From the NCBI GenBank assembly GCA_964035015.1, contig OZ035997.1, positions 23,435,834-23,499,833 on the forward strand: a stretch of DNA of 64,000 bases, read 5' to 3'. The position numbers and the translations under genes are program-made. Below are positions 1 to 64,000 of this stretch, one piece after another (position 1 is the first letter of the stretch; the number at the start of each line of letters is the position of its first letter). The notes under the pieces were generated by a model. The model was not told the origin of the DNA and did no database searches. It saw only the letters and a list, made by a program, of their open reading frames with translations. Source of the stretch: Corallium rubrum (Eukaryota; Cnidaria; Anthozoa; Scleralcyonacea; Coralliidae).

Positions 1-295
1 ATAAGTTACAACGTTTTGTTTTGTTTGAGTAGGGTTGCGATTTCTTGACGATTTTCCAGTTGATAGTGTACGGTGTGTTAGAGTCTTTTAATTTCCAAAT
101 GTGTTTGCTGAGTTCTGTGGCGTGTTTCTTGGTTTTGTTTCGAAAGGAGCTGGTGAAACAAAACCAAGAAACACGCCACAGAACTCAGCAAACACATTTG
201 GAAATTAAAAGACTCTAACACACCGTACACTATCAACTGGAAAATCGTCAAGAAATCGCAACCCTACTCAAACAAAACAAAACGTTGTAACTTAT
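1..295. repeat. Perfect palindrome of PLE 3' ends (head to head)
   Basis: Bases 1-141 are the reverse complement of 155-295, with a 13-base centre (142-154). I found no mismatch when pairing the arms by eye. The arms carry the end of a PLE coding region (see the 157-414 entry), so two truncated PLE copies meet head to head. The left arm runs off the window edge, so the full palindrome may be longer. Absence of mismatches suggests recent formation, gene conversion or an assembly artefact. Confidence 0.9.
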
Positions 296-414
296 GTCTC
301 TCCGAAAAATTCATTATCATCTACCACCCGGAACTAAGCTCCCTCAATAAACGTAACGAACTCATTTCCGCATGTCGACATCGAAAGAAATACTTACTAA
401 ACCATGTAACATGA
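157..414 (+). pseudogene. Penelope-like element, C-terminal fragment of GIY-YIG polyprotein
   Basis: An open frame without a start codon runs from 157 to a TGA at 412-414 (85 residues). It reads [13 protein letters not shown], then [24 protein letters not shown], and [18 protein letters not shown]. This block follows the GIY-YIG endonuclease at the C-terminus of Penelope-like retroelements, and the same block occurs in this window at 42.5-43.1 kb and 57.8-58.6 kb. The reverse transcriptase and the GIY-YIG core are absent, so this is a 5'-truncated copy. A hammerhead ribozyme follows 60 bases later, as expected for a PLE terminal region. Family assignment rests on the conserved cysteine/histidine block and the ribozyme. 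Confidence 0.75.
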
Positions 415-471
415 CCCAACCTATTTAATTATGCATCCCTTGTATATATTCCGTCACACTGTTACGCTATA

Positions 472-541
472 ATTATTCACCTGATGAGTGTGGCAAGTTC
501 AACACTTGCCATACGAAACAGATCTGTAGTGATTAAAAATT
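472..541 (+). ncRNA. Hammerhead ribozyme (type I, minimal) of a Penelope-like element
   Basis: The core CUGAUGA (481-487) and GAAAC (515-519) flank a 10-bp helix II, GUGUGGCAAG with CUUGCCAUAC (one G-U pair). Helix III is short: ACA and UGU around GAUC. The predicted cleavage triplet is GUA (526-528), and the following GUGA pairs with UCAC just before the core to form helix I. All catalytic core bases are present. Hammerheads with very short helix III are known from PLEs. Cleavage activity is not shown by sequence alone. Confidence 0.85.
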
Positions 542-551
542 CGATGAAGTA

Positions 552-664
552 ACTTGTGTTTTCATCTTGTGTTATACCGCTCTGCTTACGCATTGAGCAC
601 TCTATCTGTATGATTTTGTATGCGCTAGTGTATGTCTTAACGACAGTCTCTATCGCTAAATTTA

Positions 665-665
<1 letters not shown>
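552..665 (+). repeat. PLE downstream tail segment
   Basis: The segment between the ribozyme and the (TA)n tract contains CGCTCTGCTTACGCATTGAG followed by CACTCT (578-603). Similar motifs lie at 43215-43240 and, more loosely, at 58739-58772, each between a PLE end and a (TA)n tract. It looks like part of the element's terminal region. Confidence 0.55.

Positions 666-730
<65 letters not shown>
666..730. repeat. (TA)n microsatellite
   Basis: About 32 TA units directly after a PLE tail. The apparent poly-Tyr/Ile reading frame across it is an artefact of the repeat. Confidence 0.95.
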
Positions 731-736
<6 letters not shown>

Positions 737-780
737 CAAACATCTCGCAGAATTTCTTTCCCACTTGCGTGTAATTTCGC

Positions 781-860
781 GTGTAAGTGAACTTCACGCG
801 TGTCGAGATTAGCACCCTCACCCGGGCTCGGGGCCTTCGGCCCTACGCCCGGGCTCGGGG
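781..860. repeat. Dispersed GC-rich hairpin repeat, copy 1
   Basis: It contains GAGATTAGCACCCTCAC next to a hairpin-forming run with GGGCTCGGGGCCTTCGGCCC. Related copies lie inverted at 35385-35475 and 56425-56520. It is unusually GC-rich for this window. Transposon family unknown. Confidence 0.7.
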
Positions 861-872
861 ATATATGTAATA

Positions 873-1008
873 TGTAAAGGCCGACAATGAGGACTAGACC
901 GGGTTTTCAAATACGAGGAATTCGTTCCAGTCCGAGGCGAAGCCGAGGACTGGAACAAATTCCGAGTACTTGAACACCCGGTCTAGTCCGAATTGGAGGC
1001 CTTTACAT
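873..1008. repeat. Foldback/MITE-like palindrome
   Basis: The ends are TGTAAAGGCC and GGCCTTTACA. Inner arms with GACTAGACCGGGT and GTTCCAGTCC pair with their complements around a GAGGCGAAGCCGAG centre. It is an imperfect foldback of about 136 bp with no coding content. Confidence 0.75.
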
Positions 1009-1099
1009 GACTTCTCAAAATCACTTAGTGTATTCCCAAAATGAATTAGTGCATTAGTAATTAGTGTATGGATGAATAACCGATTGTGTGAAGTAATAT

Positions 1100-1200
1100 T
1101 TCAAGTCCAAGGACTTGAAATATTATTTCAAGTCCTTGGACTGGAAATAATATTTCAAGTCCTCTGCCCAGTACTTCCCTGGTATTTCAAGTCCCTTCAC
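1100..1200. repeat. Short palindromic TTTCAAGTCC repeats
   Basis: TATTTCAAGTCC and its complement GGACTTGAAATA alternate several times in both orientations, giving small hairpins. Confidence 0.6.
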
Positions 1201-1260
1201 GTGGTGCAATTCAGCGCTTCTGATTGATTGATTATCTCATGAATTATTAATGAATTTGAG

Positions 1261-1262
<2 letters not shown>

Positions 1263-1306
<44 letters not shown>

Positions 1307-1312
1307 TATATA
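1263..1312. repeat. (TA)n microsatellite
   Basis: About 25 TA units with one interruption, directly left of a foldback element. Confidence 0.95.
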
Positions 1313-1313
1313 G

Positions 1314-1507
1314 TGAATCAAAGGTGAGACATATTCAAAATCATAAAGTTTTATTACTGATATGCGGCCTAGCCTGTTACTTGGAGTTTCACGTTTGCAC
1401 GATGTTCCGACAGTGCTGTCTGCAGATCGTGCAAACGTGAGACTCGGAGTAACAGCATATTATACTGAACTTTATGATTTTGAATATGTCTCGACATCTT
1501 TGATTCA
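1314..1507. mobile_element. Foldback MITE-like element
   Basis: The terminal arm TGAATCAAAGGTGAGACATA pairs with the right end, which finishes in TTTGATTCA. A second arm, CACGTTTGCACGAT, pairs with ATCGTGCAAACGTG around a short centre. About 194 bp, with no ORF. Confidence 0.75.
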
Positions 1508-1775
1508 TTATATTATTATATTAACCTCTGCTGCGTAGCATTGAGCACTGTTGTTTCAGTAGAATAACTATATGCCCTTTATACTAATATATATATAAAT
1601 ATATATAAATATACATATATATAAATTCTAGGTAAAACTGAAGTTTTCGAAACGATCGGAGCAATCTTATTAGTAGACTAGTAGCCTAAAATCGAAACAT
1701 AAGAAAAATCCGTAAAAAAATCATCCTTTGTGCATGTCATCTTGTTCTCGATCTAGTCCAGTGTTAATTAGCCTT

Positions 1776-3250
1776 TCAACAACTAGGCAACCAAAAAACA
1801 AATCGAGCATGCGCAGCACTGACCTCTATATTAGAAGATCAGTGATGCGAAGCATGCTGGGAATATTGCGCAACATGTGCAAGTTTGCATGAGAAAAACC
1901 TGAAGAACGCAGATGAAACCTACACTCGGTCTACCCAATCGAGTAATAATGAAAAATGCTGATTTTGCTACACGCTTCTACTCAACTTTCGTATTACAGT
2001 TTTTGTTTTTAAAATTAAATATACTCCCCTCTAAATACCAACATGCATTATTTCTAGCCTTTGATCTCAAAAATTTTTATTTGATTATAACTTTTTCCAC
2101 AAAATCAAAAACACAATATTTGGCATCAAACGCGTAAAATGCTGATGTGTTGTACAAACTACAGTGAATTTATTAGATATACAAAAGTAACCGCTTTCAA
2201 AATAACTTATTGCAAGTGGTGGCTATTTCTGGAGGTGCGGTCACTTTAGGAAAGACCGCTAATTTATGTTTTTCCGGTGAATGTAAAGGGCGGAATGATT
2301 TTGTGCGAGGGTTACGTGACCCATAAGCTTTATGAAAAATAAGGCTGTAATATGGGTCTTGCTATGATTTCTATCTTAAGCGACGCAGAATTATTTTTGT
2401 AACGGAAATCATTCCACAAGTCATGCCACATGTCATTCCGCAAAATTATCCCGCCTTTTACATTCACCGCTGTTTCTCACAGTAATTGTTAAAAAGGCAC
2501 CACATTCAAAATGACGGTAACTATCAAAGCGCGATAAGCACGGTTTTTGAGATTTTATGTATTTGGACAAAAACTTTCTTAGACCGCGTATCTCGTACAA
2601 AGATAAAACTACTCGGATGATATGAACTGTTATTAGCACAACAAATAACTTGCAGCAGTTATGCAATTGATTACGATAAAGACAAAGTTCAATTTAGCTT
2701 TTGGTTAACATATTTTCTTGGTTTTCCATATATAATTTCTTGCTTTGTTATTTGATCCTTCAGTTTTAACGTCAGAAGGTAGTATGTTGTGCGGCTCTTT
2801 GGCATTTTATTCAGCTTAATATATGCAGCACTAGGTCCGTATTAAAAACTGATTAACACTTTGTGGCCTGGACCACTCCTTGTGCTGAATAAAATCGTCT
2901 GGCGTTAGCCAGAATAAGATAGTAAAGACCGTCCTCTTCTAGGCTTCAAAGTGTTAAATATACACAGAGGGGCATTTATGGTTGGTTTTTAGAGAACAAG
3001 ACCAAAGTGTTTGTTTCATTTATCAGTTGTTAATACATGTTGCTATATTAAAATTATTTAATATAGAAATTTTCAAATTTGAATTTCTCTCTTTAAATTA
3101 TTGTTGAATTTAAATTAAGCACGAAAGCCTTTTGTTCAGTAAGTGCATGAGAAGCCCCAAATTAACCCCTTTTGAAAATATACGTCTCACACAAAACAAA
3201 CACTTCAGAACTAAATAAACCTTTGCAAAATAAACACTTCTGAAAATCAA
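1776..3250. repeat. Dispersed 0.9-kb noncoding repeat, copy 1 (with 0.55-kb extra segment)
   Basis: This stretch matches 15871-16750 in the same orientation, starting at TCAACAACTAGGCAACCAAA in both. Shared landmarks include a CATGC hairpin (about 1808-1858), a foldback with GGTGAATGTAAAGGGCGGAA and its complement (2276-2470), and a distal part with AAATAAACCTTTGCAAAATA. Copy 1 has about 550 bp (2533-3078) that copy 2 lacks. That extra piece includes AAAATCGTCTGGCGTTAG (2888-2905), which resembles the 116-bp satellite at 23.6 kb. No protein coding is evident. Confidence 0.75.
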
Positions 3251-4179
3251 CCCCGAAAACTCTGTGGCCTTGTAAGCATGTATGTTAGCTAAGAGAAATG
3301 TCAAACGACACAAAATCTGGAAACTGAGTGCTTCAAATAATTTAAAACAAAATTCATAAATTTTAATAACTTTTATATACGTGCTTGTTGAGTAATGTGA
3401 AATATTGTATAATTTCTGTTGAAATGGATTGCGGACTGAAAGTATTTATGAAATATCAGGAAATATAAATAAAACAATCTTTGAATTGTAGATTATACAG
3501 ATGAGATCGGCGGCTGGCTTTCAGTCTAGTAAAATATTGTTACAGATTACTTTTGCTTGATATTAAACAGCGGTGATGCCAAAACAAGCTCATTGAAAAA
3601 TATATTTATGGTTCAAATTAAGATTATTATTATTTTGGTCACATTAATATGCTTTTGTACTTCAAATAACCAACTATAGCGATCGATTAGTAATTTATTA
3701 TTGATGTTTATTATTGAGGCGCCATAATTTATTAACGATGTTTACAAAAAGTTTGAAAAAGGCTATATACTTTTGAAAAACCGTTTCTGAAGTCAATATG
3801 TATGTAGATTGCGGAAAATAGTATATTCTGATGTATCAACATTGTAATGGCTGCATGCATGTATTTAAAATCAGTTTAAGATAAAAGGTATGATGTATAT
3901 TACCTTGTATAAAGGTCTATTATACAACATCTGTTTTTTGCAAGAAATTATTTAATTCTATGGTGAACACGCCGACTCACAAATTACATGATTTGTTGCC
4001 AGCAAGACACATGCCCAAATACAATCTAAGAAGGAACAGAAAGTTTAACTTGTTCACACCACCCGTTTCCAGAAAGCTTTTATTCCGACCATGTGCGGAC
4101 TTTGCCTGAACCATTATAAGGTTTCTTAACTCTTATTAGATTTTATTCCAGCCATGTGCAGACAATGATCCATTATATT
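3251..4179. other. AT-rich stretch without recognised features
   Basis: I see no conserved ORF, tandem array or inverted repeat of note. Confidence 0.5.
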
Positions 4180-4745
4180 GGTAGTATTAACTTCTTATTA
4201 ACCAAACGCGAGGTCTTTTCAGAGAAATATCGGACCGAGGTCTTTTTGGTACAGACCGAGCCCATAGGGCGAGGTTTGTACACAAAGACCGAGGTCTGAT
4301 ATTTCTCTGTAAAGACCGAGCAAGTGAGGTTAATAAAAAGTTTATTATATGGCATTTTGAAACAACAAACCTTACATTTATACCTTGTCATGATACGTAC
4401 TTTAGTCAGTTTAGTGTGACCTCGAGCGTGTGACATAAACTCATCGTTTTCAATGTTGTTGCTTTTGTTGTCGTCGCTTTCGGACTCCTAAACTCGCTTC
4501 CAGATTGCTCTCGTCCCAATCATACATAATTTAGTCCTCAGGTTGTTGAATTCACAAAATTCTTGCGGTTTTCTTTCGTTGTTTAGTTGCAAACAACATG
4601 GCTGATAAGAAATTTGTCATTGGAAATTTGTTTGGGTTTTTTTTCGTAATGGACCGCTGGTCCATTACGGGAAAGTAATGGACCGCTAAAAATGTTTCTA
4701 AGCCAATCACAGCGCGCTATTTCACCGGAAGTGACGCTTGCCATA
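4180..4745. repeat. Dispersed foldback repeat, copy 1
   Basis: Its first half (about 4195-4335) is a foldback rich in GACCGAG and CGAGGTC motifs. The second half contains GTGACCTCGAGCGTG, GCGGTTTTCTTTCGTTG and AGTTGCAAACAACATG. The same order occurs at 30010-30750. A local hairpin, AATGGACC and GGTCCATT, lies at 4650-4668. The matching unit at 30 kb shows this is one repeat family and not a gene. Confidence 0.7.
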
Positions 4746-4749
4746 TAAT

Positions 4750-4972
4750 AATAGCTTTTAATAATTGTTATTTATTAGTAACATAGTTGATCTTAATTTT
4801 TAGTTGAATATAATTATATTCACACATTTGTAATATAGACTCCTAGCTATACTTCTTATTCTCTATACATAGTTTTAACACATTGTATTGAAACTTACGC
4901 AATTCAGCCTTCTGACTGCGATGTAATATCTTTTAATAAAATCTATCTATCTATATCTATCTATTTGTTTAG
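4750..4972 (+). mobile_element. LINE 3' end with (TCTA)n tail
   Basis: The sequence ACGCAATTCAGCCTTCTGAC, then a ATGTAATATCTTTTAATAAA signal and a (TCTA)n run, matches the usual form of CR1/L2-like LINE 3' ends: UTR, AATAAA, then a short simple-repeat tail. No coding part remains. Confidence 0.6.
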
Positions 4973-5147
4973 AAGAATTAAAATTGATGGTCAGGTATAA
5001 ATAGAGAATAATACATGGATGTGCGGAAATACGAAATTTATTTCAAGTGTTGACCAGGATATCTCACGAGTGAGCGAATGTTCTGTTTATTATATAAAAA
5101 TTGTCCTATTGCCTTGCAAAAATTGCATAAACTATAATGCTGATTCA

Positions 5148-5203
5148 GCGATAATCGTTACATGTGCGATTATTATAAATAATCGCACATGTGAGATTAT
5201 CAC
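5148..5203. repeat. Short perfect-type palindrome
   Basis: GATAATCG, then ACATGTGCGATTAT, faces ATAATCGCACATGT across a 5-base centre. It is a compact hairpin of about 55 bp. Confidence 0.7.
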
Positions 5204-5219
5204 TTTTATTAGTGGTGGA

Positions 5220-7665
5220 AAAATCAATAAAACACTCTATTTTATATAATAAAACAAAATAACTATAATTAATTTCCCTTTTAAGTTTCTAATATTGCTT
5301 TGTCGGTAAATTTACACGTATGAGGTATCATAATATCGGCTGTATATACGTCACTTGATTTATCAGTGCTTTGCTATTGTTTTTTCTTCTTGAAAGTCTT
5401 CTGAGTATAGTGTTTAAAATCTCTTAGCGTTAAAGCAGGGGTAAGCCTAACTCCATCATTGAAAACAGGTATAGTTTTTTAGCCCAAAATATTTGTAAAG
5501 GAAAATGTATGAGAAAAGCCTTTTATTTATATATGTAAAAATAAGACTTTTCGATTTTTTAAATTTAAGCTTTTATGGGGTTTATAACTTCAAAGAGACC
5601 CAAGGATCCCGGACAATAATGATCTTACATGAATATACGTATATGATGCAGCTGTTTAAATAAACGCCTTCAACTTCTATACATAAAGTAAAGTTATCAA
5701 AACTGACCGAATGATTTTTGAAAGACTTGTTGGTTTTTTCCGACTTCTTTATCAACTTTTACTATAATCTTTGTTAAGATCACCGAAAAAGATTATTGGG
5801 TATATAGTCATTAAGACTTTTGTATGGTTAAATATATTTCATGCCATGCATACCCATGCATACATGATACATATATTAATTATATATAAAGATATCGATA
5901 AAACCTTATTGGTTTAAATAGCTTTGTTTTTCAAGTCAAATTAGATTTGTTAGTTCCAGTATTTTGTTTATTAGAATCAAATCAAATAATATTTGTTAAC
6001 TGTAATCTAATTGTTTCGTTTTCACTGTTTACCTTGTGAAAATGCAATAAATAATGTATGAACGGTTGGTTAACCTACTTATAAACACTAACCATATAAA
6101 CAGGAGAAGAATATTCAATACTATTTATGAAAACGTGTGAATATTAAAATCTAACCACATGCCAATTTTACTTCATGGATCTTTATTTACTTTCACACGT
6201 ATTAGTGCGTGTACAACTTTAAAATTTTATTGAGTTCTTGAACAAATTGCAATACAAAATAGACATTCAGTATGATATTACCTGTTATACATTTTGTTCA
6301 GTGAAAAAAAAACCATCCTTGTAGCTCAGTTCATAAAAAAATCGTTTCAATTCTAAATCTGATAAGGCTATATATTCTGTGGTGGTAGAGATAATCATAT
6401 ATACTGATTGGGAAAGCCGATTTCAGAACTGAGGCGTACATCAGTGTACGCGACAGCGCATATTAATTTTGACTTACATCATTAGACATGGATTATAGTT
6501 GAACTTCAAGCATTGTAATATCAAGCCAGTCGCCACATCGCTCGAATTATTTTAACTTATGCCCGTAGCATATATTGCTATAAAGAAAAATGGGATTTGA
6601 TTATTGTTGGTGACAAAGACAAAGCAGTTCTCTTCTTAATTCGATCAGTTTTGTCAATACTGTGTTTTGTGTGGTCAGTATTCGGCGTCTGCTTTGCTTC
6701 AAAGGTTAGTTGAAATACACTTAGATTCTTCACGATGACATGGATAAATTTAGGATGTTATTTCTTCTTAGTATTTTTATCATATTCTTTCGTATATAAA
6801 TTAGTACATTCCTGACTAGGCACATAATGTTGTGCAACGAAAATTTAATGCCGAAATATTCACTGTTTAATATATTGATTTAGCATTAAAAATAGAATAT
6901 TTTCTTCTATTAGTATTATAGAAAAAGCTAGAAGAATTTTTTGACATCCCGAAGTAAATAATCTCTACAGAGTACTGAGTACTGAGTGTAAAGTTTTCAA
7001 TAACCACAACAACAGAAATGAGTGTTCCTAGTGAGACTACGTAACCCCACCACACAACCACCCCCCACCCAAGATTTTGATAAATCACTAAACTGATCAA
7101 TTTCCTCAGATTTCAGTTCTTACCCCCTTGTCAACTCAGTCTCGGCCAAGAGCTCTGCCGGTAACAAGTAAAACAGTCTGGGCCCTAACCTCGTCCTAAT
7201 TACGACAAAGCTATATAGTCAAAATAGAGTTAAGCCGTTTTTCTTCATATTTATGCCTCACAATCGAAAATGAAAGTTGATCAAAACAGACACGTGAAAG
7301 AAGGGGGAAGGCAACAACGGAGTGTTGTATTACACTTAATCTGTAAACTGTTTGTTAATTACATTAAGTAAGACAGTAATGGAAAGAATAATGGGAAGTT
7401 AGTGTAACCTTATAATGTTTGAGCTCTTGCTTCTTGTAAACCGATCAGGTAAAAGAACTTTAATTGCAATGAAGATAAATCCTATAGAGCCGCTTGACGG
7501 GCGATCCTTAACATACACTGAAACTCGATATATCCATATGATCATATATTTGTTCTATTCGGGGGTAAGTGCGGATAATGGCGCATTCTGTATTGTAGTA
7601 AATAGCGGACCATTATGTGTATTGTCTTGATTTATGTACGGGGTTTGAATTCCCTAGTTGGGACC
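5220..7665. other. AT-rich stretch without recognised genes
   Basis: Only short unrelated reading frames are present. I see no domain motif, tRNA or clear repeat element. Confidence 0.45.
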
Positions 7666-7669
7666 TCGT

Positions 7670-7797
7670 GTCCACCCGCTAGCCCCTTATCAAACTCACC
7701 TTTTACTGTTTGTAATGTATTGTGATCTGTTGTTATTGTAGTAGTACTGTCTTACCTAGTGAGTTTGATTAAAGCTTCTATTATTATGGATTAGTTA
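7670..7797 (+). mobile_element. Possible LINE 3'-end fragment
   Basis: The stretch starting GCTAGCCCCTTATCAAACTC ends in GATTAAAGCTTCTATTATTA, which resembles a LINE 3' UTR with a short ATT tail. A partial echo, TTAGCCCCTTATAG, lies at 8484-8497. No coding sequence supports it, so this is tentative. Confidence 0.35.
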
Positions 7798-7973
7798 CTT
7801 GATTCTTCCAGGTAATTGGTTGCCTGATTAGCAGTACTTGTATGTGATTGGTTGCTTTGTTACTTAGCAACAGTAAACCTGACAACTTCACCGTGGGTCT
7901 CCAAGATTCTTCATGCGATTACGTCATACTATACTTTTACCTACATTTAATGTGTATTTCTGGTTTTATTTCC

Positions 7974-8057
7974 ATTCCCCTTTCTTTTTCTTTTTCTTTT
8001 CCTCTTCCTTTTCCTTTCTCTTTTCTTTTTTCTATTTTTTTTACTGTCTTTTTTTCT
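7974..8057. repeat. Polypyrimidine (TTTTC/CTTTT) tract
   Basis: A C/T-only strand of about 80 bases. It produces spurious Phe/Ser-rich frames. Confidence 0.85.
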
Positions 8058-8504
8058 CTTCTTTCACCATCAATGTTGTATTATTCCCCGATAACCAAAA
8101 CATGCAAAGTTTTTGCGCGTAGCAAAGAGGGGGAAAGAAACCATATTTTGTTGGTTCCTACAGTGAAATTCTCAGTAATAATAATACAAAACCTAGCCTA
8201 AATTAATCTACCCGATTTACTTATAAGCAACAACGAATTAAGCACTTCGAACCGCAGTCAGTTTAGCACTGCCATTTCTAGTGTTCTCTCAAACTCCCCA
8301 TCGTGTTTCTATATAAACTCTATGACAACACAGAAAATATAGGTTAAAAACGCAAAAATATATCTAAATAAAAAGTGTAAATTCTCCTTACTGTCCGTGG
8401 ATTGTGTATTAGATGGAGTAGAGTTATATTATATATTATATAAAATTTATATCCTTATATATCTGGGGGAGATGTCCACATATTAGCCCCTTATAGTACT
8501 TCTT

Positions 8505-8766
8505 TTTACCTTATTTCATGAGAAATCCGCAAGTATTGTGGTACCACCATAACTTTATTTGTTGTTATGTTAGCCTCATCGGCATACAATCTAGCATTAG
8601 AATGCTCTAAACAACAAGGCAGATCATTTATGTAGATTAAAAACAATAATGGACCGAGGATCGAGCCCTGTGGCACACCACATTTTCGCGTTTTTTGCTC
8701 AGACAAGTGACCATTTACAATACATTTTGTACACGATTCGCAATATAGGACTTAAACCAATTCAAG
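8505..8766 (-). pseudogene. Older LINE reverse transcriptase, downstream half (split by insertion)
   Basis: On the minus strand it reads NWFKSYIANR, a stop, then CGVPQGSILGPLLFLIYIND and RLYADEANITT. These are RT motifs of a CR1-like LINE (the PQGS motif and the YADD region, here YADE). The piece continues the antisense LINE remnant at 13541-14540; between them lies the + strand CR1-like LINE. A stop, frameshifts and the D-to-E change in the catalytic box show it is dead. Confidence 0.8.
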
Positions 8767-8777
8767 GAGTAATAAAC

Positions 8778-10310
8778 ATGGCGGACAGACGTGTCTCTAC
8801 GAGCTCCGTAGAATTGATAGCAGATAAAACTACTAATAAAGTTTTAATACCGAAAGACTGTTCTCTCTTGGAAAATTTTTGTTATTCAGGAGAGCGATTA
8901 CAATGGACAGGCGATTTGGACACCTTAAAGAAGCTTTTTAAGGATGGTTTTGGTCTTAAAGGAAGGTGGTCGTCACCTGGCGGTAACTCTAAAAGATTCA
9001 AATGTAATAACTTCGACATTATAATAACTTGGTACTATAAAAAACAAAAAACTCTGCTATTCCAAGGAGGAGGGGGCAGTAGTTTTAAGGATGACCTAAT
9101 ACATTTTGTTGAAAGCAGAGAAGCAGTTGATAAAGAAGTTTATAATGGTGAGGCTAAAGGAAACGCTGAATCGACTTTGCTTGCCAGGCCCAATATGCAG
9201 TCTTCTGTCGCCGTATTAAGCTCTCCCAAAGATGAGATTTTTAATCTAAAGGGAAGTCATGAACCTAATAATGAAATAAAGCCAAACGATGATCATGTTG
9301 ACCCGACAGCTCTCCTTAATCAGTGTAGTTGCCCTTGTAGAGAATACGTTGCTGAAATGGAAGGCATAAAATTGGACATTACCATTATACAAAAACAATT
9401 GGAAGATCTTCATAAATTCAATATGCCTGACAACGTCGATACGGATAAACAACGTTTGAAACAAGAATTGATGGACACAAAAACACGTTGTAAAATTCTA
9501 GAAAGAGACTTGGCAACTATAGTTAAAGAACGAGATTTCGAAGTTAAAGATCTTAAAGCAATTATAAAATCCCTAGAACACAAAGCAACAAGGGTAGAGG
9601 AAGAACGTGACTCCCTGAAATTAGCATTGGAAATTATTGAGAGTGAAAGAAATGTTAATTTTCTTTCAGCTATGGAAGAAAAACAAAGAGATCCAACAAA
9701 TACAAAGAATTGGGAATTACCCAAGCGACCACGTAAAGAAAAGAAAAATTTTGCAGACAAAGAAAACGTCAACGTAGGCTCAATCGACCATCATAATCGA
9801 TTTGAAATATTAAACAAACATCAGAGCTGTGAACTTGAAGGCGATGTCGTCATGCAAAGATCAACTGATACGGAAATCATGGAAGATTCGATGCTCTGTG
9901 GCCAAATGTGGCAAAATACGTCGGCCGCTGGTCAAAATGATCGTATCTCGCATGTCAAATCCGCGGTCAAATCAAGCGGAGGAAAAGCGAGTTTTTCCAA
10001 ACCGGAAATGTCAAGGAAATCAAAAAGTGATCTGAGGAGAACAGGTGGTAGCAATGTACAAAGGAAGAAAGGATCATCGCGATTAACGGATGGTATGTAT
10101 GAAGGAGGCAATAGCATTCCACCCAAGAGATCAGTGCAAAATTCAAAACCGGCAGATAAAAATGCGGTGTTAAACAAGCACAAGTCAATCAATAAAGACG
10201 GCTTATCTTCCAAAATTGTAATTGGGAATTCGTTTTTAGAGGAAAATACTGCTTTTAAATATCATAAAGGAAAAGATCTTTTTAAAATTTTAAGGTCTTT
10301 ACCCTTGTGA
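8778..10310 (+). CDS. LINE ORF1 protein with coiled coil (510 aa)
   Basis: I place the start at ATG 8778 (context AAACATGG), because the frame upstream of it lies within flanking antisense LINE sequence. Residues about 38-110 form a small globular block with GLKGRWSSPGG (60-70). A Cys-rich CSCPCREY follows at 183-190. A long charged heptad region at about 191-295 (KQLEDL, KQELMDTK, LKAIIKSLEHK, VEEERDSLKLA) predicts a coiled coil. The rest is Lys/Arg/Ser-rich. By analogy with LINE ORF1 proteins it should form multimers and bind element RNA; I see no esterase, RRM or zinc knuckle. It ends at TGA 10308-10310, and the same frame stays open beyond it into ORF2. Confidence 0.8.
   Translation: MADRRVSTSSVELIADKTTNKVLIPKDCSLLENFCYSGERLQWTGDLDTLKKLFKDGFGLKGRWSSPGGNSKRFKCNNFDIIITWYYKKQKTLLFQGGGGSSFKDDLIHFVESREAVDKEVYNGEAKGNAESTLLARPNMQSSVAVLSSPKDEIFNLKGSHEPNNEIKPNDDHVDPTALLNQCSCPCREYVAEMEGIKLDITIIQKQLEDLHKFNMPDNVDTDKQRLKQELMDTKTRCKILERDLATIVKERDFEVKDLKAIIKSLEHKATRVEEERDSLKLALEIIESERNVNFLSAMEEKQRDPTNTKNWELPKRPRKEKKNFADKENVNVGSIDHHNRFEILNKHQSCELEGDVVMQRSTDTEIMEDSMLCGQMWQNTSAAGQNDRISHVKSAVKSSGGKASFSKPEMSRKSKSDLRRTGGSNVQRKKGSSRLTDGMYEGGNSIPPKRSVQNSKPADKNAVLNKHKSINKDGLSSKIVIGNSFLEENTAFKYHKGKDLFKILRSLPL
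10308..10310 (+). promoter_or_regulatory. In-frame UGA between LINE ORF1 and ORF2
   Basis: TGA followed by C separates two long frames in the same phase. UGA-C is a comparatively leaky stop context in eukaryotes. This could be a readthrough site, a termination-reinitiation point, or a recent nonsense mutation of a single fused ORF. Confidence 0.5.
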
Positions 10311-13300
10311 CCAACTCTAGTTCCTAGTATTTCAGAACAGCGACCGATTTCCATTAGAATTTCAAAACGAACTGACACACATTATAATTTGTCTAACCAA
10401 CGATGTGATACAAACAATAATTTGGTTAAGGTTCTTATCTCAGAACCTTCGTTATTGGCTACTGTACACACGATTCAAGAACCAAGTAACAAAACAATTA
10501 CTTCCAGCAGATGCAAAAACCCTAAACTATCTAAAATTAAAATAGCACATTTAAACGTTAGATCTCTCAAAAATAGAGAACATTTTATACAAGTTAAAGA
10601 AATAGTTATGAAGACAGACTTGGATATTTTCGCCGTGTCAGAATCATGGCTTAATACAACAGTTACAAATGCGGAAGTTGAAATAGAAGGCTACAAATTA
10701 TCCAGATTGGATCGGTTAAAGAAGATTGGAGGAGGTGTTTGCATATATACGCGAAAACCACTAAAAGCCAAAGTGCTAAAGGACCAAACTGAAATTTCTG
10801 AGACTGGTTTCCATCAACTGTGGTTGCAAGTACAACATAAGAAGATTAAATCCTTTCTCTTGTGTGTTGTTTACAGACCGCCCGATTGTCCTTTGTCATG
10901 TTTCACTGACAACTTTATGCCACAAGTTTCGCAGGCTTTATTACTAGGAAAAGAAATAATAGTTCTTGGTGATTTAAACTGTAACATGTTAAAATTGGGA
11001 CCTGAATCTAGAGCCTTAATGGAAATTTGTTTAAACCTAAATTTTACGCAACTGATCAATCAGCCAACAAGAGTAACCGCCCAATCTGAAACACTGGTAG
11101 ATATCATTTTGACATCAAATCCAACCTTGGTTATTGAAAGTGGTGTAAAAGAAACTTTCATCAGTGATCATTTTTTGATACATTCAACATTGAATTTGAA
11201 AATGCCTAAACCTCAGACTGCTTATATCACCTCAAGAAGCTATAAACAATACGATCCTGTTCGATTTATTGAAGACTTAAAACAGGTTTCCTGGAATGAT
11301 ATGTCTTGTATCACAGATGTTGATCAAAAGTTGTACTGTTTCAATAGTCATTTCCAAAAAGTGCTAAATATCCATGCTCCTGTAAAAACAATGAAAGTCA
11401 GATATCGCCAGTGTTCATTTGTAAATGACGAAATCAAGAGATCTATGCGTGTTAGAAATAGATTACATAAACGCGCTCGTCAAACTCGTGACCCAAAAGA
11501 TTGGGAATGCTTTCGTTTGTCACGTGACTCTATCAAGAAAAGATTGAAGGAAGCTGAAAGAGTCTACGTGAAAAATGAATTTGACAATAATAAGACGAGA
11601 AATTCAATGTGGAAAACTATCCGTCAATGTTTACCTCGGAAAGAAAAAGCAAAACCTACATACACAAAGGATATTGATACTTTGGCACACGAGTTTAATA
11701 AATTTTTCACCACCGTCGGAGAAAGAGCATCCGAAGCTTCCAAAGATCTTGCTGTGAAACACGATCTTCCAGTAAATTGTTACCAACCAATGCTTCAGGA
11801 TATTCCTAAAGATGGTGATTTATTTTACTTTAAACATGTATCGTGTAGCGAGGTAAGAAAGATAGTAATGTCATTTCCATCAAACAAAGCACCTGGACAT
11901 GACAAGGTTTCAATGGCAGTTATTAAAGACGCACTTCCATGTATCCTCCCTATTTTAACTGATATTGTTAACAGTTCGCTGCAGTCATCCATATTCCCGA
12001 ATGAATGGAAATTTGCTGAGACTATTCCTCTAATTAAAGACAAAGAAGATAACCACGAATTAGCGAACAATAATCGTCCGGTCTCATTGTTACCGGCAGC
12101 TTCTAAAATATGTGAACGCATAGCCTTGAAACAATTTACAGAATACCTGACCATAAAAAAAAGGCTGACCACGCATCAAAGTGGAAATAAGAAACTTCAT
12201 TCCACAGAAACTTTAAATATATGTATAACTGACACAATTCTGTCTTCCATGGATAAAGGGAAACTGACAGCTCTTGTTCTACTTGATTTATCAAAAGCCT
12301 TTGATAGCATTAATCATTCAATACTCTTGGAAAAATTGAAAATTCATGGTGTATCTGCCGAAGCAACACAGTGGTTTAAAATTTATCTATCAGACAGGAG
12401 TCAATCCGTCCGTATCGGGTCTGTTTTGTCTACAGCACTCCCCATAACTCATGGTGTACCACAGGGTTCGATTTTGGGACCCATATTATTTAACATTTAT
12501 ATAAATGATTTACCAACTATACCAAGAGTTTGTGACTTGGAATCCTTCGTGGATGACTCAAAGCTTTTACTATCCTTCTTTATTAATAATGCTGAAGCCT
12601 CTTCAAATTCTATATCAGAGGACCTTCAGAGAGTAGCCGCTTGGTGCTGCGCAAATTGTCTACTAATGAATCCAAATAAAACAAAGCTTCTTTTGTTAGG
12701 CACGCGTCAAATGCTGAACCAGGTTCCAGAAAACTTTCATGTTACTCTTCTTGGAAAGCAGATATTTCCAGTCTTATTGGCTAAGGACTTGGGAATTATC
12801 CTTGATGCATCAATGACGTTTGATGAGCATGTCACAAATGTAGTTTCCTCGTGTATTGCTGGATTGTGTCAAATCAATAGAGCAAAGCACATATTTGACA
12901 AACAAACTTTAATGAACATAATAAACGCTTTGATTTTTAGCAAATTGTATTATGGTTCTACAATATGGTCGAACACTTCCTTGAAAAATGTAAAGAAGCT
13001 CCAACTTGTACAGAATTTTGCAGCTAGAATAGTCAGCGGCTCAAATAAATACGAGCATATTACACCAGTTTTGCGACAATTGAATTGGCTTCCAGTTAGC
13101 TATATGTTACAATTTAGAGACTTGGTTATGAGTTTTCGATGTGTAAATAATTTAGCTCCAGAGTACCTGTGCAATAAATTTAAGAGACGATCGGCTGTAC
13201 ATGATCTCCATACTAGGAACAATAATGAACTTGATATTCCATTTTTCAAAACTGCATCGGGACAAAGAACATTTGTTTATCGTGCAACTCGATTATGGAA

Positions 13301-13445
13301 TAATGTAAATACCAAAGTTAAAGACTCGACAGATACCAGTATTTTGACTTTTAAGAAACAAATGAAACTCCACCTTTTTAATAAATTTTTAAATACTTTA
13401 AATAATAACTGCGATTGCAAATTTGTAAATATACTTTTTTTTTAA
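10311..13445 (+). CDS. LINE ORF2: APE endonuclease and reverse transcriptase
   Basis: The frame is open for 1044 codons straight after the ORF1 stop. It has no AUG until 10608, which lies inside the endonuclease domain. Endonuclease motifs (residue 1 = codon 10311) are HLNVRSL (80-86), SESWL (E111), GDLN (D221) and SDH (285-287). RT motifs are LDLSKAFD (D659, D665), HGVPQGSILGP, and FVDD (746-749), a variant of the usual F/YADD. The C-terminal part has FAARIV, HITPVLRQLNWLP and LWNNVN, typical of CR1-type LINEs. It should nick target DNA and prime reverse transcription from the nick. No internal stop or frameshift is present, so the copy looks young. How ORF2 is translated is unclear (see findings). 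Confidence 0.9.
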   Translation, partial: PTLVPSISEQRPISIRISKRTDTHYNLSNQRCDTNNNLVKVLISEPSLLATVHTIQEPSNKTITSSRCKNPKLSKIKIAHLNVRSLKNREHFIQVKEIVMKTDLDIFAVSESWLNTTVTNAEVEIEGYKLSRLDRLKKIGGGVCIYTRKPLKAKVLKDQTEISETGFHQLWLQVQHKKIKSFLLCVVYRPPDCPLSCFTDNFMPQVSQALLLGKEIIVLGDLNCNMLKLGPESRALMEICLNLNFTQLINQPTRVTAQSETLVDIILTSNPTLVIESGVKETFISDHFLIHSTLNLKMPKPQTAYITSRSYKQYDPVRFIEDLKQVSWNDMSCITDVDQKLYCFNSHFQKVLNIHAPVKTMKVRYRQCSFVNDEIKRSMRVRNRLHKRARQTRDPKDWECFRLSRDSIKKRLKEAERVYVKNEFDNNKTRNSMWKTIRQCLPRKEKAKPTYTKDIDTLAHEFNKFFTTVGERASEASKDLAVKHDLPVNCYQPMLQDIPKDGDLFYFKHVSCSEVRKIVMSFPSNKAPGHDKVSMAVIKDALPCILPILTDIVNSSLQSSIFPNEWKFAETIPLIKDKEDNHELANNNRPVSLLPAASKICERIALKQFTEYLTIKKRLTTHQSGNKKLHSTETLNICITDTILSSMDKGKLTALVLLDLSKAFDSINHSILLEKLKIHGVSAEATQWFKIYLSDRSQSVRIGSVLSTALPITHGVPQGSILGPILFNIYINDLPTIPRVCDLESFVDDSKLLLSFFINNAEASSNSISEDLQRVAAWCCANCLLMNPNKTKLLLLGTRQMLNQVPENFHVTLLGKQIFPVLLAKDLGIILDASMTFDEHVTNVVSSCIAGLCQINRAKHIFDKQTLMNIINALIFSKLYYGSTIWSNTSLKNVKKLQLVQNFAARIVSGSNKYEHITPVLRQLNWLPVSYMLQFRDLVMSFRCVNNLAPEYLCNKFKRRSAVHDLHTRNNNELDIPFFKTASGQRTFVYRATRLWNNVNTKVKDSTDTSILTFKKQMKLHLFNKFLNTLNNNCDCKFVNILFF

Positions 13446-13540
13446 CTTACATATTTTACATTTTATATTGTAATTAGATGCTGAAAAGCCATGTAATTGG
13501 AGCATTTAATAAAGTATAATAATAATAATATTAAAATATC

Positions 13541-14540
13541 AAGGTCAACTGCATCAAAGCTTTGGCCAAATCTAAATAAACCACAGAGTTTAACCGTCCT
13601 TGGTCCATTTTATTAAATCATTCTATCGTAGCATCTAATAATGCTGTTACTGAAGAGTGCGATGGCCTAAATCCAGATTGAGCATTAGATAGTAAATTAT
13701 TTTTAGAAACATATTCATAGAGTTGGTTATATACTATTCTCACGAAAACGTTTGCGACTGCTGAGATTAAAGAGATAGGCCTATAATTGTTGACGTCTTC
13801 TTTGGCCACGTCCACATATACGTTTTCGTGGCGTTTTCATATTGTTTCAGGTAATGAAACCATTGTTTCTGCCCCCCTGAGGACCGAGAACAATATAAAA
13901 ACACTATAAAAACGCATACGTGTGGACGTGGTCTTTAACACCACTTTTATATACGGGAATAACTTAGCGAGTTTCCAGTTGCACTTGGGAATATGCTAAT
14001 TTGGATTGATAAATTAAATATGTCGCAAAGCGGAACAGCAATTACCGACGCAGCTTCTTTCAATAACTTACATGGTATTCCGTCCAGTTCAGTAGCTTTA
14101 TTTTCGAACATTGACGCCAGTAATTTGAATACTGTCGTGGCTGAGATGGAAGTTAATGAAAAGGAAGAGTCAACTGGTTTTATATAATCTGTAAATAATT
14201 TTGTTGCTCTCTCTTGACATGCAGCTAATTTTGGACTTATCGCAGCAAAATGATTATTCATGCAAAGTGAAACTCCATCTGAGTCGGTAATTGTCTGTTC
14301 CCCAACTTTTAGACTCACAATATTGTTTTCTGATTTGGTGTTACGGGATCCAATTTCATTTATTACCTTCCGAATTATTTTCGAATTTCCAGAATTCTTA
14401 CTAAATGTGTTGATAATAAAAATCTTTTTTTGTTTTTCTTATTTGATTGTTACACTTCTTTCTAGCGTTCTTAAACCTTTGCCAATCACCCTGATCGCCA
14501 AACTTTATGGCCGTTCTTTTAAGGCTGTCACGTTCAATTA
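13541..14540 (-). pseudogene. Older LINE, upstream half of RT and linker (interrupted)
   Basis: Minus-strand translation gives a linker (GDQGDWQRFKNARKKCN near 14.48 kb), then SLKVGEQTITDSDG and NNHFAAISPKLA, then DYIKPVDSSFSLTSIS and ATELDGIPCKLLKEAA. RT motifs follow: VNNYRPISLISAVANV, AQSGFRPSHSSVTALL and DLAKAF, with one T missing after it. This is the CR1-like linker/RT order. A 129-bp MITE (13804-13932) interrupts it between the RT blocks. Stops and frameshifts show it is inactive. It continues at 8505-8766. Confidence 0.82.
13804..13933. mobile_element. 129-130-bp MITE with GRCCACGTCCAC termini
   Basis: The left end GGCCACGTCCACA and the complement of the right end, GACCACGTCCACA, match with one mismatch, and the arms continue for about 45 bases. 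TTT (or CTTT) is present on both sides as a likely target duplication. Removing the insert and one duplicate restores the minus-strand LINE frame SGVKEDVNNYRPIS, confirming the boundaries. A 3-bp duplication and GGCC-like ends would suit a PIF/Harbinger-type MITE, but the family is inferred. Confidence 0.82.
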
Positions 14541-14580
14541 ACAATGCTTCAATTCAAAAGAGTATGACTAAGTATAGGTT

Positions 14581-14677
14581 ATATACCGAGAACGCGGGAT
14601 ATAAGTCATATATTGACCCGAGGGGCCGAAGGTCCCGAGGGTCAATATATGACTTATATCTCAAGTTCGAGGTATAT
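14581..14677. repeat. Foldback with CCCGAGG motifs
   Basis: ATATACC at the left pairs with GGTATAT at the right. GATATAAGTCATATATTGAC pairs with its complement around CCCGAGGGGCCGAAGGTCCC. Further CCGAGG-type motifs continue to about 14945. Confidence 0.75.
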
Positions 14678-15380
14678 CACGATTGAGGAGGTTTTCGAAC
14701 AAGGTTTCGTCAATTTCGAAGAGTTTCGATCAAGATTTTTCGAGTTTTGTCGACAAGTTTTATCCAATTATTTATGCACGGGATATAACCTGTATATACA
14801 CCGCGGTACATCAAAGAAAACCGACTCAATCGTGATATAAATACAATTATAGACCTGTAGCGAGGGATATTCCAATTACCCCGAGGATTCGCCCGAGGGA
14901 TATTTCATCTCGAGGGGTCATTTTTTGTGGAATACCCCGAGCGAAAGGTCTATTATACCGAAACATATTAATCTTCCCAATAAAAGCTTAAATAACTTTA
15001 GCTTAACTTTTGTCAGCTTTTCATTGTCGGTTTCCATTCTGTTGATCTTAATTATGCGTCGTCTCAAGGCTTCTGCATGGATGTATTCTTTGTTACTTTC
15101 TTTCTATTTCCTGAGATCTTACTTTCCTGTAACCTAACAATCTTCTTGTCAACATCTGCATGTTCAGGCGAAACCTCTTCTTGTTACGCCAAACTCCTTA
15201 TATTCATTAAACGTATCTTCAGTATAGTCAAGAAGATAATTGCCCAGCAAATAATTTTCAAAAAAGCCTAAGTATAAGTATAAAGTATAAGTATACTTCA
15301 TACAGTTCCGAGAAACCTTTACCTCTCTTCTAATTTCTAAAGTGAATTTTACACAATTTGTTTTTTTGTTACGTATATAG
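14678..15380. other. Noncoding stretch with CCGAGGG motifs, otherwise unrecognised
   Basis: 14860-14945 repeats CCCGAGG/CGAGGGATAT motifs related to the adjacent foldback. The rest shows no feature I can support. Confidence 0.45.
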
Positions 15381-15386
15381 AGCAGG

Positions 15387-15750
<364 letters not shown>

Positions 15751-15870
15751 TTGTTTCTCTCGCTCCAGTAAGTCTAGTGTTAGCCTTGCTGGATCGGGCG
15801 GCCCCGGTACTTCTAAACATTGTGAGCGTATTTTCAAAGTATCGATAGAAAGTTCTTTTAGCCACATCAT

Positions 15871-16750
15871 TCAACAACTAGGCAACCAAAAAACATAAAA
15901 TCGAGCATGCGAAGTACTGACCTCTATAGAAACAGATCAGTGATGCGAAGCAGGTTGGGAATATTGCGTAAAATGTGCAAGTTGGCGTGACACCCCCTCT
16001 AGATACCAACATGCAATATTTCTAGCCTTTTGTCTCAGAAATTTTTATTTGATTATAACTTTTTCCACAAATTCAAAAACACAATATTTGACATCAAACG
16101 TGGAACTAAAATGCTTCATGCAGATGCTGATATTTAATAAAAAAAACTTCATTGATCTGTTGTATGAACTATAGTGTATTTATTAGATACACGAAAGTAG
16201 CCTCTTGCAAAATAACATTGGAAATGGCGGCTATATACTTCTGAAATTGCGGTCACATTAGGAAGAACCGTCAATTCGTTCTGTTTTTCCGGTGAATGTA
16301 AGGGCGGAATGATTTTGCACGAGGGTTACATGACCCATGCTTTATGAAAAATAAGGCTGTAATATAGAATTAGAAAGACTGTAATATACCGTCTAGTGGG
16401 TCTTGCTATCACAGAAAATCGTAATTTTTGTAATTACGGAAATCATTCCGCATGCATGTGCCACATATATGCCATTCCGCAAAATTATTCCGCCTTTTAC
16501 ATTCACCGCTGTTTTTCGCAGTAATTGTTAAAAAGGCAGCCGCATTCAAAATGACGGTAACGGTCAAAGCGCCGTAAATTTCTCTTTTTAAATTATTGTT
16601 GTACTTAAGTTAAGCGCGAAAGCCTTTTTCTGTTTAAGTGCATGAGAAGCCCCAAACTGATAACCCCTTTTGAAAATATATATGTACACACACAAAACAA
16701 ACACTTCAGAAAATAAACCTTTGCAAAATAAACACTTCTGAACTTCAACA
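15871..16750. repeat. Dispersed 0.9-kb noncoding repeat, copy 2
   Basis: Same order of landmarks as 1776-3250, without the 550-bp segment of copy 1. The internal foldback (GGTGAATGTAAGGGCGGAAT and its complement) lies at about 16290-16512. The two copies differ by scattered substitutions and small indels, so the duplication is not recent. Confidence 0.75.
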
Positions 16751-16869
16751 TAAGCGCTATTAGAAAAATAAGTTTTTCGAAAATCTAAAATCACAAAAGG
16801 TGGTGAACTGTTGAGATGCTTGACGAAACAAAAAACTGACATTTCGAGGGGAGTCCATCAGTATAAATT

Positions 16870-18610
16870 AAAATATTATTACAAATTAATTATAGTACAA
16901 AATATTTACAAGATATGATGTATTTACAAGATACGAGTTGGAGAGTTGAGGCAATAGGTATGAAGTTCGCGTTTGAAACAATTTAATGATTTGATTTGTC
17001 TTAATTCATTAGGTAGATTGTTCCACCTTAACGCTGCTCTAAATCGAAAAGATTTTCTTACATATTCAGTTTTGAGTTGTGGTAAAAAATTTTGGTATCA
17101 CAACCTCTTAAATTATATTGATTTGTATTTTCAACCCTCTTAAATTGATTAGTAATATATTCGGGGTACAGGTGATTTAGAACTTTGAACATCGTAATCA
17201 TTTCAAGTTTAAATCTGCGAATGACAAGATCTTCTTCAAAATTTTATTTGGTAATTACCCTTGCCGCTCTATTTTGGAGTTTTTGAAGTCGAACTAACGC
17301 ATTTAAATTTCCCCAAATTTGGTCACAATAATCGAACAATGGCAACATAAGCGAATTATAAATAGTAATTAAGGCTTTCTGAGGAACAAAAGATTGAATT
17401 TGCCTCAGTCCACCTATTGCGGAAGAAATTTTCTTCGCAATGATCACCAATGTGACTTGACCAACTCAAAATTTCATCAAAATACACTCCTAAGGACTTA
17501 CTATTTCTTACTCTTTTAATTGGTGATCCGCCAATATACAATTTTGGAGAATTTACATTATCTAGTTTATATTTTGATCCTATCAACATATATGCCGCTT
17601 TAGTGCATGGTACTGAGGCTAAGTCTGTTTGCTATCAACCAATTATTAACTTCATTTAGACCGTAATTCAGACGAGCCTCAATATCACTAATACTCTTCC
17701 CAGAAATTGTGATGTTGGTATCATCAGCATACATTCTGGGTATACCATGGCGAAGAGAGGATGGTAGGTCATTAATGTATAGTAAGAAAAGTAAAGGACC
17801 TAAAATTGAGCCTTGAGGAACACCACATGTTAGTTTTAAAGGTCTAGAAATAAACCCGTTTACACTACATTTCTGAAGGAAGCAAACAATTTCAATGGGA
17901 TTCCTCGTACACCATAGGCTTCAATTTTCTTTGACAGAATATAATGGTCAACTGTGTCAAAAGCTTTAGCCAAATCAAGAAAAACCACTATATTTAAACG
18001 ACATTGATCAATATTAGAGCACCATTCATTTACTGCATCGAGAAGAGCCGTTACGGTAGAATGCCTTGGCCGAAAACCAGACTGAAAGTGAGTCAGTATA
18101 ATGTTTTCAGCAAGGTACTCATATAATTGATCAAAAATCAGCTTTTCATAGATTTTGGCAACGACACTAATGACAGAGATTGGCCGGTAGTTGCAAGTCT
18201 CATCCTTTGCTTCTTTCTTGTAAATTGGCGTGACTTTGGCAAGTTTCCAATCGTTTGGAAAGATACCAGTAGCAATTGATTTATTAAAAATATCGCAAAG
18301 TGACTGTGCAACCACAGGCAAACCTTCTTTAATAAGTCTACACGAGATATTATCTAAGCCAAATGCTTTTTTTACTTTCAAATCTTTAATTATTTTAGAG
18401 ACTTTCTCCGACGTAACATATTGGATATGAAATGTGGAGTTTGAAGGTTTAATATAATCAAGAGAATTTATTCGCGATGGATCCTCACGTGTTGTAAATC
18501 CTTTGTTCGTTGTGTAGTCCTTCGTCGTCACGTGTCCATAGAATTTCCTTTCTTCAACCAATTGCCTTCCTCTAACATGAACTATTGTGTTCATCAACAT
18601 GACCATTGCA
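16870..18610 (-). pseudogene. Degraded CR1-like LINE: RT and C-terminal domain
   Basis: Read on the minus strand: DYIKPSNSTFHIQYVTSEKV, GLDNISCRLIKEGLP, NYRPISVISVVAKIYEKL, QSGFRPRHSTVTALLDAV, DLAKAFDTVDH and GVRGIPL (17.9-18.5 kb). CGVPQGSILGPLLFLLYIND and MYADDTNITIS follow (17.7-17.85 kb). Then come SLGVYFDEILSWSSHI, LMLPLFDYCDQIWG, LQNRAARVITK and FRAALRWNNLPNELRQIKSL (17.0-17.55 kb). Several frameshifts separate the blocks, so it is inactive. It is close in sequence to the older LINE around 13.5-14.5 kb and may be the same family. Confidence 0.85.
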
Positions 18611-18639
18611 TAATCTTGAAAGACAATGTAGCTTCCAAA

Positions 18640-19185
18640 TCATCCCCTTCCACTAACTATGATCTTGCCAAAATTGCCATCAGTACATTTGTCAAGAACT
18701 TGGGTTTCGGTTCATTGCTCTTTCGACCCCAACGTTCATCTTTGCAGCTCGAGAAACGTTCATACAAACTGAGGTGACACCAGCCGTTCGTAGCACGCAT
18801 ACGGCGAGAAATTTGGTGAAGCCAATACCGATTTGTATTATGAACATTTCTCGAACTGCGAAGATAAACGCTGGGATGAAAGAGCAATAAACCAAAAGGC
18901 AAGTTTGACGAATGTACTGATGGCAATTTTGGCGAGATCGAGCGGTTTTTGAGTATTAATTTACGGGGATTTAAATGAGTGTCGTGTCTGAAATATTCTC
19001 TATGAAAGTTACCAGCCTTTCCTTATTTTTAGTATATTAGAGGTTATAATTGACCATGAGTCGGGGGCTCGTCGAAATATCAGTTGAAACTCGACTTGGA
19101 AATCAGAAAGACGCAAGCATCAACAGATAGAAATTAAGCAGAAACGAGTTAAGAACATTTATTTCGAATTTCTATGGGTCTTGGT
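18640..19185. repeat. Foldback-containing repeat unit, copy 1
   Basis: An inverted repeat (about 18660-18735 against 18865-18935, with AAAATTGCCATCAGTACATT in one arm) is followed by about 245 bp from CGAGATCGAGCGGTTTTT to TTCGAATTTCTATGGGTC. The latter part recurs directly at 19618-19832. Copy 2 lacks the inverted-repeat part, as if collapsed or never inserted. Confidence 0.7.
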
Positions 19186-19229
19186 ATATATTTCATGCAT
19201 TCTATAGAGCGTTTTCGTCTTACGTCACG

Positions 19230-19475
19230 GCGGCCATACTGGTGTAATAAGCTGATTATTATCATAAACATTTTGAAACTGATGCTGGTAATTCTGCTGA
19301 AATTTGGCGCACAATTAATGATGTTTTGGGTAGAAATATCAGTGACTCTGCCCTAACAAGATTAAAGACTAATACAGAAGTCATTACAGATCCAAAGGAG
19401 ATCTGTGAGCTAATGAATAAGCATTTTACTGATATAGGACCAAAATTGGCTTCCACGAACGACTACACTAATTAA
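19230..19475 (+). pseudogene. LINE fragment: endonuclease-RT linker
   Basis: Plus-strand frame reads AEIWRTINDVLGRNISDSAL, TDPKEICELMNKHFT and DIGPKLAS, then stops. This is the linker between endonuclease and RT in CR1-like LINEs (compare NNHFAAISPKLA in the 14-kb remnant). It lies between the two direct repeat units at 18.6-19.2 kb and 19.6-19.8 kb. Confidence 0.7.
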
Positions 19476-19479
19476 ACCC

Positions 19480-19840
19480 GAACGTTGGTATTGGGTGACT
19501 GCTTCATTATGCATAAAATACAATACGTTCAGTGACCGTGAAATTAGACAAACTGAACAAAAGCATGGAACGATGACTTTTACCGAGTTTCCAAACCATC
19601 CCCCTCCACTAACCAGGCGAGATCGAGCGGTTTTTGTGGATTTTACGGAGCTTCAAGTGAGGGCCGTCTGAAATATTCTCTATGAAAGTCACCATGCAGC
19701 CTTTGCTTATTTTAAGTATAAAGCGGTTAATTGACCGTGAATGGGACTCGCCGAGATATATAGTTCAAACTCGACTCGGAAAGTCACAAGCATCAACAAA
19801 TATAAAGCAGACATTTATTTCGAATTTCTATGGGTCATGG
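19480..19840. repeat. Foldback-containing repeat unit, copy 2
   Basis: It contains TTTCCAAACCATCCCCCTCC and then CGAGATCGAGCGGTTTTT, ending in TTCGAATTTCTATGGGTC, matching copy 1. Its upstream part (GTGACTGCTTCATTATG, then CAATGACTTTT-like text) matches 50850-50960, so the unit belongs to a wider family. Confidence 0.65.
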
Positions 19841-20720
19841 GTCAACAAACGCAGCCCCTCCCCCCAAAGTAAATGAAATCGTAGGTAAACGCAAAAGGAA
19901 CACAACACTTGCAAGAGGTTGCACGTTTGGGCCGCTTCCGGTGGTTCGGCCGCCAGTAAAAAGACTAATAAGACTGATCCAAGATGACCGCGTAGGGACC
20001 TAGAACTGACGTCTAAAAATTCCCCATTGCCGCCATGTTTTGCCTCAGTTTTTTATTGGCAGTCAGCCTTCCAGGTATATATAGAGTCAATCATATTTGC
20101 CTGCACGATTGTAGGAAGAGCCCGCGATACAATTGTATACGTCAAATAATGCGTGAAGGCCAAGCTTTTAAAAGCCTCTTCTCGTTTGGTTTAGAAAGGT
20201 AATGTCTTGACAAATTTTTGCTTCTCAGCGTCCTGTATAATTACCAAGACATCATCGTAGGATTTACTGTGCAATAGTTTGTTAATTCAAAGAACTCAGA
20301 TCAGACTCTCGTACTATTTTGAAACTGTTTGAAAACTCGCTCGTTTAGATCATTCCCAAATTGCACTGAAGTCCAGTTAGAAGCATCTATACATCTTCTG
20401 CTTCTTCAGGTGCGAATTTAAAGATTTGAAAATTTTGAAAGAATAAATAAATGAAACAAGTTAAGATTTAAACATCATGTATCTCCATTGACCTTTCAGG
20501 TTCAAATGATGGCAGACTTTATAGTCCAATCCTTCATAAACAATTTTATATTCAATAAATAAACCCGTCATAATTCCATGGGTTATCATAAGGTGATCAG
20601 TTTAATCAATGCTTTTATCAAAAGAAAGTATACGTTAAAAGAGTACAAGACTTTTTTTCAATTATACTCCTTGTTTTGGTCATTGTCGTTTTAATTTTTT
20701 TTATACCTCTTAGCATTTGT
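19841..20720. other. Stretch without recognised genes
   Basis: Short GCCGCCATGTTTTG-type text at 20030 resembles repeat-derived sequence. I see no coding or structured element I can support. Confidence 0.4.
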
Positions 20721-20734
20721 AACCTTGTGCTAAG

Positions 20735-20790
20735 AAAAAGGGCCTTCGCTCGAAACGTTAGACTCCTACGTTCTCTGTTTCGGCAGTATA
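20735..20790 (+). ncRNA. Relic hammerhead-like motif
   Basis: GGGCCTTCGCTCGAAACGTTAG forms the 3' half of a hammerhead: GGGC and GCUC pair around CUUC, followed by GAAAC. The CUGANGA box is decayed to CTAAGAA. A related pair lies at 34915-35015. It is probably the worn terminus of a retroelement. Confidence 0.45.
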
Positions 20791-20829
20791 TCTAACCTTA
20801 CTATATTTCGATTGCTAAAAAAATACATT

Positions 20830-22080
20830 GCTGTTGTTAATAATTTCAAAATTTTGAAATAAACAGATTTCAACATATTGGCACCGTTACAAACACAGGA
20901 AAATATATTTTTATTATGTTAATAAAAAAGACAGCTGCATGCAAAAAATATGTAATTTTAATGTTGTACGCAGATTCTAATTATACTATGTTGTTCGCTC
21001 CATGCAGAGGTTTAATTATAAAGCGTTGGCTTGGTTTGGCAAAAATAATTAAATGTTAACTGATTCAAATGATATACTGGTGAGCTGGTTAGTAAAACTA
21101 ATATTTTCTCCATGTAAGGTGTGTTGTTGTTTTAAATAAGACATGTACAAAGACTTGAAATCTGTACTTCTTGGCATCTTGCTAGAGTAACACCAGAACT
21201 GACATAAACTATATTGACTAAATCGGATTTACTAAAAAAAATTCGCATATAGAGATGTCGTATTTCAGTTACCTTACATTATCAATGTCAATCATATATA
21301 AAAGTATATTGATTAATATTGCATAGTGTAACTATGTCTTGCTCAATATAAAAAATGTACATAACATGCACAAAATAAGAAGTTACTGTTAAATAAAATA
21401 GACATTTCAGACAAAAATTATTAGTAAATGCAAGCATTAATACATGCATGCATGCATGCATGCAAACATGCATGTTTAATTTATCATGGCAGGTGCAGTT
21501 TCTTACAATAAAAACAAATTTATTCAGTGTCTGAAAAAATGAAGCTGGACGATTGATTCTTTGAGCGTAGCAAGTTTATTCCTCACTATATATTATCTGG
21601 AAAACTCTGCAGCAGTAAACGTAGAAAATTTATCGTGCGATATTAACTCATTTGTGGACCTAAAGATTCAGTCCAGCTATAAATTTTCATGTAAGTCTTA
21701 TTATCTCTTTAGCTTGATACTGTACAGTTCTATGTATATGATCTACGGTAAACGGCATGACCAAGAGAACATTTCGATGTTTTCCTGCCCGGCTTAACCT
21801 GTTCTGTATATACTTAGTAATAAAATATGGCAGAGAATTAAAACTCTCGTGCCTTTGCAAGTTAACAGAAAATCTCTTTCCTAATCGTTGGTGTGCTTTG
21901 TAGAAAAGAGTCTTTTTCATAGATAAGTATTCTAAAATCCGAGCAAAGTCACGATTTAATAGTTCAACGCGACTGACCACTTCTTGCATTTAGCAAGAAG
22001 CCATGTTAAATAACCAAGCATTTTAAACCCAGGTTTATGTTGTCTGACTATCACGATCGATGTTATTAATTTAAGTATTA
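20830..22080. other. AT-rich stretch, small (CATG)n run only
   Basis: A (TGCA)n/(CATG)n run lies at about 21443-21475. No gene is recognised. Confidence 0.45.
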
Positions 22081-22099
22081 TATATAAATATTATATATA

Positions 22100-22105
<6 letters not shown>

Positions 22106-22162
<57 letters not shown>
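22106..22162. repeat. (TA)n microsatellite
   Basis: About 28 TA units, preceded by three TATAAATAT-type units. Confidence 0.95.
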
Positions 22163-22164
<2 letters not shown>

Positions 22165-23015
22165 TCAACAGAACTGCGCATGCATGCATTTTAACTCTTA
22201 AGTGCAAGAGTTGGTGCAAATTTCGGTACGGTTCCAAATTCCTTCGGACCTGTGCATGCGTGTATATATAATGGGATAAGAAAAGCACATCTTTGCAAAG
22301 GAATCCTGAAGAGTTTGTTAGTTTTTCATTAGGCAAATTTTCTGGACAAAATTCTAGAGTTTTATATTTTTGTAAAGTTTATATAGATGGTCGAAACTCA
22401 TGCTGCCTGCAGTCATTCGCAGATGATGGCTCATATACTAATAGTTGCTTTTGCAAGTTAGTTTAAGTCCTCTAGAAGCATTCTATCTGTAGATTTATAT
22501 ACAAGACCGTGCGAGACAGCATTGAAAGATCGTGGGGCAAACGTATTTCTAAGCCAAACCGCAGTATAGTACGTATACCGAAAAATGCTCTTTGTTCCGA
22601 CAGTTGGCTATATATATATATATATATTTGGTTGTGACACCTAGCTTTTTTTTTACTGTAGTGGTATAATAGTGCAGACTTAATTCATGATAGCTAGTAA
22701 TTTCTTGGGTGAAGACAGAATTTTCCGATACTACACGTTATGGTTCTCCAGAGTAATTGGGTTATGTAAAGTGGGAAAGAAGACCAAATTACTTATAGAT
22801 ATATTGTATGCCGTTCACAGTTAAGCCTTTCACTGGGTGGGTGTTAGCCAAAGTAAAAAAAAATACTAAATACGTGCTATAGGCAGTGAAGGGATGAACT
22901 GAGCATGATTCCTTATAGCTCCTTACAAGCGACTCTTGTATTAAAAGATGTTGTATGCAGCAAACTAGACTAAAACTATATTTATACCAATCATACCTAA
23001 ACTCTTCTCCCTAAG
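22165..23015. other. Stretch without recognised genes
   Basis: A short (TA)n run at 22610-22627; nothing else supported. Confidence 0.45.
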
Positions 23016-23019
23016 AACT

Positions 23020-23405
23020 AAGAGTCAGTATTATAATACAGGAAGAAACCGGAGTACTGGGAAAAAACCTTTGGTCTTTAGTAGAGTCCAACTACAATGA
23101 GCTCAGTGGCGTATAGGAAGCAAGTTGATCTTGGAGGGGCACAGCTTCAAAAGAGCACTTTGTTCAGGTGGTAGGACTTCAAAAGGATACTTGAAACACA
23201 TGTTCATAAAAAGAGCACTTTTCTGTTGCAAGAAAGGCACTTCATGACAAAGTTAGGGGGGCACATGTCCCGTTCCCCCCGTTCCTATACGCCCGACTGA
23301 GCTAGAAACACTCTTCTGACATGCGCGGAATCGGATAACTGCATTATCGAACCCGCGTCGCAGAGGTAAAACGCACCAATACTCTAACTGTCTAGTCCAT
23401 AAATC
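23020..23405 (-). mobile_element. tRNA-derived SINE, split by a MITE
   Basis: On the minus strand, the head (23405 to about 23330) has an A-box-like TAGACAGTTAGAGTATTGG and a B box GGTTCGATAATGC. The body ends near 23030 in CCCAGTACTCCGGTTTCTTC, a core often seen in animal SINEs. A 196-bp hAT-like MITE (23104-23299) interrupts the body. Orientation and split are visible; the SINE family is not identified. Confidence 0.6.
23104..23299. mobile_element. hAT-like MITE with CAGTGGCGTATAGGAA termini
   Basis: CAGTGGCGTATAGGAA at the left matches the complement of the right end, CAGTCGGGCGTATAGGAA, with a 2-base indel. AGCT flanks both sides. The internal GGGGGGCACATGTCCC run resembles that of the CAGGG-ended elements at 48.1-49.5 kb. 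An 8-bp target duplication typical of hAT is not visible. Confidence 0.65.
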
Positions 23406-23634
23406 ACAACAGAATCAAGAAAGGGATTTTATAAAATTGTTTTGATATAACATTTATGGCCTTTTAGGGCCAAGACAGACATATAATATATTATAATTTT
23501 CAAATAAAACATGCTTCATTACACGCTAGTTATTTTGTTTTAAGTCTTTTTGTTTGTTAAGTCTTTCACATCTGGTTGAAGACTATAAATATGCATGATC
23601 TATATAAACATAGTACTCGGTTGTTCTTAACTCT

Positions 23635-24685
23635 TACACGACCGAGGGCTGACAAGTAAAATCGTCTGGTGGTGTTAGACAGAGTAAAATACTAAGTACT
23701 GCTTAGTTCGAAAACGAACGACACGGTAGGCAAAGAGTTACGAAGATTCTTACACGACCGAGGGCTGACAAGTAAAATCGTCTGGTGGTGTTAGACAGAG
23801 TAAAATACTAAGTACTGCTTAGTTCGAAAACGAACGACACGGTAGGCAAAGAGTTACGAAGATTCTTTCACGACCGAGGGCTGACAAGTAAAATCGTCTG
23901 GTGGTGTTAGACAGAGTAAAATACTAAGTACTGCTTAGTTCGAAAACGAACGACACGGTAGGCAAAGAGTTACGAAGATTCTTTCACGACCGAGGGCTGA
24001 CAAGTAAAATCGTCTGGTGGTGTTAGACAGAGTAAAATACTAAGTACTGCTTAGTTCGAAAACGAACGACACGGTAGGCAAAGAGTTACGAAGATTCTTA
24101 CACGACCGAGGGCTGACAAGTAAAATCGTCTGGCGGTGTTAGACAGAGTAAAATACTAAATACTGCTTAGTTCGAAAACGAACGACACGGTAGGCAAAGA
24201 GTTACGAAGATTCTTACACGACCGAGGGTTGACAAGTAAAATCGTCTGGTGGTGTTAGACAGAGTACAATACTAAGTACTGCTTAGTTCGAAAACGAAGG
24301 ACACGGTAGGCAAAGAGTTACGAAGATTCTTACACGACCGAGGGCTGACAAGTAAAATCGTCTGGCGGTGTTAGACAGAGTAAAATACTAAATACTGCTT
24401 AGTTCGAAAACGAACGACACGGTAGGCAAAGAGTTACGAAGATTCTTACACGACCGAGGGCTGACAAGTAAAATCGTCTGGTGGTGTTAGACAGAGTACA
24501 ATACTAAGTACTGCTTAGTTCGAAAACGAAGGACACGGTAGGCAAAGAGTTACGAAGATTCTTTCACGACCGAGGGCTCTCCACTTGACAAGTGAAATCG
24601 TCTGGCGTTAGACAGAGTAAAATACTCTGGTGCTAGATAGAGTAAAATAATAAAGTCTGCGAAAACGAACGATACGGTAGGTAAA
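23635..24685. repeat. 116-bp satellite array (8 full units plus one decayed)
   Basis: Units begin at 23635, 23751, 23867, 23983, 24099, 24215, 24331, 24447 and 24563, an exact 116-bp period. Each contains CGACCGAGGGCTGACAAGTA, AAAATCGTCTGG, a hairpin GTTCGAAAACGAAC, and GGTAGGCAAAGAGTTACGAA. Units 5 and 7 share variants (GGCGGTG, ACTAAATACT), and units 6 and 8 share others (GAGTACAATACT, CGAAGGAC), so a 232-bp dimer has itself been duplicated. The ninth unit is diverged and carries the simpler CGTCTGGCGTTAGACAGAG form, also seen at 2888. Confidence 0.95.
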
Positions 24686-24689
24686 AAGA

Positions 24690-25485
24690 GTTGATCTCAT
24701 GTGGGAACAATCTTTCCTACAAGCCTGACCCTGGGGTATTTTTACACTCTGGCAAAACGAAGTCCCTAGAAAAAAAGAGCTCTTCATGGGACATCGCGCG
24801 GTTGCTAAAACAATCCAGAAATATTTATTCTGAAGACTTTAGACTGTTGTATATTTTATTGGTTCTTCATGAATCTTATTATATCAAAATAATTACTTGA
24901 AGCTGAAGATTCCAGTCATATACAAATTGAACGAGGTTGATACAAATTTCATCCTTGCAACACATTGTGCTTATACGAAGAAACACATTTTACATGGGAA
25001 ACAATCGTAGACAATCGTATTAAATTGATCACTACACAATTCTTGGGATTTAAGAATATTTCATTTTGACTTCAAAGAACAGCATGAGACTAGTTCAGTG
25101 CATAGCGTGAAATCAACAAAATTAAAAACAAAATTTACATACGAGTGTCACTGTTCTTATATGCATGCAAGAAGTCTTTGTCAATGTTTTGTAAATTACT
25201 TCGTATGGTTCTGGTTCAACACTTTTCATCAGAAGAATGAATAAGATGCAATGCTTTATATAGCATCGAAAAACAAATTTATTTTATCCATAATTTTATC
25301 CATTCTATCGTCAGTATAATTAAAGTTAAGAATTCTTGTTTTACGCCGTGTATAGATTACTATAGAAAAATAAATTAACTTTCAAAAATTTGGGCCTGAG
25401 ACGAGGCTGTTACAAGTGCTGTGAGGACAAGGTTGTTTTCAGACTTAATTTTGGGAACTTTTTCAAGGGTGTTTTAGCGGAGTCC
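24690..25485. other. Stretch without recognised genes
   Basis: Only short frames; no motif or repeat supported. Confidence 0.45.
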
Positions 25486-25691
25486 AGTAGGATCGTATAG
25501 GCTCTGGGTACGGGATTGATGTATTTTCTCCTGGATATATATATAATATAACGGCGTTTCTGATTGGCTACGGTGCGTGCCCAATAACTCGATGGAGCAA
25601 CGGTAATTTCAAACGAAATGAGAAACTCGTTTTTAATCAGCGAAATAAATATTGTTTTTCGTTGTTTTGTGTCTGATTCTCTGTTATAAAA

Positions 25692-25825
25692 CATGGTTCA
25701 TAGTTTGCCGTGCTCCATTGAGTTATGGATGCACTTGCGAAGTTGGAGAGCACTCAAACGCTCTTTTTGTGCTCTCCGAACTTCCCGTGCATCTATAACT
25801 CGATATGAAGCACGCCAAACCATGA
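25692..25825. repeat. Foldback palindrome
   Basis: CATGGTTCATAGTTTGCCGT at the left pairs with the right end, which closes in GCACGCCAAACCATG. The inner arms GGAGAGCAC and GTGCTCTCC flank a short centre. Confidence 0.75.
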
Positions 25826-25872
25826 AACGTTTCTTAAATTTACAAATAAGCGAATGGAATAGAATCTCAATG

Positions 25873-25875
<3 letters not shown>

Positions 25876-25924
<49 letters not shown>

Positions 25925-25998
25925 TATTATTATTATTATTGTTATTGTTATTGTTATTGTTATTGTTATTGTTATTGTTATTGTTATTGTTATTGTTA

Positions 25999-26048
<50 letters not shown>

Positions 26049-26050
26049 AT
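25876..26050. repeat. (AAT)n / (TTATTG)n microsatellite
   Basis: (AAT)n changes to (TTA)n, then (TTATTG)n and again (TTA)n. It abuts a foldback on its right. Confidence 0.95.
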
Positions 26051-26062
26051 TATAATTATAAG

Positions 26063-26166
26063 TAATAACATGACTTGAGGGAAAGTTTGCGGCCCTCGGA
26101 CTTTTACAAATCTTCCCGAGGCAAAGGGGAAATTTAATCGCTAATTTCCCTCAAGTCATGTTATTA
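26063..26166. repeat. Foldback palindrome
   Basis: TAATAACATGACTTGAGGGA pairs with TCCCTCAAGTCATGTTATTA around a loop containing CCTCGG and CCGAGG. Confidence 0.8.
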
Positions 26167-26246
26167 GTTTGTAATATTATGATCGCCGAGGAAAACTTTG
26201 AGAATCTTACCGACAGGAAATTTACTCGGTTGATGAGGAAGTTGCA

Positions 26247-26364
26247 TCTAATTTTCCCGTGCATGTTGATGAGAGAAAAGATATGCAAGCGGGAAATTTA
26301 GAAGAAGACAAAGGATTTATTTGTCTTCTAATTTTCCCTCATTAACATGCACGGGAAAATTAGA
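26247..26364. repeat. Foldback palindrome
   Basis: TCTAATTTTCCCGTGCATGT pairs with ACATGCACGGGAAAATTAGA. An inner arm, TAGAAGAAGACAAA, also pairs locally. It may form one composite element with the palindrome 80 bp to its left. Confidence 0.8.
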
Positions 26365-26387
26365 AAAGAATCCGAGGCGATCATGGT

Positions 26388-26492
<105 letters not shown>

Positions 26493-26604
26493 TAGAAAGC
26501 TCCGAGCACCGAAGTGATTTTCAAGGAGGTCCTGCAGTACCGAAAGTTGTAAGCTACAAGTAACCAACCATAAAATGGTTCATATAGTTAATCTGCAATT
26601 CTCT

Positions 26605-26626
26605 ATTATTTTTTTTTCCTTTACAG
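26605..26626 (+). promoter_or_regulatory. 3' splice acceptor-like site before GPCR gene 1
   Basis: A T-rich tract followed by CCTTTACAG ends 33 bases before the ATG at 26660. This suggests a 5'-UTR intron, with the coding region in the next exon. The second GPCR gene has a similar site. Confidence 0.6.
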
Positions 26627-26659
26627 AATTGTTTATTTTATTTCTGAGTGAATCAGGGA

Positions 26660-27682
26660 ATGACAAGACAAGAAATGATTAACACACCAACTGCTACCAG
26701 TTCAACAACAGAAGCTAGAAAAATCTCATTAAACGACGAAATCTGGTTCATGGTCATTAAATATATTTTATTCGGTACGGCGTTTTTAATTAGTGTAGCT
26801 GGCAATACCTTGGTTACCTATATTATATTCACTCGTATTAAAATGAAGACTGTTACGAATTTATTTATTCTAAATTTGGCTATTGGAGACTTGATTTACA
26901 CATTAACTATTCCTTTTGATATTGGAATTCAAGAAAGTGGTAAAAAGTGGATTTATCTTCCCTTTTTCTGCAAAGTCCTTTCTCCACTCCAGACCATTTC
27001 TATGTCATCTTCGCTTCTTACATTGACTATGGTTAGTCTAACAAGATACCGAGCTATTATTTACCCTTTTAAAACACAGATGCAAGATAGGGGTGCCAAA
27101 TGTAGCATTGTCATGATTTGGATATTTTCAGCCACAACTGTGTTTCCGCAAGTAGTACATCAGCAAGTTCTGAACCAAGAATGTTCGGAAAAATGGGAGA
27201 GCAAGAACCATAGAAAAGCTTATACAGCTTTTCTTTTTGGTTTTCAATACGTAATACCTTTAACTATTATGACAATAGCGTATACACGAATTGGGTTTGA
27301 ATTATGTCGACCAACCCAAACACCAAATTCATTAATTCAAGAAGAGAGAGATAAAGAAGCGCACAAAGTTGTTTCAATGCTTGTAACAGTGACTGCAACT
27401 TTTGCTATCTTTACATTACCTACGTCAGTCATGTGGTTGTGGTTAGATTTTGGAGACGCGGACAGCTCATACACACAATTCTGGGACGTTCTGGACATTT
27501 TGTATATTTCTGACTTTATTAACTTAGCAGCTCATCCTATTCTATATGTCTACTTTAGTAAAAATTTTAGGACTGAGATGAAGGCAACATTTACAACCAA
27601 AGCTAACGAAGCAGACTCCAACGTGTGTAGGAATAATGTAAATGCACGGTTAAGGCGCACGTTTAAAACAACAGTAGTCTAG
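26660..27682 (+). CDS. Class A (rhodopsin-family) GPCR 1, intronless coding region (340 aa)
   Basis: I chose ATG 26660; the frame is open a little further upstream but only with a GTG. Seven hydrophobic segments fit the family. Visible landmarks are GN in TM1 (48-49), LAIGD in TM2 (73-77), Cys104 before TM3 and Cys175 in loop 2 for the conserved disulfide. Three activation motifs deviate: DRY is TRY (128-130), CWxP is FTLP (251-254) and NPxxY is HPILY (292-296). The protein should sit in the plasma membrane and sense an unknown ligand, perhaps a peptide, judging from its general resemblance to peptide GPCRs. A related gene lies at 32045-33160 on the other strand. The changed motifs may mean altered G-protein coupling or early decay, though the frame is intact. 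Confidence 0.9.
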   Translation: MTRQEMINTPTATSSTTEARKISLNDEIWFMVIKYILFGTAFLISVAGNTLVTYIIFTRIKMKTVTNLFILNLAIGDLIYTLTIPFDIGIQESGKKWIYLPFFCKVLSPLQTISMSSSLLTLTMVSLTRYRAIIYPFKTQMQDRGAKCSIVMIWIFSATTVFPQVVHQQVLNQECSEKWESKNHRKAYTAFLFGFQYVIPLTIMTIAYTRIGFELCRPTQTPNSLIQEERDKEAHKVVSMLVTVTATFAIFTLPTSVMWLWLDFGDADSSYTQFWDVLDILYISDFINLAAHPILYVYFSKNFRTEMKATFTTKANEADSNVCRNNVNARLRRTFKTTVV

Positions 27683-27744
27683 TCCAATTGAAAAATGATT
27701 ACCATGACGCAAACTAAAATATTTTGTTACTCCCAACAGGGTAT

Positions 27745-28196
27745 TAAAAACCGAACAAAACAAAACAAAACAAACCAAAACGAAACTAACCAAAACGAAA
27801 ACGAGACCAGACCAGACCAGACCAGACCCAACCGAACCAGACCAGACCAGACCAGAACAGACCAGACCAGACCAGACCAGACCAGACCAGACCAGACCAG
27901 ACCAGACCAGACCAGACCAGACTAAACCAAACCAAACCAAACCGAACCGAACCAGACCAGAACAGAACAGAACAGACCAGACCAGACCAGACCAGACCAG
28001 ACCAGACCAGACCAGAACGGAACGGAACGGAACGGAACGGAACAGAACAGAACAGAACAGAACAGAACAGAACAGAACAGAACAGAACAGAACAGAACAG
28101 AACAGAACAGAACAGAACAGAACAGAACAGAACAGAACAGAACAGAACAGAACAGAACAGAACAGAACAGAACAGAACAGAACAGAACAGAACAGC
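27745..28196. repeat. Pentanucleotide satellite (CCAGA/GGAAC/AGAAC)n
   Basis: Begins with AAAAC-type units, then (CCAGA)n to about 28015, a short (GGAAC)n, and (AGAAC)n to 28196. It starts about 60 bases after the GPCR 1 stop codon. Frames across it (Trp-Ser-Gly-Leu-Val repeats) are not genes. Confidence 0.95.
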
Positions 28197-28870
28197 TCCT
28201 CTTTAAAGGACTGATCTTTTGAAAGACTAAGTTGTAAAGCGGCGATCTTTAAGATTTAAATTTGTAATTTTTTTCAAAGCAACGTAACAAAGCCGAATTG
28301 GTCCTGCACACAGAAGTTTTTTACTGGAAATTAACTCACACGAAGCCGTTCACGCGCGAGTATACTTGTTGAGCTGCACGTACGGTTCAAGTCATTCCGT
28401 GCAAAAATACCGTAAATTGCCAAATTTCAGTGGCTCAATTATGGTTATAGAGCGGTTATAGAGCATTCAAACATGAGCATGCGGGTTAGAATTCTGTCAA
28501 AAGAAAACGATTTTTTTCCGAGTTTTAACATCTAACGACAGCTTGTACAGTAAGTTTGTTAGTTAAAATGTATTTTCTTATCTTGTCAACTCAGGGTGGC
28601 TTCTATCGTTTTCTATTCTTTTTAAATGTAAATATTAATAGACATAAGTAATTTTGTATTTAACATTCAGAATGAATATTATTTCTCAAACTCATTAATA
28701 ATTCATGAACCAAAAACAAAAGAAATTAATGTTTAATCAGTGCTTTGAAATCGGAGGAAAGGTACTAGTACTTTGAAATAATGCAAAATAGGTTTTCAAA
28801 GTCTTGGGACTTTGAAGTAAGGCAAATTATATTACGTTTCAGAGGTATCTTCGGGTTTGAGTTTGAGAAG
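28197..28870. other. Stretch without recognised genes
   Basis: TTTGAAAT/CTTTGAA motifs near 28745-28820 lead into the next foldback. Nothing else supported. Confidence 0.4.
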
Positions 28871-28871
28871 T

Positions 28872-28983
28872 CAGTTCAAATACTCGACGGAGGTCTTTAC
28901 CGGGATTACAAAGCTCTCGTGCACTTCAAAAAGCACTCGTATTTCGAAATCCCGGTAAAGGCCTCCGTCGAGTATTTGAACTG
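28872..28983. repeat. Foldback palindrome
   Basis: CAGTTCAAATACTCGACGGA pairs with TCCGTCGAGTATTTGAACTG, and TTTACCGGGATT pairs further in. It is nearly perfect over 36 bases per arm. Confidence 0.85.
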
Positions 28984-28989
28984 TTACGT

Positions 28990-30005
28990 AGAAGGTTATA
29001 ATATCGGGTATTAAAATAATTAAAAACATTCAGAGTGATTGAAGTAGTTTTATTTAAATATTCATTTATTTTTATTATAGTTTTTATTTTACATAGCCTA
29101 CTCAAAAATCATGTGCGATGAGTGTGACCACGTACCCTGGCCTTTTTATGCCAAGGAGTAGACGAAGAGCATGCACAGCTTTGTAACAAAATAATTAACC
29201 TAAAATTATACCAAAGGCAAAGTAATAATAACACAATTATTATAATTATGATAATACAGCCTCTATTTTATCTAGAAGAAATGATGTAAGCGTTAATTAA
29301 TTACCGAGAACAGAGGCTTTTACCCAAGGAACCTGCGGCCCCAGGCGGCGAGGAGGTTTTCTGAAAAACATATAAATTACTATATATTGCCCTGGTCAGG
29401 TGACCGGTGATCTATATACAGCTCTTGAATTTTTAATTATCGGCTCTCTTGGGATGTATCGTAGATACATCTCTAGAAAGAACAAAGAAAACCGACTCAA
29501 CTATTAAATAACGGCTGTTTCTAGACTTATAAAAAAATAACCGGAAGTAAATGAACGACAACACGCACTCTGATTGGCTATTGAGTCAAACAAGCGTGCC
29601 ATTATAACTCCATAACGGCATGGCGCAAGAGATACTTCGCGATGATTTTTTCGTTTTTGATGAATTTTATGTGGATTTAATAATCATCAACGAAAGTCAA
29701 AAATTACTTGGATATATGTCTAATCATGTAATTAACACAGCAGAATGTTTTCAGTGCAACTTTAAGTACATTTTCATCGCTAAAATCGCCGCGACGTGTT
29801 GTAAGGGTCCATGCGTGGCGCTAAATGGTAACAAACGTGTCCTGAGACAGGTAATCTGTCTTTTTGCTTATTTTCTTGGGTTTATTGACAATTTAAAGTC
29901 ATTATTTATAAAAGAAATAACTTAGTCGCTGTGCGATTATCGAGTTATAATGTACTCGAGAAGCCAGTAAAAGACTCGGCTATCGCCTCGTGCTCTACAC
30001 GCATC
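28990..30005. other. Noncoding, repeat-like stretch
   Basis: Text such as CACTCTGATTGGCTATTGAG (29567) and ATCGAGTTATAATG (29939) resembles foldback families elsewhere in the window. A 101-codon frame at 29620 lies inside this material and shows no recognisable domain. Confidence 0.4.
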
Positions 30006-30009
30006 TCTC

Positions 30010-30750
30010 GTGCATTATTAACTTCTTATTAGCCGAGAGCGTGGTCATTACAGAAAAAAAAATCAGACCGAGGTCTTGACAGTACAGACCGAGTCTGTGG
30101 GGCGAGGGCTGTACATAAAGACCGAGGTCTGATATTTTTCCGTAATAACCAAGCGGACGAGGTTAATAAGAGGTTTATTACATGGCATTTTGAAACAACA
30201 CATCTTACATTACCTTGTCAATAGAGACCTTAAGATACCCCGGGTTCGGTTTACGGGTACGGGTACCGCAATTTGTTTTTACTCGTAATATCTACCCGTT
30301 TTCCCGTGGTAGATCATGGTCTACCTGTACATACGACTACGGGTACGGGTAGATTAGCCGTACCCATAAACCGAACCCGGGGTATCTTAAGGTCTCTATT
30401 ACGGGTAAACAAAAATGGCGGTACCGTAGCCGTAAACCGAACCCGGGGTATCTTAAGGTCTAATAATGTGACCTCGAGCGTGTAACATAGAGTCATCGTT
30501 TTCAGTGTTGTTGCTCTTGTTGTCATCGCTTTCGGAATCCTAAAACTCACTGCCAGATTGCTCATCGTCCCACTCATACAAAATTTTTGCGGTTTTCTTT
30601 CATTGTTCAGTTGCAAACAACATGTCTGCCGAAATCCGTAATCGACTGGTCGATTACGGAAAATTGTCGACCGGCACGTGACGAGTCTCAACCAATGAGA
30701 ACACACGATTTCAACGGAAGTAACTTGTGCCAAAAAATAAAACTCGATAA
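30010..30750. repeat. Dispersed foldback repeat, copy 2
   Basis: Matches 4180-4745 in order: GACCGAG/CGAGGTC foldback (about 30025-30160), TATTACATGGCATTTTGAAA, GTGACCTCGAGCGTG, GCGGTTTTCTTTCATTG and AGTTGCAAACAACATG. Unlike copy 1 it is interrupted at 30222-30463 by a younger foldback. Confidence 0.72.
30222..30463. mobile_element. TA-flanked foldback MITE inside the repeat
   Basis: TAGAGACCTTAAGATACCCC at the left pairs with the stretch ending GGTATCTTAAGGTCTCTA at 30398. A third half-arm, ACCCGGGGTATCTTAAGGTC, follows at 30440-30460. Copy 1 of the host repeat lacks this segment, which defines it as an insertion. TA at both ends suggests a TA target. Confidence 0.75.
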
Positions 30751-30830
30751 TCGCACGCGACACGTTTTTTATTTCTTAACTCTTATTGTTTATGGCATCA
30801 AGACAGCCATCTTGAAAGACAAGCCATCTT

Positions 30831-30895
30831 AAGTTTTGTGGAAACACCACATAACTAAGCAAAGAAATATTTTGCGTGGTGTTTCCACAAAACTT
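30831..30895. repeat. Perfect 20-bp-arm hairpin
   Basis: AAGTTTTGTGGAAACACCAC pairs exactly with GTGGTGTTTCCACAAAACTT across 25 bases. Confidence 0.85.
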
Positions 30896-30909
30896 ATTTA
30901 GATTACTCA

Positions 30910-31228
30910 TTAATTCTATATTTCCTATTTTGACACTATACCTCATATTTTATAGATAACTTTAAACATTGTACTATTTTGACACTATACTTCATATTTT
31001 GTAAATAACTTTGAATATTATACTTATGTAATTTCTTTTTACACGCCCCCTGTGGAAATCAGCTTCGGTTGACGGGGTTAGCGTGGTTAAATAAAGTTCT
31101 TCATTCATTTCATTCATTCATTCATTCATTCATTCATTCATTCATTCATTCATTCATTCATTCATTCATTCATTCATTCATTCATTCATTCATTCATTCA
31201 TTCATTCATTCATTCATTCATTCATTCA
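30910..31228 (+). mobile_element. LINE 3' UTR with (CATT)n tail
   Basis: Two direct copies of a 48-49-bp unit (TATTTTGACACTATACYTCA...) at about 30930-31026 precede ACGCCCCCTGTGGAAATCAG and TAAATAAAGTTCTTCATTC, then a (CATT)n run at 31102-31228. This is the usual form of a LINE 3' end with a simple-repeat tail; the coding part is missing. Confidence 0.7.
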
Positions 31229-31234
31229 TGTTCA

Positions 31235-32040
31235 ATAGCTCAACAACAGAACGAATAATCCTAATAAAATTCTATAGTAGGGAATAATAGTATAGAATAA
31301 TCCTAATAAACATAAAGTAAAAAGTAAACGAAAATGCTTATAAACTATAGTCTAGAATTTTCATCAATTATTCGCGCTGTTGAGCAGCGGCAGTTTGAAG
31401 TTGTCCCCCCAAGATGGCCATGCAAGGTCTAAGGATCGAGAACGCTCCGTCAAAGATTTATTCGGTGAAGCGCTCATATTTTAACAATCCTTCTTTTGGA
31501 CGTATAATTGTCGTTGAATCAAATCCTTTTGTATACAAGAAAGTAAAAAAAATACTAAATATTCTCAATATATCATCTCGCAATATTGCATGCAGTCTCC
31601 AGCTGTTGTATAACCAATCAGATATATTGCTCGAATCCTTTTATAGTATTCTTGCCGCTCACACTGCATGTAAAAACATATATACGCTATTCTTTCTGAA
31701 AGATTAAAAACATATAGATAATACTCATTCTCTGAATTCAGTAATGTGCATTGTTTTATTATATATAACAAGCTCATGATGGTGTCTTAAACTGAAATCC
31801 CGCAGAATAGACGTAATTATTATATTTACATTAATGACAATACGATCTATAGAACGATATTTTTAACCAAACGATAATATTATGTTGCAGGAACAAAAAT
31901 GATACTCGTAACATACTCGCAAAATATTCTTTAGGCAAGATGTTGTGTTTAAATTGAGCGTTATATGATGAATGGCACTGTGTATAACACCAAGTGGATG
32001 CCATACATTACAGCCATATTATACAGTACACCACGCAATA
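31235..32040. other. Stretch without a supported gene
   Basis: A 97-codon frame starting at 31414 (CAAGATGGCCATG context) has no recognisable domain and I do not call it. This region is the 3' side of GPCR gene 2. Confidence 0.4.
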
Positions 32041-32044
32041 TAGC

Positions 32045-33160
32045 TTACACACTAGATGTAGATGTTTTCAAAAGCATTGTACAGCTAGGATCAGTTGTGA
32101 TATTGTTCTTTTCAGAAACAGCATATGTTTCTTCGCCTGTTTCATCATTCCTTTCATGTCGATGATTCGACTCCTTCGCAAAGCTCGACGTTTGTGAATG
32201 TGACGAGGTCGAATAAACTTTGCGTTTTATTTTACCAAGATAACGACGAAACTCACGTCTGAAATCCTCATTGCATGCCAAATAGATACAAGGATTTGCA
32301 GCAGCATTAGCAAAATCTAATATGTTGAAAAAAGCAACAATGTCGTCAAATTCAGTGATGCTATTGCTATCAAAGTCGTTGATCATCCACATGGTTGATG
32401 TAGGCAGGTTACAAAATGCAAATGTCACAGTGACGATAATCAACATTCGTATTATTTTCTTTGATTCTTCATTTCGTGCCTTCTCCAGTGTTTCGTTCTC
32501 AGTTCGTCGACTGCCTTTCTTTAATTCAACCCCTACCATGGTATAAGCGAGCGTTATTGCAGAAAGAGGAATGACGAACTGCAATAAAAACAAACTCAAG
32601 GTATAAGTCTTCTTGCTTTCATTACTCGGCCATAATTCATCGCAAACTTGCTCGTCTGTAAGGTCTAGAACTATGGCATACGGTAGGACCTGAAATACCG
32701 ACAAAAGCCAAATAACTACAAGCGAAATCTTGATTTGAACCACCGAAATTTGACGATGTAGAGGAAACACCACAGCCCAAAATCTTGATAATGCCAGTGC
32801 CATCAAAGTAAATGCTGATACACATATCGAAAGAGTCATTAGTGGGTAAAATAGTTTGCAAAAAAACCTAGCAAAAGGCCAGGTGCTTGACTCACTAACC
32901 ACGATATCCAATGGAACATAGAGAGTGTAAAGAACGTCGGAGACAGCAAGATTAAGAATTAAAAAATTTGTAATTGTCTTCATCTTTCGTCGGCGTGTGA
33001 TAATAACACACACCATGAGATTGCCTGGGAGACTAACCAAGAACATGATGGCATAAAGTGTATATTTTAAGACTCGAAACCACGTAACATCTCCGATGCT
33101 TTGGTTTGAGCTTTCAATCCCTTCACTAGGCGTTGTTGTTAGATTTGGAAACGTCTCCAT
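32045..33160 (-). CDS. Class A (rhodopsin-family) GPCR 2, intronless coding region (371 aa)
   Basis: ATG at 33158-33160. Residues: N-glycosylation sequons NLT (6) and NQS (19) in the N-terminus and NES (180) in loop 2; GN in TM1 (46-47); LAVSD in TM2 (71-75); Cys101 and Cys173 for the loop disulfide; SRF in place of DRY (125-127); CNLP in place of CWxP (250-253); a normal NPCIY (289-293); then a Ser/Thr-rich tail. It is paralogous to GPCR 1: both have MKT(I/V)TN before TM2, LNLA, YTL, P(L/F)DI and LPTS.MW. The two genes converge, 4.4 kb apart. Ligand unknown; a peptide or amine receptor role would be a guess. Confidence 0.92.
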   Translation of the reverse strand: METFPNLTTTPSEGIESSNQSIGDVTWFRVLKYTLYAIMFLVSLPGNLMVCVIITRRRKMKTITNFLILNLAVSDVLYTLYVPLDIVVSESSTWPFARFFCKLFYPLMTLSICVSAFTLMALALSRFWAVVFPLHRQISVVQIKISLVVIWLLSVFQVLPYAIVLDLTDEQVCDELWPSNESKKTYTLSLFLLQFVIPLSAITLAYTMVGVELKKGSRRTENETLEKARNEESKKIIRMLIIVTVTFAFCNLPTSTMWMINDFDSNSITEFDDIVAFFNILDFANAAANPCIYLACNEDFRREFRRYLGKIKRKVYSTSSHSQTSSFAKESNHRHERNDETGEETYAVSEKNNITTDPSCTMLLKTSTSSV

Positions 33161-33180
33161 TGCGAATATCTCCTATTGCC

Positions 33181-33205
33181 CTGCAATCTAGTAAAAAATA
33201 ATTAG
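33181..33205 (-). promoter_or_regulatory. 3' splice acceptor-like site before GPCR gene 2
   Basis: On the minus strand a T-rich tract and ACTAGATTGCAG end 20 bases before the ATG. Position relative to the ATG resembles GPCR gene 1, consistent with a shared 5'-UTR intron. Confidence 0.55.
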
Positions 33206-33209
33206 AAAT

Positions 33210-34910
33210 AAATATGTAATTATATGATAAAAACTTTTCAATGTCTGAACATGCAACCTCATACAGGGAGACCCCCCTACATGCACGCTAATGTTATTAG
33301 CAACTGTACCGTCACGGCTAGCACCACAATGGCAGTCAGACGTCTACGACGAGTTTATTAAATTGTATTGTAATTAATAGTAGTACGAAGTGTATTTTAT
33401 GGAAGTGTTCAGTTTCTTTTTCTCAACCATGGCTTTCGTTTCGAAGTAGGTATGGTTTGTCTGGATAAAAAATTGTTAAGAATATAAGAGGGGATTTGTC
33501 TATCTGCATGTGATTACGATAAGAGTAAATACTTCGGGCGACAATTTGAGCAAGGGGAGTCGAACGTCGAATCTTCTACCTTGTTATTCTTTGCATATAT
33601 AGTGAAAGACAAGTTGATTCCAAATAGTTCAGGTGAAGAACATGAGTGAAATATTAAAAAAGAACAACACACTAGGTATATGAAATAATTTATCTCATTT
33701 TTTTAATTTATAGTGTTCTTATTTCTAAAATACAACACAAACATAAGATACGGGACACAATGGCCACCTGTGGTAGCACAACATGTGTTCAAGAAGTATT
33801 TATATGAAGAGGAAAATGTGCCATTAAATTCTGAAACAACAACAAAAAATACGCATCCAAATCCCAGAAACAAATACGATACGACGACACTAAATAAGTG
33901 AATGTTAGATAGTTAAACGGTAGCCGTAAAAGCATAATTAACAATTTAGTCAACTATGCTGTATATAACGACGTTGTGAAATGCATGTCAAATATCAGAT
34001 TATATTGTTAGATGTGCAGCATTACTATACGGATTATAGCATTATATCAAACTGACCAAAAAGGTACTTACATTTCGGGAGCCTATAAGTTTCTTATTCG
34101 TTTTGAGCTAGGTAACAAAAACCTAATTCAAATTATGTATTAAAGCCTTTCCATAAATTACACTAGCCAGCTGCACAATGTCAAGAATCTCTTAACGATG
34201 AAGAATTACCGAAATTCTCTTTCTAGTACATGTAGTATGTCGTCTTCTACTCACATAAACTTGTTTTTATAATTAACATTTGGAAATTTTTTTACACCCC
34301 ACACACATTGTCTTGCAATTACTGCTTGGAGTCTTTGCTGTATGCCAGATGTATGCCAAGAATGGTATCACGATGAATAATAATATAATCACGTGTCGAT
34401 CGAGTGGGCGGAAACTCCAGATCGGAAACCCGCAAGTCGCTTCGTGTTTTAAATTTGATAAAAAACACCATGACCAAGTAACTATAAGTGAGGTCATGAC
34501 TCATAATGTATATAATTATGGTGCTTAATGCTTTCATTACGAAATTTTAAATAAGAGATCTGAATTTTTCTCAAAATATCGCCACCAGAACAGAGTAACA
34601 CATATCATACACCTGCCTGGCGTGTAAAAAAGAATACAAGTCCCACGTAGGATAAATCATAACGCATTATAACTTATTAGCCTGCATGCGCTGCAGAACA
34701 CTACTGGTAAACCAGAATCTCCTGTTTATCCTATCCTAGTTACCTGATGTTTGCTATCATACTTGTGAAACTCACTATCAGAGTAGAAATTCAACCTTAT
34801 TTTAAATTTACTTCTTGTATACTGCATGTAAGCTCTACCTCTTGAGGTATCAAGAAACACATAGCAATTAACTAATCGAAATATATAGTAATAGTAATGG
34901 TTTGAGTAGT
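33210..34910. other. Upstream region of GPCR gene 2, no gene recognised
   Basis: Contains scattered acceptor-like CTTATAG/TTTATAG sites and short frames (such as 33713-33901), none with a recognisable domain. The promoter and first exon of GPCR 2 probably lie here (inference). Confidence 0.4.
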
Positions 34911-34914
34911 GCCG

Positions 34915-35015
34915 AAATTATTGAACGTAGTTTCTAACGTTTAGAGCGAAGACCCTTTACGTTTCTCTCTGACGAAGGGCCTTCGCTCCAAATGTTAGAA
35001 ACTAACGTTCAATAA
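34915..35015. repeat. Inverted pair of relic hammerhead-like termini
   Basis: ATTGAACGTAGTTTCTAACG at the left is inverted relative to the right end, GAAACTAACGTTCAATAAT. Each half holds a GGGC..CUUC..GCUC hairpin. The right half retains CUGACGA (34969-34975), but GAAA is changed to CAAA, and the left half reads TAAA. Both are probably inactive. Confidence 0.6.
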
Positions 35016-35114
35016 TTTATTTTGTTATATTGCTAGAGTTTCACTGGATGCAACGATGACTGTCATTGGTTGGTTTGTGATCACATGACCTTAGCTAAAT
35101 TTCAATGTCTACCG

Positions 35115-35176
35115 AGCGGGCAATAATTGAGAACTTATTGCCTGCTCGGTCAATAAGTTTTCAATTGTTGCCCGCT
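35115..35176. repeat. Short palindrome
   Basis: AGCGGGCAATAATTGAGAAC pairs with its complement ending TTGTTGCCCGCT around CTGCTCGGT. Confidence 0.75.
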
Positions 35177-35384
35177 AGAACTTTGAACTCTTCACGGCGT
35201 CCTATAAACAAAAGCTTGTTTGGTACTTAAAATTAAAGAACGGCTTTAATAATATGAAATATATGGCTACAAGAACGCTCTGAAATCGAATCGTTTGTGA
35301 TTACCTTCAAACACGTCTAAACACTATAAACAATAGTCACACAGACCAGAATCAGCTTCGATTTTATTTCTTCCTTTAATCCCC

Positions 35385-35475
35385 AAGCCCGGGCGTAGGG
35401 CCGAAGGCCCGGAGCTGCCCGGTGATGGTGCTAATCTCGACACGCGTGGAGCCCACTTTACACGCGTGTAGAAAA
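35385..35475. repeat. Dispersed GC-rich hairpin repeat, copy 2 (inverted)
   Basis: GCCCGGGCGTAGGGCCGAAG and GTGCTAATCTCGACACGCGT are the complement of copy 1 at 781-860. Confidence 0.7.
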
Positions 35476-35509
35476 AGCAAGGGGGACAAAATCTGTGTCA
35501 CCACTGATC

Positions 35510-35635
35510 TACATAAGAGACTGGATAGAGCATCTATTATCTGAGCGCTTCCAGAAATTGGAGCCGGAAGTTACGCCCTAATTTGTAAGCGACGCCATAT
35601 TGGATGGCCCCATGGTGTGGGATTGTTGTCTATAT
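35510..35635. repeat. Left arm of 1.5-kb-spaced inverted repeat
   Basis: GACTGGATAGAGCATCTATT, GGAGCCGGAAG and GACGCCATATTGGATGGCCC are found inverted at 37055-37185. The GC-rich repeat at 35385-35475 lies just outside. Confidence 0.75.
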
Positions 35636-35639
35636 GGTT

Positions 35640-37050
35640 CTAATATTATCTCTAGTCCTCAACTCAAGGCTTCGACCTAACCATGAGGAGTGAGTTGCTA
35701 TATTTTACCGTTGTGAATTCGTTGTTTTCGCATATAATCACGAAATAGACGAACAACACAAATCCATTTTGGTATTTCAAGCAACGGGACACATCATGGA
35801 ACTATGGAGGACCTACGAACGTGAAGGGAAACTGAATTGTAAGTAAATAAGTTGATATTTTGACGAAATTTCGAAGCGGACGGAGATCTAGAGCTCCGAA
35901 GGGTTATTTACTAAGGAAACGAGAAATCCAACATTGCAAACGGTAGGTGGTTAATAAACTGATTTGTAGGATACAAATGTGAGATAATACTGTAATTGTG
36001 GAATGTTCACAATCGAGTAGATCATTTTAAAAAGCCGAAGGACGTGTAAATTATGGCACAGAAGATAGATTGGCTTGTAGCAGAGTAGATTTCGACGAGC
36101 AGCATATTTCCCTGGCAACATAGGAGCATGTTAATACTCTTATTACTCTATAAGTTTGTAATACTTATAATGTTTGGTGCTTCCATAGAAGTAACTGTAG
36201 CATGCATCAAAACAAGAACGAGCCAGTTTGTTTTATTAAACTCCATGCCCAGTGTCCAAGTCATGTAAACGTGTCGTGTTGGTATTTAAGAAATTAAGTT
36301 GTCAACATTGTTTCTTAACAGCTGAGCTATTTTACTCCCCGTCATTTTGATGAAACAATTGTTTTTGAGTATCTGTAAAATTGAATGTGATATTTGTATG
36401 TTATGTTGTAGGTAGTTTAAAATGAAACAACAATGAAGGAAGAACTTAAAGGTGAAGCATCATGACAACTTAATACAGAATATAATTGAACTGTGTCATT
36501 TACAGTTTTCAAACTTTGTCAATGATTTCATTAAAGAAATTTTTACAATTCGTGTGTGTATTTTGTCTTGTGTAGTTTGATTCTGTTATAAATGTACTAT
36601 ATAACGATAAATTTTAAAAAATTAATCTGTTCTCTGGCTTCTGTATGTCATGAAAATTGTGGCAGAACTAAACTGATCAACAAGGCCAGTGTTTGATGTT
36701 ATAAAGTCAAAACAAATCAAGCTAATATATATGTTAAACTCCACAACGATGTGGGGGATAACATTTGCATTCATTCATTCATTCATTTGGTCCTTTAGCA
36801 GTATTTCCATATTCTGAGTAAATTCTGAATGAGAACGGCCTTCGTCTGTTCAACTTGTCATCACTGACACTGGGAGTTCGCTCCATCGAACTCGCAAATT
36901 CCGTTTTTCCCAACATTTGGGGGGTAAACAACTACAAGTTTTCTCTCCAAATGCTTCACGTGTCCTTTCTTCCTCGTGATTAAAATGTTTGTCCGAACCC
37001 GAAGGAGAAAAATGCCTTAATATACGAAAACTAGAATTGTGCAACAGTAA
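35640..37050. other. Spacer between inverted repeats, no gene recognised
   Basis: No long frame on either strand. A short (CATT)n run at 36766-36786. If the two arms are terminal repeats, this is the interior of a noncoding element or two separate insertions. Confidence 0.4.
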
Positions 37051-37054
37051 AATA

Positions 37055-37200
37055 TAGCAATAGTGGGGCCATCCAACATGGCGTCTGTTGCCGGCTTCCG
37101 ACCACTTCCGACTTCAATTTCAGACAGTGGATGCTCTATCCAATCTCTTATATAGATCAGTGAAACACCACTGCCAAACGTTTGCGCATGCGTAAATTCG
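37055..37200. repeat. Right arm of 1.5-kb-spaced inverted repeat
   Basis: GGGGCCATCCAACATGGCGT through CAATCTCTTATATAGATCAG is the diverged complement of 35510-35635. Its outer end, CACTGCCAAACGTTTGCGCA, recurs inverted at about 37485-37512. Confidence 0.75.
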
Positions 37201-37409
37201 CTGAGTAAACATTGCAAGAGAAGTGGGAACTAGCCGTGGCGACAACAACCAGACAGTGAAGACTAAGTAAGACTCGACTATTCATTTGTGTTTTAAAATA
37301 AGGGTAAAGAAAATTACGAAGGGGTAAATTCAGAATATGTTACAATATTGACAAGGAAGTCATGCACAAATTACCTACCTTATCTTTTTGGTAGTATCCT
37401 TATAATTTT

Positions 37410-37620
37410 AACTTTTGGACTCTCGGACTAGTCCAAATATTTCAGTGTTTTCCCGCTCTTTTTCCGAGGACGAGCTCGGACGTCGCGCATGCGCAAAACG
37501 TTTGGCAGCGGTGTCGATAGCGCACGATCGGAAATCGCATAAAAAATCGGTCACTTTCATGGGGCAGTTCGCAGTCCATGTGCGTGCTGGCTCAAGTGAG
37601 TTGTCGGCCGTGTATTGATG
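37410..37620. repeat. GC-richer segment with third partial copy of the inverted repeat
   Basis: CGCATGCGCAAAACGTTTGG followed by CAGCGGTGTCGATAG mirrors the end of the arm at 37165-37195. The short 67-codon frame here is not convincing. Confidence 0.5.
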
Positions 37621-37624
37621 ACGT

Positions 37625-39150
37625 TTGCACGCAAGATATTCGTTTTACGCATGCGTAGCTAATACGGGTCAGCCCGTATTTGGGGAGCATCGAAAGCCGC
37701 CATTCCCGATGGTGATCAGTGGGTGTCACGCGGTAAGAATTGTTGGGCACTGGTGATTAGTTTTGAAGAAAACTAAATCTCCATATTTTACGAAACAAAA
37801 TGGTTTCGTTTAACGACACGAAATGAAGCCGGCTCTCCTTAACTTGAAGAGAAATAACAGCGAAGAAAAGAAGAAAACAAACAGCCGGTGTAATATATCT
37901 TGGAGAGAAACCAGAAAACTTGAAGAAACCAAACGCCGTATGGTAAACAAAAACTCGATCTGAATTGCAGGGGTCTCGAAATTATTTTAAAGTTAACGGT
38001 AGGGGATTTATATTGATTTATTTTGCTGAATGGAATCAGCATTTTTTTATTAATATATTAAGATTAATATACCAATAACGGCAAGACGTTTAAATAGAAA
38101 CCCCGATGGCCTTTTATACCCTTTTATATAGACAATCGTCATGCAGTTAAACTCAATCTAGCAACTATATAATATATGAAAGTTTTATACCTTGTCCGTT
38201 GCTTTATGTTTTCGTGGACTTTTTTGTTAATACTCATAGGGTTTGTTCATTTTCTTGGCGGCATTTCCAAATTTTCGACGGAAAGGTTGTCTGTTCTATC
38301 CTGAATTGTTTTTATCTCAGACATTTATAAATATAGTTTTTGAGCTGTTAACTTTTAATTCTGCCTTTGCAAAACATGCATGCATAGGGGAGCTATTTAA
38401 AGGCTTGCTATATTAAGTAATTCCTTTGGAAACCTCCTAAATGGCTAAAAAAAATATATTTTTACAACCAAAGTTTAATATGAAATCTAAGTTGTGCTTT
38501 CATTAAATCGGTTTACTCATCCTAATCATTTGTTTTTGCTGTATATCAGGGGGTTGGTGACAATTGCCTGCATGCTAATGCGTGCTAAAGGATTTAATGT
38601 ACAAAGTCAAAGTCTTCATGTTGACTTAAATGTTCGTCGATTGTTCGAAATTCGAGCAGATAATATGCTGTTTGAATATAGATCACCAAATTACAACATC
38701 AATTAAATTTCAACAAATTCCAAACTGGTGTGGAGAAGAAACATGTATATTTCCAGCAGTATATACTGGACGGTAAATGATTTCAACAATGAACAGCATT
38801 TGAATATATATGTAGCAGTTGTTGTCGTAACGGATTTATTTCATCGTTCGTACGACAACAAATATGAAATATCTGCAAATGTCGTAAATCAACTATATTG
38901 TTGTTTTACAGAAGTTCAACATGAGTCGGGTATGCTTGTCCCATAAGTTCTACGCTGCCCGCCCCCCCCCCCCCCCCCCCTCAAACAAAATATGCTAAAA
39001 GTGGTGTAGAACCTCTGAGACACGCAGGGTATCATTTCGGTGGTTTATATATTAGAAATAAATTGCTCATTCCATTATGGACTTTATTCCATATATAAAT
39101 TATGATTTACCTTTACAAGACTTGCAACTTTATTAGTGGTGGTGGCAGTT
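37625..39150. other. Stretch without recognised genes; poly-C run
   Basis: A run of 19 C at 38962-38980. Frames at 38494 and 38728 show no domain. Confidence 0.45.
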
Positions 39151-39156
39151 ACTTAC

Positions 39157-39192
39157 GTTTCGACGGTCTTGGTCAGCGGAAGTCATCCTCAG
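39157..39192 (-). ncRNA. Hammerhead-like core, retroelement terminus
   Basis: Minus strand reads CUGAGGA, about 24 bases, then GAAAC, which fits CUGANGA...GAAA. The intervening helix II is poor (only GAC with GUC is clear). Downstream text CCACCACCACTAATAAAG resembles that after the motif at 45000-45060, so both belong to one element family. Probably inactive. Confidence 0.5.
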
Positions 39193-39199
39193 AATCTGA

Positions 39200-39560
39200 C
39201 TCGTACCCATTCGTCTCTTGTGTCTTTCGTCAGAGAGAATTTATTTAAAATAGGAAAGTAAAAAAGCGCTGGCGTAAATGATGTGCAGTAGCGAGTGACA
39301 TTCGAACTAAACTCCAGCGCGCCTTGTAATTTAATTGCACCATTGTGATCTCCTGCGTCTTAATTTTCCTATAGTCTTTCCTCCAGCTTGAATCACGTAC
39401 ATGACACGCACATTACGCTGGAGTTTTTAGAATTTCATTCCTCTGACCCCCACTGCACGTTATTTACGCTGGCGTTTTTCTCACTTCCCTATTTTAAATA
39501 AATTCTCTCTAACGAAAGACACAAGAGCCAGCCGTGCGGGGGACGAGTCAGCCTCAGAAT
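39200..39560. mobile_element. Foldback element of 0.36 kb
   Basis: The left arm (about 39205-39300, with CTCTTGTGTCTTTCGTCAGA and ATTTATTTAAAATAGG) pairs with the right arm (about 39455-39535, with CCTATTTTAAATAAATTCTC). The two arms also carry complementary CGCTGGCGTAAAT and ATTTACGCTGGCG-type text. The hammerhead-like motif sits at the left border. Confidence 0.7.
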
Positions 39561-39564
39561 CTAG

Positions 39565-41860
39565 TGAAAATTTTGTCACTTGGTTTGGATCAAGAATCGA
39601 CCCCAGCTCCCTCTTCCCCCAAGAAGAACTATATACCTTGCCGTGATAAAAATATATAATCCAATATTTTGGATTATATGGATTATATCATTAGGTTCAC
39701 GTGGCCCTTCTCCGCACCTCCATTTTAAAAGCAAAAGAAAAAATCCCTGAGTATGAGGTTAAGAACAAAGCCCCCATGCCTTTCTCACATCTGCTTATAA
39801 ATTAAAGTTCTTTTATAATTTAAATGTGACATTCCTCCAATTAATTACAACAAACTAAAAGCTAGCTGTTACTACGATTTTGCGAATGACTACGAACACT
39901 GAAAAACCGTCTATAGTAGTAAGTCTTGTTGCACAAGTGAAAGAGTAGTCGATTATTTTATGTTTTCAAAGTATTTGTTTGATTAGTTATGGAAATAAAC
40001 TATTAGGTGCACCTGCAAATATAAGTAGATATGTATTAAATCTTTTCAGATTACAACTGACGTGCCTCTCACAAATATATTACTATTTTCATCAGTCTTG
40101 TAAATAACTACGAAATGTAACTGATAGATATATTTAACGACGACATATCGTATGCTGCAATTATATTGAAGTAGGCATGCATATAGAGTTTTGGCATTTT
40201 TCTAAGTAAAACTAAGCCGTGAAGATTATTTTACATACGCCTTTAGGATACTTAGAAAGCTTGCGTTGAATATTAATTAAATTGGAGACGGGAATAGAGA
40301 AACCAGCCAGAGTCGGGACTCAAACATGCATATGAAAACAAAGCAGTGAATGATACGACTGAAGGGTCTGAAGCGAAGGCTAAGTGGAACGGCCGAGGTC
40401 AGATCTATAGCGTTGCAATTACGCTATCTCTGTCTGGTCACCCATGTGGCAAAAAGGGTTTTGAAATTGAAATAATGACTTCCATTTTAAGGCATGCACA
40501 AGATTATAATTTCAGATCTTATATTTTTGTTGTACATTTTATTAAAAAAGTCATTTAAGACACAGTAACAAAAGGCTCAGTGTAAAAAAACGTTGTACAG
40601 TTTGTTACAAAATATAACATCTATAAATATATCTACCTGAAAGACTGCGAAGCTTCTCCAATGTTACGTTTCTTTTCTGAAATGCTTTTCCAGCTTTAAT
40701 CTTTAACGTTCACTTCGAAAAAAGAAAGATACAGCGAATTGAAAGGTAAGATGACTTACGCATTCACAACAGTTCTGAGACCTCGTAGGCTTTGAAATTA
40801 TAGATTGTAGCGCAATATAGTTAGCATGCGACTTTCTGTCGTCTCAATAATATACCGTCTCCGTGAAAATAAAATATTAAACCTTCCGACAACATCTAAT
40901 TGACGCTCGTTGACAGCGCATTCGATATGTTGACAATTAAGAATATTCAATGGCTCGACTCCTTACACATGACGTCAAAACGAGCGATCTGGAGAACAAT
41001 ATCAAAGTTCAGAAGGTGAAGAGAGCAAATAATTTATGAAAATTTTATAGTTTATATAATCACTTGTCCTTCACAAATAGAATAAATACAATAGTCTATA
41101 TCGTCCCATTCAAAACATCAAATACAAAAGAAACGAAAGTCTAAACTTTAAGTAATATTGAAATGTTCCGTTTTCAATAAAACCCCCCGAAATGAAAATA
41201 GATTATTGGGAAATATAGTCAAAATTAATTCTTTTCTCGTACCAAATTGTTTTATTTGATCAAAAACTTACATTTAAAAATAATGCCTTGCGTCGCTTGG
41301 AAATAATGAAGAAGAGCTCAGCAAAATTAAAGTGGTTTATAAGATTGTATACTTAGTGAACAATGACACAAAACCTTAGGCTGCATGATTTGAAATTTTA
41401 ATTATACTCTGCCCACATAAACACAACGAAAACCCGACAAAGAAACAACCCGTGGTCAAAACAGAATTATAAAATGCTAATGCTATATATAATACAGTTT
41501 CGTATATAACACACAGTTTTATATATTATAGTAAACTGTCAACTGTAAAAGCGATCATGCAAATATGCAACTTCTATACAACACCGTCAGACATACACCT
41601 GCATGCATATATTAATGCTTTCGTTCTGAATGTATTCGTAGCAGCTTTTGTTCGTTGGTCTAGATTTGTCAATTATTTATAAAAATAAGACTGTTTTGTG
41701 CTATACATAATGAACATGCAGTTACATGCTTAAAAAATTCGACATCTGTATGTAGTATATACAAGACGAAATAAAAATTGCAGTTGCTATGAGCACTGAA
41801 GAAGAAAACAGCAAAACAGCAAAAACGTTTATTCAAGATATTTATTATGAATGACATGCA
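39565..41860. other. Stretch without recognised genes
   Basis: AT-rich with only short frames; a 70-codon frame at 40346 has no known motif. No repeat structure stands out. Confidence 0.45.
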
Positions 41861-41865
41861 CCGTT

Positions 41866-42168
41866 AAAGTGCATATAAACCCTCCACAGTTTTTAGTTCC
41901 CTGTTTAGAGGGCGGAAAGACAGTTGTAAAGTTATTTTACAGTTCTTCATTTGGGCGTTTTGTTTCCGAGATATATCTCTTTGAACATTGGAAATAGCAT
42001 TTGCGGCAATTTCCAGCGGATCGGACTTTTTGCCAATGTTCAAATCAAAGAGATATATCTCGGAAACAAAACGACCAAATCAAAAACTGTAAAATAACTT
42101 TACAACTGATTTTCCGCCCTCTAAACATGCAGGGAACTAAAAACTGTGGAGGGTTTATACGCACTTTA
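41866..42168. mobile_element. Foldback MITE-like element
   Basis: The left arm starting AAAGTGCATATAAACCCTCC pairs with the right arm ending GGAGGGTTTATACGCACTTT. GAGATATATCTC and AGTTATTTTACAG also pair. Arms are about 120 bp. Confidence 0.85.
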
Positions 42169-42375
42169 AGGCATACGCTGAACAATAGCCACTATAGAAG
42201 GGCAAATATTCCCCGCAAAGCTATACACATGACAGCACGGCATACAAACGTGGAAAACACTGATAGATCTTATTTAGAAATCTGCAATATTTATATATAA
42301 TTTTATGTACAATTATATTGCCAGGTATATGCTAAGGCAACAGGCTACTATACAGTATATTTGTAGCAAACGGTC

Positions 42376-42376
<1 letters not shown>

Positions 42377-42406
<30 letters not shown>
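42377..42406. repeat. (TA)n microsatellite at PLE left border
   Basis: About 15 TA units that directly abut the left copy of the PLE palindrome. Confidence 0.9.
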
Positions 42407-42414
<8 letters not shown>

Positions 42415-42462
42415 TTAATTTAAAACATTGGATAGGTAAAAACTATGCACATGTTAAAAAAG

Positions 42463-42512
42463 GCGGTAACTCAAGTTTCACGCTCGAAGCGATCATCAGA
42501 CTAAAAACGGGT
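42463..42512 (-). ncRNA. Hammerhead-like ribozyme motif, left PLE copy
   Basis: Minus strand CUGAUGA, helix II CGCU with AGCG around UCG, then GAAAC and UUGAGUU. Core bases are intact, but helix I pairing is weak, so activity is uncertain. Confidence 0.65.
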
Positions 42513-42518
42513 TAAGAA

Positions 42519-42740
42519 TTACGGGGGTTTAAGATTAATTGTATAAAATTTGTTTTCGTGCCTACACTTAGATAAAAGTTCAGTCCTTTTGTTTAAAATA
42601 TGTTTTCCTGCTTTTAAAATGCAAAGTTTCTCCGCCAGACAAAGGTTGCATTGTTTCCCTCCACTTCTGTACGCATTCGCCCGATTTAAAATTGACATTT
42701 GATTGTGTACTTCGTTTCTGCTTCCTTTAATTCCCATATG
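42519..42740 (-). pseudogene. PLE C-terminal fragment, left copy
   Basis: Minus strand reads MGIKGSRNEVHNQMSILNRA, then AYRSGGKQCNLCLAEKLCIL, LNKRTELLSKCRHENKFYTI and a stop. It is the same Cys/His block that follows GIY-YIG in the other PLE copies. The frame is open but 5'-truncated at the palindrome centre. Confidence 0.75.
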
Positions 42741-42869
42741 TATTTAGACAACGCTGTGCTTGATTGATGCATATTTTTTGTTATTAAATGACTGCTTGTG
42801 GTTGCGAAATCTTGTCTTGAATTGTCTTGATTATCAGTCATTTAATAACAAAAAATATGATCAAGCACA

Positions 42870-43100
42870 GCGTTGCCTAAATACATATGGGAATTAAAGG
42901 AAGCAGAAACGAAGTACACAATCAAATGGTCAATTTTTAAACGGGCGAATGCGTACAGAAGTGGAGGGAAACAATGCAACCTTTGTCTGGCGGAGAAACT
43001 TTGCATTTAGGAAAACATATTTTAAACAAAAGGACTGAACTTTTATCTAAGTGTAGGCACGAAAACAAATTTTATGCAATTAATCTTAAACCCCCGTAAT
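42870..43100 (+). pseudogene. PLE C-terminal fragment, right copy
   Basis: Plus strand carries GIKGSRNEVHNQMVNF then a stop, and later LNKRTELLSKCRHENKFYAI in a different frame. It is the inverted partner of 42519-42740, with frame damage that the left copy lacks. Confidence 0.7.
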
Positions 43101-43104
43101 TCTT

Positions 43105-43160
43105 AACCCGTTTTTAGTCTGATGATCGCTTCAAGCGTGAAACTTGAGTTACCGCCTTTT
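43105..43160 (+). ncRNA. Hammerhead-like ribozyme motif, right PLE copy
   Basis: CUGAUGA at 43119-43125, helix II CGCU/AGCG with loop UCA, GAAAC at 43139-43143. Same form as the left copy, with one loop base changed. Confidence 0.65.
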
Positions 43161-43211
43161 TTAACATGTACATAGGTTTTACCTATCCAAGGTTTTAAAT
43201 TAAATGCTTTA

Positions 43212-43272
43212 TCATCGCTCTACTTTGTATTGAGCACTCTACAAGCTACTGGTGGCAAACATTTCGTTTTAA

Positions 43273-43277
<5 letters not shown>
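43212..43277 (+). repeat. PLE downstream tail segment
   Basis: TCGCTCTACTTTGTATTGAG then CACTCT (43215-43240), like the tail at 578-603. It lies between the right PLE end and (TA)n; the left PLE copy has no such tail. Confidence 0.6.

Positions 43278-43331
<54 letters not shown>
43278..43331. repeat. (TA)n microsatellite
   Basis: About 27 TA units right of the PLE palindrome. Confidence 0.95.
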
Positions 43332-43333
<2 letters not shown>

Positions 43334-43334
43334 T

Positions 43335-44620
43335 TTTAAATTTCCAGATATCACACAATAACTGACAGGCTTGTTGTTTTGTGTTTTTCTCAAAGGAAAC
43401 AAGTTGCTCAACAAATAAATGTTCGTCGCAAGAATATAGTTAAGTTTTTCTAAGGTTTTGTAGTCACTCAGGTTCCGCGTTGTCTTTATGAATGTGAAAA
43501 TGCTTTTGCTTGGAACTGGCATACTATATATGACATAACATTTTCAGTAAACAAATTCAGATATCTCAAAACAATAATAAAGACTCGGTCAAGCCTAAAG
43601 TGTTTATTTCTCAAAGGATAAGGGAATATCATAATGCATTGTGGTATTAGTGCAATGAATTGATACATTATTGTACTATGGGAAGGGTATAGAAGGGAGT
43701 ATATAGTGGCCAGAGCTTCTTATAGGCTCGAAAATTCTAGTCACGTCAAGAATATAAAAACACAGGACTTGAGAAAATATTAATATAATATATCAAGCAT
43801 ATATATAGCATATGCTCCCAGAAATAATTAAACGATTAATTGATTAACGGTTTCTGCATAATTTTAATATAATTTCTAATCGCGCTAAACGTTAACTCTT
43901 ATATATTTGCACATGAAAGCACTACTGAAGCCGGCTTTGAAAAAAATAAGCTGGTAGTATACGTAGGCGCGGTGCATGAACAATCAGCTAATAGTATGTA
44001 TGCGTACAACATGAGGTACATATATACGTATTATAAGTATACATAACTGACTACAATTGTTTCCTCCGAAGCGTAAATTTTTCCAAAAATCTTAAACCCG
44101 GAAACTCCTTGACCACGATGTTTCTAACTAATTAATATTTTTAAATCAGCACTTGTAAATCGGAAATATCTAATGGTGTTGATTTACTTAAAGGCAGCTC
44201 CTTGTTCCTTGAGTTTCCTTGGCTCAAACCAGCGGCTTTTAATGTTCGGCAAATACGAACATTTATAACTTTAGGTGTAATCTTTGATAAGTGCAGATCA
44301 TGTTAATCTCTTTTACTGATTGATATTTGATATACATGGATATTTTTCTATGCTAATATTTAATGTTGAATATATTACACAAAATGAGCAACTCCTGCAG
44401 AACAACGTAACTTTAGCTACTATATTTTGTTAAAAAATGACAAAACAACAACAATAAGCAAGAGTAAAAAGGAATATAGAGTTCCCCGACTGCGTTAGGG
44501 AATAGGGATAAAACTCACCATTTAGAAATTGAGCAGTCGGAATACGTCCCACTGTCTGATCTGAGTAATACACATATATTTAATGTGTCATGCTTGCATA
44601 GCCTGAAAAAAACCCTACGG
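43335..44620. other. Stretch without recognised genes
   Basis: Short frames only; no repeat or motif supported. Confidence 0.45.
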
Positions 44621-44624
44621 TAAC

Positions 44625-44990
44625 TGACCTGCAAAGAGACTTGCTGAACACAAACAGGCAACAAAAAACGGAGATGAGACTAACCACCGACTGCCGAACA
44701 CCACCGACAAATTAAACACAATATTGACTGGGACTCGACAAAGAGCGTTTACTTACGCACTAACTACAGGCAATGACTCACACTGGAAAGTTGGTACACA
44801 AACTTAGAACAACGACCATTAGACCGACCACAACCATCACCAGCACCTTACAGAAGACTTATCCAAAACGCGTTACAAACAAACAAACAGTAATATTTTC
44901 CCCCCGACAACACCGACAAACATATACCGACAGCACCACCCACCAATGAACCAGACACATAAATATAGGCGAACCTGACAGAAACCTTTC
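44625..44990 (+). pseudogene. Probable PLE GIY-YIG C-terminal remnant, second family
   Basis: The frame at 44627-44794 reads RLAEHKQATKNGDETNHRLP, then TGNDSHWKVGTQT and a stop. RLxEHxxAxxxGD..N followed by a conserved W resembles the region after the YIG motif in some GIY-YIG endonucleases of retroelements. The remainder is frameshifted. A hammerhead-like motif follows, supporting a PLE origin. Confidence 0.5.
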
Positions 44991-44996
44991 ACTTGA

Positions 44997-45050
44997 CTCT
45001 GAAGAAAAAATAGATGACCGCTGCCGAGGCCGTCGAAACGTCAGTCACTA
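44997..45050 (+). ncRNA. Hammerhead-like motif downstream of GIY-YIG remnant
   Basis: CUGAAGA (about 45000-45006) and GAAAC (45036-45040) enclose an imperfect helix, GACCGC with GGCCGUC. Downstream CCACCACCACCAACATGCAG resembles the motif at 39.13 kb on the other strand. Confidence 0.5.
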
Positions 45051-45059
45051 TATACCACC

Positions 45060-45830
45060 ACCACCAACATGCAGTCTTTCTCAAGACTACTCTAACCTAG
45101 ACGAGCAAGACGAGCAACTTTCTCAAGTATGTTATAATATATTCTGTTATACAAAATCCAAACTATTATTAAAGCTTCTTTGCTCTTTACAAATTTACAA
45201 ATTTGACTACGATCGATCTTATCACAGTTTTTCATTTCGTACGCCTCACCTTAACATTTTTGGCCTCTTAAAACTAGACAAGACAATACTTTATTTGCAC
45301 CAAAACTTACATTTACAAGGCACGACAGATTAATAATTGATGCTGCAGGTGCCCTAAACTAATCTAACCAGGGCAACTATATTTGGTTTTTATTATATAA
45401 AGTTTTATTATATATATGGCTGGGTTTGATTTCCGGTCCATACGCAAAACGACGCACGCTGATTGGTTCCTGAGAGGTCGGGATTTTACGATATTGACCT
45501 CCAGTCAGTGTCCGGGTCAATACGCTTTTTTCTCGGCCCTGCAAGTTTTGGCGAGAACATTTCTGAGTTGATTTGAATACAAATAAAAGAGAACTGGTTA
45601 TCTTTATTCAAATATTCTGAATAATAAAATGTGCTAGAACATTGCTGCTGGTTTTCTTTAAAGCTGTTTATCTAAAAACACGACAAATAAAAGCAGAACT
45701 GGTGTAAACAAGAAGGGAAAGAGCGACATGAAAAAGTTAACAGGTAGACGAAAACAACGCTCGAAGCTTAAAAATGAACCAATAGCTATATAAAAGTGAA
45801 CCAATAGCCATATAATAAATTCCTTATTAA
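45060..45830. other. Noncoding, repeat-like stretch
   Basis: CACGCTGATTGGTTCCTGAG (45457) and GTCCGGGTCAATACGC (45519) resemble foldback-type repeat text. No gene is recognised. Confidence 0.4.
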
Positions 45831-45975
45831 CCTCGTTTGCTCGGTCTGTACGGGAAAGTATTTGCCCTCGGTTTTATCGCACAAACCTCGCTCCTTCGTC
45901 GCTCGGTCTGTACGAAAACCTCAGGAAAATACTTTTCCGTACAGACCTCGCACTTGGTTAATGAGTCCTTAATAT
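45830..45975. repeat. Foldback with CGGTCTGTACG motifs
   Basis: TATTAACCTCGTTTGCTCGG at the left faces AGACCTCGCACTTGGTTAAT at the right. GGAAAGTATTT pairs with AAATACTTTTCC. It is similar in style to the foldbacks at 4.2 and 30.0 kb but diverged. Confidence 0.65.
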
Positions 45976-46670
45976 TGTCAAAAGGCTGTCACGGAAACGG
46001 TACAATAATATAAATACAACCAATACACAAACATAAACAAACTCAAACTAAACGTAGAGATATAGAGGGCGAAAAAATAAATTAATCTATTGTATTTTTA
46101 ATTCTATTACGACGTGAAATGTGTAACATTCCTACTTTAATGTCTATTCATTGACATTTTGGAAATACAAACCTCAATATAACACAATAAATAAAAGCTC
46201 AGATCAACTAATTATACACTTTAAATAGAATCCATATCAGTAATATTGCACCCTTTTCTTTCCAACCTGGAGTAACAAAAGCCAGTACTAACTTGGTTCA
46301 GGGATAGCATACTGATAGCCCATTCTCTGTCTATTGATGTTGCCATTAAATTTAAAATTACTACTTTCCAAAATATCCCTTGCCAACCAGCAGGTTTGTT
46401 TGTCTACCTTAGATCCCAATTCTCTGCGTATTAACAAAATAATCTACTATTATTTCAACTGTACTTTCTAAACCTATGTATTGTCACTTCTGATAAATTG
46501 TGTATACCTGTAGTGCAAGCAAACACCTTTTGTATAATATTTATTATAGACACGATTTTGAATGAACGAACATTCGAACAGCGATCTATAATTAATTTTA
46601 TTTATTACAATGTGACGAAAACGTCATGACAATAAATTTCCTGCATTCTGCTTTAGATTCTGTGACACGT
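45976..46670. other. Stretch without recognised genes
   Basis: Nothing supported. Confidence 0.4.
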
Positions 46671-46676
46671 GCTTGG

Positions 46677-47308
46677 TTAAGGTGGCTCCATACAGTTTCT
46701 TGAAAAATGGAAGATACAAGTTTGAGAGTCCAGAACACGTGCAGAAATAATTCGGAAAAAGAATAAAACTAAATGTTATGCATAGTTAAACAGTCAGACA
46801 ATCTGACAAATAAATGACAGCAGTTGTTGCTATGGCAACAATGACGTTTCAAAATGGCTGCCCATTACCCTTCAAACTAATTTAATTCGAAAAAAACTTT
46901 GGTGACCCCAATTTTTTTTTCATTAAAACTTTTCTTGAAGTATGAGTAGTTAATAAGCCGATTTTACGAAAATTGGATCTACAGAATTTTTTTAAAATCG
47001 GCCTATTGATTACTCGTACTTCAAGAAAAGTTTTAATGAAAAAAAACCCGTTGGGGTTCATCAAAGTTTTTTTCGAATTAAATTAGTTTGAAGGGTAATT
47101 AATAATAATAATATTTAAAATTTATATAGCGCAAAATACATATGTATATGATATAATGGCAACCATTTTGAAACGTCATTCTTGCCATAGCAACAACTGT
47201 TGCTATTTATTTGGTAACAGTTTTTGATTGTCAGACTGTTTAACTATGCACACGTGATTTGGACTCCAAATCTTCCATTCTTCAAGAAACTGTATGGAGC
47301 CACCTTAA
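46677..47308. mobile_element. TTAA-flanked foldback element (0.63 kb)
   Basis: TTAAGGTGGCTCCATACAGT at the left mirrors ACTGTATGGAGCCACCTTAA at the right, and the arms continue inward for about 300 bp (for example TTCAAGAAAAGTTTTAATGA). TTAA at each end suggests a piggyBac/Kolobok-type target site. About 60 bp in the right arm (47098-47158) is a LINE-tail insert that the left arm lacks. Confidence 0.85.
47098..47158 (-). mobile_element. Tiny LINE 3'-end insert in foldback arm
   Basis: TAATAATAATAATATTTAAA then ATTTATATAGCGCAAA is, on the minus strand, the GCGCTATATAAAT plus (ATT)n ending seen on L2-like LINEs (compare 54416). The mirror arm lacks it, which defines the insert. Confidence 0.6.
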
Positions 47309-48088
47309 ACTGCGAAAGGACGTTATGTTTGCACCCAGTAAGCACAAGCAAACAGTTTACTTTTTTTAATATCTAAAAAAACCCGACCACGTGCACTGCG
47401 CAAGATACGATTCCAAACCTTTTGTCAGTTTCAATTGATTGAACCAGTTAAAGTCTACTTAATACGTTCTATCGCTATCTGTAATTTTTACTACTTTCAA
47501 TTTTTTAAACACGACGCAGATTGAATTTAGACTACAGTGGGTATTACTTCGAGTTTAGCTAGTATAATTATGTATATGTATGTAATCGCTATACGATTAT
47601 GACATTAAGCCGTAGTCATGTATTGCAGAAACAGGCCAATATTAAATTTTTGCCATGGATCTAAATCTTTTGTATTAGTCGATTTTTGCCGCTAGTTGAG
47701 ATTATGTGTTGCTCTATTGTTAGCACATAAAACCAAGCTAATTTTAATATTAACTAAGGCCTGCGTTAAACGTCGCACAACAGACGAATTTAATTCAAAC
47801 GAATTTAATTGTTTGAATTTTATTCCACGAAACTGCGATGTATAACTCGATTAAATTCGACACACGAATTACATTCGTCTCAGCAATTAATTAATTTCGT
47901 CTGAGTCAGACGGATAATGCGACGATAATGCGTGTTCGAGTTACTCGACGAATAATCGTCGCGTCGAATTAAATGTTTCTCTTTTGTCTGTGATAATTCG
48001 GTGCCATGTTTTCATGAAGTCGTTTTCAGGTTCCACGAGTCCAAGTAAAAACAATTATTTTCGACTGAAATTCGACGTTTAACTCGAC

Positions 48089-49544
48089 CAGGGATGTAGC
48101 CAGCGAAGAATGGGTGCCGGGTAAAATATGCTATTGGGACAACAGATTTTTAGGAGGTCGTCCGGGGTTTGCCAGGAAAGTTTTTGAATTTTGGGTCTCT
48201 GAAATAGCATTTCCGGAGTTTTGGGGCCATTTTTGCACGCTTTGATTGTTTTATTTCATTTTTTTATTTTATTTTTTGTTTTGTTCTCATGCTACAATCA
48301 TCGTTTTCCCTGTTACACTTGTCTCCTCAGGATCAGCATTTATAGCGCCGGCTTCAACTACAGCTGTGTACTTGTCGTTTGATTACTAGTTTCTTTCGTT
48401 TTATTAGCACGCATAGAAGTATTTCAGTAAGGACATGTTGAACAGTTGTAACTATATGACATGATGTTGAACAATGAACTATTCCGAATTTTGAAAACTT
48501 CACTGCCATGCTTGATTGAACCTCACTTATGATAGGACTTTAGTTGCAAGTAAATTAATGTCAAACCAGTTTTGGAAATCGCAGTTTCCGCTTGATCAAG
48601 TTTTATTGCTGAAATGCAAATCGAAAGCCTAGTTAAGTTTTTTTTCAAACATGAAAAGATCGATAGTGATTCTTCCAATCAGGGACCGCGGAACGATTTT
48701 TGTATGGGGGGAGGGGGGCTGTTCACAAAAGGGACTCTTCTAGGGGGTCGGGGGGGGGGCATGCCCCCCGGAAATTTTTGAAATTTAGAGTCTCGGAAAT
48801 GCCATTTCCTGCATTTTGGGGGAAGAATTTACAGAATTCTGAAGGTCAGAAAACTCTCAAAAGACAACACTTTGTTTGTTTGTTCCATTAATAGATTAAG
48901 ATTTATATATAAGAGCAAACCAGAACAAACGCCCAACACAACATATTGTCAACAGTAACAGTACTCATTTCTGGTATGCTCCCTTGCTTTGTATTGTTGA
49001 TATAATGTTCAAGTGCAGACCGATGCGTGTGCTAGAGTGACTGATTGAACAATTTTTCTGTCTATTGCAATAAAATACCTTTTGGATGCCCAATATTACT
49101 TTACTTAGCTCCGCGGTCCCTGCCCATAGCGAGGTTATCGCCTCGAGTCTGAATTGCGATAATTTCTATCATTTCCCTCTCAAAAATCGAACGATTTGGC
49201 CTAGACTTTGCCAGACATTGTGCTTGCAAACAATACACAATATGAAATTTGAAACGCGTCACAACTTTAATGTTTTGGACTTTTGTGGCCTCAAGAGGCG
49301 TGGTTAATTGTCTCATAGTTAATAGAGATCTGGCACACATTCTCGCATTTATACACCAGTAATTCGCGGATTTATTCCGTTCTTATCTCCGAGCTTGATG
49401 AATCAATGATGGATTAAATTGCAAGTATATCTACTGCACGAAAACTGTATATTTCATGTGCCGGGCGGGATTGAAAAAATTACCTTGAGTGCCGGGCATT
49501 TAGAGTTTGTGCTGAGTGGTCTGCCCGGCGTGGCTACATCCCTG
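48089..49544. mobile_element. CAGGGATGTAGCCA-ended DNA transposon derivative (middle)
   Basis: CAGGGATGTAGCCA at the left matches the complement of the right end exactly for 14 bases. CTCGAC flanks both sides (48083-48088 and 49545-49550), so the insertion duplicated 6 bp of the outer MITE. CAGGG ends are common in hAT-like elements, but those usually duplicate 8 bp. No transposase frame remains. Confidence 0.82.
48680..49122. mobile_element. CAGGGACCGCGGA-ended element (inner)
   Basis: CAGGGACCGCGGA at the left and TCCGCGGTCCCTG at the right are exact complements. The interior repeats GGGGGGCATGCCCCCCGGAA and GAGTCTCGGAAATGCCATTT, similar to 48195-48235 in the middle element. No clear target duplication is visible. 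Noncoding, 443 bp. Confidence 0.75.
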
Positions 49545-49639
49545 CTCGACGTCGCATTACAGACGAAGTTAATTCGAATTAAATTCGTCTGAATTAAATT
49601 CGTCTATTGTTGCGAATATTAGCGCAGGCCTAATATTCG

Positions 49640-50140
49640 CATACAAGCACAGTGCCAAAGTACCTTTTAATTAATACAATACAACTTTTAGCAACATTAA
49701 AAAGCGATACTCCTCTGATATTGAAAGCAACAAGCATCATAAAGCCGGTATACCTACATGCATGGCTCGATAAATTTTGGATAGATGTCGGTGCATGTTC
49801 TGCATTTTAAATTAAAAAGGACAAAAAATCAATTTTGTGCATGACAAGGGGATTGCAATAAGAAGAAAAAAAACAAACAAAGCGGTTAATTTTTGTATTT
49901 ATCTTTTTAATAAGGGTTTGCTCCAAGGATACATTTTGAACACTTGCATTTATCAAATCAAATCAAAACCAACACAACATAGGGTATACGTGATTACAGA
50001 AAATACTGTTACTTACGGCCCTTACGGCCCTTATATGTTGTATTTGATTGGTTTTGAAACAGCAAATTAGGATTGCAGCAATTGGGGTACCAAGCGGGAA
50101 GCGCAGTCTTTGCTTGTAATAAATATTATTGCCCAGGAAC
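49640..50140. other. Stretch without recognised genes
   Basis: Nothing supported. Confidence 0.4.
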
Positions 50141-50144
50141 GTGC

Positions 50145-51000
50145 CGTAACTATAATAAACATTGATTTGTAGATTAACATAACATATATATGACTATGGC
50201 ATAGTCCCTAGAATTAGCGGTTAAACAATGAGCTACAATTTAGGTTGAGGGTGGCAAATAAGGTGCACAATCTTTTGTTTAACGTTCATTAATATTTATA
50301 ATTATAAAGCAACGCTGCTATTGGTTGATTGCATAGTTATACCAAAAATCCAATGTGTTCAGCAAGCGTTAAGGTGAAATAAGGTGCACAAACGTGCACA
50401 AAAACCTAGAACAAAGACTTTGGCCGCGTTTCCAGACAATTTATTTATAGGGACTATGACTATGGTAAGAATTATTTTCTAAACAATAATATTTTATTAA
50501 CAAACGATCAAACTAGCGACCTTCGGTTTACTAGTCCGATGCTATACCAACTGAGCTACAGGTCAAGTTGGGAGCTGAAGGTCAAATGATAGTACTTGCA
50601 TGGTAGCATGTACCCATATAGAATAGATAAATGTATTCATGTTCCCTTACATTTTAAACGCGGGCTCAAGCGTTGAAAACCACGGCCACCGACAGATTTT
50701 GCATAACTGTAGCCATAGTTAATAGAAAATATACATGTTTGGAAACCCAGCAAACTTCAAAGCGGTTAACAACCAAGCTAGGATTCATGTTGAAAGGTAC
50801 ATGAAGGTGCATAAATCCTTTGTTTTAGGTTTATTAATACTTAATAAACGTTGAGTGCTTCATTATACAGAAAAGACAATGATATGTTCAGTAACCATGA
50901 AAGTGCACAAATTTCCATAAACCTGAACAAAAACATAAAACAATGACTTTTGTTGAGCTTCCAAACCATGTTTAGTTTCTATTAACTATGCTGTAGCGGT
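50145..51000. repeat. Noncoding dispersed repeat cluster (GGTGCACAAA family)
   Basis: Related units share GGTGCACAATCTTTTGTTTA (50260), AACCTAGAACAAAGACTTTG (50403) and AACAATGACTTTTGTTGAGC (50938). The last matches text at 19570. GACTATGGCATAGTCCC at 50192 and GGGACTATGACTATGG at 50450 bracket one unit. Confidence 0.6.
50512..50578 (-). ncRNA. tRNA-like SINE head or decayed tRNA-Thr(AGT)
   Basis: Minus strand GACCTGTAGCTCAGTTGGTA has a good A box. An anticodon arm TCGGACTAGTAAACCGA presents AGT in the loop, with one mismatch. The T arm (AGTTTGATCG) and the acceptor stem do not pair, so it is not a functional tRNA gene. Confidence 0.55.
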
Positions 51001-51138
51001 AATAAAAGAAATATTGCGATTTTGAATAAATAATCGAGTTTCTGAACCGAACTTCACACAGTTTAGAAAATTCATTGTTTGCAAGACAAAGATACGGCGG
51101 CCATGTTGATTCAAAATACAGTAACAGCTAATAAGAAG

Positions 51139-51597
51139 TACCGTAGAATCTCGAAACGGCTACTTTCAGAATTAGTGGCCTCTAAGGGCGGTTATTTTCG
51201 GAGGGGCGGTTACTTTCGGGTTGCTATTTTTAGCATCGGCCTAGTTTTAACCATTGCATTTCGCACAACGTTACGTTTCAAAGTGTTTAGTTTTATTTTG
51301 ATTAAATGACAATAACAGTAGCTACATTTGATCTGGTACCAATAATTTACTCTATAAAGACTGGAACACGGAAAGTACTTAAGTTATATTAAGTTACAAC
51401 TTACAAAAATAGACATCGAAAGCGGCTACTTTCGAGGTGGCGGTTATTTTAAGAAGGGCGGCTACTTTCGGGTTTTCATAGTAATTGTTAAAAAGAGGCG
51501 GCTACTTTCAGGTTTTCATAGTAATTGGTAGAAAAAGGCGGCTACTTTCGGAGGGGCGGTTACTCTCGGGGGCGGTTACTTTCGAGATTCTACGGTA
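51139..51597. mobile_element. TACCGTAGAATCTCGAAA-ended MITE with internal repeats
   Basis: Left end TACCGTAGAATCTCGAAA and right end TTTCGAGATTCTACGGTA are exact complements. The interior repeats GGCGGCTACTTTCGGG-type modules at least seven times. TA at both ends suits a TA-target (Tc1/mariner-type) MITE. Similar module text occurs at about 2190-2260 and 16190-16270. Confidence 0.82.
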
Positions 51598-51599
51598 TT

Positions 51600-52855
51600 T
51601 TGTTAAAGTTTTTCTAACATTGCTGCCATGACGTCACGTGCAAACGGAGAATGGTTGAACAATGAGTAAATATTGTCTACATAATGAGTGAAGACGTCTA
51701 TATACTGTAGTAAATAAGAATTTAAAACTAAACTAAATTGACAAAGGACTACATGGTTGGAGTCTAAACAAACTGAAGATGCAATCTGATATTGAACTAT
51801 CCTATCCCGAGAATAACTTTGAGCATAGTCAATCAAAGAGTTTGAAAAATCTGTAAACTTCACAAGCAACTGTAAATTATGTTAGAAAGACCCTCACTGT
51901 GCACAAAAAATAATATTCACATGGCGAGAAATAATGGTCACGCATGCGCGTAATGCATGCCCAATTCACAACTGCATGACTAGAAAAGTTCTGCAAGATT
52001 AATAGGACTTACATAGAGGATGAGTGAAACAATCGTCGTAGCAGTGTCAATTTTTAAATTATTTCAAATGTTTCAATCTGAATCGTATAGTGCAACACAT
52101 CTGCGATATAAATATCATGAGCGATATGCCACAGATATTAAATCCGTTGCGGTTTTTGATATACTATTTTGAGCACAAGTCTAACATAAGCCAATGTGGC
52201 GAATACGCAAATTGTACCAACCTTGCTGCTCACGTTATCGAAAACCAAACAGAGGTATACTATTTCCGTACAAGTTTCGATCTGATTCGGCCACTATAAA
52301 AATCCGTCTTTTCGATGATATTCTTCATTTCTAGCCTGTATTTGTCGTTGTTGCGGTTTTCAATCTCAAAGCTTCAGTATTTTCTGATCATCGAATGAAG
52401 ATTTCATCCAACATTGCATAAATTAGTTGTTCTCTTTTCTCCTGAACCGCGGAACTGTGACGACCGCACGACATAGGTACCAGTATAATAGGGCTTTAGC
52501 TCCGCCTCTCTATGTCCACCATTTCTCGCCATGGTTGATATTTAAATTTCACGGTTGCGGAATTGAACTCAAACTTTCTGTCATTTTCAAATCCGATTAA
52601 TAATTCATCAGGATTGAAAACAAAAAAGACTCAGTACCAAGGCGGTGGTTGGGAAGAAGAAATTCGTAATTTAAGCAAATTTTTACCTCGATTTTCTCTT
52701 AAAATATTGATTTGTTTGAGCTGCGACACTATAATTGGCCATTTTCCAAAACAGTTGAAGACTGGTAACGAGCATTAAGCGCTGGTGTTCTTGAGATCGT
52801 TTGGAGGGGCAGTTTCATTGTGCTTACGCTAACAAGCATGACATACGGCCCTCCA
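51600..52855. other. Stretch without supported genes
   Basis: An 88-codon minus frame (51603-51869) and a 69-codon plus frame (52090-52299) show no recognisable domain. The rest is AT-rich. Confidence 0.4.
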
Positions 52856-52857
52856 AA

Positions 52858-53480
52858 TGATAATAATAATAATATCTTTATTTAAACTGTTAAAATCCAT
52901 TCAGCAAAAGCTGGTCTTAACTGGATGAACAGCATGACTACAATACAACTAATAATATAACTACAATAATAGATATGTATAAATTACATTTTTAAAAATA
53001 GTATAAGAAGAAAGTTCTCTAATAGATTTTGGAAGAGAATTCCAGTCTTTAGCCGCAGCAAACTTAAAATTAGTTTGACCGAGACTAGTTGATAATTTTG
53101 GGATATCCAATAATGATTTGTCACGTAAGGATCTTTCTCGTAATGAACTCCTAAAGGTTAGAGTATTTTGAAGTTGAGAAGGACAATCCACATTATATAC
53201 AATTTTAAAAACTAATAAAAATCTTAAAAATCCTCTCCGATTAAATAAGGATAAAATGTTTAGTTCGTTACGCATATCTTGGGAACATGTGCCACGGTCC
53301 TTGTGTAGTATTATTCTCATAGCACGATTTTGAAGTTTTTCAACTCGTTTAGATAACGTCGACCCACAATCGTGCCAAACAATACAGCAGTAATCAAGAA
53401 TTGGCAGAATAGTTTGTTTATAAATTCTTAGTGTAATATGCTTGGGCAGAAATGCGGAGACTCGATGTAGAAATTGAAGT
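52858..53480 (-). pseudogene. CR1-like LINE 3' fragment with (ATT)n tail
   Basis: Minus strand reads YKQTILPILDYCCIVWHDCG, LQNRAMRIILHKDRG, MRNELNILSLFNRRGFLRFL and FAAAKDWNSLPKSIRELSS, then a stop near 52961, a UTR with AATAAA and a (ATT)n tail at 52858-52875. This is the C-terminal domain after RT. It is 5'-truncated at about 53480, typical of incomplete reverse transcription. Confidence 0.85.
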
Positions 53481-53484
53481 TTTG

Positions 53485-54170
53485 GGTATATCCTTTGTAT
53501 TCCTTGTTCCCTAGCGTTCCTAACCCGTCATCAACTCTTTTGAGAAATAGCCAATATCCAACACTCGGAAGAGTGTTTCATCAAGATATCCAAATACCTC
53601 AAAGTTTGTGCAAACATGCACCTCGGCTTCGTCTCGGTTTTCAACAAACGTCTCGCGGTGTTTGGAAATCTTCTCCTCGTCGTATATGATATATTACTTC
53701 ACAACTTGTCATGTCTAGTCACTGTAACTGAATTTGAGGGTGTCTGTAATAATATACTGCTATCTTATATCTTGATGATAAAAGTTTCCTCAACGTCGAC
53801 CACCCAGCAACGTAGCGAAGAGAAGTACTACTAATCTGAAACTGTTTGTTAAGATCTCGACCTTAGCATCAGTGCAAGCTCAGAACAGATGACCAATGAC
53901 AATAGAAATCTGACAGAACTTAAACTTTGAGCATCAAAACATATAATAATCTTTACAAGACAAACAAAAAAACACGAAATGAATCGATTTTCCTGACATT
54001 TTGTTACTTATAACCAGTAAGAAAAAGAAAGATTTACAAATTAGGCTACAATAAGTTGACACTTGTAGTTATATATATATCTTGTATAATTTATTAAATT
54101 ATGAAATGAACAAGAGCCAGCCTTCTTGAAATGGTTGCAGAAAGAAATATATTAACAGTATATAGAGAAC
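53485..54170. other. Stretch without recognised genes
   Basis: Nothing supported. Confidence 0.4.
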
Positions 54171-54171
54171 C

Positions 54172-54990
<819 letters not shown>

Positions 54991-54991
54991 G

Positions 54992-54993
<2 letters not shown>

Positions 54994-55064
<71 letters not shown>
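54994..55064. repeat. (TA)n microsatellite
   Basis: About 35 TA units. Confidence 0.95.
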
Positions 55065-55069
<5 letters not shown>

Positions 55070-55131
55070 CAAGAGTGAAATCATAATATTTATTTAAAGT
55101 TCTAACATTTCGTTGTTAACACAACATCTTC

Positions 55132-55136
<5 letters not shown>
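55070..55136 (-). ncRNA. Decayed hammerhead-like terminus
   Basis: Minus strand AUGAAGA (CUGAAGA with C to A), a perfect helix GUUGU/ACAAC around GUUA, then GAAAUGUUAG and a tail running to AACAAGAG at 55070. The C-to-A change in the core should abolish cleavage. (TA)n lies on both sides. Confidence 0.6.

Positions 55137-55202
<66 letters not shown>
55137..55202. repeat. (TA)n microsatellite
   Basis: About 32 TA units. Confidence 0.95.
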
Positions 55203-55204
<2 letters not shown>

Positions 55205-55975
55205 CAGTGTATATAATAGTGCTTTAACTAACCATAAATGCCACAATAAAAAACAAACCAAACATACCTTTGGCCATCAAACAAGTAGTTCCTATTTATC
55301 ACTTCTGCTTCGAGACTCTTCTCGAGATTATAATAATGTTATTTTCCTGCATGTGATTGAAATACAGTATTAGGCCTGTTTCATACGTCGAAGTTCCGTC
55401 GAATTTAAATTCAATGCGACGGTTATTTGACGGAAGTGGCAGTGTTCAAAGCAATGTTGATAGAAGGAACTGATCTTATCACTTATGTCACCAAAACTTA
55501 CAGAAAAACAAACAAATGACCTCGCCCTTTGCTAGTTTAAACTATATCTTCATTGTGTTTATTAGACTATGTTGACACACTGCTATTGGATTTCACAATC
55601 TCTTTAGAAAAACATGATTATTTTGGTTTACACTGCTGCGGTCAACAAAAAAATGTTGCCACGAGCGGAATTTGACCACTATACTATCAAATAGAATGAT
55701 TTATGGTTTTAATTTAGATGTACAGGAAAGAATAAACGCATGCAATAATTTGTTGCCTATTATTAAATGGCCTCACTCCACTGTCAGTGAACTCATCTTC
55801 GATAACTATAGAACCCTAAAGCATCTTTTCCAATCATCGCAGAATCAGGTTCACACACAGCTCCATGCAAGTACTTGCATTTCATTAAAAAGAACTCATA
55901 GCAATAAAACAAACACTGTAAAATATTTTTAATTAGATATACAGTGGCGCCCAGAAGTTTTTTAACATCATCGTG
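55205..55975. other. Stretch with one MITE end, otherwise unrecognised
   Basis: TTAGGCCTGTTTCATACGTC at 55372 resembles the outer MITE end at 47758, but I find no partner end. The 86-codon frame at 55672 has no known domain. Confidence 0.4.
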
Positions 55976-56055
55976 GGTTTACATGACGGAAAAGTACACG
56001 CACTGTGCGTGTACTATACATACGTGCGTGTACTACACGGAAAAACTACCCCTTA
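55976..56055. repeat. Short-unit repeat (ACACGCACTGTGCGTGTACT)
   Basis: Alternating ACACGCACTG and GCGTGTACTA motifs with CGGAAAAACTAC, the same motif set as the array at 61.45-61.64 kb. Confidence 0.65.
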
Positions 56056-56424
56056 TCTGAGTGGAGTGCTCTTTTGTTAGGCAATAAGCGAGTTTCAGGG
56101 TGTTGCGCGCACATCATTTTTCAAAAAAACTGGTAAGCTCCACTCAAAGTAAACATACTGTTTAAAATCAACATAGTATAGATACAGTTACTGGATGTTT
56201 AACACTGTTATTCTGCTGTTGTTGGTCTCTAGTAAGTCTGTTTGCCATTGCTTACTTTGTGGGGAGCCCGCCAAGAGCCCACCAATTTCTTTGCAAAACG
56301 ATGCGCGCGCAATACCCTGAAATTCGACAATTGTTTCAATCTTGAAACTTCAAACATAGTGCGTGTATAGAAAACAAGTTGGAGCATTTCGAACAGCATT
56401 TTGAACATCAGGGAATATTTAGTC

Positions 56425-56520
56425 TTAATCCGCAAGCCCGGTCGTAGGGCCGAAGGCCCAGAGCCTGGTGAGGGTGCTAATCTCGACATGGGTGCAGTCC
56501 ACTTTACATGCGTATTGAAA
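56425..56520. repeat. Dispersed GC-rich hairpin repeat, copy 3 (inverted)
   Basis: GGTCGTAGGGCCGAAGGCCC, then GGTGCTAATCTCGACATGGG, matching copies at 781 and 35385. Confidence 0.7.
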
Positions 56521-56687
56521 TGCGAATCAGTTTGAGCAATCTGAATATTTGTATAACATGTGGACAATTTGCCTGCGCTGATCAAAAAATTGCGGGCGTA
56601 TTTGTTCTTTATTGACATTTTTTTCATGCGAAAGTCAAAATACGATTTGCAAATAGCGAGTTCGCTGAGACTTTCTTCGTTTTTAAT

Positions 56688-56864
56688 ATGCCTTCCAAGC
56701 TTGTCGATCCAGTGATTTGCTGTTCAACTGGGTGTTTTTCGTTGAAGCTGAAAAGGTTCGTAATTGGAGCAGCGGAAGTATGGCATTTTCACGAAGATAT
56801 CTTAAAGAAAATTGATTTCAATTCTCCTCGAGTCCTTTCTGTTCGAGCTAACAGGATCGATTAA
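56688..56864 (+). CDS. Small open frame of unknown function (58 aa)
   Basis: It starts MPSKLVDPVICCSTGCFSLK and ends in a TAA. The 58 residues contain three Cys (CCSTGC) and a HFHED stretch with no low-complexity bias, which is unusual among the short frames here. There is no detectable domain, splice site or neighbour that would support a gene, so it may equally be an exon or repeat-derived. Confidence 0.25.
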   Translation: MPSKLVDPVICCSTGCFSLKLKRFVIGAAEVWHFHEDILKKIDFNSPRVLSVRANRID

Positions 56865-56869
56865 ACGAT

Positions 56870-57640
56870 CAAATATTTAGTTCATATTTTTATGTTCCCA
56901 AAATGTGCTTTACATATTCATTTCAAAGCTTTTCTTGCGAACGCGTGGTTGATCAAATTAGTCTATTTTCAACGAAACGAAAACAGTAATTAACCTTCCT
57001 CTTTGACGAATGATAGCAAAAAATCTAGCCGTTCGCATTACTTTCAAAATAGCGTTAAGTCAGTTTATGTTTATTCATCTGTTTTCCTGAATCAAAATCT
57101 TTCTATCTTTTTGAAAAATAGGTAACACGTTCAAAAATCGCTCAAGATGACCCATGGTCAGTGCAAGCAGAATATAGTGGGTTTAAAGACTGAGCAAAAT
57201 ACCACACTTGTTTTGTCAACGGCAACTTTTAAAGACGCTCTGACTACTATTTCTACATATCTTTTTCCAACGATGTGATTTTATCACCCACCAAGCTTAT
57301 TGTGTAGTTGTGGGGGAACGTCCTTTTCAGCGGGCGCCGTTGACTGTGGCGAAATTCGACTGGCAAATAAAGCAGAAATGAATAAATATCTCAAAAACTA
57401 GACGTTCGCATTAATTTCATACCGTGATTTTATTAATCTTTAGTTGGCAATTGAACTGCTGAGTCGGTAATTCATTCGGTAAAAAATGCGCCGGGTAGAC
57501 GAATTCGATTCGAAATTGAATATAGAATTTTGTTTACTTCCTTTCCAATTATATCGTGGACGGAAATGTGTCCCGCGCTTTTCACGTACCCACGCGAAAT
57601 CCACGCATTCTTGCCGCGCATGTGCAGACAAATTGCCCAC
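56870..57640. other. Stretch without recognised genes
   Basis: Nothing supported. Confidence 0.4.
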
Positions 57641-57642
57641 CT

Positions 57643-57648
<6 letters not shown>

Positions 57649-57674
<26 letters not shown>
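57649..57674. repeat. (TA)n microsatellite at PLE left border
   Basis: 13 TA units abutting the left PLE copy. Confidence 0.9.
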
Positions 57675-57676
<2 letters not shown>

Positions 57677-57700
57677 GACTGTTTCTTACTTAAAACATCA

Positions 57701-57752
57701 TTGTTGCTACTCTGAGTTTCACGCGGTTAGGCGATCATCAGGCAACTGTGAA
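57701..57752 (-). ncRNA. Hammerhead ribozyme motif, left PLE copy
   Basis: Minus strand GUUGC, CUGAUGA, helix II, GUGAAAC, UCAGAGUA, GCAAC. Helix I (GUUGC/GCAAC) is perfect and the cleavage triplet is GUA. Confidence 0.75.
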
Positions 57753-57756
57753 AGAT

Positions 57757-58105
57757 TCAGTTAGATTTAACTATGCTTGCTGACGTTGGACGGTTTGCAT
57801 GATGTCGCGTCACTTTCTTCTTTGCGCGGCTAACACTTCCCGCCAAAAATCTTCGTTGGTGGCGGCATTTTGAGAAAAGTTCTGATCTTTTGTTCAGTAA
57901 TGGTTGTTTGATGGCTTTCAAGATGCAGAGCTTTTCTTCAAGGCAAAGATTGCATCGCTTCCCTCCACTTGAATAAGATGCAGCATGCTTCATGACTGAC
58001 CAGTTGATGTTAAAAGATCGCCCGTCTTGTTTCAAATCCCATACATACTTTGAAAGTTCTGTGTTGTTTGAATATTTCGTGTCCTGGAAAGATTTTAGGT
58101 GTGTG
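57757..58105 (-). pseudogene. PLE C-terminal fragment, left copy
   Basis: Open frame on the minus strand: LKSFQDTKYSNNTELSKYVW, INWSVMKHAASYSSGGKRCN, LCLEEKLCILKA, LLNKRSELFSKCRHQRRFL, and a stop at 57757. It keeps the full Cys/His block and lacks GIY-YIG; the frame continues by chance into antisense of the right copy up to 58182. Confidence 0.8.
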
Positions 58106-58106
58106 T

Positions 58107-58650
58107 GAAGACACCCTTTCGAAAACGATACCAACCAACGGGGAAACCAAATGCAACTGCAGAAAGAAGAATGAATGCCCACTACAAGGTAACTGCCTAG
58201 CTAGTAGCGTTGTTTACAAAGCCGAAATCACCACAACAGACAACGGGGAGACAAAACAATACATTGGTGTGACAGCAAACAACTTTAAAGAACGTTACAG
58301 AAACCACAAAAATCTTTCCAGGACACGAAATATTCAAACAACACAGAACTTTCAAAGTATGTATGGGATTTGAAACAAGACGGGCGATCTTTTATAACAT
58401 CAACTGGTCAGTCATGAAGCATGCTGCATCTTATTCAAGTGGAGGGAAGCGATGCAATCTTTGCCTTGAAGAAAAGCTCTGCATCTTGAAAGCCATCAAA
58501 CAACCATTACTGAACAAAAGATCAGAACTTTTCTCAAAATGCCGCCACCAACGAAGATTTTTGGCGGGAAGTGTTAGCCGCGCAAAGAAGAAAGTGACGC
58601 GACATCATGCAAACCGTCCAACGTCAGCAAACATAGTTAAATCTAACTGA
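58107..58650 (+). pseudogene. PLE GIY-YIG endonuclease domain and C-terminus, right copy
   Basis: Frame 1 gives CNCRKKNECPLQGNC (a Cys cluster), VVYKAEI (in place of GIY), QYIGVT (YIG) and FKERYRNHK. One extra base near 58310 and two extra near 58392 shift the frame out and back. Frame returns for INWSVMKHAASYSSGGKRCN, LCLEEKLCIL and CRHQRRFLAGSV, ending in TGA near 58650. The GIY-YIG nuclease nicks DNA for target-primed integration in PLEs. This copy is inactive because of the frameshifts and the missing RT. Confidence 0.82.
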
Positions 58651-58659
58651 ATCTTTCAC

Positions 58660-58706
58660 AGTTGCCTGATGATCGCCTAACCGCGCGAAACTCAGAGTAG
58701 CAACAA
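58660..58706 (+). ncRNA. Hammerhead ribozyme motif, right PLE copy
   Basis: AGUUGC (58660-58665), CUGAUGA (58666-58672), helix II CGC/GCG, GAAAC (58687-58691), short helix III AC/GU, triplet GUA ending 58699, then GCAAC (58700-58704) pairing with GUUGC. Core bases intact; helix II is short with weak closing pairs. Confidence 0.78.
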
Positions 58707-58732
58707 TGATGTTTTAAGTAAGAAACAGTCAG

Positions 58733-58819
58733 TTAAATCCGCTCTACATATGTATAGGTATCGAGTACTCTTCAATCTACTACTAACATTATATTTACTT
58801 GGTATATTTATTTACTTGG

Positions 58820-58826
<7 letters not shown>
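58733..58826 (+). repeat. PLE downstream tail segment
   Basis: CCGCTCTACATATGTATAGG then GAGTACTCTT (58738-58772) loosely matches the tails at 578 and 43215. It precedes (TA)n and is absent beside the left copy. Confidence 0.5.

Positions 58827-58910
<84 letters not shown>
58827..58910. repeat. (TA)n microsatellite
   Basis: About 42 TA units. Confidence 0.95.
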
Positions 58911-58912
<2 letters not shown>

Positions 58913-59139
58913 GTGTGGACGGACCATACGCGGTGAAGATTGCGGGCACTGGGAACGATATAGTTCATGACAAAAAAATTTCCACTAACAAGATAATTTA
59001 TTCTTGACAAAAACGTTAGAGGAATTTGAAATACCATAAATGAATATAGTCGTGGCAGCCAGTGAGTAGTTTCAATCCATTCAATGCTTTTGGAAAATGC
59101 AAATATTTTTAGATGCTCTAGCAATGTTTTTTGTAAAGA

Positions 59140-59225
59140 ACTTGCTTCAGTAGTCTGGTGGTAACATCGGCGGTTGGCATGCGAAAGTGATCGGGTTCAA
59201 ACCGTGGATGTCATCCTTAAATTTT
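59140..59225 (+). ncRNA. tRNA-like SINE head
   Basis: TAGTCTGGTGGTAACA is A-box-like and GGTTCAAACCG matches a B box 36 bases later. The arms do not fold into a tRNA, so a tRNA-derived SINE is more likely than a gene. Confidence 0.5.
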
Positions 59226-59229
59226 CCTT

Positions 59230-60435
59230 TAATCCTCGTTAGCTCCAAGGCCCCACTTTATATGAACGCAAGGTGGTTGCATGAACGTTTTTAATCAGGG
59301 GGTATTTACAAAAATTTATGCATGTAAAAGCGGGCGAGGGGTTATTACGTGTATGTATATATTTATAGTATATAATTATGACTGGTAACTAGTTATTTGA
59401 TTATGGCTAAGGCGAATCATTGGCGCGAATCATCAGTATTGCTTGTATTTGTGAAATAGAATTTCCAAATTAGCACCCTCACTTAATTATCAGTTTGTCA
59501 GGGTGTTTTTCCCAAATGTTTTTGCCGTCCTCTGCGAGTATCTATGGTATTTTGAAGCTTTGAAGCTTCGATCTTAATTTTCGGCTTGTACGACAACTCA
59601 ATAAAAGAAAACCACCAATATTATTCATGAAGTAAAGTTATTATAAGTTGTGTTTTAAACAATGAACAGTCAAACGTATTCGACACATGGTCACATTCTT
59701 AAATATTTCGACGTTAGTGCAACATCTAAAACAAACTTTCAATCAAATTCGTCTTAGACTAACTATATTCGTCTCACTATATATGCGACGTATTATATGT
59801 GTAAGGAAAAGATGGCAGTCGATCCTGTTCGAGTGGAGAAAATTACATGTAAAAAGATATGTTTTTTAAAACGTATCCAACGCTAGCTGAGTGCATGATG
59901 AACAAATTAAATTCACTAATCTACTGAACTATGTTAATAATTGCTTTTTTACAGTACTGTAAATCAATTAATAAAAACTTTTTAAGTTGCTTGACATAAC
60001 TTGGCTTGAGATTTATAAGCTAATAAAAATCGTAGAACGCGTTTCTATTTGTTGCGAGAACTGGTCCCAACAAAAGTTTTAAATATAGATTTTGGGTGTA
60101 TTCATTCCGTCCGTTGCGTGAAAAAGCTGGTTTACAGTAACTTGATATATACAATAGCGACGATCATCATAAGCTATTACTTTTTATTTTTTTTAATTAG
60201 TTGGTATTACTTGGTAACTGATTAGTTTTTGTATCTGCGCAACGCGCAGATATATCGTGTTGTGTGTTCGTGTGTTTGTGTGTTAACTTTTTGGTGTAAC
60301 CGCTGACCTGTAATGTGTGCAGTAGTGTGACTGTTTATATTTCCTCGCCATGTTGTATGAGCTACGGAGTGAGACGAAGAACAACATTATTTTCGAAGAA
60401 AGTCAATTGCAATGCTGTATGATTGGAGTAGCGTA
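59230..60435. other. Stretch without recognised genes; one small palindrome
   Basis: TATCTGCGCAACGCGCAGATA is a perfect hairpin at about 60231-60252. A short GCACCCTCAC/GTGAGGGTG-like pair occurs near 59472-59505. No gene. Confidence 0.45.
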
Positions 60436-60437
60436 TG

Positions 60438-61292
60438 ATTCAGGGATACTTTAAAATGATTGCGTTTGACCGTACGCCAAGTAAATAGCGTAATAATGCA
60501 ATTTGATATTTGCGCTCATGTCCTTTCAAATAGCCTTTTCTCCGTTGTTATTTATACCATGTTCTCTAATTCACATATGTTGTACAGAATTTAACGCTCT
60601 ATCTAACCGTACAAGTTTCCCAAATGGCACAAACCTACAGACGATTGATTTACTTTAAATATGACCGCGTTCGACCGTACGCCAAGTAAATAGCGTAATA
60701 ATTCAATTTGATATTTGCGCTCATCTCAGTTCAAATATATTTTTCTCCGTTGCAATTCTATACGATTTTTCTAATTCACATATGTTGTACAGAATTTAAC
60801 GCTCTATCTAACCGTGCAAGTTTCCCAAATGGCACAAACCTACAGACGATTGATTTACTTTAAATATGACCGCGTTTGACCGTACGCCAAGTAAATAGCG
60901 TAATAATGCAATTTGATATTTGCGCTCATGTCAGTTCAAATAGACTTTTCGCCGTTGTTATTCTATACCATGTTCTCTAATTCACATATGTTCATTGTTG
61001 TACAGAATTTAACGCTCTATCTAACCGTACAAGTTTCCCAAATAGCACAAACGTACAGACGATTGATTTACTTTAAATATGACCACGTTCGCCCGTACGC
61101 CATCAAGTAAATAGCGTAATAATGCAATTTGATATTCGCGCTCATGTCAGTTCAAATAGCCTTTTCTCCGTTGTTATTCTATACCATGTTCTCTAATTCA
61201 CATATGTTGTACAGAATTTAACGCTCTATCTAACTGTAGAAGTTTCGTGAATGGCACAAACCTACAGACGATTCAGGGGTATACTTTAAACA
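60438..61292. repeat. 205-bp tandem repeat, four units
   Basis: GACCGTACGCC recurs at 60468, 60673, 60878 and (as GCCCGTACGCC) 61091, giving periods of 205, 205 and 213. Each unit also has CAATTTGATATTTGCGCTCA, AATTCACATATGTTGTACAG and TTTAACGCTCTATCTAAC. Unit 3 has an extra TTCATTG. GATTCAGGG.TA at both outer edges marks the array limits. Confidence 0.92.
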
Positions 61293-61434
61293 CGCGGTAT
61301 CCGGCTCAACTGCAGTGAAGATATATCCCAATACGTTTGTTATCTTATTAGATGTCGCTAAAATCTTATAAGATGTTGTAAGATCGTTTAAGATCTTATT
61401 ACAAGATTTGGCGCAGATACATGTACGCATAGCG

Positions 61435-61645
61435 TACCTTTTGTTTAAAATTGTTTGCGTGCAGTGTGCGTGTAACGTGTGTATACTATACGGAAAAACT
61501 ACACGCACTGTGGGTGCACTGTACACAGAAAAACTACACGCACTGCGCCGGGTGTACTACACGGAGAAACTACACGCACTGTCCGTGTACTACACGGAGG
61601 TTACGTGTAGTTTTTTGAATGTCCGTGTAACTAATTACATGTAGT
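61435..61645. repeat. Degenerate 40-50-bp tandem array (ACTACACGCACTG)
   Basis: At least three ACTACACGCACTG units alternate with GTGTACTACACGGA. Same motif set as 55976-56055. Confidence 0.75.
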
Positions 61646-61649
61646 TTTT

Positions 61650-64000
61650 AATTAAGATCCAAGTTGGTTCTAGTCTCCTGCGCGAAATTATTATTCAAGA
61701 CGTTTATTTAAGACACACGCAGGTGGCAGTTTACTTTTTTTTATTTAACTTTACCTTGACTAAATGAATACAAGGTAGGAACACTGCAACAGCTGAGGCC
61801 GATTACTGCGGGTCCTGATTACGTTTCAGCTCCTTACGCTACCCTACACAAGCAGACCGCGCAAGGAACAGTTTTTAGACGACTGATCGAAACCAACAAA
61901 AATCTTGCTGTCACTTTTTGCCGGCCCTGGGACCCAGAGCCGAGAGTCACTGCGGTGCTGTGATGTTAGCGTTCTAGATGTCAAAAATGAGAGTAATGAC
62001 GTTACGTCTGCTGGTCAGGCCACCTTGGTTACAGTTTTTGGCGTTGGCAGATAGAAAGATGGCGGCCAGTGAATTGAAAATGCATTCTGAACCTGTTATC
62101 TTGCCTTAGCAACTTGGGTTGGGTTTCCGTTGACCGGAAAAATCTGTCTCCATGTAAATGCTTTGCTTCGAGATATCTCGGATTCAGAGACAACTTTGAG
62201 TGCGAAATGCTTAATCAACACTAAAGTAAAGTCCAACATGGCGGTACAAAGACCGATTAGTATAACAAGAAAACTGACACCCTCTTAAAAGTTAAAAACG
62301 ATCGGCAATTTATAATTAATAATTAATACCGAGGACGTAGCATGAGTGAAGAGTACACGAGAGTCATAAGAATATTTAACAAATACATGTTACACTTTTA
62401 ACAACATGCAGACATCCAATTATAGCTTGCTGTTTTACTTGGGAAATAATAAAGGCTTTTTCTCCATTCAGTCCTTTTATCCCATCAGCTGTAGCACGGC
62501 AAAGTTTTTTTACGAGAATTTTCAAAATAAAAAGTAGATCTCCTGTTATTTCGAACATAAACAAATTTAAAGAAAGTCAAAACAACCATGTGGGGGGTCC
62601 TTTAGCAACCATGTGGGGGGTCCTTTTGTACCGCATGAAAGTATTTAGTTTAATCCTACATTAACAGATTCAGATTGGCTTCAGTGTAAATAATGTCAAA
62701 AAGAGATTGAATTTAACATTGAAAACAAAACCCAGCAAAGCAAAGCAAAGCAAAACAAGACAACATACCTTCTGGTCCGTAGTGTACATTATTTGCGGAA
62801 ACAAATTATTTGATTGCTGTGAATAAAAAAGCAATATTATCAGAAAAGCAATGTTGATACAAGAACGGATCTCATTTCTTATATAAGCAAATGGAGCAAC
62901 AAAAGAACTCAAAACACAAGCGTAGTCTTTGCCAGGACTTTGTTTACATTCTAATTAAGCTTTATTACTATATGCAGTCTTAACGCCATTTTCCTGCAAT
63001 TTGATTGGTTCATAAACAGTTGCAAAACCGGTACCGGGCGGTCATTACAAAAATTGGAAAACGAAATCGGAAATTTAAGCAACTCAAGATAAAATGGTAT
63101 TTCAGTGTTTCGGTAAAAATGAATTTACCGCGATGAAAACTTGAATACGCGACAGTGTTTACGCTAACTGAAAGTGTTTTCGTTGAAATTCGGTTACTCT
63201 GTCTTTGCTGCTTGTATTCTCGACCGTTTAAATAAAACATAAAAAATACACGCTAAAGATTGCAAGCAGGATAATTTTGCCGTAAAGACCTCCCGCTTAG
63301 TCAATACGTTTTTTATTTAAACACAACGCAAATTCATCAGACCGGCCCATGGAATAGATGCATTAGTGTACGAAAAGTAAGTAAAGTAAAGCATGTATAT
63401 AGTATTAGTATAGTATATAGTATAATAATACATGTTAAAACGAGAATTGGCCAGCGGAATAACCTGTAGTCTATAATTGCCCATTCCCTTCCGACTGCTC
63501 GTAGTTACTGTTACTTACCATTCGTCTAAATCATATATCGAAGCAATTGTCCCTTTGTGTTTGTTGTTTTTAATTTCAAGTAAATGTTTCAAGAGTCAAT
63601 ATTAGTCGGTATTGCCAGAGAAATTAAATAAGCCACAGAACTAAAATTTTCGAAATTCGAATGACAAGATACCGGTATATTACATTTTCTCTCTCAGACG
63701 TAAATGCATTCAAGATTCTAAATATGTAACACACCCACGCACATGATTCACCCAATACACATACACACGCAAAATAGTTAGATGTATTAAATTCAATCTA
63801 AATACGAAAACTCTAAATGTCAAAATAATTCTTAGGTATATTCTTACTATAGTTATGAAGATCTTTCGGCTTTTTGGCGCAGACAATTTTCAGAATCTCA
63901 GCATGAGGGAATCGACCCCACCAGATTGCATATGAGATAGTATACAACATATGTTCATTCCAAACTAGCCTATATTTTCACATTTAGAAAAAACAAAACA
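61650..64000. other. Right end of window, no gene recognised
   Basis: A 22-23-bp unit (AACCATGTGGGGGGTCCTTT) is tandemly duplicated at 62584-62630. GATGGCGGCCAGTG at 62060 and AACATGGCGGTAC at 62237 may be gene-start or repeat text but open no useful frame. Confidence 0.4.

What the first reader, a model, noticed from the sequence alone, without database searches (positions are those of the whole stretch)
42377..43331. A repeated architecture: (TA)n, two PLE copies head to head, a one-sided tail, then (TA)n
Seen directly: at 42.4-43.3 kb and 57.6-58.9 kb, two 5'-truncated PLE copies meet head to head. The left copy touches (TA)n directly, while the right copy is followed by a 66-94-bp tail with a CGCTCT...CACTCT motif and then (TA)n. 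The palindrome at 1-295, with tail and (TA)n to 730, fits the right half of the same plan. The three belong to different PLE lineages, so the layout arose repeatedly. It hints that integration routinely yields an inverted dimer within (TA)n.
Basis: partly seen in the sequence, partly recalled or inferred. Interest (0 to 1): 0.78.

Follow-up and report, generated by a model that had tools for sequence, protein, structure and literature searches.

The report
Jumping gene inserts as mirror pairs
A family of jumping genes in this genome often lands in TA repeats as two mirror-image copies, one started at a first landmark in its RNA and the other at a second, which suggests that the element copies itself into both strands of the cut DNA at once.

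Summary
Both complete window loci have the described layout; the left half of the locus at 1-730 lies just outside the window. The genome holds 370 exact tail motifs (reversed control: 1). I examined the first 72 listed (70 fetched, 2 in the window): 40 are head-to-head pairs with a tail (T) on one side only, the tail-less (N) arm stopping 0-6 nt before the tail hairpin; 10 are single tailed copies, 3 have internally started left arms, 2 are tiny, 5 are internal units, 12 are unresolved. In one family where both end types could be found equally, 20 of 20 pairs with regular ends were T/N. All calls together: 61 T/N, 1 T/T.

Full units show why: the tail is the stretch between two related hairpins at the start of the next unit, and each arm starts just before one of them. 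Published biochemistry found two adjacent start sites and extension of both target strands. Best reading: two-strand target-primed reverse transcription, one site per strand. Snap-back self-priming, proposed in 2013, predicts matching ends. The layout was known qualitatively; I found no statement of the rule or the hairpin pair in the papers searched.

The parts
42377..42408 (.). (TA)n on the tail-less side of locus 2
42406..42835 (-). left arm (N arm, no tail), 5'-truncated PLE 3' end; the longer arm of this pair
   Evidence: inner boundary approximate
42836..43215 (+). right arm (T arm), 5'-truncated PLE 3' end with C-terminal endonuclease-like coding remnant
   Evidence: inner boundary approximate
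43119..43143 (+). minimal hammerhead-like core CTGATGA...GAAAC (label recalled; no Rfam hit)
   Evidence: sequence; searches list no hammerhead family
43216..43240 (+). tail hairpin A
43216..43276 (+). tail, present on the right side only
43277..43332 (.). (TA)n on the tailed side
57646..57674 (.). (TA)n on the tail-less side of locus 3
57669..58096 (-). left arm (N arm)
58097..58308 (+). spacer, at least 162 of its 212 bp continuous with the right arm; encodes part of the GIY-YIG-like endonuclease
58309..58739 (+). right arm (T arm)
58666..58691 (+). minimal hammerhead-like core (label recalled; no Rfam hit)
   Evidence: sequence
58740..58771 (+). tail hairpin A
58740..58819 (+). tail, right side only
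58820..58911 (.). (TA)n on the tailed side
1..577 (+). locus 1: palindrome centre (1-295) and right arm; the left arm begins 281 bp before the window start
   Evidence: L040
578..603 (+). tail hairpin A of locus 1
663..736 (.). (TA)n on the tailed side of locus 1
1263..1626 (+). fourth, decayed insertion of the same plan: (TA)n 1263-1312, palindrome 1298-1523 (77%), tail-like TGCGTAGCATTGAGCACTG after it (read by eye), AT-rich repeat 1587-1626

Best explanation
These are insertions of Penelope-like elements made by target-primed reverse transcription on BOTH strands of a cut (TA)n site. The template RNA crosses a unit boundary and carries two related hairpins (A, then B starting 61-86 nt further on, just before the next unit's ORF), each immediately preceded by a short AT-rich start site. 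One target strand is extended from the site before hairpin B, giving the arm that ends with hairpin A and the tail; the other strand is extended from the site before hairpin A, giving the tail-less arm. The two cDNAs, each stopping at its own 5' truncation point, are then joined head to head. Shown: the layout, the one-tail rule in the samples, the precise ends, the second hairpin in full units, the unequal arm lengths. Inferred: the enzymology, the joining step, and that one site serves each strand within a single event.
For: One-tail rule: 40 T/N and 0 T/T among the 72 tail loci examined; family F1 20 of 20 pairs with regular ends T/N, with N and T ends searched equally; F2 8 of 8 coordinate pairs T/N. 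N arms end 0 to -6 nt from hairpin A in 35 of 35 measured pairs (selected within -8 to +2; its row C1:8075426 dropped as a wrong pairing) and at query position 129 in 20 of 20 N rows. The tail-to-(TA)n distance is nearly constant within families (for example 55 nt in 8 of 8 F1 loci). In 5 of 72 loci the tail runs on into hairpin B instead of (TA)n, then an ORF. Apical stem of hairpin A: mean 3.78 bp over 27 distinct sequences against 0.78 (sd 0.19, highest of 2000 shuffles 1.48). Spacers 0-1636 bp; where clear, they continue one arm only, T in 8 loci, N in at least 8. Same plan with 4 unit boundaries on each side at C8:18.682-18.703 Mb, T left and N right, ends read by eye. PMC11167929 (parts 1-3 of 4 read): a lizard PLE protein cuts and extends both strands, with two adjacent internal start sites whose interval is the tail.
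Against: Ten of 72 loci read as tailed single copies and two F1 loci as tail-less single copies, so both strands are not always used; 12 of 72 are unresolved. One clear T/T pair exists (C28:5411705/5413494). Some left arms start at other AT sites (-11, -22, about -149; also L097 and the small insert in L105) and one tail starts inside hairpin A (L098/L099), so the sites are preferred, not absolute. PMC11167929 saw no difference in start site between top and bottom strands in vitro, so the one-each rule does not follow from that assay. No target-site duplication could be shown in (TA)n (6 of 36 loci share an interrupted word of 8 or more, against a mean of 3.8 and a maximum of 10 for shuffled pairing). 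Hairpin B's apical stem is weak (1.4 bp against 0.6, highest shuffle 1.8). N/N pairs could only have shown up in F1.
Confidence: 0.8

Rival explanations
1. Self-priming (snap-back): one cDNA or an antisense RNA folds back at its inner end and copies itself, giving a head-to-head palindrome; this is what the 2013 Adineta vaga paper proposed.
For: Arms of the same insertion are near-identical when young (2117 bp at 99.95%), and over the longest comparison more alike than to another locus (99.61 against 98.90-98.98% over 1275 bp). 9 of 35 spacers are 10 bp or less.
Against: A self-copy should carry the same outer end, T/T or N/N. Found: 61 T/N, 1 T/T, 0 N/N, with N/N open to detection only in F1. 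13 of 35 spacers are 100 bp or more, up to 1636 bp, long for fold-back loops.
Confidence: 0.08
2. Two independent insertions into the same hot (TA)n in opposite orientation.
For: (TA)n is a hot spot: L105 holds a second small insertion beside a 20-kb one, and C8:27159722/27160084 are two tail-to-tail copies.
Against: Where the spacer could be assigned, the junction holds element sequence continuous with one arm, not (TA)n; arms are near-identical; random pairing would give T/T and N/N as often as T/N.
Confidence: 0.03
3. Assembly or amplification artefact (palindromic chimeric reads).
For: Long palindromes are a known artefact type (recalled); no reads could be inspected.
Against: Older palindromes have diverged arms (94.6% in the 42.4-kb locus, 97.7% and 95.7% elsewhere), and ends fall at element-specific sites flanked by (TA)n.
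Confidence: 0.03
4. Two-strand synthesis as in the best explanation, but from two separate RNA molecules with different processed 3' ends, not from two start sites chosen on one kind of RNA.
For: Nine of 100 examined arm mismatches have both alleles in other loci, though six of them lie next to the junction or the (TA)n.
Against: Two RNA classes drawn at random would give T/T and N/N pairs, seen once and never; the published enzyme starts internally whatever the RNA 3' end (PMC11167929, parts 1-3 read).
Confidence: 0.06

Closest known systems
Poseidon_Ac of Anolis carolinensis (PMC11167929, parts 1-3 of 4 read)
   Same: GIY-YIG-type PLE, tandem units, AT-rich targets, tail lying at the start of the next unit, two adjacent internal start sites, both target strands cut and extended in vitro.
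   Different: There the most common start lies in an AC-rich stem loop 111-118 nt inside the ORF and no strand difference was seen; here two related hairpins lie before the ATG that I read by eye, and genomic pairs use one site each.
Adineta vaga Pen2a/Pen2 (PMC3846280: discussion section and search passages read)
   Same: Inverted partial copy, head-to-head most frequent, tail optionally at one of the inverted pLTRs, AT-rich targets.
   Different: Few copies, 8-10 bp target duplications seen; the mechanism proposed was self-priming on antisense RNA. No census of tail pairing in the passages read.
Metazoan retrozymes (PMC7229834 and PMC7761336, passages read)
   Same: 276-bp tandem repeats here carry a hammerhead core and the same kind of two hairpins, next to (TA)n.
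   Different: Non-coding; PLE mobilisation was suggested there from shared hammerheads, tandem layout and co-occurrence.

Membership tests
Endonuclease-containing Penelope-like elements | C-terminal GIY-YIG endonuclease | tested here: inconclusive
   PF01541 in 3 of 23 members of A1, best E 0.00071, but Pox_D5 also in 3 of 23 at 0.0017, and no GIY-YIG for the reference protein or the window pieces. A VYQA...YVGLTE..FKTRY.NH block aligns over most of 24 sequences (reading it as GIY-YIG is recalled). Foldseek against PDB found nothing.
Endonuclease-containing Penelope-like elements | Telomerase-like reverse transcriptase in the same ORF | tested here: inconclusive
   FDIVEFYPSIT and GLYRDDGLA read as RT motifs from memory; no Pfam or PDB match.
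Endonuclease-containing Penelope-like elements | Tandem or partial-tandem units with pseudo-LTRs | tested here: met
   C8 array with 2410-2412-bp steps, C4 array with 2388-2389-bp steps; 5 of 72 loci have a unit boundary followed by the next unit.
Endonuclease-containing Penelope-like elements | Optional tail at one end | tested here: met
Endonuclease-containing Penelope-like elements | Minimal type I hammerhead ribozyme in the pseudo-LTR | tested here: inconclusive
   CTGATGA...GAAAC cores present but no Rfam hammerhead match.
Metazoan retrozymes (276-bp repeats) | Short tandem repeat with canonical type I hammerhead | tested here: inconclusive
   L111: 276-bp steps, 9 pattern matches to a hammerhead core in 10 units; core recognised from memory, not run against Rfam.
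Two-strand target-primed reverse transcription | Both target strands primed in one event | not testable with these tools
   Inferred from genomic products only.

The most novel reading that the evidence does not exclude
A single RNA molecule serves both strands: a dimeric enzyme sits on the two hairpins of one RNA, one reverse transcriptase per hairpin, each taking one strand of the cut target, so that one transcript is copied twice and fills both sides of the break. The hairpin pair would be a portable integration code, also used by retrozymes.
Probability: 0.35. Interest if true: 0.85.

Novelty: new variant of a known kind. Interest (0 to 1): 0.66.

Why it matters
How Penelope-like elements integrate is open; in vitro work gave two start sites and two-strand extension but not how these combine in one insertion. 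This genome holds many finished products that point to an answer: one site per strand. It argues against self-priming as the main source of inverted copies, gives the tail a meaning, predicts which RNA parts to delete, and links retrozymes to PLEs by a shared RNA module.

Tried and rejected
Rfam did not recognise the hammerhead-like cores. Pfam on single proteins, PDB sequence searches and two AlphaFold models with Foldseek gave no firm domain match; the member-by-member Pfam scan gave a weak GIY-YIG match in 3 of 23. The test for different templates in the two arms was inconclusive. A target-duplication test was inconclusive. A T/T candidate on C280 proved to be an internal unit on one side. 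The C4 array's right end is a run of N.

Full report
At both complete window loci a (TA)n run touches an inverted, 5'-truncated copy; the mate follows head to head, then a tail that opens with CGCTCT...GAGYACTCT, then (TA)n. The locus at 1-730 is the right half of a third; fetched flank L040 shows its left half just outside the window, tail-less and touching (TA)n, with 422-bp arms and a 13-bp spacer. A fourth, decayed case lies at about 1263-1626. The window is C1:23435834-23499833 of an unnamed 474-Mb genome in 312 contigs.

Sampling. The pattern CGCTCTRCN{5,17}GAGYACTCT has 370 exact matches (184 and 186 by strand) against 1 for the reversed control. The tool listed 100 of them in contig order. 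I examined the first 72 of these 100, all on C1 (70 fetched, 2 in the window); the other 28 listed and the 270 unlisted matches are not part of this sample. Loci were first read with 1.5-1.6 kb upstream; 13 C1 places were extended.

Classes in the 72, assigned by me: 40 head-to-head pairs with one tail (T/N); 3 pairs whose left arm starts internally (L011 at -22, L036 at -11, L057 at about -149); 10 single tailed copies that begin within about 40 bp of an upstream (TA)n or AT repeat (L024, L026, L029, L032, L041, L046, L050, L053, L055, L065); 2 tiny inserts (L077, L078); 5 internal units running on into hairpin B (L016, L017, L021, L037, L038; L037 and L038 are neighbours); 12 unresolved, mostly because the left end was not reached (L013, L039, L043, L045, L047, L048, L052, L056, L064, L068, L074, L075). 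Of the 40, 35 were measured; L010 and L018 rest on coordinates, L034, L009 and L020 on reading the sequence; L025 is weak (16-bp arms), and L009 has no (TA)n on its left. Sampling by the tail cannot show N/N pairs.

An even-handed test for one family. Query L042, 129 nt, stops just before the tail, so tailed and tail-less ends compete equally; the tool scored 40 of 382 candidates and returned 43 matches. With the 190-nt query that includes the tail (40 of 442 candidates scored, 47 matches), and fetched flanks, the 43 ends fall into 17 T/N pairs, one pair whose tail starts inside hairpin A, seen on two contigs (C22, C64), 4 unpaired T and 3 unpaired N. One search adds 3 T/N pairs. A further pair (C23, L097) has an internally started left arm and is set aside with C22/C64. 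So 20 of 20 pairs with regular ends are T/N, none T/T, none N/N. If ends paired at random with equal frequency, the chance would be about one in a million (my arithmetic). Twelve of the 20 pairs lie outside the 72-locus sample and rest on coordinates; of these only C82 was fetched. In one search, 20 of 20 N rows stop at query position 129.

Other families. F2 gave 8 T/N coordinate pairs with N ends at 123-127 of 206; that query ends where hairpin B would begin, so a T match there cannot be told from an internal unit, and 1 of the 8 was also read in sequence (L030). F5 gave 2 T/N pairs and 1 T/T (C28, confirmed in L092); its query favours tailed and internal ends. Without double counting, all calls give 61 T/N (40 in the sample, 12 more F1, 7 more F2, 1 F5, 1 C8 array), 1 T/T and 0 N/N, but only F1 was open to N/N.

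What the tail is. Within a family the distance from hairpin to (TA)n is nearly constant, for example 55 nt in 8 of 8 F1 loci, 78 nt in most F2 loci. In the 5 internal units the tail does not meet (TA)n but runs into a second hairpin, CGCTCC...TTGAGCACTCT, and, in the four printed, on into an ORF start. So the tail is the interval between hairpin A and hairpin B at a unit boundary, 61-86 nt from start to start. N arms begin 0-6 nt before A, T arms just before B, both on short AT-rich words that could pair with a (TA)n end. Hairpin A is kept as structure: 27 distinct sequences have a mean apical stem of 3.78 bp against 0.78 (sd 0.19) for shuffles; the basal stem was fixed by my pattern and not counted. 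Hairpin B's apical stem is weak, 1.4 against 0.6 bp, in 10 sequences of which three may be mutated A.

Arms. One search gives 36 rows with regular ends; I drop one (C1:8075426, which measures a neighbouring copy). In the other 35 the spacers run from 0 to 1636 bp, 13 of 35 at 100 bp or more, 9 of 35 at 10 bp or less. Where a spacer could clearly be assigned it continues one arm only; T is longer in 8 loci and N in at least 8, the rest being too short or ambiguous. The arms are therefore two separately truncated copies. Young arms are nearly identical: 2117 bp at 99.95%, 673 bp at 100%. Over the longest comparison between loci the two arms of one insertion are closer to each other than to another locus (99.61 against 98.90-98.98%), but over all arms the result is mixed (15 closer, 6 less close, 10 ties), and 9 of 100 arm mismatches have both alleles elsewhere. 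Whether one RNA or two sister RNAs serve the two strands stays open.

Scale. On C8, 18.682-18.703 Mb, hairpin B occurs four times on the minus strand and then four times on the plus strand at 2410-2412-bp steps. Reading the outer ends by eye, the left one is T and the right one N. The same plan thus covers about 20 kb of tandem units, which would fit multimer or circular template RNA.

Mechanism. Published work on a lizard PLE reports that the protein cuts and extends both strands, starts internally at two adjacent sites, and that the tail equals the stretch between them (PMC11167929, parts 1-3 of 4 read). It reports no strand difference in start site. The genomic products here add that a finished pair carries one end of each kind. 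The 2013 Adineta vaga paper describes the inverted pLTR with a tail optionally at one of the two, and explains head-to-head palindromes by self-priming on antisense RNA (PMC3846280, discussion section and passages read). Self-priming copies an end onto itself and predicts T/T or N/N, so the one-tail rule speaks against it as the main route; the single T/T case could be such a product.

What is and is not new. The layout and the optional one-sided tail are in print. In the searches I ran (two searches listed 15 of 47 and 15 of 23 papers, and most listed papers were seen only as titles and abstract starts) I found no statement of a one-of-each rule nor of a hairpin pair; three key PLE papers are not in the library, so this claim is limited. 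PMC12910113 was seen in passages only (12 of 16 places), which say nothing on the point.

Identity of the element. GIY-YIG is only weakly supported (PF01541 in 3 of 23 proteins, best E 0.00071, next to a Pox_D5 match in 3 of 23 at 0.0017), together with an aligned motif block that I read as GIY-YIG from memory. The RT and hammerhead labels rest on motifs I recalled; Pfam, PDB, Foldseek and Rfam gave nothing firm. Tandem units, tail and target fit PLEs. Protein fragments of other families sharing the layout are about 34-57% identical to the F2 reference.

Retrozymes. Hairpin B's pattern has 199 matches against 22 for its control; many of the 100 listed are a 276-bp tandem repeat or its singletons. 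It carries a hammerhead core and two hairpins 37 nt apart, and in 4 of 5 fetched loci (L111, L112, L114, L116; the fifth, L115, does not reach its end) the 3' end is GATTGAAC plus a (TA)n run, just before the first hairpin. That resembles the start rule of the PLEs, and supports the suggestion in PMC7229834 (passages read) that PLEs mobilise retrozymes.

Noticed in passing
L111 (C1:65968700-65971800), L112, L114, L115, L116: Retrozyme-like 276-bp tandem repeats with a hammerhead core share the two-hairpin module and the (TA)n start rule with the PLEs; two arrays (L111, L115) begin at the hairpin itself, as if (TA)n lay between whole units.
   Followed up: partly
C8:18684922-18700548 (L105-L107): Head-to-head arrays with four 2410-bp unit boundaries on each side, one tail; suggests multimer or circular RNA as template.
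   Followed up: partly
L105 345-570: A second, small insertion of the window's first family sits in the same (TA)n beside the 20-kb array, also tailed on one side.
   Followed up: no
C28:5411300-5414100 (L092): The only clear tail/tail head-to-head pair; could be a self-primed product.
   Followed up: partly
window 41864-42169: An 84% self-complementary palindrome of another kind directly upstream of the 42.4-kb locus.
   Followed up: no
C109:187028, C55:288145, C53:107249 (L003-L005): Three relatives of the 42.4-kb palindrome with the same length and score, perhaps allelic or duplicated contigs.
   Followed up: no
window 23632-24578: Tandem array of 8.2 copies of a 116-bp unit, 97% alike.
   Followed up: no
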